A stretch of DNA of 64,000 bases, taken from Flavivirga jejuensis. Lineage in GTDB: Bacteria; Bacteroidota; Bacteroidia; Flavobacteriales; Flavobacteriaceae. This document shows, piece by piece, positions 1 to 64,000 of the stretch. The notes below the pieces were generated by a model that ran no database searches, was not told the DNA's origin, and saw nothing but the letters and a program-made list of their open reading frames with translations. The DNA lies in contig NZ_JAUOEL010000002.1 in the NCBI RefSeq assembly GCF_030540765.1, positions 806,001 through 870,000 on the forward strand, written 5' to 3'. Position 1 is the first letter of the stretch. Each line of letters opens with the position of its first letter. Position numbers and translations under genes: made by a program.

Positions 1-2
1 CT

Positions 3-1268
3 ATTGATGTTTATTATAATGGAAATCCGAAAGAAGCAGTTAGAGCCCCTTGGGATGGTGGTATCTCATGGAAAAAAGACCAAAACGACAATCATTTTGT
101 TGCATCGTCTTGTCAAGGGTTAGGAGCCAGTGTATGGTGGCCTTGTAAAGACCATATGTATGATGAAGTAGACAGTATGCTTATTAGTGTAAATGTTCCT
201 AAAAATTTAATGAATGTTTCTAATGGTAGATTAAGGAGTGTCGAGCAATATGGAGACACAAAAACGTACCGTTGGTTTGTAAATAGCCCAATTAACAACT
301 ATGGCGTAAACATCAATATTGGTGATTATGCTAATTTTTCTGAGGTTTATGATGGACAGGCTGGACATTTAGATATGAAATATTATGTTTTAAAAGATAA
401 TATAGAGAGAGCCAAAGATCATTTTAAAGATGCTCCCAAAATGATGAAGGCTTTCGAGCATTGGTTTGGTAAGTACCCCTTTTATGCAGATAGTTTTAAA
501 CTCGTTGAAGTCCCCTATTTGGGAATGGAACACCAAAGTTGTGTTACTTATGGTAATCAATATAAAAAAGGTTATTTAGGTAAAGATCTATCTGGTACAG
601 GTTGGGGTTTAAAATTCGATTTTATTATCATTCACGAAGCTGGTCATGAGTGGTTTGCTAATAACATTACTAATAAAGATGTGGCAGACATGTGGATTCA
701 TGAGGGGTTTACTTCCTATTCTGAAAACTTGTTTTTAGATTATTATTACGGTAAAAAAGCTTCCGCAGATTATGTTATTGGTACTCGGAGAAATATTCAA
801 AACGATAGACCTCTTATTGGACATTATAATGTAAATGCCGAAGGGTCTGCCGATATGTATTATAAAGGTGCCAATATGCTACACACTTTAAGACAACTTA
901 TTGAAGATGATGAAAAATGGCGACACATTTTACGTGGACTAAATAAAGATTTTTATCATCAAACAGTTACCACACAACAAATCGAAAATTATTTGAGCCT
1001 GAAAACAGGTATTGATCTAACTGAATTTTTTAATCAATATTTAAGAACTGTAAAAATTCCAACGCTTGAATATGCTATCGAAAAAAATGAATTGAAATAT
1101 CGTTGGACCAATATTGTTGATAAATTTGACATGCCTGTTCAAGTAAACATTAACGGAAACGAACAATGGCTATTTCCTATTTCTGATTGGAAAACACTAC
1201 CATTTGAATCAAAAATCACATTATTTAAAGTAGATCGAGATTTTTATGTAGAAGCAAAAAAACTTTAA
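3..1268 (+). CDS. M1 family metallopeptidase, C-terminal part (5' end outside window)
   Basis: The reading frame is open from base 3, so the gene starts upstream of the window. An ATG at 156 lies inside the conserved domain and is not the start. The translated product carries the zinc signature HEAGH (nt 633-647) followed after 18 residues by the second zinc ligand in HEGFTSYSE, plus GMEHQS, the counterpart of the GAMEN exopeptidase motif, and WWPCKDH upstream. These are the marks of gluzincin aminopeptidases of family M1, which trim N-terminal residues from peptides. The visible ~420 residues cover the catalytic domain and a short C-terminal part; no T9SS sorting domain follows. The next gene begins 5 bp after the stop codon, so the two could share a transcript. 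The signal peptide, if any, lies outside the window. Confidence 0.93.
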   Translation: MDVYYNGNPKEAVRAPWDGGISWKKDQNDNHFVASSCQGLGASVWWPCKDHMYDEVDSMLISVNVPKNLMNVSNGRLRSVEQYGDTKTYRWFVNSPINNYGVNINIGDYANFSEVYDGQAGHLDMKYYVLKDNIERAKDHFKDAPKMMKAFEHWFGKYPFYADSFKLVEVPYLGMEHQSCVTYGNQYKKGYLGKDLSGTGWGLKFDFIIIHEAGHEWFANNITNKDVADMWIHEGFTSYSENLFLDYYYGKKASADYVIGTRRNIQNDRPLIGHYNVNAEGSADMYYKGANMLHTLRQLIEDDEKWRHILRGLNKDFYHQTVTTQQIENYLSLKTGIDLTEFFNQYLRTVKIPTLEYAIEKNELKYRWTNIVDKFDMPVQVNINGNEQWLFPISDWKTLPFESKITLFKVDRDFYVEAKKL

Positions 1269-1273
1269 TAATA

Positions 1274-1846
1274 GTGGAAATCCCTGAGTTATATTTTAAG
1301 ACAGATACAGAATGGCGCGACTGGTTACATAAAAATCATGACGCTTCCAGCGGTATTTACCTCATCCTTTATAAAGTAGAAAACAAAGAACCTTCCATGC
1401 GATGGGAAGAAGCTGTAAAAGTAGCGCTTTGTTATGGTTGGATAGATTCCACAGTAAAAAGTTTAGGTAACGGAAAACGTCGACAACGCTTCTCTCCAAG
1501 AAACCCAAAAAGTGTATGGAGCGCCTTAAACAAAAGATATATAAAAGAATTAACCGCCAACAATTTAATGCACAAAAGTGGCCTTAAAATTATTGAGATC
1601 GGTAAAAAAAATGGAAGCTGGACAGCTTTGGATGCTGTTGAAAAAGGCATTATTCCAGAAAGTTTACAAAATGCCTTTGATAAAAACCCTAATGCTTTTA
1701 AAAATTATCAAAACTTTGCACCTTCTTACCGAAAAGGGTATTTGTATTGGATCAATCAAGCCAAAAGAGAAGAAACCAGACAAAAACGCATTGCTGAAAT
1801 TATTAGACTGTGTGAGGCCAATATAAAGGATAGAGGGAATTGGTAA
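1274..1846 (+). CDS. YdeI/OmdA-family protein
   Basis: A 190-residue soluble protein starting with GTG at 1274, 5 bp after the M1 peptidase. It has the hallmarks of the YdeI/OmpD-associated (OmdA) family: an N-terminal segment with W-hydrophobic pattern, the block ALCYGWIDSTVKSL followed by RFSPRNPKSVWSALNK, and a basic C-terminal helix REETRQKRIAEIIRL. Family members have been linked to bacteriocin or antimicrobial-peptide tolerance in enterobacteria, but no reaction is established. No in-frame ATG gives a complete domain, which supports the GTG start. The last ~20 codons recur as a fragment at 6331-6393, part of a local segmental duplication. A second family member lies at 39986. Confidence 0.85.
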   Translation: MEIPELYFKTDTEWRDWLHKNHDASSGIYLILYKVENKEPSMRWEEAVKVALCYGWIDSTVKSLGNGKRRQRFSPRNPKSVWSALNKRYIKELTANNLMHKSGLKIIEIGKKNGSWTALDAVEKGIIPESLQNAFDKNPNAFKNYQNFAPSYRKGYLYWINQAKREETRQKRIAEIIRLCEANIKDRGNW

Positions 1847-1851
1847 AAGAT

Positions 1852-2286
1852 CTACAACTTAATGATCTTAAAATTTTCTTTATCAATATTTAAAAAATAA
1901 ATACCGTTACTTAAATGGCTAATATTTAATTCTATTTCAGAAGTATTTATTGTTTTACTTAACAGCTTATTTCCGTTTATCGAAAACAGATTAATTGTTC
2001 TCTGTTCGGTAACTCTAAAACTTATAAATAAGTAATATAAAACAGAATTAGCATCTGTTTCAAAAGATGTATCTTCCAATTCAGTAACTCTTAAAAAAGG
2101 TTTTTTTAAGAGATTTGTATGACTGTTATTTACAAAACTTTGAGTATTGATAGTCATACTCGCAATAGTATTAGCACCTGTAAATAATGGATCTCTATTT
2201 AAAAAATTCACTTCTGAAATTTGAGCACTGGAAAGACTCACAAGTAATAGTAACAAACAAACGGTAGTAGGATAACGTTTTTTCAT
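1852..2286 (-). pseudogene. Internally deleted GH8 copy (144 codons, frame kept)
   Basis: This open frame is a shrunken copy of the GH8 gene at 6408-7802. Residues 1-32 (signal peptide and ISEVNFLNRD) match residues 1-32 of the full enzyme. The sequence then jumps to the equivalent of residue ~324 (PLFTGAN against PTFTGAY), loses a second block of about 30 residues, and ends with the full C-terminal sorting-domain match (LFISFRV...GIYFLN). Both deletions remove the GH8 catalytic core, including the acid glutamate, but preserve the reading frame, so a secreted peptide of signal plus sorting domain could still be made. I treat it as a relic of a segmental duplication rather than a functional enzyme. 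The copy has diverged by many substitutions, so the duplication is not recent. Confidence 0.85.
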
Positions 2287-2374
2287 AGTGGGGGCTATTT
2301 TTGTTATTTTATATACGTTACTGATCTACAAACCAGATCTTAATTAGCAATAAATCTGGTTTTTACATGCCTTT

Positions 2375-2466
2375 TATCCCCAGTAAGGATCTATAGATTG
2401 AATGCTCTCTGCAAACCTTTTTTGTATACTTAACTGTTAAAAACACTACTAATACCCGAAGAATAA
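2375..2466 (-). pseudogene. Relic of the moxR 3' end
   Basis: Translation of the minus strand gives FILRVLVV, then after a small frame slip QLSIQKRFAESIQSIDPYWG and a stop. This matches the C-terminus of the MoxR ATPase encoded at 7874-9340 (FILWALVELKQL followed by TKQRFTEGIQFKDPYGSF). It sits just upstream of the GH8 relic, as the intact moxR sits upstream of the intact GH8 gene, so both relics belong to one duplicated segment. The match runs up to the left terminal repeat of the MITE at 2465 and does not resume after it. Confidence 0.78.
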
Positions 2467-2708
2467 AGAGGCTGTCTAAAAAGTGTCATTCAGAAGGCTA
2501 TCTTCAAACAAAATATATTTTGTTTGAAGATATAAGCGAAGCTTACGACTGAAGAATCTCTTGAATTTTAATGTTTCTATTTTTAGACAAATAAGTATAT
2601 AAAAGGAATAATTAGATGAGCCTTTAATTTCTATTTGGTGTAAAAAAAAGAGAGATTCTTCAGTTTGCTCTGAATGGCAAAGTTCATCACTTTTTAGACA
2701 GCCTCTTT
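2465..2708. mobile_element. MITE-like element with 21-bp perfect terminal inverted repeats
   Basis: A 244-bp non-coding segment bounded by perfect 21-bp inverted repeats at 2465-2485 and 2688-2708; the left end reads AAAGAGGCTGTCTAAAAAG and the right end is its reverse complement. Inside are a hairpin at about 2501-2530 and the inverted pair GAAGAATCTCTT / AGAGATTCTTC. There is no ORF, so it would need a transposase in trans. Ends of the GAGGCTGTCTAAAAAG kind occur on DDE-type insertion sequences in Bacteroidota (family-level knowledge; parent not identified). A degraded relative without its left end lies at about 57076-57266. Confidence 0.8.
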
Positions 2709-2737
2709 TACAGATTTAAAATAATTTATTCGTTATT

Positions 2738-5734
2738 TTATTGTACTAAAATCTTTTGTAAATGTTTTTGACCTGATTTAGTTGTTACAGTCAAGAAATA
2801 CATCCCTGTAGGCAATGTATTAACATCAAGTTCATATCTTGAATTCCTTGTTTTAATAGTTCTATTTTTCACCATCCTACCAAGCAAATTAATTACATTT
2901 ATATTAGCCCCTTCAAGACTAGAGCTGCTTTGAATAGTTACTGTCGCTTTTTTAAATCGATTAATAGGATTAGGATATAATCTTATATTAACTTCCTTAG
3001 CTATGGTTGTAGGTGTTTCAGATGTTTCTTCGGTATCATTTCCAAAAAAGAAACCATACTCTGCGTTTGCCAAGGCAACCTCAATTTGTGCCCAGCTCCT
3101 GTGATAGTTTTGTGAAAAATCTTGCCCAGCATCATATGCCGCTTTTAGCCTATCATATTCAGGATCATCCTTATATTTAGAACGAATGTCTAGAAAACTA
3201 ACTCCAGGTTGTATAACATCTCCATTAGCCATAACACCAGAGTATCCAGCTGGAATATATACTTCCTGCTCAAACATTCTTTTGTAATCTGCTCTAATTT
3301 CTGTTGAAGACACACCTTTAGAATCTCTGTATTTCGTCCACATTCTATCTAAAATTTCTTTCGCAAGTGTTTTCGCATCGTTATCAAGAGTATCATGTTT
3401 ATCAGTAGCTGCTGCGTAATAAATTAAAGCTTTTGCAGTAGAAGCAGCGACACCAAGATCTAAATTATACGACGTTACTGTTACGCTAAGATTGTTATTA
3501 GCACCTGGATTTGTAGGATTCCAAGTATCAGGTTCTCCAGTCCATTCTAATCCAGCAGGAACGCTGAAATCATCTGTGCCTACAAGTTGAAATACTCCTT
3601 TAACCCAATTAACCCATTTCTCTATTAGTATTTTTGCTGTAGGGTCGTTAGTAATATAGTAATATTCTGCTACACGTTCCATTGACCAAGATTGCCACCC
3701 AAACCAAGTGCCACTTCCTGGGTCATGATAAACAGGATTCGTATCAAATGCCATATCATAGAAAGTAGACTTCCCAGCTGGGTAAGTGCTATAATTACCA
3801 TTCCAACTATTTGTGGCACCACCTGCTATGGCACCTTCTTTAGATTGCAGGTATTGATAGAATTCCATTTGTCTTTCTAAACTATCACCCCAATCACGTT
3901 TACCATTAGTTGATTTTGGAGCAAATTCGTTTATTTGAGACATCGCATAGGCTGCAACTGGGTTTTGATACCCAAAATGACAATGACTTGAACTAATTCT
4001 AAAAGCCCAAGCTGCATCAGAATTGGTAGCCCCTCCCCAAGCCATATACCAAGACATTAAATAATGTGCACTATCGTATCCTGTTCCAATACCCGAAGAC
4101 TCACTTTGAACTCCCATAGGTTTGAAATATTTATCAAACATTGATAGTCTTAGGTAATCACCCATTTTAGTAGCTTTATCTAGTAAAGAACCATCGATGG
4201 TTGCACCTTGTTCTTTAGCATACTCTACAGCCCAATACATGGCTTGTACTGCTCTTGCATCTGCATCAGGGGCACTTGTATAACGCCATTGTTGCGCATA
4301 GTTACTATCTTCTATAAATATTGGCAAGAATCCATTTGTTCCTCCCCATTCATAGCTTTCCCAAGATGGATGTGGTACTGTTTCAAAAACAGACTCTTGT
4401 TCTCCTCTTTGAAAGGTATTAATATAAGACGGCGTACTAACACCATCTCCACGATTTCCATAACCATAAAAATTATCATTATCTAATAACCAATGCATTT
4501 GATAAACATTTTCACCATAGGCAGCCGTAAGTTCTGGTGAAACAGGATCGACACCAACTGGGGTACTTAGACTCAATGGTGATGGGTAGTTCTCTGGTAA
4601 AGGAAACTCACTAGCATATGCTGCTGGACTATTAGCATTGTAAGCACTATTTGTTGGTTGATCCAAAGCTGTAGGAATAATAAATTGCTCTATTTTATCC
4701 CATACATTAGCTACAGGTACCCAGTTTTTAGTGATACGGCCGTTCATTACTTCTAACCATAACCAATACGAATATAACTCGGATGTAGATTCATGACCAT
4801 GATCTGGAGCTTCTACGATTAACGATTCTATTGAGTGGTGAGGCGATCCGTCTGCACTAAAATATCCATTTTCAGGATCTAAAAATTCACTACGCATTTC
4901 TAAGAAACGATCAATATATTCATTATCTGCAGGAGGAGGAATCACAACATCAGTTGCAGTAATAGATACAGAAGCAGTGTCTGAACCTCCATTACCATCA
5001 CTTACAGTAACAGTAGCAGTGTAAGAACCATTTGCTGTATATGTATGGCTAGAAGAAGCATCTGTACTAGAAGTACCATCTCCATAGGTAATAAGATAAC
5101 TTAGAGTATCTCCATCTGCATCTGTTCCTGAAGCGGTAAAACTTACCACCAAAGGAGCCAAGCCAGAAGTAGGTGTTGCAATTAATGAGGCCACAGGCGG
5201 TGTATTAAGTGTAGAACCCCCACAATCTGGAGCTGTAGAAGAATTACTAAAATAAATACTATAGCCTCCAGTTTTGGATACGATAACAAAATTAACGCCG
5301 TCTTTTGCTACCCAATAGTCCCCATCAAGACCACTAATTCCAGAGCCATTTATAGCGAGTTCAGGTTGAGCAGAGTTAAGATTTTTAGTAATTTTTGGTA
5401 ATAAATCTATGTACCAGTTTGGTTGTCCGTTATTAGTATTAAAAGAAAATTGGTATAAACCATTATTATTTAAATCCCAATTGATATTAAATATGGTAAC
5501 ATTATCAAGGTTAGGTCCACCAGTACCTAACACATGAATATTACTATACGGTTGATTGATAGTACTAAGAGCAGTGGCTAATGGTGTGCCAAAGGTACAA
5601 TCACTAGATTGTTGGGCTTCATAGAAAAACCACGACTTATGTAATGCTTCTCCATGATTAAAAGTCAGAGCCTTAAGCTGACTACTGTAAATTGCTATAA
5701 ATAGCAAAAATAATTTGAATAGTTTGTGTTTCAT
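2738..5734 (-). CDS. Secreted GH48 cellobiohydrolase-like enzyme with PKD and T9SS sorting domain
   Basis: A 998-residue modular enzyme. Order: signal peptide (about 1-22), an uncharacterised N-terminal module (about 23-178), a PKD domain (about 179-262), a glycoside hydrolase family 48 catalytic domain (about 268-905), and a T9SS type A sorting domain (about 920-998, RLYPNPI...GMYFLTV...KILVQ). The GH48 call rests on EAPDHGHESTSE at residues 308-319, which corresponds to the conserved EAPD-GH-(T/S)TSE segment containing the proton-donor glutamate, and on the WEWGG, GYQNP and PHPSWES type blocks. GH48 enzymes are processive, inverting, reducing-end cellobiohydrolases; some relatives act on chitin. 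The neighbouring GH8 gene supports a beta-1,4-glucan substrate. Residues 26-43 (HGEALHKSWFFYEAQQS) resemble the start of GH9 enzymes. The gene lies between two copies of a duplicated segment, which suggests acquisition. Confidence 0.9.
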   Translation of the reverse strand: MKHKLFKLFLLFIAIYSSQLKALTFNHGEALHKSWFFYEAQQSSDCTFGTPLATALSTINQPYSNIHVLGTGGPNLDNVTIFNINWDLNNNGLYQFSFNTNNGQPNWYIDLLPKITKNLNSAQPELAINGSGISGLDGDYWVAKDGVNFVIVSKTGGYSIYFSNSSTAPDCGGSTLNTPPVASLIATPTSGLAPLVVSFTASGTDADGDTLSYLITYGDGTSSTDASSSHTYTANGSYTATVTVSDGNGGSDTASVSITATDVVIPPPADNEYIDRFLEMRSEFLDPENGYFSADGSPHHSIESLIVEAPDHGHESTSELYSYWLWLEVMNGRITKNWVPVANVWDKIEQFIIPTALDQPTNSAYNANSPAAYASEFPLPENYPSPLSLSTPVGVDPVSPELTAAYGENVYQMHWLLDNDNFYGYGNRGDGVSTPSYINTFQRGEQESVFETVPHPSWESYEWGGTNGFLPIFIEDSNYAQQWRYTSAPDADARAVQAMYWAVEYAKEQGATIDGSLLDKATKMGDYLRLSMFDKYFKPMGVQSESSGIGTGYDSAHYLMSWYMAWGGATNSDAAWAFRISSSHCHFGYQNPVAAYAMSQINEFAPKSTNGKRDWGDSLERQMEFYQYLQSKEGAIAGGATNSWNGNYSTYPAGKSTFYDMAFDTNPVYHDPGSGTWFGWQSWSMERVAEYYYITNDPTAKILIEKWVNWVKGVFQLVGTDDFSVPAGLEWTGEPDTWNPTNPGANNNLSVTVTSYNLDLGVAASTAKALIYYAAATDKHDTLDNDAKTLAKEILDRMWTKYRDSKGVSSTEIRADYKRMFEQEVYIPAGYSGVMANGDVIQPGVSFLDIRSKYKDDPEYDRLKAAYDAGQDFSQNYHRSWAQIEVALANAEYGFFFGNDTEETSETPTTIAKEVNIRLYPNPINRFKKATVTIQSSSSLEGANINVINLLGRMVKNRTIKTRNSRYELDVNTLPTGMYFLTVTTKSGQKHLQKILVQ

Positions 5735-6168
5735 TTTGTTTAAGATTTAGATTAATTAATATGAGTTCGATTTAAAAACAAGCATATTTTAAGTAATAAA
5801 ATCCACTATAATGATTGGTATTTGTCACCTTGAGAGTGTCGAAAGGTTTAAAAAATTGAGTGTTTTTTTATAGGTTTCGAGTGTGATCAACCTTACAAGA
5901 GAATATAAGTGATTGATTTTAAATTAAAATGTATTCATCGCTATATTGAGCTCACGTTAATTAAATACGTTATCTTAATATTTGGTGAATACGCACTTGT
6001 TTTACGATTGTAAAAAAGTAATATTTTAACATTTTAAATAGTATATCTTCAGTTTTTTACTTAAAAAAATAAAAAATATCATTGTAAATATATATATTAT
6101 ATAAACATCCCTATAATACTATACTTACAGATTATTAACTTTTTTTTACAATAAATTGACCAGAACTA
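5735..6168. other. AT-rich intergenic region upstream of GH48
   Basis: About 430 bp with no supportable gene on either strand. It must contain the promoter for the GH48 gene, which reads away to the left, but I see no convincing promoter box or operator. The right edge passes into the ~180-bp dispersed repeat. Confidence 0.5.
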
Positions 6169-6330
6169 AACCATAGACGGAAGTCCAAAGATTCGTTTTG
6201 GCAGACTAAAAGTTTACTTTGTGACATACCAAAATAAAAGAATAAACATGTTAAAACTGAATTTCTGTGAATTCGTGAAACCTGCCAGTCAAAAGGCTGA
6301 TTCGTGTCAAAAATTCTTAGAAGCTGAAAA
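6169..6330 (+). repeat. Dispersed ~180-bp repeat, copy 1
   Basis: Shares TAGAC-GGAAGTCCA, TTCGTTTTGGCAGACT, AAAACTGAATT, GTGAATTCGTG and TTAGAAGCTGAAA in the same order and spacing with copies at 47818-48002 and 62309-62508, and with a fragment at 46829-46898. It carries no gene. Here the end of the repeat abuts the YdeI 3'-end relic at 6331. Confidence 0.78.
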
Positions 6331-6393
6331 GAGAAGAAACAAAAACGCATAGATCAAATTATTGAACTATGCGTTAAAAATATTAAAAGTTGA
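6331..6393 (+). pseudogene. Relic of the YdeI-family 3' end
   Basis: Twenty codons and a stop read EKKQKRIDQIIELCVKNIKS, matching the C-terminus of the YdeI protein at 1274-1846 (REETRQKRIAEIIRLCEANI). It lies just downstream of the GH8 stop codon on the opposite strand, exactly where the intact YdeI gene lies relative to the GH8 relic at 1852. It marks the left boundary of the second copy of the duplicated segment. Confidence 0.8.
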
Positions 6394-6407
6394 GATACTG
6401 TAAAGAT

Positions 6408-7802
6408 TTATAACTTAACAATCTTAAAACTTTCTTTATTGATATTTAAAAAATAAATACCACTACTTAAGTGAGAGATGTCTAATTCTATTTCAGAAGT
6501 ATTAACTATTTTACTAAGTAACTTATTTCCTTTAACTGAAAACAGATTAATTATTCTCTGTTCTGGAACTCTAAAACTTATAAATAAGTGATCTGAAACA
6601 GGATTAGGATATATTTCAAAAGGCATATCATCCAATTCTATAACACTTAAAACAGGTTCGTTTAATGGATTATAAGTATTACCTGAAAGAGCAAACATAT
6701 AGAGCGCTCTTAATGTGGCTCCAAAATAGGCACTTGTAGATTGATTCTTTAACTCAGTATAACCATTATCTACAAAACTTTGAGTATTTGAAGACATGGC
6801 CGCAGTAGCATAAGCACCAGTAAACGTTGGATCTTTGTAAGTTGTATTGATCGCAACACCAGCTTGATTATAACCTGGATATATTTGATCAAAACCACCT
6901 TTATTTGTAACAAAATCGTTGCATAAAACCGAATAATCTAATGCTTTAGAATTACCATACCACACATAATCTATCGCTATTCGCCATGGTGTTCTGGCAG
7001 CATCATAATAATAAGATTTTCCTTCATCATAAGCCCAAGAGACTATGGCTGAATAATCGCCATCTGCTTCACACCAATCTGATACTAAATTGTAGGCAGC
7101 ACTGTGTTTAGACAAATTAGCATTAATAATATCATAACTTTTATCGGCAACGGCATTCCAAAACGTTATATCGTTTGTATAATCTCCAAACACTCTAAAA
7201 TAACCTGTTGTAAAGTATGATGGATTTGTATTAACACTTCCACCCCAGGCATCACCTGGTTTTAAAATATTTGTATTTGCTTCAACTTCATGATTTTTTA
7301 TAGCAGCTATTAAAGTTTTTGCATCATTTTGATAATTTATAGCACCTGTATTTCCCCAACGTTTTTCTGCTACAATCAGGGCTATGGCAGCATCTAATTC
7401 TGCATCGGTAGCACCATTTTCTCCAATAACGTTAGAGCAAGCATTTATTTTCCAGTTCATAACACCGTTAGTATTAGAAAAGTCTTGATAATAAAGCCAT
7501 AAGCCATCAAAAAGTTCTTTATCATTTGCATAGGCAGACAACAGCATGCCATAGGCTACGCCTTCTGAAACTGTTTCGGTAGGCGTATCAAATTTTATTC
7601 TATATCTTCCATTCGTGCATGGTGTTGCAAAAGCATTTCGCCATGCTACATAGACATCATATAAATCATTAGCTTGAATATTTGATGGTTGTATACCATA
7701 GTCATAATCTCTGTTCAAAAAATTCACTTCTGAAATTTGGGCATTAGAAAAGTTCATCAATAAAAGGAACAGGCAAACAGCTGTAGGATAACGTTTGTTC
7801 AT
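6408..7802 (-). CDS. Secreted GH8 glycanase (endoglucanase-like) with T9SS sorting domain
   Basis: A 464-residue enzyme with a signal peptide (about 1-21), a GH8 catalytic domain (about 30-380) and a T9SS sorting domain (about 393-464: PFEIYPNPVSDHLFISF...GIYFLNI). GH8 marks are SEGVAYGMLLS with the proton-donor glutamate at residue 80, MNWKINA, ATDAELDAAIAL and the substrate-site block YDAARTPWRIAIDY. GH8 includes endo-beta-1,4-glucanases, lichenases, chitosanases and reducing-end xylanases; proximity to GH48 favours cellulose or a related beta-glucan, but substrate cannot be settled from sequence alone. The gene follows moxR by 71 bp in the same direction. It is the intact partner of the deleted copy at 1852. 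Confidence 0.9.
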   Translation of the reverse strand: MNKRYPTAVCLFLLLMNFSNAQISEVNFLNRDYDYGIQPSNIQANDLYDVYVAWRNAFATPCTNGRYRIKFDTPTETVSEGVAYGMLLSAYANDKELFDGLWLYYQDFSNTNGVMNWKINACSNVIGENGATDAELDAAIALIVAEKRWGNTGAINYQNDAKTLIAAIKNHEVEANTNILKPGDAWGGSVNTNPSYFTTGYFRVFGDYTNDITFWNAVADKSYDIINANLSKHSAAYNLVSDWCEADGDYSAIVSWAYDEGKSYYYDAARTPWRIAIDYVWYGNSKALDYSVLCNDFVTNKGGFDQIYPGYNQAGVAINTTYKDPTFTGAYATAAMSSNTQSFVDNGYTELKNQSTSAYFGATLRALYMFALSGNTYNPLNEPVLSVIELDDMPFEIYPNPVSDHLFISFRVPEQRIINLFSVKGNKLLSKIVNTSEIELDISHLSSGIYFLNINKESFKIVKL

Positions 7803-7873
7803 AAGTAGGTTTTTATTTATGAATATACGTTACTAAATCATAAAATAGATTTTACTGCACCATAAATTCTATT

Positions 7874-9340
7874 TTAAATCCCATTTATAAAACTTCCATA
7901 AGGATCTTTAAACTGAATCCCCTCAGTAAATCTTTGTTTAGTTAATTGCTTAAGTTCTACTAATGCCCAAAGTATAAATTCCTTTACAAAATAACTGTCT
8001 TCTTTAGATATTTTAGGCTGATATTTACCCAACAGATCATCTAAAGGAGAAATAGCATCTAATAAACTTCTATATTCTTTATCACGTAGATCGTCTAACA
8101 ACTCAAAACCATCTTTCTGATTAAAAAACCAAGATATAATATCGTCATAAGGACTTTCATCTTCTTGTTTTTTTAGTTTTTCAATCTTCGGAAAAAATTC
8201 ATTGAACAAATTTTTAATTGCTGCTCCTATTAAATTATAAGCAACCATTGCTGCTCCCTCCTGCTCCCCTTCATAAACCAATTCTACCTTTCCTGTAATA
8301 GATGGAATAATACCAACAAAATCACTTAAACGTAACATCGTGGTTTTTTCTCCAGATATTAAAGCCCTGCGCTCGGCTGTACTTAGCAAGTTTTCCAGTG
8401 CCGTAATGCTCAATCGGGCACTTACGCCACTTTTAGCATCAATAAAATCATTTTCACGAGCTTCAAATACAATTTGTTCTAAGAGGTCTCTTGCTAGGTC
8501 TGGAACTAAAACCGTTTGTTTTTGTCCTTCTACCAATCTGGCTTCTTGTTCTGTTATTAATCTAGCCGTTTCAATATCTATTGGGTAATGGGTTAATATT
8601 TGAGAACCAATTCTATCCTTTAAAGGGGTTACAATACTCCCTCTATTGGTATAATCTTCAGGGTTTGCCGTGAATAAGAATTGAATATCCAATGGTAATC
8701 GTAATTTAAATCCTCTAATTTGAATGTCCCCTTCTTGCAAAATATTAAACAAGGCTACTTGAATTCTTGCTTGCAAATCTGGTAGCTCATTAATTACAAA
8801 TATGCAACGATTTGCTCTTGGTATCATACCGTAGTGGATCACTCTATCGTCTGCATAACTCAATTTTAAATTAGCTGCTTTAATAGGATCTACGTCACCA
8901 ATAATATCAGCTACCGTAACATCTGGAGTTGCTAATTTTTCTGCAAAACGTTCACTTCTATGCAACCATGAAATAGGGGTTTTGTCTCCTTTTTCTTTTA
9001 TCAATTCTACTGCAAATCTAGAAATAGGATGTAATGGGTCATCATTAATTTCAGAGCCCTCAACATAAGGGATATATGCATCTAATAAATTCAACATTAA
9101 ACGAGCTAAACGCGTTTTTGCCTGTCCTCGCAATCCTAAAAGATTGATATTATGACGTGATAAAATGGCACGTTCTAACTCAGGAATCACCGTATTTTCA
9201 TAACCGTGAACACCTTCAAAAGTTGTTTCTTTATTCTTTATTTTCTCAATTAGATTGCCTCTTAATTCATCTTTTATAGATTTAGATTGGTAGCCTGCTT
9301 TTTTTAATTCACCGAGTGTTTTTATACTTTCTATATTCAT
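7874..9340 (-). CDS. MoxR/magnesium-chelatase-like AAA+ ATPase
   Basis: A 488-residue cytoplasmic AAA+ protein. The Walker A region is GLRGQAKTRLAR, a variant of GxxGxGKT; Walker B is CIFVINELPDL, with Asn at the usual Asp position followed by Glu; sensor 1 is LFTANPEDY. The domain is of the magnesium-chelatase ChlI/MoxR type, whose members work as chaperone-like ATPases with a von Willebrand A (VWA) partner, often to insert cofactors or mature protein complexes. The partner is the VWA protein at 10874-12004, upstream in the same direction. The two are now separated by the DUF559 repeat array (9496-10909), which may affect co-transcription. Its last ~30 codons are duplicated as a relic at 2375-2466. 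Confidence 0.85.
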   Translation of the reverse strand: MNIESIKTLGELKKAGYQSKSIKDELRGNLIEKIKNKETTFEGVHGYENTVIPELERAILSRHNINLLGLRGQAKTRLARLMLNLLDAYIPYVEGSEINDDPLHPISRFAVELIKEKGDKTPISWLHRSERFAEKLATPDVTVADIIGDVDPIKAANLKLSYADDRVIHYGMIPRANRCIFVINELPDLQARIQVALFNILQEGDIQIRGFKLRLPLDIQFLFTANPEDYTNRGSIVTPLKDRIGSQILTHYPIDIETARLITEQEARLVEGQKQTVLVPDLARDLLEQIVFEARENDFIDAKSGVSARLSITALENLLSTAERRALISGEKTTMLRLSDFVGIIPSITGKVELVYEGEQEGAAMVAYNLIGAAIKNLFNEFFPKIEKLKKQEDESPYDDIISWFFNQKDGFELLDDLRDKEYRSLLDAISPLDDLLGKYQPKISKEDSYFVKEFILWALVELKQLTKQRFTEGIQFKDPYGSFINGI

Positions 9341-9495
9341 ATTTTTTATTTAGAAAAAAAGGAGATAGATAAAAGAAACCTGACTTAATTCTCATTGTCT
9401 GTATTCTCCCCTCTTTTTTCTTTTCTCTTTTTCTTGTTAATTTTTTATTCTTTTAAATACTCCACTGAATGATTTTTTTTTCTTATTATCGTGTT

Positions 9496-10909
9496 TTTAA
9501 CCCTCCGAATTTTCATTCTGAAAATCCACCTCCCTTAAAAATAAGGGAGGAACAAGTACTATTTATATTTTTAACTTCCTCTAATACGTTTTTTTCTATT
9601 TGTTTCATAGTTTAATCTAAAAAAAGAGGTGTTTTATTTAAAATGTTCTTTTATTTCCATAAATACAGATCCTAAATTTTCAAAAACCATTTTGTTTTCA
9701 AATCTTATTACTGTATAACCTAATTCTGTTAAATATTTTGTTCTTTGATCGTCCTTTTCTTTAGCTAATTCATTGTTATGAACTTCACCATCTAATTCAA
9801 TTATTAGTTTTTCTTTAGAACAATAGAAGTCTACAATATAGTTTTTAATACTGTGTTGTCTTGTAAAACGTCTTCCTTCAAATTGTCTTGATTTTAAATG
9901 TTTCCACAAAAAAGCTTCAGCTGGTGTTAAGGATTGCCTTAATTCTGCTCTTCTTTCTTTTAGATATTTTAGTGAATGTATTTTTTGTTTCATTATAATA
10001 TGTTTAACCCTCCGGATTTTCTTCTGAAAATCCACCTCCCTTAAAAATAAGGGAGGAACAAGTACTATTTATATTTTTAACTTATTCTAATACAATTCCT
10101 TCTATTTGTTTTATAGTTTAATCGTTACTGCTCTCCTCTTTAATTAAAGAGGAGATGAATTTCGATTTTTTTTAAATCGGAAGAAAGAGGTGTTTTATTT
10201 AAATATTCTTTCTACTAGTTTTATTGTAATACTTTAACGAATCTATTTTTTCTTTCATTATAGTATGTTTAACCCTCCGAATTTTCTTCTGAAAATCCAC
10301 CTCCCTTAAAAATAAGGGAGGAGCAAGTACTATTTATATTTCTAACTTCCTTCTTCTAATCCTTTTTTCTATTTGTTTTATAGTTTAATCGTTAATGTTC
10401 TCCTCTTTAATTAAAGAGGAGATGAATTTCGGTTTTTTTAAATCGGAAGAAAGAGGTGTTTTATTTAAATATTCTTTCTTCTAGTTTAATTGTAATATTT
10501 TAACAAATGTATTTTTCTTTCATTATAACATCTTTAACCCTCCGAATTTTCATTTTGAAAATCCACCTCCCTTAAAAATAAGGGAGGAGCAAGTACTATT
10601 TATATTTTTAACTTCCTCTAATACATTTTTTTCTATTTGTTTCATAGTTTGATCGTTACTGTTCTCCTCTTTAATTAAAGAGGAGATGAATTTCGATTTT
10701 TTTTAAATCGGAAGAAAGAGGTGTTTTTAGTTACATATTCTTTCCACTAGTTTGATTATAATATTTTAACGAATGTATTTTTCTTTCATTATAATATGTT
10801 TAACCCTCCGAATTTTCATTCTGAAAATCCACCTCCCTTAAAAATAAGGGAGGAGCAAGTACTATTTATATTTCTAACTTCCTCTAATACGTTTTTTTCT
10901 ATTTGTTTC
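9496..10909. repeat. Tandem array of ~265-bp palindromic units around a DUF559 gene
   Basis: Five units each open with TTTAACCCTCCG: A 9496-10002 (with the DUF559 gene), B 10003-10267, C 10268-10532, D 10533-10798, and partial E 10799-10909. Each has nested palindromes (GAATTTTC/GAAAATCC, CCTCCCTT/AAGGGAGG; in B-D also CTCCTCTTTAATTAAAGAGGAG-type and CGATTT/AAATCG). Units B-D contain GAGGTGTTTTATTTAAATATTC, matching the DUF559 gene's 3' end, joined directly to TTTTAACGAATGTATTTTT-CTTTCAT, matching its 5' end. They therefore look like internally deleted derivatives of unit A. Units A to E also contain a copy of the last ~35 bp of the VWA gene. Confidence 0.85.
9634..9993 (-). CDS. DUF559 endonuclease-like protein embedded in repeat array
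   Basis: A 119-residue protein from the ATG at 9993. An upstream in-frame ATG at 10035 would read through the repeat hairpins and is less likely. The protein matches the DUF559 family: RRAELRQSLTPAEAFLWKHLKSRQ, GRRFTRQHSIKNYIVDFYC and LIIELDGEVH, ending with GYTVIRFENKMVFENLGSV. The D-x(n)-ELDG arrangement is the Vsr/very-short-patch-repair-like nuclease fold, with Asp and Glu as candidate metal ligands. No biological role is established for the family. Here the gene sits inside unit A of a tandem array, and the other units keep only its two ends. Orientation is the same as the flanking moxR and VWA genes. Confidence 0.85.
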   Translation of the reverse strand: MKQKIHSLKYLKERRAELRQSLTPAEAFLWKHLKSRQFEGRRFTRQHSIKNYIVDFYCSKEKLIIELDGEVHNNELAKEKDDQRTKYLTELGYTVIRFENKMVFENLGSVFMEIKEHFK

Positions 10910-12004
10910 GTAATCTTCAAAAATCATTTCACCTAATCCTTTTATACCCGTATAAAATGCTTTCCCTTGGTTGGCATAGGTAAACTCCCTTACAAACTGC
11001 ATCAAATAACTATCTTGTGCAATCATAAACGTTGTAATAGGAATATGTAAACGTCTTGCTTGTTGCGCCATGGCATAGCATTTATTGACAATATGTTTAT
11101 CTAACCCATTGCTATTTTTATAGTACTGACCATCTGGTAAACGTAAACAACTTGGTTTTCCATCGGTGATCATAAAAATTTGTTTGTTGGTATTTCTTTT
11201 TCTTCGGAGTAAATCCATTGCTAACTGTAAGCCTGCCACAGTATTGGTATGATAGGGTCCTACTTTTAAATAAGGTAAGTCTTTAATTTCTATCTGCCAC
11301 GCATCATTTCCAAACACTAAAATATCTAAAGTATCTTTTGGATACCGCGTTGTGATTAATTCTGCCAACGCCATCGCTACTTTTTTAGCTGGTGTAATTC
11401 GATCTTCTCCATAAAGAATCATACTATGACTAATATCAATCATCAAAACAGTACTCATTTGCGATTTATGAAGTGTTTCTTCAACGACCAAATCCTCTTC
11501 AGACAAATTAAAATCTCCAATCCCATGGTTGATCTGAGCATTTTTTAAACTTTCTGTCATAGATACTTTATCCAGAGCATCACCAAATTGGTAGTTTCTA
11601 AAATCGCCCGTATGCTCGTCACCAACTCCAGGACTTTTACTTTTATGGTTTCCTTGTCCGCTACGTTTAATCTTACCGAATATATGATCCAATGCTTGCT
11701 GACGAATAGCGCGTTCCGTTTTTGCTGTAATGGCCATTCCCCCTTTGCCATCAGGATCTATCTCTTCTTTTATGTAACCTTTCTTTTTAAGATCTTCTAT
11801 AAAATCATCAATGGTATAATCGGCTGTAGTAAGTTTGTATTCTTTATCCAATTCCCGCAACCAATCGATGGCTTCATCAAAATCACCCGAAGTATGAGTG
11901 ATGAGCTCTTTGAACACTTCAAAAATTTTATCAAATGGAGATTGGAAAGGTTTTTCGTACTTTTTAAATACAAATCCCTTCCTTATTGTTGTATTATTTA
12001 TCAT
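10874..12004 (-). CDS. VWA domain-containing protein, partner of the MoxR ATPase
   Basis: A 376-residue protein with a C-terminal von Willebrand factor A domain. The metal-ion-dependent adhesion site reads DISHSM, with the later ligand in MITDGKPS. The N-terminal half is charged and lacks a membrane segment, so the protein is probably cytoplasmic. Proteins of this type pair with MoxR ATPases, here the gene at 7874-9340 downstream on the same strand. The last codons (ETNRKKRIRGS and stop) lie within the outermost partial repeat unit, and the same ~35 bp recur in each of the other array units, so the array begins inside this gene. The divergent VPS10-like gene starts 110 bp away. Confidence 0.85.
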   Translation of the reverse strand: MINNTTIRKGFVFKKYEKPFQSPFDKIFEVFKELITHTSGDFDEAIDWLRELDKEYKLTTADYTIDDFIEDLKKKGYIKEEIDPDGKGGMAITAKTERAIRQQALDHIFGKIKRSGQGNHKSKSPGVGDEHTGDFRNYQFGDALDKVSMTESLKNAQINHGIGDFNLSEEDLVVEETLHKSQMSTVLMIDISHSMILYGEDRITPAKKVAMALAELITTRYPKDTLDILVFGNDAWQIEIKDLPYLKVGPYHTNTVAGLQLAMDLLRRKRNTNKQIFMITDGKPSCLRLPDGQYYKNSNGLDKHIVNKCYAMAQQARRLHIPITTFMIAQDSYLMQFVREFTYANQGKAFYTGIKGLGEMIFEDYETNRKKRIRGS

Positions 12005-12113
12005 AGCTGTATAAAAATACTATATTTTTTCCATAATAGAATAGCATTAACATCTCATTAAGAGTCTCACATCAAGTTTTTATTATCTTTATTCCACCCA
12101 ATTAAAATATATA

Positions 12114-15100
12114 ATGAAACAAACAAGTTACCTCTTGATACTACTAGTATCATTTTCTTTATTCTCCCAAGAATTCTCAATAGATTTATTAAAAAACATG
12201 ACACCACGAAACATTGGCCCTGGCGGCATGTCTGGTCGTGTCACAGCAATTGATGTTGTAAATTCCAATCCAGATATTATGTACGTGGGTACTGCTTCTG
12301 GAGGTTTATGGAAATCTACTTCTGGGGGTATTAAATGGCAACCTATTTTTGATGATGAGGCTACAGCTTCTATTGGAGCTATTGCTATTCAACAATCAAA
12401 TCCAAGTGTTATTTGGGCTGGAACGGGTGAAGGAAACCCTAGAAATAGTTTAAATGGCGGCTATGGGATTTATAAATCATTAGATGGCGGAAAAAATTGG
12501 ATACTAATGGGTTTAGAACAAACACGTCATATATATCGTATTGTTATTGATCCAACAAATCCAAATACCGTTTATGTTGCAGCTATTGGTTCCCCGTGGG
12601 GCATACATCCCGAACGTGGCGTTTTTAAAACAACCGATGGTGGTAAAACCTGGAATAAAATTTTATTCATTAATAACAAAACGGGTGCTGCCGATTTAGT
12701 TATGGATCCAACAAACCCTAATAAACTCATTGCTGCCATGTGGGAACATAAAAGAGACCCTTGGTATTTTAATTCTGGTGGTGAAGGTTCTGGATTACAT
12801 ATAACACATGATGGTGGTGAAACCTGGAAAAAAATAACTGATGAAGATGGTTTACCAAAAGGGAACTTAGGACGTATAGGTGTTGCTATTGCTCCAAACA
12901 ACCCCAATACTATTTATGCGCTTATTGAAGCTAAAAAAAATGCCCTCTATAAAAGTGAAGATGGCGGTTTTATATGGCAAAAAATAAATGATAAAAGCGA
13001 CATTGGTAATCGTCCTTTTTATTATTCTGAAATCTACGTAGATCCACAAAATGAAAATCGTGTTTACTCCATATATACCTATGTTAATGTTAGTGAAGAT
13101 GGCGGGAAAAACTTTTCACAACTTATGCCTGCTTATGGTGCTAATAATGGTGTGCATCCAGACCATCATTCCTGGTGGATAAACCCTACCAATGGTGATT
13201 TTATGATAGACGGTAATGATGGCGGTTTAAACATTACTAAAGATGGTGGTAAAACGTGGCGTTTTATAGGAAATTTGCCTGTTGCGCAATTTTATCATAT
13301 TAACGTAGATAATGATATTCCATATCATGTTTATGGAGGCATGCAAGACAATGGTTCATGGAAGGGACCTGCTTATGTGTGGCGCGCACAAGGCATTAGA
13401 AATTCTTACTGGCAAGAAATAAGTTTTGGTGACGGTTTTGATGTGGTTCCAGATAAAGAAGATTCTCGTTTTGGCTGGTCTATGAGTCAACAAGGTTATG
13501 TAAGTAGATACGATGCTGAGACTGGAAATAATTATTCGGTAAGACCAACACATCCCGACGCCAATGTAAAACTCAGGTTTAATTGGAACTCGGCTATCAA
13601 TATCGATCCTTTTAATTCTAGCACACTCTATTTCGGAAGTCAATTTGTTCATAAGTCGACTGATAAAGGCTTAACATGGCAGATTATTTCTGAAGATTTA
13701 ACAACCAACAATCCTGAAAAACAAAAACAAAGTGAAAGTGGCGGATTAACCATTGATGCAACGGGTGCAGAAAATCACTGTACTATTTTAGTTATTGAAC
13801 CTTCTCCTTTGGAAAAGGATATGCTTTGGATTGGTACAGACGATGGACGTGTGCATGTCACTCAAAATGGTGGACAAACTTATACCGATGTTACAAAAAA
13901 CATTAAAGGTTTACCTTCGGGAAGTTGGATTCCACAGATAAAAGCATCCAATAAAAATAAAGGTGAAGCCCTTTTAATAGCTAATGATTACAGGCGTTTT
14001 AATTACACTCCTTATGCCTACAGAACTAAGAATTATGGTAAAACATGGCAACGCATTGTTCATACTAAGGATGTAAAAAGTTATACATTATCAATAGTGG
14101 AAGATATTGAAAATCCGAACCTATTATTTTTAGGAACAGATGATGGCTTATACATATCATTAGACGCAGGGAATAAATGGGTCAAATGGACAGAAGGCTT
14201 CCCTACAGTGCCTGTAAAAGATCTAGTTATCCATCCACGTGAACATGATTTAATTATTGGAACTTTTGGGCGTGCTGCATGGGTATTAGATGATATTCGT
14301 CCATTACGAGCCATAGCAAAAAATCAAGAAGTTCTTAATCAAAAATTAGAATTATTTCAACCTCCAACAGCATACCTAGCCGCTTATCAACAACCTACAG
14401 GAACCCGATTTGGTGCTGATGCAATATATCATGGAGAGAACAGAAAAGCAGGCGCCCAAATATCCTATTATGTAACCATTGATAAAAAAGAGGCGTCTAA
14501 TGACGATAAAGAAGAAGAAGAAGAAGAAGATGAAAATGAGACCCTAAGTCAAGTTCAGGATGACGACAAAAATCTAATCAAATGGGATTCATTAACTATG
14601 AAAATTTATGATGGAGACCGTTTAATAAGAACATTAAAGCAAAAAGCTCCTAAAGAAACAGGGATACATAAATGGACTTGGGCCATGAATGAAAAAGGAC
14701 CAGATAGAGCTTCTAGAAAAATTAATAAAAGTAAAAATGAACCTAGAGGCGTTAGAGTGAAGCCTGGGACTTATAAAATAGTATTGAATTTTGGAGACTT
14801 AACCTCAGAAGAAATGATTACTATCAAAAACGATCCACGTTTAAATAAATCGGATCATGCAATCAATGAGGTATACAATGCTTTAAAGGATATTGAAAAA
14901 ATGACACAAACCATGGCAGATGTTGTTAAACAACTTGTTGAAAGCAAACAAACTGCTAAAAAATATCAATCCGATTTAAAAAAATTAGACAAGGAATTGT
15001 ACAAAGATCAAATAAAGGCTTCAAAGAATATTACCGAGAAGATTGATAACATTATTAATCTGTTTTTAGGAAAGGAAGACAAAAGACAAGGCATAACTCG

Positions 15101-15338
15101 CAATCCAGAAGTTAATATCAGTCAACGTATTAATATAGCAAATGGTTACGTTAGATCTAGACAAAATGGATTAACAGAAACAGAAACCATATTACTAGAA
15201 CACGCAAAAAAGGATTTAAAAAATGGGATCGACAAAACAAATACATTTTTTAATGAAGACTGGAAAACCTACAAAAATTTAGTAAAAGACATAAACCTAT
15301 CCCTATTTAAAGATGTAAAATCATTTAAAACCAATTAA
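12114..15338 (+). CDS. Secreted VPS10/BNR-repeat (sortilin-like beta-propeller) protein
   Basis: A 1074-residue protein with a signal peptide (about 1-19, ending in LFSQ). The first ~730 residues carry many repeats of the BNR/Asp-box type (SxDGGxxW, such as SLDGGKNW, TTDGGKTW, SEDGGFIW, TKDGGKTW), which fold as a 10-bladed sortilin/VPS10-like propeller. An acidic low-complexity stretch (DDKEEEEEEDENE) follows at about 800, then a C-terminal helical region with lysine-rich coiled-coil character. No T9SS sorting domain is evident. Such proteins are common in Bacteroidota beside peptidases; the S9 peptidase gene starts only 2 bp after this stop codon. A shared role in extracytoplasmic peptide handling is an inference from this arrangement. 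Confidence 0.85.
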   Translation: MKQTSYLLILLVSFSLFSQEFSIDLLKNMTPRNIGPGGMSGRVTAIDVVNSNPDIMYVGTASGGLWKSTSGGIKWQPIFDDEATASIGAIAIQQSNPSVIWAGTGEGNPRNSLNGGYGIYKSLDGGKNWILMGLEQTRHIYRIVIDPTNPNTVYVAAIGSPWGIHPERGVFKTTDGGKTWNKILFINNKTGAADLVMDPTNPNKLIAAMWEHKRDPWYFNSGGEGSGLHITHDGGETWKKITDEDGLPKGNLGRIGVAIAPNNPNTIYALIEAKKNALYKSEDGGFIWQKINDKSDIGNRPFYYSEIYVDPQNENRVYSIYTYVNVSEDGGKNFSQLMPAYGANNGVHPDHHSWWINPTNGDFMIDGNDGGLNITKDGGKTWRFIGNLPVAQFYHINVDNDIPYHVYGGMQDNGSWKGPAYVWRAQGIRNSYWQEISFGDGFDVVPDKEDSRFGWSMSQQGYVSRYDAETGNNYSVRPTHPDANVKLRFNWNSAINIDPFNSSTLYFGSQFVHKSTDKGLTWQIISEDLTTNNPEKQKQSESGGLTIDATGAENHCTILVIEPSPLEKDMLWIGTDDGRVHVTQNGGQTYTDVTKNIKGLPSGSWIPQIKASNKNKGEALLIANDYRRFNYTPYAYRTKNYGKTWQRIVHTKDVKSYTLSIVEDIENPNLLFLGTDDGLYISLDAGNKWVKWTEGFPTVPVKDLVIHPREHDLIIGTFGRAAWVLDDIRPLRAIAKNQEVLNQKLELFQPPTAYLAAYQQPTGTRFGADAIYHGENRKAGAQISYYVTIDKKEASNDDKEEEEEEDENETLSQVQDDDKNLIKWDSLTMKIYDGDRLIRTLKQKAPKETGIHKWTWAMNEKGPDRASRKINKSKNEPRGVRVKPGTYKIVLNFGDLTSEEMITIKNDPRLNKSDHAINEVYNALKDIEKMTQTMADVVKQLVESKQTAKKYQSDLKKLDKELYKDQIKASKNITEKIDNIINLFLGKEDKRQGITRNPEVNISQRINIANGYVRSRQNGLTETETILLEHAKKDLKNGIDKTNTFFNEDWKTYKNLVKDINLSLFKDVKSFKTN

Positions 15339-15340
15339 AT

Positions 15341-17290
15341 ATGAATAAACTAATAAGCTTAGTATTACTGGTTTTGTTTGCTTCTTGTAAAAAAGACAGC
15401 CAAACAAAAGAAGTCGCTCTTAATTTAAAAGAGTACACGATTGAACAGTTCATGGATAATGAAGCTGTGGGAGGAGGGAGTTTTTCTCCAGACAAATCAA
15501 AATTATTAGTCTCTAGTAATCGATCTGGAATTTATAATATGTACACTGTTCCTACAACTGGAGGTGATTTTACGCCTATAACGGTTTCAGACTCTTCATC
15601 AATTTTTGCCATTTCTTATTTTCCAAATGATGAACGTATGCTGTATAGAGCCGATAGTAATGGTGATGAAATTTATCATTTATATTTACGAGACATAGAT
15701 GGTACTATTTCAGAACTAACACCAGATGAAGGCGCTAGAGCTTCCTTTTACGGTTGGTCTCACGATGGAAAAAGCTTTACTTATGGTTCTAATAAAAGGG
15801 ACAAACGCTATATGGATGTTTATGAAATGACCATTGAGGATATGTCGTCCAAACTAATTTATCAAAACGATGAAGGTTATAATTTTAATGCTATTTCAAG
15901 CAACAAAAACCTCCTGGCTTTTAGTAAAACCATAAACACAAACGATAGTGATATATTTATTTATAATCGAACAGATAAATCACTCACCAAAGTAAACGAC
16001 AATCAAAGTAGTAATTCTGCTGAAGATTTTTCTTTAGACAACGAAACTCTTTATTATACGACAGATGATGGTGCAGAGTTTTCATATGTCATGAAACATA
16101 ATATCACTACAGGTAAAAAGGAAAAAGTTTTAGAAAGGTCTTGGGATGTAAACGGTATTTATTTTACTCATAATGAGAAATACATGGTCAGTTTTATAAA
16201 TGAAGATGCTAAAAACGCCATAGAAATAACAGACATGGCTTCGGGTAAAAACTTAGAACTTCCAGATTTTCAAAACGGTAGTATAACCAGTGTGGGTATT
16301 TCCAGAGACGAAACGACGATGCGTATGTATGTTGGAGGTTCTAATAGCCCATCAAATTTATTTATTTATAACCTTGGGACTAAAGAACAGCATCAACTTA
16401 CTAATGTCCTTAATAAGGATATAGACGCAAATCATTTAGTAACAGCTAAAGTGATTCGATATAAATCTTTTGATGGTGTAGAAATTCCTGCTATTTATTA
16501 CTTACCACATCAAGCATCTATTACAAGTAAAGTACCAGCCCTTGTTTTAGTACATGGTGGTCCTGGCGGGCAAAGCAGACAAAACTTTAGTTCTCTAACG
16601 CAATACCTTGTTAACCATGGCTATGCAGTACTAGCTGTCAATAATCGTGGTAGTAGTGGCTATGGTAAAACATTTTTCCAAATGGATGATCTAAATCATG
16701 GTGAAAAAGATTTACAAGATTGTGTAGAAGGCAAAAATTGGCTAGCCTCACAACAAGAGATTGATGCTAGCAAAATTGGTATTATGGGCGGCTCTTATGG
16801 TGGATACATGACGATGGCCGCATTAACTTATACACCAGAAGAATTCGCCGTTGGTGTCAATTTATTTGGTGTTACTAACTGGATGCGTACCCTTAAAAGT
16901 ATTCCGCCATGGTGGGAATCTTTTAAAGAAGCACTTTATAAAGAATTAGGAAACCCGCACACAGCAGACTCAATAAGGTTGCATAGAATATCTCCTTTAT
17001 TCCATACCGATAAAGTAACCAAACCTTTAATTGTTTTACAAGGCGCCAAAGATCCTAGAGTTTTACAAGTAGAGTCTGATGAAATCGTTGCTGGTGTTCG
17101 TAAGAATGGGATTCCTGTAGAATATGTTTTGTTTGAAGATGAAGGGCATGGTTTTGTAAAAAAAGAAAATCAAATTGAAGCTTATAGTAGTATTCTTAAA
17201 TTTTTAGATACGTATCTTAAAAAAGAAAATGCACCCATAGATGGTGAAATGACTATAAAAGAAATAGAAGCGGAAGCGCCGACAAACTAA
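15341..17290 (+). CDS. S9 family (prolyl oligopeptidase-type) peptidase, lipoprotein
   Basis: A 649-residue lipoprotein: the signal LVLLVLFASC gives a lipidated Cys at residue 16. The N-terminal ~350 residues form a WD40/TolB-like propeller; the C-terminal alpha/beta-hydrolase has the triad Ser485 in GGSYGGYM, Asp571 in GAKDPRV and His603 in DEGHGF. The oxyanion-site motif HGGPGG is present before it. Members cleave small peptides, commonly as dipeptidyl or acylaminoacyl peptidases. The gene is translationally close to the upstream VPS10-like gene (2-bp gap) and ends at a strong terminator, so the two form an operon. Confidence 0.92.
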   Translation: MNKLISLVLLVLFASCKKDSQTKEVALNLKEYTIEQFMDNEAVGGGSFSPDKSKLLVSSNRSGIYNMYTVPTTGGDFTPITVSDSSSIFAISYFPNDERMLYRADSNGDEIYHLYLRDIDGTISELTPDEGARASFYGWSHDGKSFTYGSNKRDKRYMDVYEMTIEDMSSKLIYQNDEGYNFNAISSNKNLLAFSKTINTNDSDIFIYNRTDKSLTKVNDNQSSNSAEDFSLDNETLYYTTDDGAEFSYVMKHNITTGKKEKVLERSWDVNGIYFTHNEKYMVSFINEDAKNAIEITDMASGKNLELPDFQNGSITSVGISRDETTMRMYVGGSNSPSNLFIYNLGTKEQHQLTNVLNKDIDANHLVTAKVIRYKSFDGVEIPAIYYLPHQASITSKVPALVLVHGGPGGQSRQNFSSLTQYLVNHGYAVLAVNNRGSSGYGKTFFQMDDLNHGEKDLQDCVEGKNWLASQQEIDASKIGIMGGSYGGYMTMAALTYTPEEFAVGVNLFGVTNWMRTLKSIPPWWESFKEALYKELGNPHTADSIRLHRISPLFHTDKVTKPLIVLQGAKDPRVLQVESDEIVAGVRKNGIPVEYVLFEDEGHGFVKKENQIEAYSSILKFLDTYLKKENAPIDGEMTIKEIEAEAPTN

Positions 17291-17298
17291 GTAAAACA

Positions 17299-17332
17299 AA
17301 AAACGCTCTGAAAATTTCAGAGCGTTTTTTTA
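17299..17332 (+). terminator. Rho-independent terminator, bidirectional
   Basis: A hairpin with stem ACGCTCTGAAA / TTTCAGAGCGT flanked by A-tract on the left and T-tract on the right. It lies between the convergent S9 peptidase and fnr-like genes and can serve both. Confidence 0.9.
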
Positions 17333-17345
17333 TAATTTTATATAG

Positions 17346-18023
17346 CTATTCAATCCGTTTTAGACCATCTAAACTTTCTATCTTTATTTGCTTTCCTATA
17401 GTAGAAATAAGACCTTCTTTTTTAAATTGAGATAACACCCTTATAGCAGACTCGGTAGCAGTACCAACGATATTGGCAAAATCTTCACGAGATAACAAAA
17501 CACTAAGTGTGCCATCTGGATTAACGCCAAAACTATCATGTATATATATTAAAGCTTCTGCCAAACGTTGTCTTACAGATTTTTGAGCCATATTAACGAT
17601 AATATCATCTGCCTCCCTTAAATCATGCGCCATATCTTTTAACACATCAAATGAAAACTTTGGGTTCTTTTGAAGGTCCATAATGATTTCACTTTTAGGT
17701 ATAAAACAGACTTCCATATCGTTTAAAGCGGTTGCCTGTAAATTAGAATTCTCATCAGAAATAAGTGAACGTTGTCCCAACAATTGTCCTTTTACAACCA
17801 TTTTAACAATTTGATCTTTGCCATTTTCGCTTAATTTAGAAAGCTTACAAATACCATCCTTAACGCAATACACGCCATTTACAGCATCACCTTCTTCAAA
17901 AATAACAGTGCCTTTTTTTATAGTGTATGAGGTTTTACAATTAGAAATACGCACTAACTCATCTTTAGTCAACGACTTAAGCGAATTAAATTGTTTGATA
18001 ATACATTGTTCGCACTTGCCCAT
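17346..18023 (-). CDS. Crp/Fnr-family regulator, candidate controller of the cbb3 locus
   Basis: A 225-residue regulator: cyclic-nucleotide-binding-like domain (about 20-130) followed by a winged helix-turn-helix (about 160-220, LSREDFANIVGTATESAIRVLSQF). The N-terminus has C4-x-x-C7, then Cys at 29, 53 and 59, with another near 110. This recalls the cysteine arrangement of the oxygen sensor FNR, but the spacing is not the E. coli one and a [4Fe-4S] cluster is only a possibility. The gene is divergent from ccoI. Between them lies the palindrome ATGACAATTATCAT, found again before ccoS, hemN/yceI and arsR. I infer that this protein binds it, activating micro-aerobic respiration genes and perhaps regulating itself. 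Confidence 0.85.
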   Translation of the reverse strand: MGKCEQCIIKQFNSLKSLTKDELVRISNCKTSYTIKKGTVIFEEGDAVNGVYCVKDGICKLSKLSENGKDQIVKMVVKGQLLGQRSLISDENSNLQATALNDMEVCFIPKSEIIMDLQKNPKFSFDVLKDMAHDLREADDIIVNMAQKSVRQRLAEALIYIHDSFGVNPDGTLSVLLSREDFANIVGTATESAIRVLSQFKKEGLISTIGKQIKIESLDGLKRIE

Positions 18024-18060
18024 AATAATTAATTACTCAGTATGTAAAAATAAATAAAAC

Positions 18061-18074
18061 ATGACAATTATCAT
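18061..18074. promoter_or_regulatory. Candidate Fnr-type operator (fnr/ccoI intergenic)
   Basis: ATGACAATTATCAT, an almost perfect dyad of the form ATGAY-N4-RTCAT. It is 38 bp upstream of the fnr-like start and 56 bp upstream of the ccoI start. The same form recurs at 20671, 39022, 47169 and 58691. Confidence 0.6.
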
Positions 18075-18129
18075 ATTAAAACAGCTATTAACTTTCAACC
18101 TTTGTATAAGGTATAAATGAGCAAATAAA

Positions 18130-20505
18130 ATGAGCAATAACACATGTTTTCATTGTGGGTTAGATGCTACATCCAATACAATCATATTTGATGATAAGTC
18201 ATTTTGTTGTAACGGCTGTAAAACTGTCTATGAAATTTTTTCTGTAAACGATTTAACGTGTTACTACGATTTACAACAAGCCCCTGGGGCAACTCCCAAG
18301 GATATTGAAGGCAAGTACAATTTTTTAGATAATACTAAAATTGTAGAACAATTACTGGAATTTAATAACGACAATACTCAAATAGTCACCTTATACATTC
18401 CGCACATTCATTGTAGTTCCTGTATTTGGGTTCTTGAGAACTTAAATAAATTAAATCCGTCGGTAAATTCGTCTATTGTCAATTTTGGTAAAAAAAATGT
18501 TCGCGTTACTTATAACAGTGAATCACTTACATTAAAAAACTTAGTTGCTTTATTAAGTAGCATTGGTTACGAACCTTTTATAAGTTTAGACGATTATAGT
18601 GTTGGTAAAAAACATATAGATCGATCCTTAATATACAAATTAGGAATAGCTGGTTTTGCCTTTGGAAATGTAATGTTTTTATCATTTCCAGAATACTTTC
18701 AAGTGGATGGTTTTTGGATAGAAAAATATAAGCATCTATTTAGATGGTTGATGTTTTTGTTTACACTTCCTGTTGTTTTTTATTCCGCACAAGATTATTT
18801 TATTTCCGCTTTTAAAGGACTTCGATCTAAAATTTTAAATATTGATGTCCCTATCGCTTTAGGTGTTCTAGTATTATTTATAAGAAGTTCTGCTGAAATT
18901 ATTTTCGATGCTGGATCTGGTTTTTTTGATAGCTTAACAGGGCTTATCTTCTTTTTATTGCTTGGGAAGTTTTTTCAACAAAAAACGTATACTTTTTTAT
19001 CTTTTGAGCGTGATTACAAATCGTATTTTCCTATTGGAATTACAAAAATAGCAGCAGAAGGGACAGAAGAATCCATACAAGTGTATGATATTGAAAAAGG
19101 CGATCGACTACTTATTAGAAACGAGGAGCTTATTCCTGTTGATTGTATTTTAATAAAAGGAACTGCGCGTATAGATTATAGTTTTGTAACGGGTGAAGCT
19201 AAAACAGTTTCTAAACAATCGGGCGACAAATTGTTTGCAGGAGGTAAACAGCTGGATGGCAGCATAGAAGTAGATGTATTAAAATCGGTTGAACAAAGTT
19301 ATCTAACACAACTTTGGAGTAACGATGTATTTAAAAAAGACAAAGAATTATCGTTTACAAATATTACCAATGGCATTAGTAAGCGCTTTACCATTGTTAT
19401 TTTATTAATAGCATTAATAGCCACCACATTTTGGTTATTAACAGACTCTAGTAAAGCATTAAATGTTTTTACTTCGGTATTAATTATAGCATGTCCGTGT
19501 GCCATTGCTTTGTCTGCTCCCTTCACCTTCGGGAATATATTACGTATTCTGGGGAAGAAAAAATTCTATTTAAAGAATGCCAGTGTTATTGAGCAATTAG
19601 CTAAAATAAACACCATCATTTTCGACAAGACAGGTACCATAACTGCCAATAAAGAAACGTCCATAAATTATGAGGGCGCTCAACTTTCCTTAGATGAAGA
19701 AACATTATTAAAGAGTACGTTACGAGGTTCTAATCACCCATTAAGCAGATCGTTATATGATATCCTAAATAAACATGATATTCTCACATTAGATACTTAC
19801 GAAGAATTTTTAGGAAAAGGTATTGAAGCGAAATATAAAGACCATAATATAAAAATAGGGTCAGCGCCATTTGTTGGCTATACAAATGATACGGCAACGT
19901 TAAACACAACCGTTCACGTTAGTACCAACAACAAATATAAAGGCAAGTTTACATTCTATAATGCCTACAGAAAAGGAATCTCTCAGTTATTTAACACTCT
20001 TAAAAAAGAGTATGATCTGGTTATTCTTTCTGGTGATAACGCAGGTGAAAAAGAGAACTTAACAAAACTACTCCCAACTAAAACAAAGCTACTTTTCAAT
20101 CAAAAACCAGAAGACAAATTAGAATACATTAAATACCATCAAAATGAAGGTGCCCATGTCTTAATGGTTGGAGATGGACTAAATGATGCCGGTGCACTGG
20201 CACAAAGTAATGTAGGTATTGCTATTTCAGAAAATGTGAATGTTTTTTCTCCTGCCTGTGATGCTATTTTAGATGCATCCAAATTCAATCAATTATTTAA
20301 TTATATAAAAATATCTAAATCAGCTATAAAAATTATTCAATGGAGTTTTTTACTCTCATTCATATATAACAGTATCGGACTTTATTTTGCAATTACAGGA
20401 CAGTTAGAACCTGTTGTTGCTGCTATACTAATGCCGCTTAGTTCTATTAGTATTGTCGCATTTACAACCATAGCAACAAACATTGTGAGTAGAAAATTAA
20501 AATAG
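18130..20505 (+). CDS. ccoI: Copper P1B-type ATPase for cbb3 oxidase assembly
   Basis: A 791-residue membrane ATPase. Order: an N-terminal cysteine-rich region (CFHCGLDA...CCNGCKTVYEIF), an HMA metal-binding domain with Cys95-x-x-Cys98, paired helices, the A-domain (TGEAKTV), the Cu-site CPC at 455-457, phosphorylation site D499-KTGT, the GSNHP nucleotide-binding motif, the GDGLND hinge and C-terminal helices. The cysteine-rich head plus CPC is typical of FixI/CcoI (CopA2-like) pumps that deliver copper across the membrane for cbb3 oxidase. The downstream ccoS-ccoNOQP genes agree. The palindrome at 18061 lies just upstream, so expression is probably oxygen-regulated. Confidence 0.93.
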   Translation: MSNNTCFHCGLDATSNTIIFDDKSFCCNGCKTVYEIFSVNDLTCYYDLQQAPGATPKDIEGKYNFLDNTKIVEQLLEFNNDNTQIVTLYIPHIHCSSCIWVLENLNKLNPSVNSSIVNFGKKNVRVTYNSESLTLKNLVALLSSIGYEPFISLDDYSVGKKHIDRSLIYKLGIAGFAFGNVMFLSFPEYFQVDGFWIEKYKHLFRWLMFLFTLPVVFYSAQDYFISAFKGLRSKILNIDVPIALGVLVLFIRSSAEIIFDAGSGFFDSLTGLIFFLLLGKFFQQKTYTFLSFERDYKSYFPIGITKIAAEGTEESIQVYDIEKGDRLLIRNEELIPVDCILIKGTARIDYSFVTGEAKTVSKQSGDKLFAGGKQLDGSIEVDVLKSVEQSYLTQLWSNDVFKKDKELSFTNITNGISKRFTIVILLIALIATTFWLLTDSSKALNVFTSVLIIACPCAIALSAPFTFGNILRILGKKKFYLKNASVIEQLAKINTIIFDKTGTITANKETSINYEGAQLSLDEETLLKSTLRGSNHPLSRSLYDILNKHDILTLDTYEEFLGKGIEAKYKDHNIKIGSAPFVGYTNDTATLNTTVHVSTNNKYKGKFTFYNAYRKGISQLFNTLKKEYDLVILSGDNAGEKENLTKLLPTKTKLLFNQKPEDKLEYIKYHQNEGAHVLMVGDGLNDAGALAQSNVGIAISENVNVFSPACDAILDASKFNQLFNYIKISKSAIKIIQWSFLLSFIYNSIGLYFAITGQLEPVVAAILMPLSSISIVAFTTIATNIVSRKLK

Positions 20506-20518
20506 TTGTTACACATAA

Positions 20519-20645
20519 TTTTCACAGAGATGCACTGAGGAATATAAATTGAGGAATATTAATAAAACTTGTAGAGAATACACGAATGTTTTTACTTAAA
20601 ACGCTCTGTGAAACTCTGCGAAAACTCAGCGAAACTCTGTGCAAT
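20519..20645. repeat. CACAGAG / CTCTGTG inverted repeat segment
   Basis: TTCACAGAGATGCACTGAGG at the left is mirrored at the right by CTCTGTGAAACTCTGCG and CAGCGAAACTCTGTGC. The CACAGAGTTTCGCAGAG vocabulary is the same as in the tandem repeats at 41890-42358, so it is one dispersed family. No gene is present. Confidence 0.65.
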
Positions 20646-20670
20646 AATTTTAAAACATAATTAACAGAAC

Positions 20671-20684
20671 ATGACAAAAGTCAT
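20671..20684. promoter_or_regulatory. Candidate Fnr-type operator upstream of ccoS-ccoNOQP
   Basis: ATGACAAAAGTCAT: perfect arms ATGAC/GTCAT around AAAA, 51 bp before the ccoS start, at a distance that suits an activator site. Confidence 0.65.
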
Positions 20685-20734
20685 TTTTTAACAATAGATA
20701 TGAAAGTAATTTTGAACCATAACTTCAAGTAGGT

Positions 20735-20923
20735 ATGAGTGTTATTTATATTTTATTAGCTATAAGCATTATTGTAGCTGTTGGTTTTTTTATAGCTTTT
20801 ATTATAGCTGTAAAAAAAGGACAGTACGACGATAGTTACACCCCATCTGTAAGAATGTTATTTGAAGACGAACTCGTTAAAGAAAATTCCAATAAAACAA
20901 CAATACTAACCAAAAAAGAATAA
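20735..20923 (+). CDS. ccoS: cbb3-type oxidase assembly protein CcoS
   Basis: A 62-residue protein: one N-terminal transmembrane helix (about residues 3-28, IYILLAISIIVAVGFFIAF) followed by a short cytoplasmic tail with YDDSYTPSVRMLFEDE, the family's conserved region. CcoS is needed to insert heme b and copper into the catalytic subunit in other bacteria. The gene sits 12 bp before ccoNO and 230 bp after ccoI, with the Fnr-type palindrome in front of it, so it is the first gene of the structural operon. Confidence 0.92.
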   Translation: MSVIYILLAISIIVAVGFFIAFIIAVKKGQYDDSYTPSVRMLFEDELVKENSNKTTILTKKE

Positions 20924-20935
20924 CACTATATAATT

Positions 20936-23128
20936 ATGGAAATGCAGCAATTTCATTACGATAATAAAATCGTTAAAAATTTCATATACGCCACCATGCT
21001 TTGGGGTGTTGTGGGCATGCTGGTAGGTCTGCTACTAGCATTTATGTTTTTATTCCCTAATCTAACCGATGGTATTTCATGGCTTAGTTTTGGTCGATTA
21101 AGACCATTACATACCAATGCCGTAATTTTTGCCTTTGTTGGTAATGCTATTTTTGCTGGGGTCTACTACTCTACACAGCGGTTACTAAAAGCCAGAATGT
21201 TTAATGATATTTTAAGTAAAATTAACTTCTGGGGGTGGCAACTTATTATTGTTGGTGCTGCAATCACCTTACCTTTAGGTTATACCACATCAAAAGAATA
21301 TGCCGAATTAGAATGGCCGTTTGATATTGCTATAGCACTTATTTGGGTTGTTTTTGGATGGAACCTAATTGGTACTATTTTAAAAAGAAGACAGCGCCAT
21401 TTATATGTAGCTATTTGGTTTTATATTGCCACATTTGTTACCGTTGCTGTCCTTCATATATTTAATAGTTTAGAGTTACCTGTTAGTGCATTAAAAAGTT
21501 ACTCGGTGTATGCTGGGGTACAAGATGCCTTAGTACAATGGTGGTATGGACATAATGCTGTGGCATTCTTTTTAACCACGCCTTTTTTAGGTCTCATGTA
21601 TTATTTCATTCCTAAAGCAGCTAACAGACCTGTATATTCTTATAGATTATCTATAGTTCACTTCTGGTCGTTAATCTTTATATACATCTGGGCTGGACCT
21701 CATCACTTATTATATACAGCATTACCAGAATGGGCACAAAACTTAGGTGTTGCATTTTCTATCATGTTATTAATGCCTTCTTGGGGAGGTATGATAAATG
21801 GGCTTTTAACCTTACGTGGTGCCTGGGACAAAGTACGTACAGATCCTGTTTTAAAATTTATGGTAGTAGCCATTACAGGTTATGGGATGGCAACCTTTGA
21901 AGGGCCTATGCTATCGCTTAAAAACGTTAATGCTATTGCTCACTTTACAGATTGGATTATTGCGCACGTACATGTAGGTGCTCTGGCATGGAATGGGTTT
22001 CTAACCTTTGGTATGATATATTGGTTAGTCCCTAGACTTTTCAAAACAAAACTATTCTCTGTTGGCCTAGCAAATCTGCATTTCTGGATTGGAACGCTAG
22101 GTATCATTATGTATGCTTTACCAATGTATGTTGCTGGATTTACGCAAGCAAGTATGTGGAAACAATTTAACCCAGACGGTACATTAGTTTACGGTAACTT
22201 TTTAGAAACGGTAACAGAAATTATGCCTATGTACTGGATGCGTGCTATTGGTGGAACCTTATTCCTTACAGGGATGCTTATAATGGTTTACAATGTTATA
22301 GTAACTATAAAACAAGGTAGTAAAGTTGAAAATGAATTAGCAGAAGCACCAGCTTTAGAACGTGTTACTAAAAAACGTACTACTAATGAAGGATGGCATA
22401 CCTGGTTAGAACGTAGACCAGTTCAATTAACACTTTTAGCAACTGTGGCTATCTTAATTGGTGGTATTATTCAAATTGTACCAACCATTATGGTAAAATC
22501 TAATATTCCAACCATAGCCAGTATAAAACCTTATACGCCGCTCGAATTAGAAGGACGCGATATTTATATCCGTGAAGGTTGTGTGGGGTGCCATTCACAA
22601 ATGATTCGACCTTTTAGAAGTGAAGTAGAACGTTATGGAGAGTACTCAAAAGCGGGTGAATTTGTATACGATCATCCATTCCTTTGGGGAAGTAAACGTA
22701 CAGGACCAGATTTACATAGACTTGGTGGTAAATATTCTGATAACTGGCACTTTAATCATATGTATGATCCACAAAGCACATCGTCTGGATCCATTATGCC
22801 TCGTTACCCTTGGTTAATAACAGGTAGCAGTAGTAAATTGGATAAATCTATGACCGAAGCTAAAATGAAAGCGATGGTATCATTGGGTGTTCCATATACC
22901 GAAGAAGACATTGCTAATGCGCAAAAAGACATGTTAGACCAAGGCGAGCAAATAGAAAAAAATCTCTATACAGATCCTGACTTTGCCAGTACGTACGAAG
23001 CAGATAAAAAATATGCTTCAGAAAATGGTGAAGACTTTATAGAAATGAAAAACAGAGAAATAGTAGCACTTATAGCCTATTTACAACGTTTAGGAACCGA
23101 TATTAAAGTAGAAACAGCACAACAATAA
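20936..23128 (+). CDS. ccoN: Fused cbb3 cytochrome c oxidase subunits I and II (CcoN-CcoO)
   Basis: A 730-residue fusion. The first ~480 residues are CcoN: 12 or more membrane helices with heme and CuB histidines in [33 protein letters not shown] and [11 protein letters not shown]. The remainder is CcoO: a membrane anchor (about 498-518) and a periplasmic monoheme cytochrome c domain with C549-VGC-H553 and [11 protein letters not shown]. It catalyses four-electron reduction of O2 with proton pumping at low oxygen. The fusion is typical of Bacteroidota. It is followed by ccoQ (19-bp gap) and ccoP (4-bp overlap with ccoQ). Confidence 0.96.
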
Positions 23129-23147
23129 CCATCAAAAACAGATAACC

Positions 23148-23333
23148 ATGTTAAAATTTGTAAAAAACCATATGGAGAGTATTACAGGCATCGAAATCTA
23201 TCCGATGATCTCTTTACTTATCTTTTTCACATTTTTTGTAGCACTTTTTTGGTGGGTATTTACTGCTAAAAAAGACTATATAAAAACCGTAAGCAATATT
23301 CCATTAGACAACCAAAACGACGATATATCATGA
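23148..23333 (+). CDS. ccoQ: cbb3 oxidase subunit CcoQ
   Basis: A 61-residue single-helix protein (about residues 17-41, GIEIYPMISLLIFFTFFVALF) with a short charged tail, matching the CcoQ/FixQ type that stabilises the cbb3 complex. Its stop codon overlaps the ccoP start (ATGA), so translation is coupled. Confidence 0.88.
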   Translation: MLKFVKNHMESITGIEIYPMISLLIFFTFFVALFWWVFTAKKDYIKTVSNIPLDNQNDDIS

Positions 23334-24244
23334 GAAAATTAATCCCATCTTGGATACGAGTTCCTATAGCATTCTTCTTCATTTTTGGAGTTGTAGAATT
23401 CTTTATAGATTCAGGAGATAAACCAGCATTTATTGAATACCCTATTGTGCTACTTTTCCTTTTCTTAGTACTCCTCATATTAATTGCGATCGAAGCCATT
23501 GTTGGTGCTTTAGAAAACGTGATGCTTCATAAATTAGATGAAGAAGCCAAAGCACGTTTTTTAGAAGAAAAAGAAAAACAATACCAGTTTACTTGGATTA
23601 AAAACATTTATAAAAAACTTTTAGGTTCTAAACCAATAGAGCAAGAAAGTGAAATTATTTTAGACCATAATTATGATGGCATAAAAGAGTTAGATAATAA
23701 CTTACCACCATGGTGGGTATATGCTTTTTACATCTCTATTGTTTTCGCCGTTGTTTATTTATCTAAGTATCATATTTTTAATGGTGATACTCAATTTGAT
23801 GAATTAGAAACCGAACTAGCAGAGGCAAGAACAGCTATCGAAGCTTATAAAAAAACAGCAAAAGACTTAGTAGATATAAATACTGTGACACTACTTACTG
23901 AAGCTTCAGATTTAAGCGCAGGTAAAGCGATATTCGAAACCACCTGTGTTGCTTGTCATATGGCAGATGGTGGTGGTGGTATTGGTCCGAATTTAACAGA
24001 TCCAAATTGGATTTTAGGCGGCGGTATTAAAAACGTTTTTAGAACAGTTTCAGAAGGTGGTCGCTCTGGAAAAGGTATGATTGCGTGGAAACAACAATTA
24101 AAACCTTTACAAATGGCACAAGTAGCAAGTTATGTTTTAACATTACAAGGAACAACGCCAGCAAACCCTAAAGCGCCAGAAGGTGATATATGGGCAGATG
24201 AAAATGCTCCAGAAGAAGAAGAAACTAGCGCTATTCAAAATTGA
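23330..24244 (+). CDS. ccoP: cbb3 oxidase subunit CcoP, monoheme
   Basis: A 304-residue subunit. Two N-terminal helices (about 10-60), a cytoplasmic loop, another helix after NNLPPWWVYAFYISIVF (the CcoP N-terminal signature), and one periplasmic cytochrome c domain with C206-VAC-H210 and a methionine ligand candidate in GMIAWKQQL. The proteobacterial CcoP has two hemes c; only one CxxCH is present here. It carries electrons from soluble or membrane c-type cytochromes to CcoO. It overlaps ccoQ by 4 bp and ends 100 bp before ccoG, with a long hairpin between. Confidence 0.93.
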   Translation: MRKLIPSWIRVPIAFFFIFGVVEFFIDSGDKPAFIEYPIVLLFLFLVLLILIAIEAIVGALENVMLHKLDEEAKARFLEEKEKQYQFTWIKNIYKKLLGSKPIEQESEIILDHNYDGIKELDNNLPPWWVYAFYISIVFAVVYLSKYHIFNGDTQFDELETELAEARTAIEAYKKTAKDLVDINTVTLLTEASDLSAGKAIFETTCVACHMADGGGGIGPNLTDPNWILGGGIKNVFRTVSEGGRSGKGMIAWKQQLKPLQMAQVASYVLTLQGTTPANPKAPEGDIWADENAPEEEETSAIQN

Positions 24245-24278
24245 TTCTTTAACAACTTCGGTGAATTAATAGTAGTAT

Positions 24279-24330
24279 GAATCAAGAACCAATAATATCA
24301 AAAACAATCTTTATTCTTGGTTCTTGATTC
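24279..24330. other. Inverted repeat between ccoP and ccoG
   Basis: Perfect 14-bp arms GAATCAAGAACCAA (24279-24292) and TTGGTTCTTGATTC (24317-24330) around a 24-nt loop. No T-tract directly follows, so it may protect or process the mRNA, or be a weak terminator, rather than a strong stop. Confidence 0.7.
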
Positions 24331-24344
24331 TTTAAATCTAAAAA

Positions 24345-25769
24345 ATGGAAACCCCAGAAAACGAGACATTCAGAGATTCTATAGGTACGGTTACCGAAGA
24401 AGGTAAACGTGCTTGGGTATTTCCTAAAAAACCCAGCGGGAGGTTTTATAAATACCGAAAATGGGTAAGTTATGGATTGTTAGCTTTTTTACTACTATCT
24501 CCTTTTATAAAAATAAGCGGGAACCAGTTTTTAATGTTTAATGTTTTAGAACGTCGTTTTAATATTTTTGGATTTCCATTCTGGCCACAAGATTTTCATT
24601 TATTCGTGGTCTCTATGATCATTGGCGTTATTTTTATCACACTTTTTACGGTGGCTTTTGGTCGAATTTTCTGTGGATGGATATGTCCGCAAACCATTTT
24701 TATGGAAATGGTATTTAGACGTATTGAATATTGGATTGAAGGCGATAGAGGAAAACAAATAAGACTATCTAAACAATCATGGAATGCAGAAAAAATTAGA
24801 AAAAAAGGATTAAAACTAATTATATTTCTTATCATTTCTTTCATTATTGCTAATGTATTCTTAGCATACTTAATTGGAAGCGACAAACTCATTCAGTATA
24901 TAATCGATGGTCCATTTAGCCATTTAAGCACTCTTATTTCTCTAACCATTTTTACAGCTGTATTCTATTTTGTCTTTGCATGGTTTAGAGAGCAAGTATG
25001 TATTATCGCTTGTCCTTATGGAAGATTACAAGGTGTTCTTTTAGATACAAAATCAGTGGTTGTAGCTTATGATCATAAACGTGGTGAAGCTGAAAATGGA
25101 AGAAAGAAATTTAGAAAAAATGAAGACAGAGAGGCTTTAGGACATGGGGATTGTATTGATTGTTTTCAATGCGTTAATGTGTGCCCTACTGGAATTGATA
25201 TTAGAAATGGTACACAATTAGAATGTGTAAACTGTACAGCTTGTATTGATGAATGCGATCATATCATGGAAAGCATTAACCTGCCAAAGGGTTTGATTAA
25301 ATATACTAGCGAAGAAAATATTAAAAAGAAAACGCCTTTTAAGTTAACAGCCAGACTTAAAGGTTATATCGCAGTGCTTTCTATTTTAATTGGTTTGTTA
25401 ACTGGTATGTTGTTTTTAAGAAATGATGTAGAAGCAAATGTATTAAGACTCCCAGGCCAGTTGTACGAACATAAAGAGAATAATATTATAAGTAATGTTT
25501 TCACTTATAAATTAGTAAACAAAACTATTAAAGATATTGAACATGTGAGTTTCAAATTGATGTCGCATAAAGGTGATTTAAAACTGGTAGCTACACACGA
25601 TAGTTTTGTAGTACCAAGTCAAGGGATTGCAGAAGGTACTTTATTTATCGAAATAAATAATTCGGCATTAACAGGCGATAGAAATAAAATAAAGATTGGA
25701 GTATACGCAAATGATAAACTAATTGAAACTACAACGGCTAATTTTTTAGGTCCAAGGAGTTATAAATAG
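24345..25769 (+). CDS. ccoG: Cytochrome c oxidase accessory protein CcoG
   Basis: A 474-residue membrane protein with five or so transmembrane helices and two ferredoxin-like clusters. The sites are CGWICPQTIFMEMVFRR, the 4Fe-4S set CIDCFQCVNVCPTGIDIR and CVNCTACIDECD, and a C-terminal Ig-like periplasmic domain after the last helix (about 340-474). This is the RdxA/FixG/CcoG layout. CcoG reduces Cu(II) to Cu(I) for cbb3 assembly in studied bacteria. The position between ccoP and fixH is the standard order. Confidence 0.93.
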   Translation: METPENETFRDSIGTVTEEGKRAWVFPKKPSGRFYKYRKWVSYGLLAFLLLSPFIKISGNQFLMFNVLERRFNIFGFPFWPQDFHLFVVSMIIGVIFITLFTVAFGRIFCGWICPQTIFMEMVFRRIEYWIEGDRGKQIRLSKQSWNAEKIRKKGLKLIIFLIISFIIANVFLAYLIGSDKLIQYIIDGPFSHLSTLISLTIFTAVFYFVFAWFREQVCIIACPYGRLQGVLLDTKSVVVAYDHKRGEAENGRKKFRKNEDREALGHGDCIDCFQCVNVCPTGIDIRNGTQLECVNCTACIDECDHIMESINLPKGLIKYTSEENIKKKTPFKLTARLKGYIAVLSILIGLLTGMLFLRNDVEANVLRLPGQLYEHKENNIISNVFTYKLVNKTIKDIEHVSFKLMSHKGDLKLVATHDSFVVPSQGIAEGTLFIEINNSALTGDRNKIKIGVYANDKLIETTTANFLGPRSYK

Positions 25770-25904
25770 TTATATAGTTTGCAGTGCTTAGTCATCAGTT
25801 GGCAGTTAGTGATTTATAACGAAACATATAGATTTTGAAATAAATTCAGGCTAATAAAAAATTAATAAGTTCCTCTCCTTCGAGGTACTAAAAAAAGATA
25901 AACG

Positions 25905-26351
25905 ATGAAAATAAACTGGGGAACAGGTATTGTAATTGCTTTTATAGGCTTTATAAGTTTTATCATGTACTTCATTATTACTATGAATGTAGATGATACA
26001 TACGATCATGATCTAGTAACAGAGGATTATTATGCCGAAGAACTAGAATATCAAAAAGATATTGATAAGTTAAAAAACGCTAAAAATTTAAGCGAAAATA
26101 TAACGTATAAAAAAACAGCAGAAGGATTAATTATTGAATTCCCTGAAACTATAAACGTTAACGAAATCACTGGAAAAGTGTTCCTTTATAGACCATCTAA
26201 CAAACATTTAGATTTTGATACTATTATTTCATTGTCTAAACCCTCTTTGCTCATACCTGACAATCGTTTGGTAGATGGTCGTTGGAACATTAAAATTGAT
26301 TGGCAATATAACGGTAACTCTTATTTATTTAAAGAATCTATTAATTATTAA
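25905..26351 (+). CDS. fixH: FixH family protein
   Basis: A 148-residue protein with one N-terminal helix (about 5-28, GTGIVIAFIGFISFIMYFII) and a periplasmic domain that begins DDTYDHDLVTEDYYAEELEYQKDID, the conserved FixH/CcoH start. It assists cbb3 oxidase biogenesis. It follows ccoG by 135 bp. The last ~55 codons are repeated immediately downstream as a truncated copy. Confidence 0.9.
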   Translation: MKINWGTGIVIAFIGFISFIMYFIITMNVDDTYDHDLVTEDYYAEELEYQKDIDKLKNAKNLSENITYKKTAEGLIIEFPETINVNEITGKVFLYRPSNKHLDFDTIISLSKPSLLIPDNRLVDGRWNIKIDWQYNGNSYLFKESINY

Positions 26352-26353
26352 AA

Positions 26354-26504
26354 AAATGTTCCTACAAAGACCATCTAACAAATACTTAGATTTTGATACT
26401 ATTATTTCATTATCTAAACCGACTTTGCTCATACCTGACAATTGTTTGATAGATGGTCGTTGGAACATTTAAATTTATTGACAATATAACAGAATTTATT
26501 AATT
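26354..26504 (+). pseudogene. Partial tandem duplicate of the fixH 3' end
   Basis: Starting three bases after the fixH stop, the sequence repeats the block that encodes RPSNKHLDFDTIISLSKP and LLIPDN--(L/C)--DGRWNI with about 10% changes. It then hits a premature TAA (after DGRWNI) and continues with the degraded remainder up to about 26504. It has no helix or start of its own. It looks like a local tandem duplication that decayed. Confidence 0.88.
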
Positions 26505-26515
26505 AAAAATTAGTT

Positions 26516-27217
26516 ATGTTAATTTCAGCATTTGTATTAGGATTATTAGGAAGTTTCCACTGTATAGGCATGTGTGGACCTATTGCTTTTATGCTTCCAG
26601 TAGACAGAACAAATGCATATAAGAAAGTATCTCAAATTACTATTTATCATGTTGGCAGATTATTAGCTTACAGTAGTATTGGTATAATTTTTGGGCTTAT
26701 TGGTAAAAGCCTTTATATTTTTGGGGTTCAACAGCAGCTCTCTGTTATTATTGGTATTTTAATGATCTTGGTTGTTTTAATACCTCAAAAAACATTTAAC
26801 AAGTACAATTTTTCAAAACCTATTTACAAACTTATATCTAAGGTAAAGTCTGCTTTGGGCAGTGCTTTAAAGAAAAAAACTACCGATACCTTTTTAACCA
26901 TTGGTTTTTTAAATGGCTTCTTACCTTGCGGACTTGTTTATATGGCTTTGTTTGCTGCTATAGCTAATGGCGATGCATTAAAAGGAAGTTTATATATGGT
27001 GGTTTTTGGCATAGGCACGATTCCACTAATGACTACTGCTATTTATTTTAGTCACTTTTTAAAAGGCACAGCCAGACAAAAAATACAAAAAGCAATTCCT
27101 GTATTTGTTGTTTTTATTGGTTTACTTTTTATTCTTCGTGGTTTGGGTCTTGGGATTCCTTACCTATCTCCTGCTCCTATTTTAGATAGTGTTTCCAGTA
27201 CTATAGAATGCCATTAA
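26516..27217 (+). CDS. Sulfite exporter TauE/SafE-like membrane protein of cbb3 loci
   Basis: A 233-residue protein with six transmembrane helices. The first holds FHCIGMCGPIAFMLP, with Cys-x3-Cys that may bind metal; a later one holds FLNGFLPCGLVYMALF. This is the DsbD-like/SafE (UreH-type) family whose members often close cco clusters in Bacteroidota and are thought to handle copper or redox partners during oxidase assembly; substrate is not known. It lies just downstream of the fixH copy in the same direction and ends the operon. Confidence 0.82.
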   Translation: MLISAFVLGLLGSFHCIGMCGPIAFMLPVDRTNAYKKVSQITIYHVGRLLAYSSIGIIFGLIGKSLYIFGVQQQLSVIIGILMILVVLIPQKTFNKYNFSKPIYKLISKVKSALGSALKKKTTDTFLTIGFLNGFLPCGLVYMALFAAIANGDALKGSLYMVVFGIGTIPLMTTAIYFSHFLKGTARQKIQKAIPVFVVFIGLLFILRGLGLGIPYLSPAPILDSVSSTIECH

Positions 27218-27330
27218 ATAGTATTTGATTTTGCTCCGATAGATATAGAGTACCTGTAGAAATTATAGAAGCTAAAGCAGCATGCACTAAAGTGTCTTTA
27301 TTTAGATTCTTTTAATATTTAACAAAAGAA

Positions 27331-27406
27331 AAAAGGGAAATGTGGTTTAAAGCTTCTTAATTACTCTAACTTAATTAATATTAAACCACTCTTATTCCCC
27401 CTTTTG
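27331..27406. terminator. Inverted repeat after the cco operon, possible terminator
   Basis: Arms AAAAGGGAAATGTGGTTTAA and TTAAACCACT-CTTATTCCCCCTTTT pair over GTGGTTTAA (9 bp perfect) and, with bulges, over the G/C-rich outer part. It lies 110 bp past the SafE-like gene. The loop is about 30 nt, so termination is likely but not certain. Confidence 0.5.
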
Positions 27407-27477
27407 ATATTATTATTTTTAGACTCACTACTCACTAGCCTTGATACCCTTTTATTTTTATTTTACATAAATATAGC

Positions 27478-27501
27478 AATTTTCCCGATACTGGGAAAAT
27501 T
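27478..27501. promoter_or_regulatory. Palindromic operator 1 upstream of oxoamine synthase
   Basis: Perfect 9-bp arms AATTTTCCC and GGGAAAATT around GATACT. A near-identical site lies 184 bp downstream at 27662. Both precede the synthase at 27717, which suggests a dimeric regulator, perhaps one of the nearby TetR proteins, and possible looping. Confidence 0.65.
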
Positions 27502-27661
27502 AAATACCACATTTAAACACAATTTAAACATAACTTAACGTAGATTCAACGTAAACCAAAACACAAAAAACTACACACAAAACACTGATAAACAGAACAA
27601 TAACCACCAATTATCGACAAAAAAATGCAATGGATAATTTTTAAAAAACAATCAAAGTTAA

Positions 27662-27685
27662 AATTATCCCGTATTAGGGAAAATT
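27662..27685. promoter_or_regulatory. Palindromic operator 2 upstream of oxoamine synthase
   Basis: AATTATCCC and GGGAAAATT around GTATTA, one mismatch from a perfect dyad and the same layout as the site at 27478. It ends 31 bp before the start codon and would overlap the promoter or leader, a typical repressor position. Confidence 0.65.
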
Positions 27686-27716
27686 ACTATATTTAACGAT
27701 CTAAAAATCCCACTCT

Positions 27717-28994
27717 ATGCCAGAATTACACAACATTGATTTCAATAAGGCCAGTTTTAAAGACTTTGAAAGTATTCCAAACTATAATTCTTTTCAAAGC
27801 GCAATGGCTTTTAAAGAATTTACCGACTATATGGAAGTTCAAGGACATATGAATTATCGCTTCGTAACACATAATGGTTGTGGAGCAGAAGTATTGGTTA
27901 GTTCTCCTTTTGACAATACCCCACAAAAATGCATAAGTCTTGTTTCTAATGATTACTTAAATTTCACTCAACATCCAAAAGTCAAAGCCGCCGCTATTGA
28001 GGGCATTCAAAAATATGGAACAGGAGCTGGCGCATCACCACTTATTGGTGGACATCATGAATATCATGTTATGTTGGAAGATAAGCTATCTACTTTTTTT
28101 AACAGACCTAAAGATTCATCCATTATTTATACTACAGGTTATACCGCCAACAGTGCTACATTATTAGCAATGCTTAAAAAGAATGATTGTGCTATTGTAG
28201 ATATGGCAGTCCATGCTAGTGTTTATGAAGGTTTGCTAGAAACAAACCTTAAAAGATTCCCACATAACAGCCTTGTTCATTTAGAAAGAGCTTTATCCGA
28301 TGCACAATCAAAATATCAAACAAGAATGGTTGTTATTGATGGTGTGTATTCTCAAAATGGAGACTTGGCCAAAATGGATGAAATTTACAAACTCACAAAA
28401 CAATACGGAGCTTTTCTTATGGTTGACGATGCTCATGGTATTGGTGTTCTAGGTGAAAATGGTAGAGGTGCTATTGAACTATTTAATTTATTAGATAAAG
28501 TTGATATCATATCTGGGACATTAAGCAAAGCATTCGGACATATAGGCGGATTTGTAGTTTCTAAACCTGAAATTGCCAACTATCTTAAATTTCAATCGCG
28601 TCAACAAGTTTTTTCTTCTACTGCTACGCCAGCTATTAATGGCTTACTAACTGCAATTGATTTAATTGATACTGAACCAGAATGGCGTATTAAACTTGCA
28701 GAAAATGTCGCTTATTACAAAAAAGGACTCCTTGATATGAAGTTAAATATTGGAACAACTGCTTCGCCAATAATTCCTATAAAAATAGGTGATCCACATA
28801 AAACGGGAGACGCAGCAAGGCTACTTTTTAAAGCTGGTGTGTATGCCAATGCCATTGTTTATCCCGGAGTATCCCGTAAAGATGCTAGAATTCGAACAAG
28901 TTTAATGGCTACGCATACTCGAGAACATTTAGATACTGTTTTAAATGCTTTTGAATACGTAAATCAAAAACTTAATATTTCTAAAGCAGATTGA
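27717..28994 (+). CDS. Alpha-oxoamine synthase (class II PLP acyltransferase)
   Basis: A 425-residue fold-type I PLP enzyme. The marks are SNDYLNFTQHPKV, GTGAGASPLIGG, the substrate histidine in VDMAVHASVYEG, DDAHGIGVLG, and the PLP lysine K271 in SGTLSKAFGHIGGFV. The family (KBL, AONS/BioF, ALAS, serine palmitoyltransferase, CqsA, cysteate acyltransferase) condenses an amino acid with an acyl-CoA or acyl-ACP and releases CO2. TLSKAFGHIGG resembles serine palmitoyltransferase or CqsA more than BioF. No biotin genes lie nearby; instead a TetR gene follows, so a lipid or signal product (sphinganine or capnine type) is likely, but the substrate is open. Two palindromes control the upstream region. 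Confidence 0.85.
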   Translation: MPELHNIDFNKASFKDFESIPNYNSFQSAMAFKEFTDYMEVQGHMNYRFVTHNGCGAEVLVSSPFDNTPQKCISLVSNDYLNFTQHPKVKAAAIEGIQKYGTGAGASPLIGGHHEYHVMLEDKLSTFFNRPKDSSIIYTTGYTANSATLLAMLKKNDCAIVDMAVHASVYEGLLETNLKRFPHNSLVHLERALSDAQSKYQTRMVVIDGVYSQNGDLAKMDEIYKLTKQYGAFLMVDDAHGIGVLGENGRGAIELFNLLDKVDIISGTLSKAFGHIGGFVVSKPEIANYLKFQSRQQVFSSTATPAINGLLTAIDLIDTEPEWRIKLAENVAYYKKGLLDMKLNIGTTASPIIPIKIGDPHKTGDAARLLFKAGVYANAIVYPGVSRKDARIRTSLMATHTREHLDTVLNAFEYVNQKLNISKAD

Positions 28995-29118
28995 TTTTAA
29001 TAGACTATTAGATTAAAAATAAAAAAATTGACTAATGTTCTAGTTACCAGCAATGATTTACCCTATTCTCTTAAGTAAAATGTCTTTGCTGCTTATCGCA
29101 ATAGTAACAAAAAACACA

Positions 29119-29126
29119 TAAATTTG
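29119..29126 (+). promoter_or_regulatory. -7 promoter box, first TetR gene
   Basis: TAAATTTG fits the Bacteroidota -7 consensus TANNTTTG, 32 bp before the ATG at 29158. Confidence 0.5.
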
Positions 29127-29157
29127 TGACATAAGTGAAATTTCGTATAAAACTATT

Positions 29158-29790
29158 ATGGGAAAAAAAAGATACCAAGGGGAATTTAACGACAAAGCCC
29201 GATCCATACAAAAACTTATTGATGCAGTTGGAGTAGTAATAAAGACTAAAGGCTACACAGGGTTAAGTGCAACAAATATTGCAAAAGCTGCTGGTTTAAG
29301 TCGTCGTCTTATTTCCCTCTATTTCGAATCTGTCGATGATTTAGTAGAAACTTATGTTAGAGGAAAAGATTATTGGATAGCAGCTTCAGGAAATGTTGGC
29401 GAGATGATGGAAAAGAATAAAGGTGAAAACACCCAAAAGATTTTGGATTCCTTATTACAAAATCAATTGGATTATTTTTACAAAAATACTGAAATGCAAA
29501 AAATCATACTGTGGGAGATTAGTCAGAAAACGGAAATCATGTATGAAGTTTGTGAAGAAAGAGAGCGTTTAGGTTCAAAATTTTTTGCTTTATCAGACAA
29601 AGAATTACAAGGGAAAGATATTGACCTACGAGCTGTATCAGGATTATTAGTTGCTGGAATTTATTATATGGTACTACATTCCAAATCTACCGATACACTC
29701 TTTTGTGAAATAGATATTAATACTCCTAAAGGAATGAAAAGGATAAAAAATGCAATTAGTTTAATAATAGAACAGACGTATAACAATTAA
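29158..29790 (+). CDS. TetR/AcrR-family regulator
   Basis: A 210-residue regulator with an N-terminal TetR helix-turn-helix (about 12-62: GYTGLSATNIAKAAGLSRRLISLYFESVDDLVETYV) and an all-helical ligand/dimer domain. It lies 163 bp downstream of the oxoamine synthase and is read in the same direction from its own promoter. Its ligand is unknown; by location, it could bind the twin palindromes at 27478 and 27662 and sense a fatty acyl compound. Confidence 0.88.
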   Translation: MGKKRYQGEFNDKARSIQKLIDAVGVVIKTKGYTGLSATNIAKAAGLSRRLISLYFESVDDLVETYVRGKDYWIAASGNVGEMMEKNKGENTQKILDSLLQNQLDYFYKNTEMQKIILWEISQKTEIMYEVCEERERLGSKFFALSDKELQGKDIDLRAVSGLLVAGIYYMVLHSKSTDTLFCEIDINTPKGMKRIKNAISLIIEQTYNN

Positions 29791-29980
29791 CCTAAGCAGG
29801 CTACTTTTCAAAATTCAGTTGTAAACTAACATTCAATGTCATTAAGCCAGCATTAGAATACGATATGTTATTTTAGGTATTTCTTTTTGAATTTGCTATA
29901 ATTTAAACAGAACCCTTCTCTTCCTATCCATACCTCCAGAAAATCTTAAAACTAGATTACCTCGAAACAATCCATAAAAG

Positions 29981-30078
29981 TATTTCACCAGTTTCATTTT
30001 ACCTCACCCAGAACTGATAAATGGACAGTTCCCACCTCTCCAAAGGAACAATGTAATTGAAAAGTCCGATCCGTGTTT
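29981..30078. repeat. CCTCACCC hairpin repeat, copy 1
   Basis: TTTCACCAGTTTCATTTT, ACCTCACCCAGAACTG, CAGTTC, ACCTCTCCAAAG and GTCCGA occur in the order seen at 45711-45846. The AGAACTG/CAGTTC arms can form a hairpin. The remainder of the 29791-30210 gap has no gene I can support. Confidence 0.65.
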
Positions 30079-30210
30079 AGATTTAAACAATAATTGATTT
30101 TAATTCCTGAATTTTTTATAAAATAAACCACTCCTACCGACTAGATACATCCTTGTAACTACAGCTGACAATAATAATAACTTTAATTTCTTTTTTAATA
30201 GTATTACTAT

Positions 30211-30218
30211 TATATTTG
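30211..30218 (+). promoter_or_regulatory. -7 promoter box of the export operon
   Basis: TATATTTG, an exact TANNTTTG match, 18 bp before the ATG at 30237. The leader would be very short. Confidence 0.6.
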
Positions 30219-30236
30219 CGTATAAATACTTTAATA

Positions 30237-30911
30237 ATGAAAAATTTACTATCAAATCTAAAAATTGTCGTTCCTGAAAAAATCTATATAAAAGACCCAG
30301 AATCGTCTGCTTTAGGGAAACGGATCATAGAACATAGTATCTTATTAATAGACTCAATTGGTTTTGACAGTTTTACTTTTAAAAAATTGGGGAAAGAAAT
30401 AGGTTCTAACGAAAGCTCTATTTATAGGTATTTTGAAAGTAAACATAAACTATTACTATACTTATCTTCTTGGTATTGGGCATGGATTGAATATCAATTG
30501 GTTTTTGAAACTCATAATATTTCCGACAGTAAAGAAAAATTAATGAAAGCGATAGATATTGTTTGTAGAACAACCAAGGAAGATACAAACTTCACACACA
30601 TTAACGAGATAATCTTAAATAAGATTATTATTAATGAAAACTCAAAATCCTTCTTAACAAAAGAAGTAGATCAAGAAAACAAAGACGGTTACTTTATTAT
30701 TTACAAGCGCATTGTACAACGCTTACGCGATATAATTATCGCTAGTAATTCTAGTTATGAATTCCCTTCTTGTTTAGCAAGTACCATTATTGAAGGAGGT
30801 TTACATCAACACTTTTTAAAAGATCATTTTTTATCTATAACAGATTGTAAAACAAATATAACACCTACTAGTTTCTTCGTAAACTTAGCCCTAAACACTT
30901 TAAACTTATAA
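30237..30911 (+). CDS. TetR-family regulator of the ABC-HlyD-TolC operon
   Basis: A 224-residue protein from the ATG at 30237; a TTG 21 bp upstream falls inside the -7 box and is not used. The helix-turn-helix (about 30-75: GFDSFTFKKLGKEIGSNESSIYRYFESKHKLLLYLSSW) is TetR-like, with a large helical C-terminal domain. The ABC transporter gene begins 3 bp after the stop, so regulator and exporter are co-transcribed and autoregulation is likely. Confidence 0.85.
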   Translation: MKNLLSNLKIVVPEKIYIKDPESSALGKRIIEHSILLIDSIGFDSFTFKKLGKEIGSNESSIYRYFESKHKLLLYLSSWYWAWIEYQLVFETHNISDSKEKLMKAIDIVCRTTKEDTNFTHINEIILNKIIINENSKSFLTKEVDQENKDGYFIIYKRIVQRLRDIIIASNSSYEFPSCLASTIIEGGLHQHFLKDHFLSITDCKTNITPTSFFVNLALNTLNL

Positions 30912-30914
30912 CTT

Positions 30915-32582
30915 ATGACGGAATCCAACATGTCGCCCTGGCGACGTTTAATTGGTTTATTACAGCTTGAAAAAAGAGACATCCTTCAGGTATTTTATTA
31001 TGCTATTTTTGCAGGTATAGTAGCACTATCATTGCCTCTTGGTATCCAAGCTATTATTAACCTAATACAAGGTGCTCAAATATCAACCTCATGGGTGGTT
31101 CTAGTCATTTTGGTTACTCTGGGCGTAGCATTTTCTGGAGCTTTACAACTTATGCAATTACGTATTATTGAAACCATTCAGCAACGTATTTTTACACGTT
31201 CTTCTTTCGAATTAAGCTATCGTTTCCCAAAGATAAAAATGTCTGAATTACGCAATTACTACCCACCAGAATTAGCAAATCGTTTTTTCGATACTTTAAC
31301 CATTCAAAAAGGCTTATCTAAAATATTAATAGATGTACCAGCTGCACTCTTACAGATTTTATTTGCACTTATTTTACTATCATTTTATCACCCGTTTTTT
31401 ATCATATTCGGAATTCTTTTGTTGTTACTCATTTTTATAGTTTTCAAGTTTACTGCAAAAAAAGGGCTTGAAACAAGTTTAAAAGAGTCTAAAAACAAAT
31501 ACAAAGTAGCGCATTGGATTCAAGAAATAGCACGAACGGTTGTTAGCTTTAAAATATCTGGAAGTAGTGATTTAGGAGTCAATAAAAATGATGATTTAGT
31601 TGCTGATTATTTAAAATCTAGAGAAAGTCATTTTAAGGTTTTAATAATTCAATTTATTCAAATGGTAAGTTTTAAAGTCATCGTTACGGCTAGCTTACTA
31701 TTAATTGGAGGAGCACTTGTTCTAAATCAAGAAATGAATATTGGTCAATTCGTTGCTGCCGAAATTATCATACTATTAGTTATTGCATCCGTTGAAAAAC
31801 TAATTCTAGGGTTGGAGTCATTCTATGATGTATTAACTTCTATAGAAAAAATTGGGCAAATAGTTGATAAAGAATTAGAAAAACAAGAAGGAGAAGAACC
31901 TCTATTTAAAAATGATATAAGCATAGAATTGGACAATGTATCTTATAAAGTACCCAATAGAGAAAACCTTATTCTTAAAAACATATCGTTACATATTACT
32001 CAAAAAAGTCGCCTTTTAGTAAGAGGGGAAAGTGGTTCTGGTAAATCGTCATTATTACGTATTATATCTGGGATTACCCAACCAACTTCTGGGAATGCAT
32101 ATGTAAACAATCTATCAATCAAGAGCTTACATTTAAATCATTATCGCTCACAATTGGGCATATACTTATCTGAAGAATCGCCATTTGAAGGTTCTATTAG
32201 AGAGAACCTCACATTTGGAAATAAAGATATTTCGGATGATAAAATATTTGAAATTCTGGATATCGTAGGATTAACAAATTTCATTAAAGAACAACCTTAT
32301 GGTTTACAAACAATTTTAAATGCTGAGGGCAACCAAACCTCTTATAAAATTGCTAAAAAAATAGTATTGGCAAGAGCCATTATTAAGCAACCTAAAGTAC
32401 TTATTCTTGAAGATCCATTAGATCGATTTAATCCCATTGAAACTAAAAAAATAATCAATTATCTAACAGATAAAAATAAACCCTGGGCACTTATTGTTGT
32501 GAGTAGTAGTAAACATTGGATTGAAACATGCGATGAACTCATAACTCTAGTAAAAGGAGAAGCCTCTACACAAAAAATATAA
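30915..32582 (+). CDS. ABC exporter subunit with a degenerate ATPase domain
   Basis: A 555-residue half-transporter: six transmembrane helices (about 20-310) and a nucleotide-binding domain (about 330-555). There is no N-terminal C39 peptidase domain. Walker A is intact (GESGSGKSS, Lys377). The rest is unusual: the LSGGQ signature is replaced by a segment around NQTSYKIAKK, Walker B reads LILED(499-500), with Glu and Asp in swapped order, and the H-loop position reads VVSSSKHW. ATP binding is plausible; hydrolysis may be slow or absent. The gene is followed by HlyD and TolC family genes, so it should belong to a three-part export machine. Confidence 0.88.
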   Translation: MTESNMSPWRRLIGLLQLEKRDILQVFYYAIFAGIVALSLPLGIQAIINLIQGAQISTSWVVLVILVTLGVAFSGALQLMQLRIIETIQQRIFTRSSFELSYRFPKIKMSELRNYYPPELANRFFDTLTIQKGLSKILIDVPAALLQILFALILLSFYHPFFIIFGILLLLLIFIVFKFTAKKGLETSLKESKNKYKVAHWIQEIARTVVSFKISGSSDLGVNKNDDLVADYLKSRESHFKVLIIQFIQMVSFKVIVTASLLLIGGALVLNQEMNIGQFVAAEIIILLVIASVEKLILGLESFYDVLTSIEKIGQIVDKELEKQEGEEPLFKNDISIELDNVSYKVPNRENLILKNISLHITQKSRLLVRGESGSGKSSLLRIISGITQPTSGNAYVNNLSIKSLHLNHYRSQLGIYLSEESPFEGSIRENLTFGNKDISDDKIFEILDIVGLTNFIKEQPYGLQTILNAEGNQTSYKIAKKIVLARAIIKQPKVLILEDPLDRFNPIETKKIINYLTDKNKPWALIVVSSSKHWIETCDELITLVKGEASTQKI

Positions 32583-32585
32583 GTT

Positions 32586-33944
32586 ATGCTGAATATATCT
32601 CATAATAAATTGAATCAAAAAGTTGATATACATCAATTTAAATCCAGTCAAGATATTTTTAATAAAACCTACTATAAGCAATTTAATAAATTCTTATTAA
32701 CCATGGCCATTATTATAATTATCGTGGTTTTTTTACCATGGACACAAAATATAACAGGACAAGGGCAAGTGACTACTTTAAAGCCTAATCAACGTCCGCA
32801 AACCATACAATCACAAATTCCTGGGCGTATAGAAGAATGGTTTGTACAAGAAGGAGATTATGTAAATCAAGGGGATACTATTTTAAGAATATCTGAAGTA
32901 AAAAGTGATTATTTTGATGATAAATTGGTTGAAAGAACAAACGATCAAATTGAAGCTAAGTCTTCCTCTGTTGAAGCTTATAAAGGAAAAGTACAGGCTT
33001 TAAACAGGCAAGTTTCAGCATTGCTGAATGAACAAAAATTAAAAATTCAGCAAACACAAAACAAATTAATACAATCTCGGTTAAAAGTAAAAAGTGATAG
33101 CATTAATTTAGAAGCATCAAAAACAAATATTACAATTGCAGAGCGTCAGTTCAATCGCATTCAAACACTACAAAACGAAGGTTTAAAAGCTGTAAAAGAT
33201 GTTGAAGAAAAACGCTTAAAATTACAAGAAACGCAAGCTAAGCTTATCTCTCTAGAAAATAAATATTTAGCAAGTAAAAATGAGGCCATCAATGCCCACA
33301 TAGAGCTTTCTAGAACTAGAGCTTCTTATGCCGATAAAATATCAAAAGCGCAAAGCGATATGTACACGGCGCAATCCAGTGGGTATGATGTTAAAGCACA
33401 AGTTACCAAACTTGAGAATGCTTATACAAATTATAAAAAACGCTATAGTTTATTATACATTACCGCACCTCAAAGTGGCTACATCAATAAAGCATTGCGA
33501 GGCGGTATTGGTGAAACTTTTAAAGAAGGAGAGCGTTTGGTCGGGATTATGCCATCGCAGTACGATTTAGCAGTAGAGACCTATGTAAAGCCTATCGACT
33601 TACCTCTTTTACATATTGGTGAAAAAGTGCGTGTCCAGTTTGATGGTTGGCCAGCCATAGTATTTAGCGGATGGCCCAATGTTTCTTATGGTACCTACGG
33701 AGCTAAGATAGTCGCTATTGAAAATTTTATTAGCGATAACGGAAAATACCGCATATTGTTAGCACCAGATGCAGCAGATTATAAATGGCCAGATGCTATT
33801 CGCATTGGTTCTGGAGCACGCACTTTTGCTTTATTGGAAGATGTCCCTATTTGGTTTGAATTATGGCGGCAAATCAATAGCTTCCCTCCTAACTATTACC
33901 AACCTCAAAAGAATAATAAACCCGATTTAAAAGCAAAAAAATAA
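32586..33944 (+). CDS. HlyD-family periplasmic adaptor
   Basis: A 452-residue membrane-fusion protein: an inner-membrane helix (about 38-56, LLTMAIIIIIVVFLPWTQN), a biotinyl/lipoyl-like half-motif (GRIEEWFVQEGDYVNQGDTIL), a long coiled-coil hairpin (about 110-280), the second lipoyl half (YITAPQSGYINKALRGGIGE) and a beta-barrel end. It bridges the ABC subunit (3-bp gap upstream) and TolC (1-bp overlap downstream). Confidence 0.92.
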   Translation: MLNISHNKLNQKVDIHQFKSSQDIFNKTYYKQFNKFLLTMAIIIIIVVFLPWTQNITGQGQVTTLKPNQRPQTIQSQIPGRIEEWFVQEGDYVNQGDTILRISEVKSDYFDDKLVERTNDQIEAKSSSVEAYKGKVQALNRQVSALLNEQKLKIQQTQNKLIQSRLKVKSDSINLEASKTNITIAERQFNRIQTLQNEGLKAVKDVEEKRLKLQETQAKLISLENKYLASKNEAINAHIELSRTRASYADKISKAQSDMYTAQSSGYDVKAQVTKLENAYTNYKKRYSLLYITAPQSGYINKALRGGIGETFKEGERLVGIMPSQYDLAVETYVKPIDLPLLHIGEKVRVQFDGWPAIVFSGWPNVSYGTYGAKIVAIENFISDNGKYRILLAPDAADYKWPDAIRIGSGARTFALLEDVPIWFELWRQINSFPPNYYQPQKNNKPDLKAKK

Positions 33945-35347
33945 TGAGAGCTTTTACATTAATCATATTGCTATTTGTTAGCGGCTTCGTTTCTGCTCAG
34001 GATAATACATCGGTTATTACACTGGCGGAATATTTAGGCTATGTAAAAACCTATCACCCAATTGTAAAACAAGCTCATTTAGTTATTAACGAAAGTGAAG
34101 CGAAACTTATGAAAGCACGCGGCGCATTCGATCCTAAATTGGAAGTTGATTATGATAGAAAGAAATTCAAAAACACCGAATACTACGATAAATTAAATGC
34201 TTCCTTTAAAATCCCAACTTGGTATGGTGTAGAATTAAAAGGGAATTTTGAAGAAAATACAGGTGATCTTTTAAACCCTGAGGTTAGTGTTCCCGAGGAT
34301 GGTTTGTATAGTGTTGGTATTTCTGTTTCGATTGCTAAAGATTTACTTATTAACAAACGTATGGCAATGCTTAAACAAGCAAAAATGTTTGTAAAACAGA
34401 CAGAAAATGATAGACAAATACTAGTCAATACCATTTTGTATCAAGCTACATTAAGTTACTTTAATTGGTTAAAAACATATAACGAAAAACGTGTTTATAA
34501 TAGCTTTTTAGCGAATGCCGAAATACGATTCAATGGCATAAAAAAGAGTTATGAGGCAGGAGAAAGCCCAGCTATAGATACTTTAGAAGCGCGTATCACT
34601 TTAAATAACAGACGGTTAAACCTTGAAAAATCAAGAATTAAGTTTATAAAATCGTCATTAGAACTATCTAACTATTTATGGTTGAATAAAAATACGCCTA
34701 TAGAGATTAAAAACCATGTGATTCCTAATATTCATACCATTCAAGACATTGATAAAACACTTAGTACCTCTCAATTTGACATGGCTACTTTAGATATAGA
34801 TAATCACCCGAAATTACAATCTTTAGATTATAAGTTTCAAAGCTTACATATTGAAAGACGATTGAAAGTGAATAATTTACTACCAAAAATAGATCTGCAA
34901 TATAATTTCCTATCACAAACTCCAGAAATATCAAGGAGTTTTAGTACTTCGGCTTACAAAAGTGGCTTAAACATTAGTTTTCCATTATTTTTAAGAAAAG
35001 AACGCGCGGAATTAAAATTAGCAAAACTTAAAATACAACATACCCAATTCGAAATACAGTCTACAAAAGTGATGCTTAAAAATAAAATAGATGCGATCAA
35101 TCAAGAATTAGAATCATTTATAGCTCAAAATGATTATATAGGGGGTATCGTAAACGATTATAATACCATGTTATCTGCCGAAGAGCGCAAATTCTTCTTA
35201 GGTGAAAGTTCTCTGTTTTTAGTAAATTCCAGAGAATCAAAATTAATAGATGCTAAACTTAAAGCCGTTCAACTTGAAAATGATTTTTTTAAAACAAAAG
35301 CAAGCTTATTTAATGTGTTAGCTGTTTCGGATGTTGATATCAATTAA
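33944..35347 (+). CDS. TolC-family outer-membrane efflux protein
   Basis: A 467-residue protein with a signal peptide (about 1-18, ending VSAQ) and two OEP-type repeats of long helices (about 60-260 and 275-460). The pattern APAIDTLEARITLNNRRLNLEKS in the first and FPLFLRKERAELKLAKLKI in the second are typical of TolC-like trimers. Its start overlaps the hlyD-like stop by one base. It completes the exporter; the cargo is unknown and no small-peptide precursor is obvious nearby. Confidence 0.92.
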   Translation: MRAFTLIILLFVSGFVSAQDNTSVITLAEYLGYVKTYHPIVKQAHLVINESEAKLMKARGAFDPKLEVDYDRKKFKNTEYYDKLNASFKIPTWYGVELKGNFEENTGDLLNPEVSVPEDGLYSVGISVSIAKDLLINKRMAMLKQAKMFVKQTENDRQILVNTILYQATLSYFNWLKTYNEKRVYNSFLANAEIRFNGIKKSYEAGESPAIDTLEARITLNNRRLNLEKSRIKFIKSSLELSNYLWLNKNTPIEIKNHVIPNIHTIQDIDKTLSTSQFDMATLDIDNHPKLQSLDYKFQSLHIERRLKVNNLLPKIDLQYNFLSQTPEISRSFSTSAYKSGLNISFPLFLRKERAELKLAKLKIQHTQFEIQSTKVMLKNKIDAINQELESFIAQNDYIGGIVNDYNTMLSAEERKFFLGESSLFLVNSRESKLIDAKLKAVQLENDFFKTKASLFNVLAVSDVDIN

Positions 35348-35479
35348 GAAATTTACGGTCTATATTTATATTCAATTGGTAATTTTTTAAATTTATACTA
35401 CAAAATAAAACAATAAGAACTAACAAAACTTATAAATATGGCGTTAAGCCGTATAAAATCACATATCCTGTCTTTTATC

Positions 35480-36574
35480 ATGAAAAACGTAGTAAGCTTA
35501 ACCATTTTTGTTTTTTTTATAAGTACGCTTTGTTATGGACAAATGACGTATGAATATTTCCAGCCAAAAAAACTTGATGACGGATGGAAAACAAATAATT
35601 TAAAATCACAAAAGGTCGACACGACTAGAATATACCAATTATTCAACGAAATAAAGAAAGGAGCACATAAACTACATAGCATTCTATTGATAAAAGATAA
35701 CCAAATCATTATTGAAGCGTATTTCAACAAAAATTCGGTAGATAAACCACACGATCTTCGTTCGGTGACAAAAAGTATCAGATCTATTTTATTGGGAATT
35801 GCAGTTGATAAAGGATTTATTGCTAACATTAACGACCCAATATCTAAATATCTTAAAAACCTGATACCAACCAAAAATCTTAACAATCATAAAAAAGAAA
35901 TCACCATTAAACATCTTTTAACGATGTCTAGCGGACTTGATTGCAACGATTGGGACAAAAAGTCTAAGGGACAGGAAGACAAAATTCACAAAAAAAAGAA
36001 TTGGCTTCAATATACACTTGATTTACCAATGGTTAACGAACCAGGAACAGTCTCAAATTATTGTTCGATGGGAACCGTTCTCATAGCGGAAATAATAAGT
36101 CAAGCTTCTGGAATGACAATCGACAAGTTTGCTGAGAAATACTTATTCAATCCAATGGGAATTAACAATGTAAATTGGGGGCATACTTCCAATAAAGAAA
36201 TAATTCCTTCGGGTAAAAGATTGTACATGACCTCTCGAAACATGGCCAAAATAGGGCAATTAATACTCGATAATGGAAAGTGGCATGACAAACAAATTGT
36301 ATCTAAAAAATGGATTGAAGACTCAACTACACCAAAAACAAAAATTACAGGAATTGATTATGGTTATTTATGGTGGAATATTCCATTTAAAGTAAACAAA
36401 GAAACTCTTGTTACTAAAGCGGCAACGGGAAATGGCGGACAATACATTATAGTGCTTCCTAAAATGAATATGGTAGCTGTATTTACAGGTGGCGCCTACA
36501 ATTCGCAAGAAGACAAGTTGCCTTTTGCAATAATGAGAGACATCTTCCTACCAACGTTCGCAAACGGAAAATGA
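35480..36574 (+). CDS. Secreted serine hydrolase (class C beta-lactamase-like)
   Basis: A 364-residue protein from the ATG at 35480; an ATG 42 bp upstream would put extra residues before a good signal peptide (MKNVVSLTIFVFFISTLCYGQ). The beta-lactamase/transpeptidase fold is indicated by SVTKS (nucleophile Ser, SxxK), a YCS in place of YxN, and KAATGNGGQY near the C-terminus for the KTG region. Members include esterases and D-amino peptidases; few are true beta-lactamases. The gene is alone between the export operon and a bidirectional terminator. I cannot say what it cleaves. Confidence 0.85.
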   Translation: MKNVVSLTIFVFFISTLCYGQMTYEYFQPKKLDDGWKTNNLKSQKVDTTRIYQLFNEIKKGAHKLHSILLIKDNQIIIEAYFNKNSVDKPHDLRSVTKSIRSILLGIAVDKGFIANINDPISKYLKNLIPTKNLNNHKKEITIKHLLTMSSGLDCNDWDKKSKGQEDKIHKKKNWLQYTLDLPMVNEPGTVSNYCSMGTVLIAEIISQASGMTIDKFAEKYLFNPMGINNVNWGHTSNKEIIPSGKRLYMTSRNMAKIGQLILDNGKWHDKQIVSKKWIEDSTTPKTKITGIDYGYLWWNIPFKVNKETLVTKAATGNGGQYIIVLPKMNMVAVFTGGAYNSQEDKLPFAIMRDIFLPTFANGK

Positions 36575-36660
36575 TCAATTTGTCTAAGTTTATTAGCCCA
36601 CGCTTATAACGTGGCAGAAAACTCATTCTATTCGTCAGTTTCATTTTGCCTTTAAAAATA

Positions 36661-36696
36661 ACAGACGACCTAAGATAAACACCTTAGATCGTCTGT
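36661..36696. terminator. Bidirectional terminator-like hairpin
   Basis: ACAGACGACCTAAG pairs with CTTAGATCGTCTGT with one mismatch around an 8-nt loop, between the convergent serine-hydrolase and uspA genes. No clear T-tract is present. Confidence 0.65.
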
Positions 36697-36739
36697 CCTC
36701 AAATAAATAAATAAATATATTACAAACTACTAATTAACT

Positions 36740-37570
36740 TTAAATTTTAAATGTTATAACTGGTAATGTTGAATGGTTTGCGACATCCTCACCTACACTT
36801 CCCTGAAAAAAATGAGCCATTCCTTTTCTTCCATGTGTGGGGATAGCAATTAAATCTGCACCTATTTTAATAGATGAATTTAAAATCCCATCTTCAACAG
36901 TGTAATCTGATGTATAATAGACATCATTCATTCTATCTAAATTACCATCAGCTTTAGTAAAGAAATTAACAGCAAGCCTTTCAATTTCTAAAGAGTTTTT
37001 AAATTTATCATTTGGCAAATTCACATAAACCAAATATAGTTTAGAGTCCATCTTATCAAATATTTTAACTGCTTTTAAATACGCTTTAATCGATTCTTCC
37101 GAAAAATCACATGCATAGGCAACCACCTCAAAATTAACTTGAGATACATTGTTTTTAACGACCAATACTGGAATCTCTGCATTTCGTACGACACGTTCTG
37201 TATTAGAGCCAATAAAAAACTCCTTAGCTCCACTAGCTCCATGAGATCCCATGACAATAAGATCTGCATCGTATTTCTTCGCAATTTCGTTAACCTCGCT
37301 AAACACTTTAAAATGTTTAACAATTGGTGTTACTTTAATGCCTTTTAAATAATCTTTTTTAAGAAAATCTTCAAATCTTTGTTCTGCTAATTTTAAAAAA
37401 TAAATTATTTTTTGTGGCTGTTCTCCACTTGTTGTAAGCATGACTTCAGACATTTCTAACATATGCAACGCTATCAATTCTGCATCATTCTCTTTAGCTA
37501 GCTTTGCAGCTGTATTTAAAGCATATTCTGAATGTTCAGAAAAATCTACTGGTACAATAATCTTTTTCAT
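36740..37570 (-). CDS. Universal stress protein, tandem UspA domains
   Basis: A 276-residue protein from the ATG at 37570 (an alternative ATG lies 21 bp upstream). Two Usp domains: the first (about 1-145) starts KKIIVPVDFSEHSEYAL and ends with the nucleotide-binding block IVMGSHGASGAKEFFIGSNTERVVRNAEIPVLVV; the second is degenerate but keeps IPTHGRKGMAHFFQGSVGEDVANHSTLPVITF. It is 19 to 40 bp downstream of hemN in the same direction, so both are probably driven from the Fnr-type site at 39022, as often seen in low-oxygen regulons. Confidence 0.9.
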   Translation of the reverse strand: MKKIIVPVDFSEHSEYALNTAAKLAKENDAELIALHMLEMSEVMLTTSGEQPQKIIYFLKLAEQRFEDFLKKDYLKGIKVTPIVKHFKVFSEVNEIAKKYDADLIVMGSHGASGAKEFFIGSNTERVVRNAEIPVLVVKNNVSQVNFEVVAYACDFSEESIKAYLKAVKIFDKMDSKLYLVYVNLPNDKFKNSLEIERLAVNFFTKADGNLDRMNDVYYTSDYTVEDGILNSSIKIGADLIAIPTHGRKGMAHFFQGSVGEDVANHSTLPVITFKI

Positions 37571-37609
37571 AGTTTTTAGTGTTTGTCCCATCTTAATAGG
37601 GGTGTTTAA

Positions 37610-38983
37610 TTAAACTGTCATAGAGAACAACTGGGTGTCTGGTAGTTTTCTTTGTAATAACAAATCGAAAGCCATACAAATATTTCTAACATATGGTTGT
37701 CCTTTTTTAGTCACCTCAATACTATTTGAATTAATATTGAGTAATCCGTCTATTTCCATTTCTTTTAATCTGATCAATACATCTGATAATTCATCAAAAT
37801 GAAGATTATTTTGAGTCCAGGTTGTTTTAAAACGACACATTAAATTAAGAATATGCTTTCTTATAATTAAATCTTCTTCATTAAGAATATGGCCTCTATA
37901 AACTGGTAAAATGTCATCTTTCAATAAATTATAATACGCTTCAATACTTTTTACATTTTGGGCAAATCCGTACCAGCTATCACTAATTGATGATACACCT
38001 AAACCAATCATAGCTTTTGTTTTAGAAGCTGTATACCCCATGAAATTTCTATGTAAATTACCATTTACCATAGATTCATGTAATGAATCTGTAGTTAGAG
38101 CAAAATGATCCATTCCTATTTCATTATAACCAACCTCAGAAAGCAATTGTTTACCCAATTCGTATTGCTGTCTTTTTAATTCAGCAGATGGTAGATCGGA
38201 ATCATTAAACCCACGTTGACCATTCCCTTTAATCCATGGTACATGAGCATAGCTATAAAATGCCAATCTATCTGGTAACAATGCTTTAGTTTTTAGAATG
38301 GTCTCTTTTACATGTTCTAAAGTTTGAAATGGTAATCCAAAAATAAGATCATGTCCAACCGAAGTATAACCTATATCTCTGGCCGTATCGGTAGCACGCT
38401 TTACATTTTCAAAAGATTGAATTCTATGTATCGCTTTTTGCACCGTTTCATTATAGTCTTGAACCCCATAACTCACCCGTCTAAATCCTACATCGTAAAG
38501 GGCTTGTAAATGTTCTCGTGTTGTGTTATTTGGATGTCCCTCAAAACTAAACTCATAGTTATTTGCAAGTGTTGAACGGCTTAAAACACCATTAATTAAT
38601 CGCTTCAAATTTTCAGGGCTAAAAAAAGTTGGTGTCCCGCCTCCCAAATGCAATTCTTTAATAATGGGTGTTTCATCAAATAATTCTACATATAGATCCC
38701 ATTCTTTTAGAACAGCATTTATATATGGAGATTCCACACTATGTTGTTTTGTAATGCGCTTATTACACCCACAAAACGTACACAAACTCTCGCAATACGG
38801 CAAATGAATATAAAGGCTTATACCTTCTTTTAAATTACTTTCTTTAAAGGATTGTATTAAAGACGATTTCCAGTTTTTCAAGGAAAAAGTTTCATTATCC
38901 CAGTAAGGAACTGTTGGGTAACTCGTATAACGAGGCCCTGCAATATTATATTTATTTACTAACGAACTTAACATACCTAACAT
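37610..38983 (-). CDS. hemN: Oxygen-independent coproporphyrinogen III oxidase
   Basis: A 457-residue radical-SAM enzyme. The cluster motif is YCESLCTFCGCNKR (CxxxCxxC plus a further Cys). It is followed by LHLGGGTPTFFSPENL and by SFEGHPNNTTREHL, with YGVQDYNETVQKAIHRIQ; the C-terminal HemN domain is present. It converts coproporphyrinogen III to protoporphyrinogen IX without O2. Start at 38983 or at an ATG 9 bp later. The palindrome at 39022 is 39 bp upstream, matching micro-aerobic induction alongside the cbb3 oxidase, which needs heme. Confidence 0.94.
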   Translation of the reverse strand: MLGMLSSLVNKYNIAGPRYTSYPTVPYWDNETFSLKNWKSSLIQSFKESNLKEGISLYIHLPYCESLCTFCGCNKRITKQHSVESPYINAVLKEWDLYVELFDETPIIKELHLGGGTPTFFSPENLKRLINGVLSRSTLANNYEFSFEGHPNNTTREHLQALYDVGFRRVSYGVQDYNETVQKAIHRIQSFENVKRATDTARDIGYTSVGHDLIFGLPFQTLEHVKETILKTKALLPDRLAFYSYAHVPWIKGNGQRGFNDSDLPSAELKRQQYELGKQLLSEVGYNEIGMDHFALTTDSLHESMVNGNLHRNFMGYTASKTKAMIGLGVSSISDSWYGFAQNVKSIEAYYNLLKDDILPVYRGHILNEEDLIIRKHILNLMCRFKTTWTQNNLHFDELSDVLIRLKEMEIDGLLNINSNSIEVTKKGQPYVRNICMAFDLLLQRKLPDTQLFSMTV

Positions 38984-39021
38984 TTATATTTCAAAAGTAT
39001 AACTTGAAGGGTTTTAAAAAT

Positions 39022-39035
39022 ATGATATATGTCAT
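39022..39035. promoter_or_regulatory. Candidate Fnr-type operator between hemN and yceI
   Basis: ATGATATATGTCAT, one mismatch from a full dyad, 39 bp from the hemN start and 63 bp from the YceI start, so it could serve both divergent genes. Confidence 0.6.
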
Positions 39036-39097
39036 AGCGAATATTTGCAATTCGATTATTATTGCCTTAATTTCACATCTCTAAAAAATCAAAAAAA

Positions 39098-39727
39098 ATG
39101 AAAAGAATAATCGCCTTATTAGTTCTTATTTTTATAGGAACAACGTCATGTAAACAAGAAAAAAAAGAAGCAAAAACAGATGCTCCAGATACGATAGAAG
39201 TAACAGAAAAATTTGTGGTTAAACCAGAAGGTACCTCTGTAAAATGGACCGCTTACAAAACCTCTGAAAAAATAGGTGTTGGTGGTCAGTTCACAACAGT
39301 AAATTTTGACAATAAAGAAGGAGCCTCTCCTCAAGAAGCTCTAAATAATTTAAATTTTTCTATACCAATAAGTAGTTTGTTTACTAACGATGCTACTAAT
39401 ACACGTGATGCAAAATTAAAAGAGTTTTTCTTTGGTGCGATGTTAGATACTGAGTTTCTAAAAGGTACTATTAAGTATACGAATGATGCGTGTGTTGCTT
39501 CAATTACTATGAATGGTGTTACTAACGATTTACCATTACAAGTTAGTATAACAGATGCCAGACGTGTAAGTATGACTGGTACAATGAATCTTAAAGACTG
39601 GGATGCTTTAGGTGCTTTAGAATCTATAAACAAAGCTTGTTTTGATTTACATAAAGGCTCTGATGGTGTTAGTAAAACCTGGGAAGATGTAGCTATAGAA
39701 GTAAATACTTTTCTTCGTAAAAGCTAA
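39098..39727 (+). CDS. YceI-family lipoprotein
   Basis: A 209-residue lipoprotein (signal LVLIFIGTTSC, lipid Cys at 18) with a YceI-like lipocalin domain: SVKWTAYKTSEKIGVGGQF, SIPISSLFTNDATNTRDAKLKEFFF, and LKDWDALGALESINKAC. YceI proteins bind isoprenoid-type lipids such as quinone precursors. Its promoter region holds the Fnr-type palindrome shared with hemN. A strong terminator follows. Confidence 0.88.
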   Translation: MKRIIALLVLIFIGTTSCKQEKKEAKTDAPDTIEVTEKFVVKPEGTSVKWTAYKTSEKIGVGGQFTTVNFDNKEGASPQEALNNLNFSIPISSLFTNDATNTRDAKLKEFFFGAMLDTEFLKGTIKYTNDACVASITMNGVTNDLPLQVSITDARRVSMTGTMNLKDWDALGALESINKACFDLHKGSDGVSKTWEDVAIEVNTFLRKS

Positions 39728-39782
39728 TAAAAATACTGTATAGTAATAGTATATTACATAATACCAATTATTATTTAAAATG

Positions 39783-39809
39783 AGCTACTTTAACGAGTAG
39801 CTTTTTTTA
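39783..39809 (+). terminator. Rho-independent terminator after yceI
   Basis: AGCTACT/AGTAGCT stem with a 6-nt loop followed by seven T residues, 56 bp past the YceI stop. Confidence 0.9.
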
Positions 39810-39985
39810 TAGAACTAACTCTTCTTTACTTTTGTTTTAAAAACCTATGCATATATTTCTTGTAATGGATAAAACCTTGTTAGCATATAAAATTATTTAA
39901 CGATCTGCTTGTTTCAACTTTTTCATTAATTTAGTAACAAGACTAATTTGTATACAATCCATTAAACAAACCTTTAAAATAGCAT

Positions 39986-40585
39986 ATGAAAAAAATCTAT
40001 TCTGTTGAAGAATACATTGAGGAACATGCCCATTTTAGTGAAGCTTTAATCTTATTACGAGATATTATTATTGCTACTGAATGTGTTGAAACCATAAAAT
40101 GGAATGCGCCAGTTTATACTGTAAATAATAAAAATGTTTTGGGTTTAGGAGCCTTTAAAAATCATTTTGGTATTTGGTTTTTTAATGGTGTGTTTTTAAA
40201 AGACACCCACAACTTACTCATAAATGCTCAGAAAAATAAGACTAAAGCTTTAAGGCAAATGCGCTTTGAGTCTCTTTCCGAAATTGACAAACATATTGTT
40301 TTAGATTACGTTAAAGAAGCTATTGAAAACCAAAAATCAGGTAAAGAAATAAAGCCTGATCGCAGTAAAAAAGAGACTGTTATTCCTAAAGAATTAAAAG
40401 ATTTATTCGCAAATAACAACGATTTAAAAAAAAGTTTTGAGTCTTTATCTCCCTATAAACAACGAGAATATTGTAATTATATTGATAGCGCAAAACGTGA
40501 AGCAACCAAACAAACCCGTTTAAAAAAGATCACGCCTATGATTTTACAAAATATCGGTTTAAACGATAAATATAAAAACTGTTGA
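39986..40585 (+). CDS. DUF1801/YdeI-family protein
   Basis: A 199-residue soluble protein in two parts. Residues about 15-110 are a DUF1801 (IraA/YdhG-like) domain with ETIKWNAPVYTVNNKNVLGLGAFKNHFGIWFFNG. Residues about 130-190 are an OmdA tail with LSPYKQREYCNYIDSAKREATKQTRLKKI. It is unrelated in layout to the YdeI protein at 1274, which lacks the DUF1801 part. Function is unknown. The gene stands alone between two terminators. Confidence 0.85.
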   Translation: MKKIYSVEEYIEEHAHFSEALILLRDIIIATECVETIKWNAPVYTVNNKNVLGLGAFKNHFGIWFFNGVFLKDTHNLLINAQKNKTKALRQMRFESLSEIDKHIVLDYVKEAIENQKSGKEIKPDRSKKETVIPKELKDLFANNNDLKKSFESLSPYKQREYCNYIDSAKREATKQTRLKKITPMILQNIGLNDKYKNC

Positions 40586-40615
40586 AGCATCTTAAAAAAG
40601 AACTTGTTTTAAATA

Positions 40616-40646
40616 AAAAGAGCCCGATACAATATCGAGCTCTTTT
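40616..40646. terminator. Bidirectional terminator
   Basis: AAAAGAGC-CCGATA pairs with TATCG-AGCTCTTTT with one bulge around CAA, with A-tract and T-tract on the two sides. It separates the convergent DUF1801 gene and the small gene at 40706. Confidence 0.88.
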
Positions 40647-40705
40647 AAATTAATATTTTCAACCATCCTATTTTAGATTCAATATAATAGTCTAGTCATT
40701 TCTTT

Positions 40706-40966
40706 TCATGGTTTTAAATAAATTAAACATTGATTTAATTCTGGGTTTTGCTGCACAAGAGAAAGAATAAATATTTTAAGCTCTTCTATCTCGTAAGGCA
40801 GTAATCGTTGCACTGCTTTTTGTACTTCTTTGCAAAACAGCGTTGTATCAAAACTAACTTTTCCAAGTACAGTTTTAGTATACTCTAGCATTGCTCTTGC
40901 CATAGTTGTATTATAAGGTTTAGGTTTGTAAAAAAGTAGATTTTTTTTATAGGCTATAATTTTCAT
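40706..40966 (-). CDS. Small conserved hypothetical protein
   Basis: Up to 86 residues. The core, MLEYTKTVLGKVSFDTTLFCKEVQKAVQRLLPYEIEELKIFI, has the look of a small helical protein family that I recognise as recurrent in Flavobacteriaceae, with no known function. The start could be at 40966, 40903 or 40891; the conserved part begins at the last. No signal or membrane helix is present. It is followed by a terminator and preceded by the AIM24-like gene's 3' end on the same strand. Confidence 0.65.
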   Translation of the reverse strand: MKIIAYKKNLLFYKPKPYNTTMARAMLEYTKTVLGKVSFDTTLFCKEVQKAVQRLLPYEIEELKIFILSLVQQNPELNQCLIYLKP

Positions 40967-41027
40967 TAATGAAGTTAAATTTAGTGAAAAATTATATAAG
41001 ATTTTTTTTTTTAAATAAGTTTAACAT

Positions 41028-41828
41028 TTAAAATCTATTATCACCATCTAATAAATCCCCTATCCCTCCTAAAACACTACCCTCACCTTTACGCTTTCCG
41101 CCACCTTGTGGAGCAGAAGCCAAAACACGTCCTGCCAACCTACTAAATGGTAATGATTGAATATATACTACACCAGGACCTTGTAGTTTCGCAAAGAATA
41201 ATCCTTCACCTCCAAAAACGGTATTCTTAATACCCCCAACAAATTCTACATCATAATCTACATCTTTTGTAAAACCAACGATACATCCTGTATCAACTTT
41301 TAAAATTTCTCCTGCTTGTAATTCTTTTTTAGCCAACGTTCCTCCTGCATGAACAAATGCCATACCATCTCCTTCTAATTTTTGCATAATGAAACCTTCT
41401 CCTCCAAATAAACCGCTTCCTATTTTTTTAGAAAATTCTATTCCAATACTTACACCCTTGGCTGCACATAAAAAAGCATCTTTTTGACAAATAAATTTCC
41501 CTCCAAATTCTGCTAAATCTATTGGCAAAATTTTTCCAGGATATGGAGAAGCGAATGATACATTCCGTTTACCAACCAAATCATTATAAAAAGCTGTCAT
41601 AAATAAGCTCTCTCCTGTAAGAATACGTTTTCCTGCTCCTAATATTTTACCTAAAAATCCTGTATCCTTTTGGGAACCGTCGCCAAAAATAGTTTCCATT
41701 TTTATACCATCGTCCATCATCATAAAACTACCTGCTTCGGCAATTACACCTTCTTCCGGATCAAGCTCAATTTCCACATATTGCATCTCTTCTCCGTATA
41801 TTCTATAATCAATTTCGTGTGCTGTCAT
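41028..41828 (-). CDS. TIGR00266/AIM24 family protein
   Basis: A 266-residue protein of the AIM24/TIGR00266 beta-sandwich family: [35 protein letters not shown], then [21 protein letters not shown] and [29 protein letters not shown], with a glycine-rich tail. It has no signal peptide. Relatives are widespread and structurally known, but the role is not established. It is read toward the small gene at 40706; its upstream side is filled with tandem repeats. Confidence 0.88.
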
Positions 41829-41889
41829 TTTATATATTTTTATTCATTTATATGTAGTTTTTTTTAAGTTTTGTTACAAATTAATGAAG

Positions 41890-42358
41890 ATTTATTAGTT
41901 GTTTCGCAGAGTTCCACAGAGGAAAATGAACTGTTACTGATTAGTTATTTCACAGAGTTTCGCAGAGTTGCCACTGAGTTTCACTGAGTAAAATTGACTG
42001 TTACTGAATACTGATCACTGAACACTGATGGTTATTTCACAGAGTTTCGCAGAGTTGCCACTGAGTTTCACTGAGTAAAATTGACTGTTAATAACCACTG
42101 ATTACTGATTACTGAGCACTGATGGTTATTTCACAGAGTTTCGCAGAGTTGCCACTGAGTTTCACTGAGTAAAATTGACTGTTACTGAATACTGATCACT
42201 GAACACTGATGGCTATTTCACAGAGTTTCGCAGAGTTATCACTGAGTTTCACTGAGTAAAATTGACTGCTAATAAGCACTGATCACTAAACACTGAATAC
42301 TGATCACTGAACACTGAACACTGATCACTGAACACTGATCACTGATCACTGATCACTA
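41890..42358. repeat. Tandem repeats: CACAGAG unit x4 plus ACTGATCACTGA microrepeat
   Basis: CACAGAGTTTCGCAGAG begins at 41951, 42038, 42132 and 42219, giving period 87, 94 and 87 bp. Each copy continues with (G/A)CCACTGAGTTTCACTGAG and AAAATTGACTG and a variable ACTGATCACTGA-like spacer. From about 42271 the array becomes short repeats of CACTGATCACTGAA type up to 42358. No ORF is encoded. The array ends at the stop codon of the DUF4442 gene. Related words occur at 20519-20645. Confidence 0.9.
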
Positions 42359-42817
42359 AAACAACTCCTTCATCTTAACACTCCATTCAAAATTAAAGGT
42401 TGAAACCTCTACACCTTCTTCATTCACACCAATGGATTTAGCCCAAAAGGTTTGCCCCTCCCCTGTTTCTATTGCTTTTTTAATAGTCTCGTCCATAAGG
42501 TTACCATCATGGCACGTAAACCTAATTCTACCTGTTGCTTTTTTGGTAAATGTTGCGTTATTTGCGGTAACTAACATGGAGATACGTTTTCCCGATTCTT
42601 TAATTTTTGAAATCATTAAAGCTCCTGTAGAAAACTCTGCCGCCATACCTTGCACCGCCCAAAACATAGATTTAAATGGGTTTTGGTTAATCCATTTGTA
42701 CCTAACACTTACAATACACTTATCTGCATCAATATATTTTGTTCTAACCCCACAAAAGTATGCAGCAGGTAATTTAAAAATCGTAAAAGCATTTAGTTTT
42801 CTAGGTGTTACGTTCAT
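42356..42817 (-). CDS. DUF4442 (hotdog-fold, thioesterase-like) protein
   Basis: A 153-residue protein of the DUF4442 family, a hotdog-fold group related to acyl-CoA thioesterases: FKLPAAYFCGVRTKYIDADKCIVSVRYKWINQNPFKSMFWAVQGMAAEFSTG and the later TFTKKATGRIRFTCHDG. No catalytic residue can be assigned with certainty. The stop codon TAG is formed at the very edge of the tandem repeat array, so the last residues (KELF) may have been set by the repeats. The gene is divergent from the DUF4870 cluster. Confidence 0.85.
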   Translation of the reverse strand: MNVTPRKLNAFTIFKLPAAYFCGVRTKYIDADKCIVSVRYKWINQNPFKSMFWAVQGMAAEFSTGALMISKIKESGKRISMLVTANNATFTKKATGRIRFTCHDGNLMDETIKKAIETGEGQTFWAKSIGVNEEGVEVSTFNFEWSVKMKELF

Positions 42818-42924
42818 TTTTAAGGTTTATTTTTTACTAAGTTATTAAATTATTAGTTAACACAAAATGTTAATATTATGTTAAATTTAAGTACTATGCG
42901 TAACATAATACCTTCTTTTAGACA

Positions 42925-42932
42925 TATATTTG
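42925..42932 (+). promoter_or_regulatory. -7 promoter box of the DUF4870 gene
   Basis: TATATTTG (TANNTTTG), 28 bp before the ATG at 42961. Confidence 0.55.
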
Positions 42933-42960
42933 TATAAGAAACTATTATATGTTTTAAATC

Positions 42961-43407
42961 ATGTTAGATAATCACCAAAAAAACATCGCTACATTTATTC
43001 ATTTATCAACCTTTAGCAGGTTTATAATTCCATTTGGAAACTTTATTGGCCCTATTATTCTTTGGGTAGCTAATAAGGATAAATCTGAATTTGTAGATAC
43101 ACATGGTAAACAAGCCATCAATTTTCAAATTAGTATTTTATTATACGCTATAATTTTAGGCACTTTAACCATTCCATTTTTCATTTTTAAAATCTTTAAC
43201 GGTATTGACTTTATAGATTTTCATGGGTTTCATGATTTCCATATCAATATAGGCAAACCTTCTCCATTATTATACATTGGTGGTGGCTTAGGCGTTTTGG
43301 CCATTTTGGGTTTCATTTTAGAACTTCTTTTTATTATCAATGCTAGCTTAAAAGCCAGAGATGGTGAACCCTATAAATATCCATTAACAATCAATTTTTT
43401 AAAATAA
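42961..43407 (+). CDS. DUF4870 membrane protein
   Basis: A 148-residue protein with about three transmembrane helices (FSRFIIPFGNFIGPIILWVA, ISILLYAIILGTLTIPFFIF, and LLYIGGGLGVLAILGFILELLFIIN). The conserved DUF4870 words are VDTHGKQAINFQISILLY and KARDGEPYKYPLTINFL. Function is unknown. It opens a gene group (PadR, PspC, DUF2807) that is repeatedly seen together in Flavobacteriaceae and is probably tied to envelope homeostasis. Confidence 0.88.
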   Translation: MLDNHQKNIATFIHLSTFSRFIIPFGNFIGPIILWVANKDKSEFVDTHGKQAINFQISILLYAIILGTLTIPFFIFKIFNGIDFIDFHGFHDFHINIGKPSPLLYIGGGLGVLAILGFILELLFIINASLKARDGEPYKYPLTINFLK

Positions 43408-43500
43408 CATACACTGAACTTGTTTCAGCATTTCATCAAAACAATCAATCACAATCAATCAAAAAATGAACAGTTTCACAATATTAAAACGCTTTAGAAT

Positions 43501-43842
43501 ATGAAGATAGAAAACACAAAAGCACAAATGCGTAAAGGTGTACTAGAATTTTGCATACTTTCTGTCTTAAAAGACAACGATGCTTATGTAGCAGAAATCT
43601 TAAGCACCTTAAAAGACGCAAAGCTACTTGTGGTAGAGGGGACAATTTACCCGTTACTTACACGACTTAAAAATGCAGGACTTTTAAACTACAGATGGGA
43701 AGAATCAACCTCTGGACCACCAAGAAAATATTATGGATTAACAGAAACAGGAAAATTGTTTCTAAAAGAATTAAATACAACTTGGAGTGAATTACATCAT
43801 GCAGTAACAATAGTAACAAGCCAAAAAACAACAAAAAAATGA
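43501..43842 (+). CDS. PadR-family transcriptional regulator
   Basis: A 113-residue winged-helix protein: MRKGVLEFCILSVLKDNDAYVAEILSTL, VVEGTIYPLLTRLKNAGLLNYRWEESTSGPPRKYYGLTETGK. This is the short PadR form. Its stop overlaps the ATG of the PspC gene (ATGA), so translation is coupled, which points to control of the operon by the regulator. Confidence 0.93.
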   Translation: MKIENTKAQMRKGVLEFCILSVLKDNDAYVAEILSTLKDAKLLVVEGTIYPLLTRLKNAGLLNYRWEESTSGPPRKYYGLTETGKLFLKELNTTWSELHHAVTIVTSQKTTKK

Positions 43843-45671
43843 ATAAAACAGTCAACATAAATTTAGCAGGTATATTTTTTCATATAGATGAAGATGCGTA
43901 CTTAAAATTACAGCGCTATCTTGAGGCTATAAAACGTTCATTTACAGATTCTCAAGGACGTTCTGAGATTATAGCTGATATTGAAGCACGTATCTCCGAA
44001 CTTTTTAATGAACGTGTACAAAACAATAAACAAGTTATACGAATTAAAGAGGTAGATGAAGTCATCTCAATCATGGGACAACCAGAAGATTATTTAGTTG
44101 ACGATGAGATCTTTGAAGACGAACCTCAACCTTCTTATAAACGCAAAACAGTTCCATCTAAAAAACTGTTTAGAGATACTGATAACTCTTATGTAGGAGG
44201 TGTATCATCTGGATTAGCACATTACTTTGGTATAGACGCTATTTGGATTCGTTTAGCCTGGATTCTCCTAATTTTTGGAGCTGGTACTGGAATTCTTCTG
44301 TATATCTTATTATGGGTTTTAGTACCTGAAGCCAAAACAACAGCAGAGAAAATAATGATGACGGGAGAACCTGTTAATATTAGTAACATAGAAAAAAAAA
44401 TTAAAGACGGTTTTGAAAACGTAACGGATGTTGCAAAAAATGTCACCGATTCGGTTGGAGCTGCAGCTAAAAACGTAAGTGATTCTGTTTCTAATGCAGC
44501 TAAAAATGTAGATTTTCAAAAGCAAGGAAACAAAATTAAATCCAGTTCAAAAACATTTTTCGACACGTTGGGAGAGATTATTATGTTCTTCTTTAAGCTG
44601 TTTGCTAAGTTTATTGGAGTAATTTTAATAATTGTTGGAGCTATTACTTTAATTGCGTTAATAGTTACTTTATTTTCTTTAGGTATTGTAGATTTTATTC
44701 ATATACCAGGACTTGACCTTGTCGACATTGTTAATGCTGGAAATACCCCCGTGTGGTTAGTATCTTTATTCGTCCTTTTTACAGTTGGAATCCCTTTCTT
44801 TTTTGTATTCTATTTAGGGTTAAAAATACTTATAAATAACCTAAAATCGATTGGTAATATTGCTAAATTTTCTTTACTGGGTTTGTGGTTAATTGCTATG
44901 ATTGGCTTAGTAATTATAGGGATAAGACAAGCGAGCGAGCATACTTTTGATGAGCGTATCATTACAAAACAAGAATTAAATATTACTGCAAATGATACCT
45001 TAAAAATAAAAATGGCAGAAAATGATCTTTACATAAGTAGCCATCGCAGAAGCAATTCGTTTAAAGTAGCTAATAATGAAAACGGAGAAAAAACGATATA
45101 TCGATCAGACATTAGAATCATAGTTAAATCTACCACCGATTCGTTAGCAAAAATAGGTATTGAGAAAAGTGCTGATGGTAGAAACTATGAAAAAGCTATT
45201 GAACGTGCTAAAAATATAAATTACAACTATAGCTTTAGTGGACATGTGTTATTATTAGACTCTTATTTAACGACACCCTCTGAAAACAAATTTAGTGACC
45301 AAGAGATCGTTATTATTCTCTATTTACCAGAAGGAAGTGTTGCTAATTTTAGTAATAACACTAAATCATTTTTAAATTATAGAACCTATAACGGAAACCT
45401 TGTATCCTCTGGTGATGCCAATCATTATTTACAAATTACAGAAAATGGTATTAAATGTTTAGACTGCCCCATTGAAGAAGAAGAAAATTTCAAAGTAAAT
45501 ATTGATGTGCATGATGATGAGTCTAGTCTTAAAATAAATAGTAAGGGCTTGGAGATAAAAGACGACGATGTTAATATAAAAATAAATGGAGAGGAGCTTT
45601 CTGGAAAAGACGATGCTATTGAAGTTAAAATAGATTCGAACGGTATCAATATAAAGTCTAAAGACAATTAA
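43839..45671 (+). CDS. PspC-domain envelope stress protein
   Basis: A 610-residue membrane protein. The N-terminus (1-95) is a cytoplasmic part with NLAGIFFHIDEDAYLKLQRYL and IADIEARISELFNERV. A PspC domain follows (about 105-165: KLFRDTDNSYVGGVSSGLAHYFGIDAIWIRLAWILLIF). After it comes an amphipathic repeat region (KNVTDSVGAAAKNVSDSVSNAAKNV, shown here in pieces), four or so helices (about 245-375) and a C-terminal beta-rich domain of the DUF4097/DUF2807 type. It is a larger, Bacteroidota-type PspC. Fused to a 4-bp overlap with padR; likely senses or buffers membrane stress. Confidence 0.88.
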   Translation: MNKTVNINLAGIFFHIDEDAYLKLQRYLEAIKRSFTDSQGRSEIIADIEARISELFNERVQNNKQVIRIKEVDEVISIMGQPEDYLVDDEIFEDEPQPSYKRKTVPSKKLFRDTDNSYVGGVSSGLAHYFGIDAIWIRLAWILLIFGAGTGILLYILLWVLVPEAKTTAEKIMMTGEPVNISNIEKKIKDGFENVTDVAKNVTDSVGAAAKNVSDSVSNAAKNVDFQKQGNKIKSSSKTFFDTLGEIIMFFFKLFAKFIGVILIIVGAITLIALIVTLFSLGIVDFIHIPGLDLVDIVNAGNTPVWLVSLFVLFTVGIPFFFVFYLGLKILINNLKSIGNIAKFSLLGLWLIAMIGLVIIGIRQASEHTFDERIITKQELNITANDTLKIKMAENDLYISSHRRSNSFKVANNENGEKTIYRSDIRIIVKSTTDSLAKIGIEKSADGRNYEKAIERAKNINYNYSFSGHVLLLDSYLTTPSENKFSDQEIVIILYLPEGSVANFSNNTKSFLNYRTYNGNLVSSGDANHYLQITENGIKCLDCPIEEEENFKVNIDVHDDESSLKINSKGLEIKDDDVNIKINGEELSGKDDAIEVKIDSNGINIKSKDN

Positions 45672-45710
45672 AAAATCTTGAAATAAATATCCAGAGGCAA
45701 GCCATAGAGC

Positions 45711-45846
45711 TATTTCACCAGTTCCATTTTGCTTTTATAAGCAAAAACCGAATTTTATATTTTACCTCACCCAGAACTGCCTTTTTTGGCAGTTCTAACC
45801 TCTCCAAAAGAGAGGCGAATTAGAAACCCCGACTCTAGGGTCGGAA
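45711..45846. repeat. CCTCACCC hairpin repeat, copy 2
   Basis: Contains three consecutive hairpins: AGAACTGCC/GGCAGTTCT (45773-45796), CCTCTC/GAGAGG (45799-45815) and CCGAC/GTCGG (about 45829-45844). The words TTTCACCAGTT, ACCTCACCCAGAACTG and CCTCTCCAAA match the copy at 29981. It lies in the gap between the PspC and DUF2807 genes. Confidence 0.7.
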
Positions 45847-45967
45847 AATTTTTAAATTAACGATTCATCTATAAAAACAAACAATTCAGATACTTAGATT
45901 ACTAATCAATAATCTTTAATAAGATATTTGAATAACAAAAAAATCATCAATCAAAAAACGAATAATT

Positions 45968-46696
45968 ATGGCAACACTAGTTAAGTTTATTTTAGCAACA
46001 ATTTTAAGTTTAACACTCTTTTCATGCAACTTCGATATGAATTTCAATACTGGAGTTCGCGGAAATGGAAACGTTACAACTGAAGAAAGAACCATTAATG
46101 ACCCTTTTTCAACTATTAAAGCTACTGAAGGTTTAGATGTATACCTAACACAAAGCGATAACAAAAGTATCTCTGTTGAAGCTGACGAAAATTTACACGA
46201 CCTAATTATAGTAGAAGTTATAAATGGTGTTTTAAAAATACATACTAGAGAAAACATTGGTAAAGCTTCATCAAAAAAAGTCATGGTAAGTTTTAAAGAT
46301 ATCTCAAGTATTATATCTACTAGCGGAAGCGATGTATCCGCTACAAATGTTATAACTGCTGAAAATTTAGAGCTTAAATCTACCAGTGGTAGTGATATGA
46401 AACTTGAAGTAAACACCTCTGTGTTAAACTGCAAATCAACAAGTGGTAGTGATTTACGATTATCTGGAAAAACGGTAAAACTTATTGCTGAAGCTACTAG
46501 TGGTAGTGATATTAAAGCAGCAGATTTAATTGCAGAATCTAGTCAGGTAAAGGCAACAAGTGGTGCCGATATTACTGTAAACACCTCTAAAGAACTTACA
46601 GCTAAAGCTACAAGTGGAGGTGATATAAAATATTATGGAAACCCAGAAAAAGTTGATAAAAGTAATAACGTTTCTGGTAGTATTAGAAAACGATAA
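45968..46696 (+). CDS. DUF2807 (head GIN) lipoprotein
   Basis: A 242-residue lipoprotein (signal ILSLTLFSC, lipid Cys at 19) with the GNVTTEERTINDPFSTIKATEGLDVYLTQSD start of the DUF2807 family and a right-handed beta-helix made of repeated TSGSDxx elements (ISTSGSDVSA, KSTSGSDMKL, CKSTSGSDLRL, EATSGSDIKA). These proteins coat the periplasm or outer surface; no enzymatic role is known. It is the last member of the PspC cluster. Confidence 0.9.
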   Translation: MATLVKFILATILSLTLFSCNFDMNFNTGVRGNGNVTTEERTINDPFSTIKATEGLDVYLTQSDNKSISVEADENLHDLIIVEVINGVLKIHTRENIGKASSKKVMVSFKDISSIISTSGSDVSATNVITAENLELKSTSGSDMKLEVNTSVLNCKSTSGSDLRLSGKTVKLIAEATSGSDIKAADLIAESSQVKATSGADITVNTSKELTAKATSGGDIKYYGNPEKVDKSNNVSGSIRKR

Positions 46697-46828
46697 ACGA
46701 ACAAAAAAACCTTTATAAGATTTCATATTTGTCCGTACTAACATTACTAATATGGTCTGAAAATTAACTAAGATCATATAAAGGAAAGACGGTCTTTTAA
46801 TATAACTAATTTATTACCTGGTGTGATC

Positions 46829-46898
46829 AAAAAATAAACATTGTAAAACTTAATTCTGGTGAATGCATGATATGCATATCTAAAGTTTTAGAAGCTGT
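46829..46898 (+). repeat. Fragment of the ~180-bp dispersed repeat
   Basis: AAAATAAACATTGTAAAACT, AATTC-TGGTGAAT and GTTTTAGAAGCTGTG match the central and right parts of the repeat at 47818-48002. The left part is missing. The remainder of the 46697-47190 gap shows only the palindrome at 47046. Confidence 0.6.
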
Positions 46899-47045
46899 GT
46901 TCAACGTAAGGAAAATGAGTTTTTTTTCCAAAACACTGTTTATAAGATATTTACCTTAATAAAGTAAACTTTTTAGATATCTGAAACATATTCAACTCTA
47001 TTAGTTTCAAGCTAAAAACCGATAAACATACCATCTTCTTCCTTA

Positions 47046-47081
47046 AATTATTATAGACTAGCTAGCTAGTCTATAATAATT
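47046..47081. other. Perfect 36-bp palindrome
   Basis: AATTATTATAGACTAGCT followed immediately by its own reverse complement, with no loop. It lies 88 bp upstream of the Fnr-type site before arsR. It may be an operator or a cruciform-forming element; without a T-tract it is a poor terminator. Confidence 0.8.
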
Positions 47082-47168
47082 ATAAATGGAATCTAGCATA
47101 TTTATTGACTTTTATCTACGATCCTTACATCGAAATCAGGTTAATAAATATATTTGAATCTCTTAAAT

Positions 47169-47182
47169 ATGACAAATATCAT
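47169..47182. promoter_or_regulatory. Candidate Fnr-type operator upstream of arsR
   Basis: ATGACAAATATCAT, the ATGAY-N4-RTCAT form, 42 bp before the arsR start and just upstream of its -7 box. Confidence 0.5.
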
Positions 47183-47200
47183 CTTTACTGCATTTGGTCA

Positions 47201-47216
47201 ATCGTATATTTGCGAT
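47201..47216 (+). promoter_or_regulatory. ArsR-type operator with -7 box, arsR promoter
   Basis: The dyad ATCG-TATATTTG-CGAT contains the -7 box TATATTTG (47205-47212), so a bound repressor would cover the promoter. The same dyad, ATCG-CTTATTTG-CGAT, is repeated at 47548 before the thioredoxin gene. It is 7 bp before the arsR start codon. Confidence 0.7.
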
Positions 47217-47223
47217 AAGAGAT

Positions 47224-47529
47224 ATGAAAAGAAATTTAGAGATCATAGACTACAAAGAAAATACTGAGGCTTTGGCAAGATTTGCAAAAGCATTAGGACA
47301 CCCAACTCGTATTGCTATTTTAAAACACCTCGAGGCACAATCTTGTTGCTTTACTGGAGATCTGGTTGATGTATTTCCTCTAGCGCAATCCACCGTCTCA
47401 CAACATTTAAAAGAATTAAAGAATGCTGGTTTAATTCAAGGAGAATTAAAACCGCCAAAAATAAAATATTGTATCAATCAAGAAAATTGGAAAATAGCTA
47501 AATCTTTATTTGAAAATTTCTTTGGTTGA
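47224..47529 (+). CDS. ArsR-family metalloregulator
   Basis: A 101-residue winged-helix protein from the ATG at 47224 (a TTG at 47194 lies inside the promoter). The marks are ALARFAKALGHPTRIAILKHLEAQ and the recognition helix LAQSTVSQHLKELKNAGLI. An adjacent Cys-Cys pair (QSCCFTG) before the recognition helix and CINQ near the end are possible As(III) or thiol ligands. The downstream redox-active disulfide protein and permease fit an ArsR/ArsP-like regulon, and its dyad sits before both arsR and the thioredoxin gene. Confidence 0.9.
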   Translation: MKRNLEIIDYKENTEALARFAKALGHPTRIAILKHLEAQSCCFTGDLVDVFPLAQSTVSQHLKELKNAGLIQGELKPPKIKYCINQENWKIAKSLFENFFG

Positions 47530-47547
47530 TATTTTTTTAAAATTTAC

Positions 47548-47563
47548 ATCGCTTATTTGCGAT
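47548..47563 (+). promoter_or_regulatory. Second ArsR-type operator, before the thioredoxin-fold gene
   Basis: ATCG-CTTATTTG-CGAT matches the site at 47201 in 14 of 16 positions and is followed by the same AA. It lies between the arsR stop (47529) and the start at 47581. Confidence 0.7.
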
Positions 47564-47580
47564 AAACAAATAATAATATT

Positions 47581-47817
47581 ATGACTAGATCAATTAAAAT
47601 TTTGGGGACTGGATGTCCAAAATGTAAAACAATGTCAAACTTGGTTCACGATGTAGTAAAAGAAAATAGTATTGATGCCACTATTGAAAAAATTGAAGAT
47701 ATTATGGAAATAATGACATTTAATGTTATGAGTACTCCTGCATTGGTCATTGATGATATTATTACTATAAAAGGTAGAATCCCTTCTAAAGAAGAAGTCT
47801 TAGAATTACTTAAATAA
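47581..47817 (+). CDS. Thioredoxin-fold redox-active disulfide protein
   Basis: A 78-residue minimal thioredoxin-fold protein: KILGTGCPKCKTM has the CPKC motif and STPALVIDDIITIKGRIPSKEE provides the cis-Pro loop. This is the small redox-active disulfide protein family found beside ArsP-type permeases. It follows arsR by 51 bp with its own copy of the operator. Confidence 0.92.
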   Translation: MTRSIKILGTGCPKCKTMSNLVHDVVKENSIDATIEKIEDIMEIMTFNVMSTPALVIDDIITIKGRIPSKEEVLELLK

Positions 47818-48002
47818 ACCACTTATAGACTGGAAGTCCATAGGTTCGTTTTGGCAGACTGAAAATCTGCTTCGTAAAATACCGAAATAAAAGATAAACA
47901 TTGTAAAACTGAATTCCTGTGAATTCGTGTCAAAATTTTTAGAAGCTGAAAGCGAAATACACTAAAGTACAAAGTTTTAAATACAGTTGGGATCAATAAA
48001 AA
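47818..48002 (+). repeat. Dispersed ~180-bp repeat, copy 2
   Basis: TAGACTGGAAGTCCATAGG, TTCGTTTTGGCAGACTGAAA, TGTGAATTCGTGTCAAA, TTAGAAGCTGAAAGCG and GATCAATAAAAA match the copy at 62309-62508 very closely and copy 1 at 6169. It separates the thioredoxin-fold and permease genes. Confidence 0.85.
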
Positions 48003-48036
48003 TAGTTACAAAAAGATCATAGCATCCTAAATAAAA

Positions 48037-49014
48037 ATGTTTGATTGGATACAAAATATAGCAGATTGGTTGATATATGGTATTTTAGGAATGAAAGCCA
48101 AAAGTCATTTAGCTGAGGCCTTAAACTTTTTTATTTACGATAGCTCCAAAATTTTAATTCTCCTTTTTATCGTGATCTTTTTTATGGGGATCGTTAATAG
48201 TTATTTTCCTATTGATAAGGTAAAAAACTACCTTTCAAGAAATAAACTATATGGTCTGGAGTACTTGGTGGCAAGCCTTTTCGGGGTAGTCACCCCGTTT
48301 TGCTCTTGTTCATCGGTTCCCTTATTCATCGGTTTCGTAAGAGGTGGCATACCACTCGGTGTCACCTTTGCTTTCTTAATTACCTCGCCATTGGTCAATG
48401 AGGTAGCCATCGGTCTTTTTGTTGGTTTATTCGGAATCAAAATAACAATACTTTATATACTAAGTGGTGTACTGTTAGGAACCATTTCTGGTTTCATTCT
48501 TCAAAAACTTAATTTAGAACCCTTACTAACCCCATGGGTTAAAGAAGTGCTGGCAAATGCACAAAGAGAGCAAGATAAGTTCTATAAGGAAAAACAGCCT
48601 TTTATAAAGCGACTTCCCGTTATCTGGAATGAGGTCATGAACATATTAAGAGGTATTATTCCCTATGTTATTGTGGGAATCGCAATAGGTGGATTCATGC
48701 ACGGCTATATCCCCGAAGGTTTCTTTCAGCAGTACATGAACAAAGAGAATTTGTTCGCAGTACCTATTGCTACAGTGCTTGCCGTACCAATGTACTCTAA
48801 TGCTTCAGGCATACTTCCTATTGTTCAAGTATTGGTAGCCAAAGGCATACCATTGGGTACTGCAATAGCTTTTATGATGGGGGTTGTTGGGCTTTCATTA
48901 CCAGAAGCGATGTTGTTAAAAAAAGTAATGTCATTAAAACTTATCGGTATTTTCTTCGGAGTCGTGACCCTTTGTATAATATTATCAGGATACTTATTCA
49001 ATATAATCTTATAA
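48037..49014 (+). CDS. ArsP/DUF318-type permease
   Basis: A 325-residue integral membrane protein with 8 or more helices. The core GVVTPFCSCSSVPLFIGFV, with the Cys-Ser-Cys-Ser motif, and VPMYSNASGILPIVQVL are the family marks (PF03773). Characterised relatives (ArsP) export trivalent organoarsenicals; others have no known substrate. With arsR and the small thioredoxin it forms a set that suggests efflux or handling of a thiol-reactive metalloid. A dispersed repeat sits between it and the thioredoxin gene. It ends 18 bp from the convergent GntR gene. Confidence 0.9.
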   Translation: MFDWIQNIADWLIYGILGMKAKSHLAEALNFFIYDSSKILILLFIVIFFMGIVNSYFPIDKVKNYLSRNKLYGLEYLVASLFGVVTPFCSCSSVPLFIGFVRGGIPLGVTFAFLITSPLVNEVAIGLFVGLFGIKITILYILSGVLLGTISGFILQKLNLEPLLTPWVKEVLANAQREQDKFYKEKQPFIKRLPVIWNEVMNILRGIIPYVIVGIAIGGFMHGYIPEGFFQQYMNKENLFAVPIATVLAVPMYSNASGILPIVQVLVAKGIPLGTAIAFMMGVVGLSLPEAMLLKKVMSLKLIGIFFGVVTLCIILSGYLFNIIL

Positions 49015-49032
49015 ATCGATTATAGGATGACA

Positions 49033-50079
49033 CTATAGTGAATCTCTATTAATAAAATTAAAAGGTACCTTAATTTGTTCTTTTTTTCTATTAATTACCA
49101 TATCTGACACCGTTTCTCCCATCACTTTAAAATCTGTTGATATTACTGTTATTCCAAGTAATTCTTTAAGAGGTGTCTCATTATAAGATATCACGCCAAT
49201 ATCTTCGCCCAAAATAAATTCATCTTCACGCAATTGCTTTATTAAGCTAACTAAATCGAATTCCTCTATAGTTATAAATAAATCTCCTTTCTTAAGAATC
49301 ATGTCATCATAAACCTCATTAAGGATTTCAAAATCTAATTTAAATTCCACACAAAATTTTCTAAAGCCATGAAGAATTCTCTTTGGGTAAGGGTAAATCG
49401 ATTTTTCTGGATAGATTAACATTATTTTTTTATACTGTCGAATTCTTTCAATTCCTTTCTTTAAAGCTTCATATATATCATTTTCAAAATCCTGATAAAC
49501 TGCAGTAATATCCTTACTATCGGGCAACATAAGGTTATCCATTATAATTAGCCTATCCTTTGGTATTTTATTAATAGCTTGTACTATCGCATCTGTATGA
49601 CTGGTATGTCGTAAATCTTCAGTTTTAAAATGTGGCATGATTATATAATAATCGTAAGCCGATTTATATTTGTTTAATAAATTCAAAAATAAAGATTCAT
49701 CACAATGATAAATATGTAGATCTGTATGTGAATTAGGTCCTAAACTATTAAGAAAAGAATTATACATTCTCATCTTATAAGTGCTCAATTTATTAACAAG
49801 AAATAAAATATTAACCTTCGAAATTAATTTTGTTCTAGTAATATAGAAGCCTTTCCCTTTAATGGCAGAAATTATATTGCGCTGCTTTAAAATATTATAG
49901 GCTTTTTCTACAGTATCTCTTGACAAATAAAATTCTTCACTAAATAAATTTATAGATGGAATTTTTTGATCCATTTCAAAATTCCCTATTGATATGTTAT
50001 GTATAATAGAATCTACAATTTGCTGATACTTAGGTATTCTGGAATTTTCGTCAATTTTTATAAATTTAATTACATTCAT
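49033..50079 (-). CDS. GntR-type regulator with LacI-like sensor domain
   Basis: A 348-residue regulator: N-terminal GntR winged helix (about 12-78: IPKYQQIVDSIIHNISIGNFEMDQKIPSINLFSEEFYLSRDTVEKAYNIL) and a periplasmic-binding-protein-like sensor domain (about 90-340). In Bacteroidota such GntR-LacI hybrids control sugar pathways. It is divergent from the rhamnose operon, with 613 bp between them, and is therefore the best candidate for the L-rhamnose-responsive regulator. Confidence 0.88.
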   Translation of the reverse strand: MNVIKFIKIDENSRIPKYQQIVDSIIHNISIGNFEMDQKIPSINLFSEEFYLSRDTVEKAYNILKQRNIISAIKGKGFYITRTKLISKVNILFLVNKLSTYKMRMYNSFLNSLGPNSHTDLHIYHCDESLFLNLLNKYKSAYDYYIIMPHFKTEDLRHTSHTDAIVQAINKIPKDRLIIMDNLMLPDSKDITAVYQDFENDIYEALKKGIERIRQYKKIMLIYPEKSIYPYPKRILHGFRKFCVEFKLDFEILNEVYDDMILKKGDLFITIEEFDLVSLIKQLREDEFILGEDIGVISYNETPLKELLGITVISTDFKVMGETVSDMVINRKKEQIKVPFNFINRDSL

Positions 50080-50692
50080 TTTTAAATACTTACTTTATTT
50101 TTATTAAAAACAATTAGCAACAAAATAGTTTTCGGTTTATGGTCTCTCATAATAACCTCTTAATTCAAAGTTAATTTTTATACCCCTAAATCTAGCAAGC
50201 TAAGATAATCGATCTCAATTAATTTCCTTTCAGATCGACTTTACATCTCTGGGAAAACAGCCAGTATTATTAAATAGTGTTATAAATTTAAATAGAACTT
50301 AGGTTTTTTATTAAGAAGTAATTTAAGATTTTTTGATTGAAGCCAAAAAGTTTAAACCATTTCTTAATTAGAGCACATACCTTAGCTTATATAATACCCT
50401 AAAAAATAAATTTAGTGCTAGTTTCACCCAGCACCGTACTTTTTTTTATATTTCTTCAAAAACTTATTAAGTATTTTATATGATAATTATAACATTTTGA
50501 AGACATATACATTCTAGCTAATGTACTGGTTTTTACGACTAAATTAAAATTTAGGGGTTTGGAAAGATAAATTTATTACCGTAAATTTAGTATTTAAGCA
50601 TTAATATTAATTAATCGCACGGCACAGTACAGGATACTTATGTTTAGCAAGTCATTTATTTTTGAAATTACACTTACAACTAACAATATAAA
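50080..50692. other. GntR/rhamnose-operon divergent regulatory region
   Basis: A 613-bp AT-rich region without a gene. Near the right end is TATTTTTG (50657-50664), a TANNTTTG match 29 bp before the aldolase/dehydrogenase start. I see no clear dyad for the GntR-type regulator. Confidence 0.5.
50657..50664 (+). promoter_or_regulatory. -7 promoter box, rhamnose operon
   Basis: TATTTTTG matches TANNTTTG and lies 29 bp before the start codon at 50693. Confidence 0.5.
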
Positions 50693-52798
50693 ATGAAAAA
50701 TGTGACTAAAAGTTTTAAATATGTCGATTATTTATGGGACGATCAAAAAGCAAATGCCTTAAATGATGATCAAGTAAAACTGTTTTTATACCGCTCAAAT
50801 TTATTAGGGGCAGATTTAAGAATCACTAATTATGGAGGTGGAAATACGAGTTGTAAAACTATAGAAAAAGCCTCATTAACTAATGAAGATGTCGAAGTGA
50901 TGTGGGTAAAAGGTTCTGGTGGAGATATTGGAACTTTAACACGTTCGGGAATCGCTGGATTATATACTAATAGATTACGAGATTTAAAGAATGTTTATAA
51001 AGGCTTAGATGATGAAGATAGAATGGTTGGGCTTTTTAATCATTGTATTTATGATTTAGACAGTAAAGCGCCATCTATTGATACACCACTTCATGGTTTA
51101 TTACCATTTGCACATATAGATCACTTACACCCAGATGCCCTTATTGCTGTTGCTGCTGCTAAAGACAGCGAAAAAGTAACAAAAGAAATTTGGGGTGATA
51201 CTATGGGCTGGGTACCTTGGCAACGTCCTGGTTTCGATTTAGGCCTACAATTAGAAAAATGCTTAAATGAAAACCCTGGTATTAGAGGTATTGTTTTAGG
51301 AAGCCACGGTTTGTTTACTTGGGGAGATACCTCTTACGAATGTTACATAAATAGCCTGGAAGTTATTGAAATGGCTTCAGAATACATTGAAAATAAAATC
51401 AAAGAAAATGGATCGGTTTTTGGTGGACAAAAAGTACAAAGTTTACCAAAAGAAGCACGCTTAGAAAAAGCAGCACAATTAATGCCTCTATTAAGAGGTT
51501 TATGTTCTTCTGAAAATAGAATGATTGGGCATTTTTCAGATAACGATGTCGTTTTAGAATATATTAACAGTAATGATTTAGAGCGTTTAGCTCCTATGGG
51601 AACATCGTGTCCAGATCACTTCTTAAGAACAAAAATCCAACCATTAGTTTTAACCTTAGATCCTAATGAAGATGTTTCGGATGCCAAAGCAGTTCTTAAA
51701 AAATTAGAACCTGCTTTTGAAGCCTACAGACAAGAATACGCAGATTATTATAATACTTGTAAAAAGGATAATAGTCCTGCAATGCGTGACCCAAACCCTG
51801 TCATTATTATTTACCCAGGAGTGGGTATGTTTAGTTTTGCAAAAAATAAGCAAACAACGCGTGTTGCCAGTGAATTTTATATTAACGCCATTAATGTAAT
51901 GCGTGGTGCTGAAGCTATTTCTGCTTACACATCATTACCAAGGCAAGAAGCTTTTGATATTGAGTACTGGTTGCTAGAAGAAGCAAAATTACAACGGATG
52001 CCAAAAGAGCAACCATTATCACGTAAAGTAGCTTTAGTTACAGGTGCTGGTGGAGGAATTGGTAAAGCTATTGCTGATAAATTAGCTGCAGAAGGTGCCA
52101 ATGTTGTTTTAACCGATATTAATGAAGATCGTTTAAAAGAAGCTCATGCTACTTATAAACGTGACGTTTCTACATATATAGCATGTGATGTTACCAATTA
52201 CGAATCCATTCAAAACGCTTATAAAAAAGCCTGCATAGAATTTGGAGGTGTAGATATTATAGTTCATAGTGCTGGGTTAGCAATCTCTAAACCTATTGAA
52301 GAAACGACTCAAAAAGACTGGGATCTTTTACAAAATGTTTTAGTTAAAGGGCAATTTGAATTAGCCAAAGCAGGTGTCGAGGTTATGCGTATGCAAAACT
52401 TAGGAGGAAACTTTATATGTATTGCTAGTAAAAACGGATTGGTGTCTGGCCCTAATAATGTAGGCTATGGTACTGCAAAAGCAGCACAACAACACATGTC
52501 TAGATTATTGGCTGCAGAGTTAGCAGCAGATAAAATACGTGTAAATACAGTAAATCCAGATGGTGTTATAGTGGGTAGCAAAATATGGGAAGGTGCATGG
52601 GCAGAAGGTCGCGCAAAAGCCTATGGAATTACTGTTGAAGAATTACCAATGCATTATGCAAAAAGAAATTTGTTAAATGAAATTATATACCCTGAAGATA
52701 TTGCAAATGCCGTATTTACATTGGTAGCTATTTTAGATAAAACTACTGGAAACATTATTAATGTTGATGGAGGCATGTCTAATGCATTTGTACGATAA
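50693..52798 (+). CDS. Bifunctional rhamnulose-1-phosphate aldolase / L-lactaldehyde dehydrogenase
   Basis: A 701-residue fusion. The N-terminal ~430 residues form a class II (zinc) aldolase domain with GGGNTSCK, the metal-site block FAHIDHLHPDALIAVAA and the later GSHGLFTWG. The C-terminal ~250 residues form a short-chain dehydrogenase with the Rossmann motif TGAGGGIGKAIA, IVHSAGLAIS, and YGTAKAA for the Tyr-x3-Lys pair. It splits L-rhamnulose-1-phosphate into DHAP and L-lactaldehyde and can oxidise the latter to lactate. It is the first gene of the operon, followed by isomerase and kinase. Confidence 0.93.
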   Translation: MKNVTKSFKYVDYLWDDQKANALNDDQVKLFLYRSNLLGADLRITNYGGGNTSCKTIEKASLTNEDVEVMWVKGSGGDIGTLTRSGIAGLYTNRLRDLKNVYKGLDDEDRMVGLFNHCIYDLDSKAPSIDTPLHGLLPFAHIDHLHPDALIAVAAAKDSEKVTKEIWGDTMGWVPWQRPGFDLGLQLEKCLNENPGIRGIVLGSHGLFTWGDTSYECYINSLEVIEMASEYIENKIKENGSVFGGQKVQSLPKEARLEKAAQLMPLLRGLCSSENRMIGHFSDNDVVLEYINSNDLERLAPMGTSCPDHFLRTKIQPLVLTLDPNEDVSDAKAVLKKLEPAFEAYRQEYADYYNTCKKDNSPAMRDPNPVIIIYPGVGMFSFAKNKQTTRVASEFYINAINVMRGAEAISAYTSLPRQEAFDIEYWLLEEAKLQRMPKEQPLSRKVALVTGAGGGIGKAIADKLAAEGANVVLTDINEDRLKEAHATYKRDVSTYIACDVTNYESIQNAYKKACIEFGGVDIIVHSAGLAISKPIEETTQKDWDLLQNVLVKGQFELAKAGVEVMRMQNLGGNFICIASKNGLVSGPNNVGYGTAKAAQQHMSRLLAAELAADKIRVNTVNPDGVIVGSKIWEGAWAEGRAKAYGITVEELPMHYAKRNLLNEIIYPEDIANAVFTLVAILDKTTGNIINVDGGMSNAFVR

Positions 52799-52826
52799 AT
52801 TAATTTAAGTTTAGTTTGTAAAAATT

Positions 52827-52856
52827 CCCATATTGTATTAATATGGGGGTTTTTTT
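52827..52856 (+). terminator. Hairpin with T-tract inside the rhamnose operon
   Basis: CCCATATT/AATATGGG stem with a 5-nt loop, then GGTTTTTTT. It lies between the aldolase fusion and isomerase genes (76-bp gap). It could partly terminate and lower expression of the distal genes. Confidence 0.75.
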
Positions 52857-52874
52857 AAAAATTTTTTATAATCA

Positions 52875-54155
52875 ATGAAAATAAAACAACATAGTATCCT
52901 TGACCTTAATAATAAAAGCCTTGAATCACACCAAGAGCGTTTTGATTTCTTATCAAATAGCCTAGTAAAAAAAGAGGTGAATATTGATAACATAATCAGT
53001 AAAGTAAAGGATTTTCAAGTTGCTATTCCTAGTTGGGCGTTGGGTGCTGGTGGTACCAGATTTGGACGTTTTTCTTATTATGGAGAGCCGTCTAACCTTG
53101 AACAAAAAATTCAAGATGTTGGAATTTTACATGCATTAACGCAAACGGCTGGGGCTATTTCTCTTCATATTCCATGGGATATTCCAGAAGACTATAAAGC
53201 TATAAAAGAATTGGCAAATTCTTTAGATATTAAGTTTGATGCCGTAAATTCTAATACATTTCAAGACCAAAAAAATGCTAAAGAAAGTTACAAATATGGT
53301 TCCTTAAGTAACACAAATGAAGCTGTTAGACAACAAGCCATTCAACATAATATAGATGTTATCAATATTGGCAATCAACTAGGTTCTAAAAGCTTAACTG
53401 TTTGGTTAGCAGACGGCTCTTGTTTCCCAGGTCAAAATAACTTTCAAACAGCACTTCAAAATACAGAAAACAGTTTAAAAGAGATCTACAAAGGGTTACC
53501 AAATGATTGGAGTATGCTTATTGAGTATAAACCTTATGAACCCAATTTTTACAGCACCGTTATTCAAGATTGGGGGACATCCTTTATGTTAGCCAATGCT
53601 TGCGGAGAAAAAGCCTATTCGCTTGTAGATTTAGGTCATCATTTACCAAACAGTAATATTGAGCAAATAGTATCCATTTTAATGTCTAAAGGTAAATTAG
53701 GCGGTTTTCACTTTAATGATAGTAAATATGGTGATGACGATTTAACTGTTGGAAGCATAAAACCTTATGCCTTATTTTTAATTTTTAATGAATTAGTTTA
53801 CGGGATGCAAAACAATCCGCAAAATCCAGATTTAGCTTGGATGATTGATGCTAGCCATAATATAAAAGACCCTTTAGAAGATTTAATACAATCTCTTGAA
53901 GCGATTCAAGAAGCTTACGCCAAAGCTCTTTTAATTGATCAAGACTTGTTAAAAGCAGCACAACTTGATAACGACGTTGTAAAATGCCAAGAAATTTTAC
54001 AAGATGCTTACAGAACCGATGTAAGACCTTTACTTGAAAAAGCAAGATTAGAAAACGGTGGTGCATTAAACCCTATTAATGCATATCGCTCATTAGATAT
54101 TAGAAATCAGTTAATCACAGAAAGGGGTAAAAACACTGTAGCAACAGGATTATAA
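52875..54155 (+). CDS. L-rhamnose isomerase (RhaI type)
   Basis: A 426-residue TIM-barrel isomerase. The segments GAGGTRFGRFSYYGEP, SLHIPWDIPED, VWLADGSCFPGQNNFQ, LIEYKPYEPNFYST and LGGFHFNDSKYGDDDLTVGSIKPY fit the RhaI/xylose-isomerase-like family, with metal ligands in the Glu, Asp and His of these blocks. It converts L-rhamnose to L-rhamnulose. Bracketed by the aldolase fusion and the kinase, this assignment is firm at pathway level, although enzymes in this family can act on several aldoses. Confidence 0.92.
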   Translation: MKIKQHSILDLNNKSLESHQERFDFLSNSLVKKEVNIDNIISKVKDFQVAIPSWALGAGGTRFGRFSYYGEPSNLEQKIQDVGILHALTQTAGAISLHIPWDIPEDYKAIKELANSLDIKFDAVNSNTFQDQKNAKESYKYGSLSNTNEAVRQQAIQHNIDVINIGNQLGSKSLTVWLADGSCFPGQNNFQTALQNTENSLKEIYKGLPNDWSMLIEYKPYEPNFYSTVIQDWGTSFMLANACGEKAYSLVDLGHHLPNSNIEQIVSILMSKGKLGGFHFNDSKYGDDDLTVGSIKPYALFLIFNELVYGMQNNPQNPDLAWMIDASHNIKDPLEDLIQSLEAIQEAYAKALLIDQDLLKAAQLDNDVVKCQEILQDAYRTDVRPLLEKARLENGGALNPINAYRSLDIRNQLITERGKNTVATGL

Positions 54156-54164
54156 TAGACTTTT

Positions 54165-55535
54165 ATGATAGATGTAACCGCTGTTTTTGATATTGGTAAA
54201 ACAAATAAGAAATTCTTTCTTTTTGATAAAAATTATAAAGAGGTCTACAAAGAGTATATTCAATTTGATGAAATTAAAGATGAAGATGGATATCCTACAG
54301 AAAATTTACAAGCTTTACAAGCATGGTTAAAAAGTGTTTTTGAAAAAATTCTTGAGAACGCTGCGTACAATGTAAAAGCTATAAATTTTTCAACTTATGG
54401 AGCCAGTTTTGTGCATCTTGATGAAAATGGTGATGTATTAACACCTCTTTACAACTATACAAAACCAATAGACGAAAGTGTTATTGATTCTTTTATAGAA
54501 AAATATGGCCCAAAGGAAGACTTTCTAAGCACCACAGGATGCTTTGATCTAAGCCTTTTAAATTCGGGTTTACAATTATATTGGATCAAGCATACAAAAC
54601 CAGAGGTATTTAAAAAAATAAAATATTCGCTTCATTTACCTCAATACCTTAGTTATGTTTTTACAGGCATTCCTTTAAGTGAATATACCAGCATTGGTTG
54701 CCATACAGCACTTTGGGATTATTCAAAAAAAGATTATCATAAATGGGTTTATAAAGAAGCGCTTAACCATATATTACCAACTATAGTATCTACAGAAACC
54801 AGCATTAACATGAACTATAATGGAAAACGCATTAAAATTGGTGTAGGTATTCATGATAGTTCTTCTGCATTGTTACCCTATGTAAGAAGTATTAATAAAA
54901 ATTTTGTTTTAATATCTACAGGTACCTGGAGTATCGCTCTAAATCCATTTACAGTCCATCCAATTTCTATAGAAACTAAAGATAAAGATTTTATAAATTA
55001 TATGCGAATTAATGGTAAGCCTGTAAAAGCTTCCCGCTTGTTTTTAGGAAACGAATACAAAATTCAAGTTAGTAAATTGGTTAAACATTTTGGAGTTTCT
55101 AAAGATTCCCATAAGCATATAAAATTCAATTATAAAACCTATTCTGAGATCATACAAGATTTTAAATACATGTATAAATGGGAAAGCATAACGGATACAG
55201 ATATGCCCTCTAAAACCCAAATACCTTATGATAAATTTGAACATGCTTACCATCAACTCATGACAGAATTGGTGCTTCTACAAATTAAAAGTATCAAAGA
55301 CGTTATTGGTAATGATACTATTAAACGATTATATGTAGATGGCGGATTTAGTGACAACGATCTTTACATTAAATTACTGTCACACTATTTTAGAGATAAA
55401 AAATTAAGAACTACAGATTCCTCATTAGGTTCAGCATTGGGAGCTGCTATCTCAATTTCTGATAAAAAATTGAATTCTAAATTTCTAAGAAAGAATTATT
55501 CCCTAAAAAAACATGTTCCTTTTATAATAAAATAA
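54165..55535 (+). CDS. FGGY-family sugar kinase, likely L-rhamnulose kinase
   Basis: A 456-residue FGGY-type kinase: the ATP phosphate-1 loop is FDIGKTNKKFFLFD, followed by NFSTYGASFVHLD, VGIHDSSSALLPYV, STGTWSIALNPF and YVDGGFSDNDLYIK. The N- and C-terminal actin-like lobes are both complete. It should phosphorylate L-rhamnulose. It starts 9 bp after the isomerase stop codon and is followed by the permease gene after 65 bp. Confidence 0.9.
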   Translation: MIDVTAVFDIGKTNKKFFLFDKNYKEVYKEYIQFDEIKDEDGYPTENLQALQAWLKSVFEKILENAAYNVKAINFSTYGASFVHLDENGDVLTPLYNYTKPIDESVIDSFIEKYGPKEDFLSTTGCFDLSLLNSGLQLYWIKHTKPEVFKKIKYSLHLPQYLSYVFTGIPLSEYTSIGCHTALWDYSKKDYHKWVYKEALNHILPTIVSTETSINMNYNGKRIKIGVGIHDSSSALLPYVRSINKNFVLISTGTWSIALNPFTVHPISIETKDKDFINYMRINGKPVKASRLFLGNEYKIQVSKLVKHFGVSKDSHKHIKFNYKTYSEIIQDFKYMYKWESITDTDMPSKTQIPYDKFEHAYHQLMTELVLLQIKSIKDVIGNDTIKRLYVDGGFSDNDLYIKLLSHYFRDKKLRTTDSSLGSALGAAISISDKKLNSKFLRKNYSLKKHVPFIIK

Positions 55536-55600
55536 TTAGCTATGTCCTTAATTTTTTTTTACCACAACATTTAATTGAATACTAACATAACCAAAATAAT

Positions 55601-57016
55601 ATGAGCCAAGTAAATATTGAAGAAGATATCATTGAAGATATTGCAGGAGGAGAATTTGAAAGAACGCCCGTACCTCAATCAAAACTTAAAAGTTGGAAAA
55701 GTTTTTTAGGTATGTATGCTGGAGAACATGCTGCAGGAACAGAATTTATGATTGGTCCTTTATTTTTAACAGCTGGGGTAAGTGCTTTCGATTTAATTAT
55801 TGGTTTATTAATTGGTAATCTTTTAGCGGTTTTAAGCTGGCGGTTTTTAACAGCGGAAATAGCGGTTAAAAACAGATTGACATTGTATTTTCAATTAGAA
55901 AAAATTTGTGGTAAAAAATTGGTTACTGGTTATAACCTAGCAAATGGGATCTTATTTTGTTTTTTAGCAGGGTCTATGATTACCGTTTCTGCTACTGCAG
56001 TAGGTATTCCTTTTAATATGCCCATGCCTAAACTATCTGATACCATGCCAAATGGCATTACTTGGATTGTTATTGTTATACTTATTGGAGCTGTAATTTC
56101 TATTATTGCTGCAAAAGGTTATGACACGGTTTCAAAAGCTGCTAACTGGATGTCTCCTATTATAGTAATTGCATTTTTAGCTTGTGGTATAGTCGCTTTA
56201 AATCAATTAAATGTTACTAGTTTTTCTGATTTTTGGAATATTTGGGGTGAAGGATCAGATCCATTCCCTGGACAAATAAAATACACATTTTGGCATGTGG
56301 TTATCTGGTCTTGGTTTGCAAATGCTGCTATGCATGTTGGGATGTCCGATTTGTCTGTATTTCGCTTTGCTAAAAAAGCAAGTTCTGGTTGGACAACTGC
56401 AGCAGGCATGTATGTAGGACACTATATGGCTTGGATAGCTGCCGCTCTTTTATATGCCGTCTATTTAAAATCTCCTGAAGCTTTATCCTTTTTATCTAAT
56501 GGTGAAGCACCTCCTGTAGCACCTGGACCATTAGCCCATAATGCCATTGGTGTTTTTGGTATTATAGCCGTGGTTTTAGCAGGGTGGACAACCGCTAATC
56601 CAACAATTTACAGAGCTGGTTTAGCTTTTCAAGCAATTATACCTAAAGTTTCAACATTTTGGGTTACGATAATTGCTGGTACCGTTGCAACAATTGCTGG
56701 TATTTTCCCTGCTTTTGCAATGAAATTATTAGGATTTGTAGCTTTATATGGATTTATTTTAGCCCCTGTAGGTGCTGTTATTGTTTTTGAACATTTTTTC
56801 GCAGAAAAATTCGGAATCAAAAAGAATTATGCAGAAATAGCTGGTATTAAAATTAATAATGCTGTACTTTTTGCCTGGATGATAAGCTTTGGTTTATTCT
56901 ATTTTATTTCTGTTCAATTTGATATTTTCTTATCATTTGTAACATTCCCAGCCTGGTTATTAAGTGGTGTTTTATTTTTAGTTTTTAGTAAGTATTTACA
57001 AAAAAATAAGCTTTAA
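55601..57016 (+). CDS. NCS1-like permease, candidate rhamnose transporter
   Basis: A 471-residue protein with about 12 transmembrane helices. The layout (GMYAGEHAAGTEFMIGPLFLTAGVSAFDLIIGLLIGNLLAV in the N-terminus, WMSPIIVIAFLACGIV, and GWTTANPTIYRAGLAFQ mid-protein) recalls nucleobase/cation symporters of the NCS1 type, although the similarity is by eye only. It is fourth in the rhamnose operon and there is no other transporter in the cluster, so I propose that it imports L-rhamnose or a related sugar. No RhaT-like or MFS rhamnose carrier lies nearby. Confidence 0.65.
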   Translation: MSQVNIEEDIIEDIAGGEFERTPVPQSKLKSWKSFLGMYAGEHAAGTEFMIGPLFLTAGVSAFDLIIGLLIGNLLAVLSWRFLTAEIAVKNRLTLYFQLEKICGKKLVTGYNLANGILFCFLAGSMITVSATAVGIPFNMPMPKLSDTMPNGITWIVIVILIGAVISIIAAKGYDTVSKAANWMSPIIVIAFLACGIVALNQLNVTSFSDFWNIWGEGSDPFPGQIKYTFWHVVIWSWFANAAMHVGMSDLSVFRFAKKASSGWTTAAGMYVGHYMAWIAAALLYAVYLKSPEALSFLSNGEAPPVAPGPLAHNAIGVFGIIAVVLAGWTTANPTIYRAGLAFQAIIPKVSTFWVTIIAGTVATIAGIFPAFAMKLLGFVALYGFILAPVGAVIVFEHFFAEKFGIKKNYAEIAGIKINNAVLFAWMISFGLFYFISVQFDIFLSFVTFPAWLLSGVLFLVFSKYLQKNKL

Positions 57017-57075
57017 AATTCAATCTTTTTGTTAACATAGGGTTGAATTACCCTTTGAACAAAATGGAGTCGCTA

Positions 57076-57266
57076 TGCCATTCAGAAGCCTGCTTACTGG
57101 TCAAACAGGAAAGAAGGGCTAGAAAATCTAAAGTTGATTTTCTTTTACCAGTAAGTATATAAATGTAATAGTTACATGAATCCTTAATTTTCGTTAGATG
57201 TAAAGAAAAGAGAGATTCTTCGCTTTGCTCTGGATAACAAAGTTCATCACTTTTTAAACAGCTTCG
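57076..57266 (+). mobile_element. Degraded relative of the TIR element at 2465
   Basis: GCCATTCAGAAGCC, AGTAAGTATATAAATG, AAGAGAGATTCTTC-GCTTTGCTC and AAAGTTCATCACTTTTTAAACAGC follow the order of the 2465-2708 element. The right terminal repeat is recognisable with changes and the left one is lost. Confidence 0.72.
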
Positions 57267-58206
57267 TGTTTTTATACAGAACCTAATATAATTTATGCGC
57301 CCTAATTTAATAAGTATAAAAACTAACAGTTAGTTATTATAAATAACAATCCCTAACAAATTTATTTTAAGGACTAAGTGTTCTATAAAATTTTGTTAAG
57401 GATTGTAACGCTATTAATTATTTCCATTTTATTAATTGAACTTTTTAAAAATTCAAAAAAAATGTTCTTTGCTATTTTAAACAAAGAATTTCTTGAAACC
57501 AACTATCCCCGAGTGAGAGTCAAGGATATCGTTGGTTTCATACCCAATCATGTTGAGCACAGTTTTTGATCTATAAAAAAGTCAAAAACAAAAATTATGT
57601 ATTTAGATTTCCGTTTTATTCATTATGGTATATTTTTATAATAATGAATTCATGAATCTTGCGATTTCATGATAATAACAATTTCAACGGAAATCCAAAG
57701 GCAAAACCTAGTGATTCTTTTCGATTAAAATCGTCTTCTAAAATTCATTCTGTTTATAATTTTAATGCGATAAAATTATATAGTATTAAATATAAAATGA
57801 TTTAACGGTATAACCATCCTGTACTTACCTGATTATAAATTAGTTAATTACACTTCTTTTTTACTCCGTATTATAAATACTTTCTGCTACTTTTCCTTTA
57901 AAGAAAAGGGATTATTTGAGGATATTACTATCAATAGTATCCAAATTAAGGAAGTAATAATAAACTTGATACATTCGCATCATCTATTAATAAATGAAAT
58001 AAAAATACGGTGAATGGTGTAAATCATAAAGCGCTACTCCAATTACTCTTTATTTTATAAGAATATTTCCAAACAAAGAAAGAGGTGTCCATTTTGAACA
58101 CCTCAATTATCTATATTATGAAACAAAAAAGGAATACTGCATAATCCTAATATCATTGCTCCACAGAACAAATTTCGAAAAAATAAATGGAAAAAAAAAC
58201 TATCTC
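57267..58206. other. Decayed intergenic DNA
   Basis: Over 900 bp with no gene I can support. A GTG-initiated 63-codon frame at 57378 has a hydrophobic start but no family marks. Small structures: GAAACCAAC/GTTGGTTTC arms at 57495-57503 and 57531-57539, and a GAGGTGT/ACACCTC hairpin at 58082-58104. The accessory DNA separates the rhamnose operon from fucO. Confidence 0.6.
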
Positions 58207-58238
58207 TGAGGGATTAAATTTTACACATGAGGGATTAA
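58207..58238. promoter_or_regulatory. Direct repeat TGAGGGATTAA x2, 21-bp phasing
   Basis: TGAGGGATTAA occurs at 58207-58217 and at 58228-58238, 21 bp apart, which is two turns of helix. Phased direct repeats of this sort are bound by AraC-type domains such as those of hybrid two-component regulators. A relic of such a regulator lies 180 bp away. Confidence 0.5.
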
Positions 58239-58419
58239 TATAATCTTGAAAGTCCTATAATGAGAACATTAAAAAAGACAAACCAATATAACTATCTATA
58301 GGTCAGCTTCTTTCAAAACTACACCATAAAATATGTCCTTAAAAATAGACTTCGAAATCGAGATTTACGCTTTAATTATGATACCGAAATAATAAATGGT
58401 GCGCCATTTTACCTTACTA

Positions 58420-58643
58420 ATTTTTTCAACTAAATTTTACAGAAAAATTAAAGCACTTACAAATCAAACTGCAAATGAGTTTTTGAAAATATAAGGTTTC
58501 AAAAGGCTAAGCAAATTATTGAGAATGGAAACACTAATATAAGTGAAGTTAGTTACAAAATAGGGTTTTCTTCTCCATCATATTTCACAAAATGTTTTAA
58601 GAATTATTTTGGAATGTTATTCTGTATAAAGCATTGTTTTTAA
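58420..58643 (+). pseudogene. Relic of a hybrid two-component regulator (AraC-type C-terminus)
   Basis: Translation gives FSTKFYRKIKALTNQTANEF and then, after a frame break at a stop, RFQKAKQIIENGNTNISEV followed by SYKIGFSSPSYFTKCFKNYFG. This is the conserved AraC helix-turn-helix at the C-terminus of Bacteroidota hybrid two-component regulators (HTCS), which control polysaccharide utilization loci. The sensor, kinase and receiver parts are missing. Gene remains are therefore the last trace of a lost or rearranged utilization locus. Confidence 0.85.
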
Positions 58644-58690
58644 TGAAGAATTATTGAATAATCATTCTAAATATTTAAAAATAAAAAAAC

Positions 58691-58704
58691 ATGATAATAG
58701 TCAT
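58691..58704. promoter_or_regulatory. ATGAY-N4-RTCAT palindrome upstream of fucO
   Basis: ATGATAATAGTCAT has the form seen at the cbb3 and hemN sites. It is 230 bp from the fucO start, farther than the others, so regulation of fucO by the Fnr-like protein is less certain. A reductase active at low oxygen would make sense. Confidence 0.4.
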
Positions 58705-58786
58705 TATTACCACAACATAAAAAATATATTTTTAACCTATAAAACGTATTATAAAACAATAGTTTTTTAATATTTAATCGAAAAGA

Positions 58787-58909
58787 ATTCCTCGAGATTT
58801 TGCCTCTAATCTGTTGGCAAAGGCAGGGATAGTAGGTTTCAAGAAATTCTTTATTTACAATCTAAAAAATAAAATAAATGAAATACCCCGAGACAGAATC
58901 TCGAGGAAT
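58787..58909. other. Long inverted repeat in the fucO leader
   Basis: ATTCCTCGAGATTTTG (58787-58802) pairs with CAGAATCTCGAGGAAT (58894-58909), 15 of 16 positions, enclosing about 91 nt that include TGCC/GGCA and TGCC/GGCA-type sub-hairpins. It ends 25 bp before the ATG. It could be a structured leader or a copy of another repeat. Confidence 0.6.
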
Positions 58910-58933
58910 AATATAGATTAAAAATAGAACAAA

Positions 58934-60088
58934 ATGTTACAAAACAGAAGAATTTACTTACCTCCCTTAAGTTTAATTGGTCCAGGAGCATTAAATGATC
59001 TTGGAGATGAACTAAAAAGTCTTCCTTACAAAAAAGCACTTTTTGTTACTGACAAAATTTTAGTAAAAATTGGAGTTGCTAAAAAAGTAATAGAAGTAAT
59101 GAAAGCCTCAAACATAGAAGTTGTATTGTTTGATGAAGTTCAACCAAACCCAACAACTCAAAATGTAAATAATGGTTTGAAATTATTACAAGAAAATTCT
59201 TGTGATTTTATTTTAACATTAGGAGGAGGATCACCTCAAGATTGCGGAAAAGCAATTGGTATTTTAGCAACTAATGGAGGTAATATAGCAGATTATGAAG
59301 GCGTTCACATGACAAAACATGCTTCGCTACCAATTATCGCTATCAATACAACTGCAGGTACTGCTAGCGAAGTAACTATTAATTACGTTATTACTGATGA
59401 AAAGCGCCATATAAAAATGGTTATGGTAGATAAAAATTGTTTAGTATCTATTGCTGTAAACGATCCCGAATTAATGCTAGGAAAACCAGCAGAATTAACT
59501 GCTGCTACAGGAATGGACGCACTTACTCATGCCATAGAAACTTATGTAACTAAAGGAGCCTTTGGTTGGTCTGATGCTTTAGCTTTAGAAGCAATTAAGT
59601 TAATTTCACAAAGTTTAGAAATAGCCGTTGTTGATGGAAAAAATCTTGAAGCCAGAAGTAAAATGGCATGGGGTCAATTTATTGCAGGTCAGGCATTTTC
59701 TAATGCAGGTTTAGGGTATGTTCATTCAATGGCACACCAACTAGGAGGCATGTATGATTTACCTCATGGTGTTGCAAATGCCATTTTATTACCTCATGTA
59801 GAACAATTTAATATTCCTTCTTGTGCCCATAAGTTAAAAAAAGTGGCAAGAGCGATGGGAATTGGCGTATTAGAAATGAGTGATACACAAGGAGCAAATG
59901 CTGCTATTTCAGCTATTAAAGCATTATCTAAATCTGTTGGTATTCCTTCTGGATTAAGAGAACTTGGCGTTAAAGAAGAAGATTTTGTAGAAATGGCTAA
60001 AAATGCTCTCGCTGACGTCTGTACTGGAGGCAACCCAAGAGAAGTAACTATGGAAGACACTATTGCAATTTATAAAGCAGCTATGTAA
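58934..60088 (+). CDS. fucO: Iron-dependent alcohol dehydrogenase, lactaldehyde reductase
   Basis: A 384-residue group III (iron-containing) alcohol dehydrogenase: LGGGSPQDCGKAIGILATNGG and the NAD-binding INTTAGTASEVT, and the iron-binding helices with AATGMDALTHAIE and FSNAGLGYVHSMAHQLGGMYDLPHGVANAILLPHV. It should reduce L-lactaldehyde to (S)-1,2-propanediol, the anaerobic branch of rhamnose and fucose degradation. It lies 1.9 kb downstream of the rhamnose operon in the same direction but has its own leader and terminator. Confidence 0.92.
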   Translation: MLQNRRIYLPPLSLIGPGALNDLGDELKSLPYKKALFVTDKILVKIGVAKKVIEVMKASNIEVVLFDEVQPNPTTQNVNNGLKLLQENSCDFILTLGGGSPQDCGKAIGILATNGGNIADYEGVHMTKHASLPIIAINTTAGTASEVTINYVITDEKRHIKMVMVDKNCLVSIAVNDPELMLGKPAELTAATGMDALTHAIETYVTKGAFGWSDALALEAIKLISQSLEIAVVDGKNLEARSKMAWGQFIAGQAFSNAGLGYVHSMAHQLGGMYDLPHGVANAILLPHVEQFNIPSCAHKLKKVARAMGIGVLEMSDTQGANAAISAIKALSKSVGIPSGLRELGVKEEDFVEMAKNALADVCTGGNPREVTMEDTIAIYKAAM

Positions 60089-60134
60089 ACTTTCTTTTTT
60101 GATACAAAAAAATAAGGTTGCCTGAAAAGACAGT

Positions 60135-60167
60135 AGTGGTCGGAAGAAATTCTGACCACTTTTTTTA
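60135..60167 (+). terminator. Rho-independent terminator after fucO
   Basis: AGTGGTC and GACCACT arms around a 12-nt loop, followed by TTTTTT. It is 47 bp past the stop codon. Confidence 0.9.
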
Positions 60168-60340
60168 TGTTTCTTTTTTAAAAATCATATTGGGTTGAGG
60201 GCATCGATTCCTCAAACATGCGTGTATAGGTCAGAAATGCCAAAAGGAAGAAGATAGGCTTACAAAACAAATCGATAAATTTGGATTGACTAACCAAAGT
60301 TTGATTATAAAATCAATAACTTAATTTAACGTTAATCAGA

Positions 60341-60700
60341 ATGGTAAAAAAACCGTACAAATATCAAACAAAAGGAGAAATACTCATTTTAGCTAACTAA
60401 TACTTCAAAAGCGAAAAAACAGCAGAACAAGGATTGCCTACAGTTCAAGGAATTGCAGAATACATAAATGTTTCGTCAGGTTATTTGAGTGATTTACTGC
60501 GTTCACTCACAGGACAAAACACAAAACAGCACATCCAAAATAAACTGATTGAAAAGGCCAAAGAAAAATTGACCACAACTGGACTTTCAGTCAATGAAAT
60601 TGCTTTCGAATTGGGTTATGAACATCCACAATCTTTCAATAAATTCTTCAAAGCAAAAACGAATTTAGCGCCTTTGGAATTTAGAAAAAGGTATAACTGA
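60341..60700 (+). pseudogene. Truncated AraC-family regulator with internal stop
   Basis: From an ATG at 60341 the frame reads KKPYKYQTKGEILILAN, a TAA at 60398-60400, and then YFKSEKTAEQGLPTVQGIAE and IAFELGYEHPQSFNKFFKAK through LAPLEFRKRYN. The second part is a complete C-terminal AraC helix-turn-helix pair. The N-terminal ligand domain of about 200 residues is missing and the frame is broken by a stop, so the gene is dead or at best makes an isolated DNA-binding domain from an internal start. Confidence 0.82.
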
Positions 60701-60948
60701 AAATCATTTCCGAAACCACTACAGCTAACAGTTGTATAAAAATAATACTAAATTAGTTGCTCAGTCAAAGATTAGTACACTTTTGTTACATCTGATTTTC
60801 CCGCGGAAAACCCTGTTTACGTTCAAACACAACTAATTGGATATTGTTATAACACAAAATCGTACTAACTATTTTTTAAAAAATAATTTGAAATACAAAT
60901 TAAACCTTTTAAGTTAAAAAAGTCAAAGAACTATCAAAACCCTAAGAA

Positions 60949-62160
60949 ATGAAAAATCTCTGGACATTTTTACTTCTATTTTTTATTCTCTCTTGTTCAT
61001 CAGATCAAGAAGAGCAAAAACCTGAACCTAATGTTATCGAAATTCCTATTTCAACAATTGACTATAACAGTCTGACGAATTGGTATTTTCATCCCAATCA
61101 ACCTTTTAATTTTTTGAAAAATTATGATTTAGATATTGCCGTAATTGATGAAAATTTAAGCATCAGTTCTAACATTGAGGTTAGCAATAATGCCGCTACA
61201 AATACAGGTATTGATGTATTTTGGGTACACCCAACCCATCTTGAAAATCCACCTACATTTCCAAGTACAGTATCAATTGATAATCAGGATACAAATTATA
61301 TCGGTCTAACGATTTTGGCTCAGGGAGCATTATTGGCAAAGTATGGTCGATTTTATGCACCAAAATATAGGCAAGCCACACCTGCATCCTTCTTAAGTAC
61401 TTTTCACACAGAGGAAGAAAGGGCTGCAGGTTTATTAGAAACCTATTCCGATATAAAGGCCTCTTTTCAAAATTACTTGGACAACCATAATAATGGCAAC
61501 AAAATCATTCTTGCTGGGCATTCTCAAGGGTCATTTCTTTTAGCAATGTTAGTGAGAGACCTCTTTGACACCAATCCAGAACTACGAGAAAAATTAGTAA
61601 CAGCTGCATTAGGAGGAATGGGCTATGTGTATGCGCTCGATAATTCAACATTAGGTGGTTGGTGGCAAAACATAGGTCTTTGTAAGGCTACTAGTGAGTG
61701 TGGTTGTGTTCATTACTGGAGAAGTTATGAAAATGATAAGACTATACCAGAACCGAACTCAACCTTCCCATCGTATAGCGAGACTTTGGTAAATAGTGGA
61801 TTGGTATATCGCACAACTGATGAAAATAATGACACGTTTTTTCAAGACAATTTAATTTTTGATACGCAAAGTAGCCCATTGCGTTATATAACACCAGGCA
61901 CTCAGTATGATTTTAGTAATGGTGCAAATTTTGTAGCTTTTGACAATATGTACACAGCTCGTTTTAAAAGAGAATCTAATATAAAAACAGGTTTGGCAGT
62001 AAATTACATTGCAAACACATCTGACCAACGCCCTAACGAATTAGAAAATTTAGAAAGCTCTATTCTCTTTACAGACGGAAATTTTCATGTTAAAGATTAT
62101 CATATTTATATATGGGCTTTGATGCAACAAATTGATGAAAAAATTAATGTTTGTTTGTAG
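60949..62160 (+). CDS. DUF3089 alpha/beta-hydrolase-like lipoprotein
   Basis: A 403-residue lipoprotein (signal TFLLLFFILSC, lipid Cys at 16). The DUF3089 domain covers about 60-400 and shows GIDVFWVHPTHLENPPTF, YGRFYAPKYRQATPASF and the nucleophile elbow GHSQGSFLL (Ser nucleophile), followed by CGCVHYWRSYEND. The DUF3089 family is alpha/beta-hydrolase-like with unknown substrate. The gene is single, with no neighbours in the same operon. Confidence 0.88.
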   Translation: MKNLWTFLLLFFILSCSSDQEEQKPEPNVIEIPISTIDYNSLTNWYFHPNQPFNFLKNYDLDIAVIDENLSISSNIEVSNNAATNTGIDVFWVHPTHLENPPTFPSTVSIDNQDTNYIGLTILAQGALLAKYGRFYAPKYRQATPASFLSTFHTEEERAAGLLETYSDIKASFQNYLDNHNNGNKIILAGHSQGSFLLAMLVRDLFDTNPELREKLVTAALGGMGYVYALDNSTLGGWWQNIGLCKATSECGCVHYWRSYENDKTIPEPNSTFPSYSETLVNSGLVYRTTDENNDTFFQDNLIFDTQSSPLRYITPGTQYDFSNGANFVAFDNMYTARFKRESNIKTGLAVNYIANTSDQRPNELENLESSILFTDGNFHVKDYHIYIWALMQQIDEKINVCL

Positions 62161-62308
62161 CATTATAAATACGAAACACCTACTACTTATACTATCAATT
62201 TTCTTGTCAGCTAGTTTTATGATGGACTAATAGATAAACTCTTAAAAAACGGACCGCCAAAAAACTTGCACAACTCTTACTAAGGACTTAAACTAAGACC
62301 TTTAAAAT

Positions 62309-62508
62309 AAACCACTCCTATAGACTGGAAGTCCATAGGTTCGTTTTGGCAGACTGAAAGTCTGCTTCGTGAAATATGGTAAAACTGAATTCGTGTGAAT
62401 TCGTGAAACATGCCAGCTGGCAGGCTGGTTCGTGTCAAAAGTTTTTAGAAGCTGAAAGCGACATACACTAAAATACATAGTTTTAACTCCATTTGAGACC
62501 AATAAAAA
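62309..62508 (+). repeat. Dispersed ~180-bp repeat, copy 3
   Basis: Starts AAACCACTCCTATAGACTGG and shares the ordered words of copies 1 and 2, with an insertion ATGCCAGCTGGCAGGCTGG that is also seen in copy 1 as CTGCCAGTCAAAAGGCTG. The fragment AAATAAACCACTCCTA also occurs alone at about 30119-30136. No gene is supported from here to 62833. Confidence 0.85.
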
Positions 62509-62833
62509 GACCAAATTGGGAATATGGAGCTTCGACAAAAGAAGTTAAAAAAATGGTTTACAGGAGTTTTCTTTTTTTGGACAGTTTCTTCCCAATAAAA
62601 TCGAACATTTTAATGTTGTCAGCCAAATTTGGGAATTTAAAACTATTGACAAAAAGGGTAATTGACTACTGTGGCCGACAACGTTTCCTATAATTAATTG
62701 CGGCTGAATTTCCTCAACGGAAATTCACGTAAATTAATTAACTTTGAGCTACAGCGGAAAATGACTCACGTCCTTTTCTGCAACTAACCATACGCAAGAC
62801 CATTAGTCACAAGCAAATAAGGACACTTCGCAA

Positions 62834-63400
62834 ATGAACGAAATCAGAAATTTTATTGAGGATATCACTCTAATTAGTGATTCTGATTGGCAGTTTTTTT
62901 CTTCAAAATTGCAAGAAGTAAAATTCAAAAAAAACACTCCTTTGCTGAAAATTGGAGAGATTGAAAAACATCTATCATTTATAACTAAAGGAATAATCAG
63001 ACTTTATATTCCAAAAGATGAATTTGATTTAACCTTTGGTTTTGTCTTTAACAATGCATTTATTACGGCCTATGATTCACTTTTAACACAAAGTCCTTCC
63101 GAATACCAAATTGAAACTTTAACAGAAACCATTTTGTGGAGAATTTCTAATAAAGACTTACAAGAAGTTTATGAGAAAACAAACAGTGGAAATATTATTG
63201 GACGAAAAATGGCTGAAAATATGTTTTTAATAAAATCAAAAAGAGAACTTTCCTTATTAAGTCAAACAGCAGAAGAACGATATTTGGACTTGTTCTCTAA
63301 CAGACCAGAATTGTTACAGCAAATTCCATTAAAATATATTGCATCATATATTGGCATAACTCCGCAAGCATTGAGCAGAATAAGAAAACGCATTACTTAA
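62834..63400 (+). CDS. Crp/Fnr-superfamily cyclic-nucleotide-binding-like regulator
   Basis: A 188-residue protein: cNMP-binding-like domain (about 10-125: FKKNTPLLKIGEIEKHLSFITKGIIRLYI) and a short C-terminal helix-turn-helix (about 145-188: LLQQIPLKYIASYIGITPQALSRIRKRI). It has no FNR-like cysteines and lacks the key residues of the cAMP pocket, as is common for this Bacteroidota group. It lies 64 bp upstream of the DoxX gene, which it probably controls. Confidence 0.88.
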   Translation: MNEIRNFIEDITLISDSDWQFFSSKLQEVKFKKNTPLLKIGEIEKHLSFITKGIIRLYIPKDEFDLTFGFVFNNAFITAYDSLLTQSPSEYQIETLTETILWRISNKDLQEVYEKTNSGNIIGRKMAENMFLIKSKRELSLLSQTAEERYLDLFSNRPELLQQIPLKYIASYIGITPQALSRIRKRIT

Positions 63401-63464
63401 CTTGGGTTCATTGTTTTTACTTTGGTGTTTTCTAACCTTTGCATTTCAATAATTCAGAAAAAAC

Positions 63465-63917
63465 ATGAAACCACTAATTGTACTTTTATTAAGTTTTAGT
63501 ATCTCAATTTTTGTAATTAAGCTGATTAAAAAAGAATACGACATTGCTTTATCTGCTAGAATTGCAATGTCAATAATGCTTGCATTTACGGCTATTGGTC
63601 ATTTTGTATTTACAAAAGGAATGTCAATGATGATACCTAAATTTATTCCTTTCAAAGAAAGTTTTGTTTACCTAACAGGAGTATTTGAAATCTTAATTGC
63701 AATAGGACTTCTAATTCCCAGACTTATATATATATCTGGGTGGACACTAATCATTTTTCTTCTGCTAATGTTACCAGCTAATATTTATGCTTCTATAAAT
63801 AATGTGAATTATCAAAAAGGAACATTTGACGGAAATGGTCTTGCATATTTGTGGTTTAGAATTCCTTTACAAATCCTTTTTATAATTTGGGCTTATATGT
63901 GTTCGATCCGAGTATAA
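63465..63917 (+). CDS. DoxX-family membrane protein
   Basis: A 150-residue protein with four transmembrane helices (LIVLLLSFSISIFVIKLI, IAMSIMLAFTAIGHFVFT, FVYLTGVFEILIAIGLLIP and LQILFIIWAYMCSI). The GHFVF and GVFEILIAIGLLIPR words fit the DoxX family. Its role is not known; some members are linked to oxidative stress. It pairs with the Crp-like gene upstream. The last 83 bp of the window after it show no gene. Confidence 0.88.
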   Translation: MKPLIVLLLSFSISIFVIKLIKKEYDIALSARIAMSIMLAFTAIGHFVFTKGMSMMIPKFIPFKESFVYLTGVFEILIAIGLLIPRLIYISGWTLIIFLLLMLPANIYASINNVNYQKGTFDGNGLAYLWFRIPLQILFIIWAYMCSIRV

Positions 63918-64000
63918 TCGGAAGGAAAAGCCTGTGACTAAAACGTATATAAAAAATAGTTGCTGTTGGATTTAAAAGAAGTGGAATGGAAAAATACTCT

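Follow-up and report, generated by a model that had tools for sequence, protein, structure and literature searches.

The window analysed here, a stretch of 64,000 nucleotides from Flavivirga jejuensis, contains a small gene of the DUF559 family within a tandem array of palindrome-rich units. To our knowledge, DUF559 is a common protein family with no established role. The locus raises the question of whether the gene and the palindromes belong together and, if they do, what a DUF559 protein does among them.

The nuclease gene and the array around it

The DUF559 gene (9634-9993, minus strand; open reading frame list) is intact and stand-alone. Its product of 119 amino acids, counted from the ATG, matched PF04480 with an E value of 1.2e-35, which confirmed the original prediction of an intact DUF559 gene within a long unit of the array. 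Apart from DUF559 and a sub-threshold match to MTES_1575, the Pfam search of this protein returned nothing. The AlphaFold2 model (pLDDT 92.5) predicts a PD-(D/E)XK fold, as in the homing endonuclease I-Bth0305I and in Vsr. Conserved residues include E26, D55 and E66. Folds of the PD-(D/E)XK/Vsr type hydrolyse DNA, and we know of no case in which this nuclease fold joins strands. The stand-alone DUF559 gene gave dN/dS ratios of 0.03-0.15, with several dS values saturated, and is under purifying selection. The F. jejuensis genome has two further DUF559 domains, one inside the leucyl-tRNA synthetase LeuS and one in a stand-alone gene (L003) that, by reading, lies between one-hairpin palindromes.

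The genes on either side of the array encode a MoxR-like ATPase (7874-9340) and a VWA-domain protein (10874-12004); both are on the minus strand and were taken from the open reading frame list and named by eye. Five A (hairpin) units are spread across 9497-10853 at spacings of 506, 265, 266 and 266. A 188-nt core is present in five direct-repeat copies starting at 9422, 9928, 10193, 10459 and 10725, and Tandem Repeats Finder (TRF) reported a 266-bp array with 91% matches and a score of 1565. The five tandem copies that had been described earlier are therefore real, although the gene-bearing period measures 506 and not 507. TRF also reported an unrelated tandem array at 41936-42357 of the window, with 87/181-bp and 7-bp CACTGAA-type repeats.

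On the minus strand, an A unit runs through a C/T-rich arm, a hairpin made with this arm (CCTCCCTT...AAGGGAGG) and TGG to another hairpin, followed by the third arm, CGGAGGG. The A units were located from the sequence and by detector at 9497-9550 (the outer array edge), 10004-10056 (immediately upstream of the DUF559 gene), 10269-10321, 10535-10587 and 10801-10853 (adjoining the VWA gene). B units are built like A units but point the other way, and the two kinds alternate along the array. Three B units on the plus strand (10132-10192, 10399-10458 and 10663-10723) were supported by sequence, direct repeats and detector. The gene-bearing period has mostly lost its own B palindrome; a remnant at 9618-9633 (plus strand, from the sequence) keeps the third arm and lacks the hairpins. 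One A-B interval holds the intact DUF559 gene, and the remaining three hold about 76 nt each.

Within the F. jejuensis genome the whole unit was found at the window site only, with two weak matches elsewhere (32-41 nt, 85-88%), and the A hairpin pattern occurred at these five places only (control, 0). The strict detector, which requires hairpin 1, hairpin 2 and the third arm, called nine sites in the 64-kb window, eight of them within the array. Four matches to known RNA families all fell below the gathering score. No outer inverted repeats or target duplication were seen at the array by reading.

The short intervals (10193-10268, 10459-10534 and 10725-10800, minus strand) were aligned to the edges of the DUF559 gene. 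They keep these edges, including the ATG and about 27-36 nt of coding sequence; the 5' and 3' edges are fused in the first two, and the third keeps the 5' edge with an altered 3' edge. Alignments to the 5' edge scored 53, 45 and 58 versus shuffled maxima of 34, 36 and 48 (1000 shuffles each). Free alignment to the 3' edge was not significant (24, 24 and 21 versus 39, 40 and 34); when the position is anchored instead, short units 1 and 2 have TTTAAATAAAA, from this edge, at the corresponding place, and unit 3 has an altered form of it. The claim that the short units preserve both gene edges thus held for the 5' edge, and for the 3' edge only as an anchored match in two units. As the 5' match of each unit beats all 1000 shuffles and the 3' edge is present in two of three, the short units are most readily understood as descendants of a gene-bearing unit from which the interior has been deleted.

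Every period also contains, in the spacer from one hairpin 1 to the next, a copy of about 50 nt from the adjacent VWA gene's 3' end (all on the minus strand). In the three short periods these copies (10057-10131, 10322-10398 and 10588-10662) scored 71, 83 and 103 versus shuffled maxima of 33, 37 and 36; the fourth, beside the truncated B unit of the gene-bearing period (9551-9617), was recognised in the sequence by eye. Because each period carries host VWA sequence, the array grew by tandem duplication that included host DNA. For the same reason we rejected the idea that the array consists of transposed or dispersed miniature copies. The relation first likened to that between transposases and MITEs or between RAYTs and REPINs was accordingly retained in one respect, that the short units correspond to an internally deleted nuclease-bearing unit, and replaced in the other, local tandem duplication taking the place of miniature dispersal.

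Palindromic units beside DUF559 genes in other bacteria

A scan with one genome per species gave 134 relatives, and the best 80 of the 134 were taken as named loci. By reading, the flanks of these 80 loci share a common plan with letters that differ by lineage, for example CCTCCC/GGGAGG/CGGAGGG, CCTTCCC/GGGAAGG/CGGAAGGG and CCCCTCC/GGAGGGG/CGGGGTGG. Palindromes do flank DUF559 genes elsewhere, but the specific hairpin sequence of the window is one of many lineage-specific versions.

Strict and looser detectors, both designed after some loci had been seen, were used to count these units. Among the best 80 of 134, the strict detector placed a unit within 600 bp of 74 of the 80 genes, on both sides in 47. 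Unit density was 1.2 per 250 bp beside the DUF559 gene and 0-0.09 beyond 1.25 kb, and real flanks held 2.35 units per kb versus 0.035 in shuffled flanks. Since intergenic DNA might be unit-rich anyway, intergenic gaps were compared: a unit was present in 102 of 127 gaps beside a DUF559 gene versus 12 of 103 other gaps in the same loci, and in 42 of 55 versus 2 of 44 when one locus was kept per orthologous site.

A separately drawn sample from the same family, Flavobacteriaceae, comprised 149 genomes of 148 genera, a few of which (G104, G106) are also among the 80 named loci, so that the samples overlap. From it, 52 of 56 stand-alone genes were taken (E below 1e-20, frame up to 250 aa). A unit was called at 27 of these 52 loci by the strict detector, many of whose misses were, by reading, a one-hairpin version such as CACCCCTAAAGTCCCCTCAAGGGGAC, and at 45 of 52 by the looser one; six of the seven loci without a call by the looser detector show a CCCTAAAGGG-type palindrome by eye. 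In a phylum sample (15 of 18 stand-alone loci, three at contig ends being left out) the looser detector found units at 14 of 15, the single miss being a genome of the same family. Eighteen loci, hand-picked for spread from 44 records of a plasmid collection (Cyanobacteriota, Deinococcota, Alpha- and Betaproteobacteria), all had units by the looser detector, 17 on both sides, with 2.61 units per 300-nt flank versus 0.08-0.33 further out. In a pattern survey of the family sample, one A-unit version was present in 12 of 149 genomes. A stand-alone DUF559 gene accompanied it in 11 of them, versus 39 of 149 genomes overall; in one of the 11 (G050) the gene has an internal stop. Genome G115 has units and no stand-alone DUF559. 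The association with palindromes in other genomes, which the original prediction had put forward as its test, was positive in the intergenic-gap, family and phylum surveys.

These counts bear on a reading that assigns the DUF559 nuclease to mismatch repair of the Vsr type or to defence against invading DNA, the role proposed for Caulobacter VsrA, and takes the palindromes to be incidental. The palindromic neighbourhood recurred in each phylum sampled, far above the intergenic background where this was measured, and incidental palindromes are, in our view, the least probable of the accounts considered. Vsr-type activity and a mobile element are compatible, since a selfish nuclease can damage DNA.

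The places that DUF559 genes occupy are varied. Five (L296, L418, L297, L420 and L417) sit inside gene clusters: among the hpa genes of two Deinococcus plasmids, at different places, and in Sphingomonas among the pnt and suf genes and before dnaG. In genome G004 two DUF559 genes (L111/L119) follow each other in direct tandem; their starts are 565 bp apart, and units lie between the genes.

Across these loci the unit has a three-arm plan: a C/T-rich arm, a hairpin formed on a copy of this arm, often a second hairpin, and a third arm that repeats the purine strand. Of 89 pairs of adjacent units, 71 alternate in orientation (61 of 79 once overlapping double calls are removed), and the two units next to the gene are inverted at 16 of 23 sites and in the same direction at 7. 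In the inner hairpin the pairing is conserved and the sequence is not: 42 distinct inner segments, selected only by their surrounding arms, have a mean terminal stem of 6.4 bp versus 2.7 bp when shuffled, and 36 of 42 have at least five bp. The third arm scored a better match to its own hairpin (4.53) than to the hairpins of other sites (4.11, sd 0.065).

We compared units with nuclease lineages after grouping loci by shared flanking DNA (blastn) into 59 sites with one representative each. Alignment A1 held 69 of the 80 loci and the window protein, leaving out ten Muricauda-type near-duplicates and L055, which is interrupted by a stop; the coevolution test used 144 of 146 entries, two with under 70 readable residues being dropped. 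Over the 59 sites, DUF559 similarity was correlated with similarity of the purine runs in the flanks (Mantel rho 0.30), a value reached by 0 of 2000 permutations. Genomes with two or more DUF559 genes were used because they help against a species effect. In 24 of 34 comparisons, which are not independent of one another, the nearest homologue from another genome and another site exceeded the same-genome paralogue in unit sharing (p = 7e-4); the other 10 do not favour the homologue. Unit sequence therefore tracks the nuclease, and the two belong together. The many matched nuclease-palindrome pairs provide a ready set for work on specificity.

Occupied and element-free sites

The VWA-MoxR site is kept in all 12 genomes of the window's genus. 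An intact DUF559 gene is present there in four (G000, G002, G003 and G006). By reading, G009 has a broken gene copy, G005 has units without a gene, G001 has a lone A unit and G008 has degenerate sequence. In G004, G007, G010 and G011 window-type units are absent and a different one-hairpin pair is present, again by reading. At four relatives' loci of this site (L304, L306, L307 and L308) the different one-hairpin version forms an inverted pair. As four relatives hold a different palindrome version there, the VWA-MoxR site may be a repeated target.

In G005 the DUF559 gene lies in another array about 25 kb from the VWA site. This site is array-free in G002, where its counterpart is one continuous match of 73% identity; G002 was the only relative in which both flanks were recovered together. 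VWA-end copies in this gene-bearing array scored 38, 32, 37 and 36, reached by 1, 3, 1 and 0 of 1000 shuffles, and are suggestive only; in two further G005 arrays the score of the match was reached by 8 and 305 of 1000 shuffles. G005 also has a gene-less array, some 6 kb past its VWA site; in all 11 relatives the corresponding place lacks it (junctions by reading).

DUF559 matches also occur in open frames of about 850-1280 aa. Eight of these were read, and all proved to be inserts inside other genes: LeuS (three), the isoleucyl-tRNA synthetase IleS, RecG and methyltransferase-type genes. Six of the eight were scanned with Pfam, which identified the leucyl-tRNA synthetase of F. jejuensis itself (L001), RecG (L130), methyltransferase-type genes (L330, L331 and L333) and class I synthetase domains in L124, named isoleucyl by eye. 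The idea that the large frames are helicase-type fusions unrelated to palindromes was wrong for the eight that were read. Units were called at 3 of 23 large frames by the strict detector, and at 22 of 23, together with 9 of 9 in the phylum set, by the looser one; because the large frames are in-gene inserts, the 3 of 23 is not valid as a negative control. Of seven DUF559 frames of 346-573 aa, two had a unit (strict detector only).

The LeuS insert is present in 6 of 12 genus members as about 140-160 extra residues that include a DUF559 domain and no stop, with one-hairpin units at both edges. The other six have a short stretch instead, the whole interval being 30-38 versus 173-194 residues, and by eye several such stretches look palindromic in their own right. 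By match coordinates, IleS has the insert in 3 of 12 and none in 9 of 12, five of the nine being read directly; RecG has inserts in 4 of 12 genus genomes. LeuS and IleS thus occur as occupied and element-free alleles at one site of a conserved gene, a comparison of states that implies no polarity. Element-free sites, which the original prediction had proposed looking for, exist in the genus comparisons, at the G005 arrays and in LeuS. The LeuS-borne DUF559 domain keeps its conserved acidic residues and has dN/dS of 0.02-0.15 where dS could be estimated, several dS values being saturated; it, too, is under purifying selection. Farther downstream, the LeuS of G006, G010 and G011 has a second in-frame variable stretch, of about 56-76 residues replacing about 10.

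These inserts weigh against an account in which DUF559 is a host nuclease for hairpin processing or repair, with its gene kept and regulated beside palindromes such as terminators or REP-like RNA structures, and the units are not its substrate for spreading. Such an account would not lead one to expect in-frame copies in LeuS, IleS, RecG and methyltransferase genes, nor LeuS and IleS alleles without them. Gene-less derivatives with fused gene edges also argue against it, as do paralogues of one genome that have different unit sequences. We regard a host role of this kind as unlikely, though it is the most credible of the alternatives.

Dispersed copies were found in G104, G106 and G005, and in G005 mostly with foreign inverted repeats. 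Eleven of these in G005 (L137-L144, L146, L147 and L152), one of them truncated, are miniature-transposon copies that hold a captured A-B palindrome pair. By eye they have terminal inverted repeats of 12-13 nt (AACGTGAATCTTG / CAAGATTCACGTT) and apparent 5-bp duplications, and this set was probably moved by an ordinary transposase. Because they have terminal inverted repeats of their own, we rejected them as proof of DUF559-driven transposition. A repeat of a few hundred bp that includes an A-B pair is dispersed through G104 in 18 near-identical copies (L213-L226, L228-L230), most of them between the halves of a common GTCATTCAGAG...CGAAGCGAAGAATC repeat. An ordinary transposase may also have acted at the gene-less array of G005, because its ends show a possible 10-nt inverted repeat.

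All three cases, the G005 copies with an A-B pair inside, the G104 copies and the G005 gene-less array, favour an account in which ordinary transposases move the palindromes in the manner of MITEs, carrying the DUF559 gene as a passenger. Reading of the edges of the window array and of the LeuS, IleS and RecG inserts, however, showed no outer inverted repeats, and a single transposase would not make units follow the nuclease lineage. As a general explanation we hold the passenger account to be improbable, hardly better placed than that of incidental palindromes.

A probable mobile palindrome element and its relation to known systems

Taken as a whole, the evidence is best explained by a mobile palindrome element for which DUF559 proteins of this kind supply the nuclease, a reading that we consider probable. 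To judge from the loci compared, the element consists of three-arm units, mostly inverted relative to one another, that adjoin or enclose either the nuclease gene or a miniature remnant of it. The package points to a selfish mobile element of a kind for which we found no earlier description, and our literature search, which covered papers outside subscription, returned no description of an association between DUF559 and palindromes.

As to mechanism, the nuclease would recognise the units that accompany it, probably when single-stranded or extruded DNA lets them fold into hairpins, and would nick or cut there, with host repair doing the copying. Gene-less units would acquire the gene when a gene-bearing copy served as repair template (homing), unequal repair would give tandem arrays that take in flanking host DNA, as in the window, and an occasional template switch would start the element at a new site. 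The window array may have begun as a gene-bearing copy next to the VWA gene; internal deletion of the gene and amplification of the deleted form would have followed. In-frame placement would reflect survival of only those inserts that keep the host gene working. We prefer repair-driven copying to transposition proper because the fold is not known to join strands.

A wider proposal, which in our estimate could equally well prove right or wrong, makes DUF559 the enzyme so far missing from a superfamily of palindromic repeats that spans the bacteria. On this view, DUF559 nucleases would have as their cognate targets and miniature offspring the C/T-rich three-arm repeats seen in Bacteroidota, Cyanobacteriota, Deinococcota and Proteobacteria, with selfish cut-and-repair spread, an in-frame life in leuS, ileS and recG, and a chemistry unlike that of known REP systems. 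If DUF559 proteins do serve a mobile palindrome element, a family without an established role gains one that can be checked at the bench, and palindromic repeats of several phyla whose spread is unexplained are supplied with an enzyme. It would also mean that a nuclease fold not known to join ends can drive a mobile element, including one with in-frame insertions in aminoacyl-tRNA synthetases and a helicase.

Several known systems resemble this element in part. Like REP/REPIN-RAYT systems, it has short palindromes in inverted pairs or alternating arrays flanking a single gene, gene-less derivatives, and copies that are sometimes inside genes. The RAYT (TnpA-REP) enzyme is an HUH (Y1) tyrosine transposase, whereas that of the DUF559 element is a nuclease with a predicted PD-(D/E)XK/Vsr fold; no HUH tyrosine transposase was found as its enzyme, Pfam giving DUF559 only above threshold for the window protein. 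Unlike REPs, DUF559 units carry a third arm and often two hairpins, and by reading the window units lack the GTAG tag at the hairpin foot. The Vsr-like EDxHD homing endonuclease I-Bth0305I shares the nuclease fold, and homing endonuclease elements likewise have occupied and empty alleles at one site of a conserved gene. Unlike homing endonucleases, the DUF559 element has palindromic units of its own, tandem amplification and miniature derivatives, and there was no intron or intein around the DUF559 genes as far as the loci were read. Lacking an HUH transposase, a GTAG tag in the window units and, in the loci read, any intron or intein, the element is filed here under neither REP/RAYT nor homing endonucleases. 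The terminal inverted repeats and target duplication of DDE insertion sequences and MITEs were not seen at the window array and the LeuS edges by reading, and are present in the dispersed G005 repeat. Caulobacter VsrA has in common the DUF559 domain, the Vsr fold and, in the part of its account available to us, an in vivo link to DNA damage; that part does not mention palindromic neighbours.

In-frame insertion of palindromes in housekeeping and repair genes is described for Rickettsia palindromic elements (RPE) and intragenic REPs (Di Nocera 2013, PMC3733652). Inserts of the RPE type encode some 20-82 amino acids, and the portion of that paper available to us mentions no enzyme for them (PMC3733652). 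On this partial comparison, in-frame palindromic insertion is shared, and the DUF559 insert carries a whole nuclease domain. The same paper reports that CGTC-tagged REPs lack a dedicated transposase and names Neisseria, C. crescentus, A. lipoferum and S. meliloti as taxa that have them (Di Nocera and others, PMC3733652). These taxa also have DUF559, and some DUF559 units share with such REPs the core CGTC-stem-loop-stem-CCA. A strict scan for CGTC (or TGTC/CCTC)-stem-loop-stem-CCA matched 6 of 59 site representatives, 15 of the 80 named loci (best 80 of 134) and 0 of 17 plasmid-collection loci. Because the strict signature is rare, we rejected the general statement that all units are CGTC-REPs and withhold the claim that the two are one family. 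DUF559 is, nevertheless, a candidate enzyme for the CGTC-tagged REPs.
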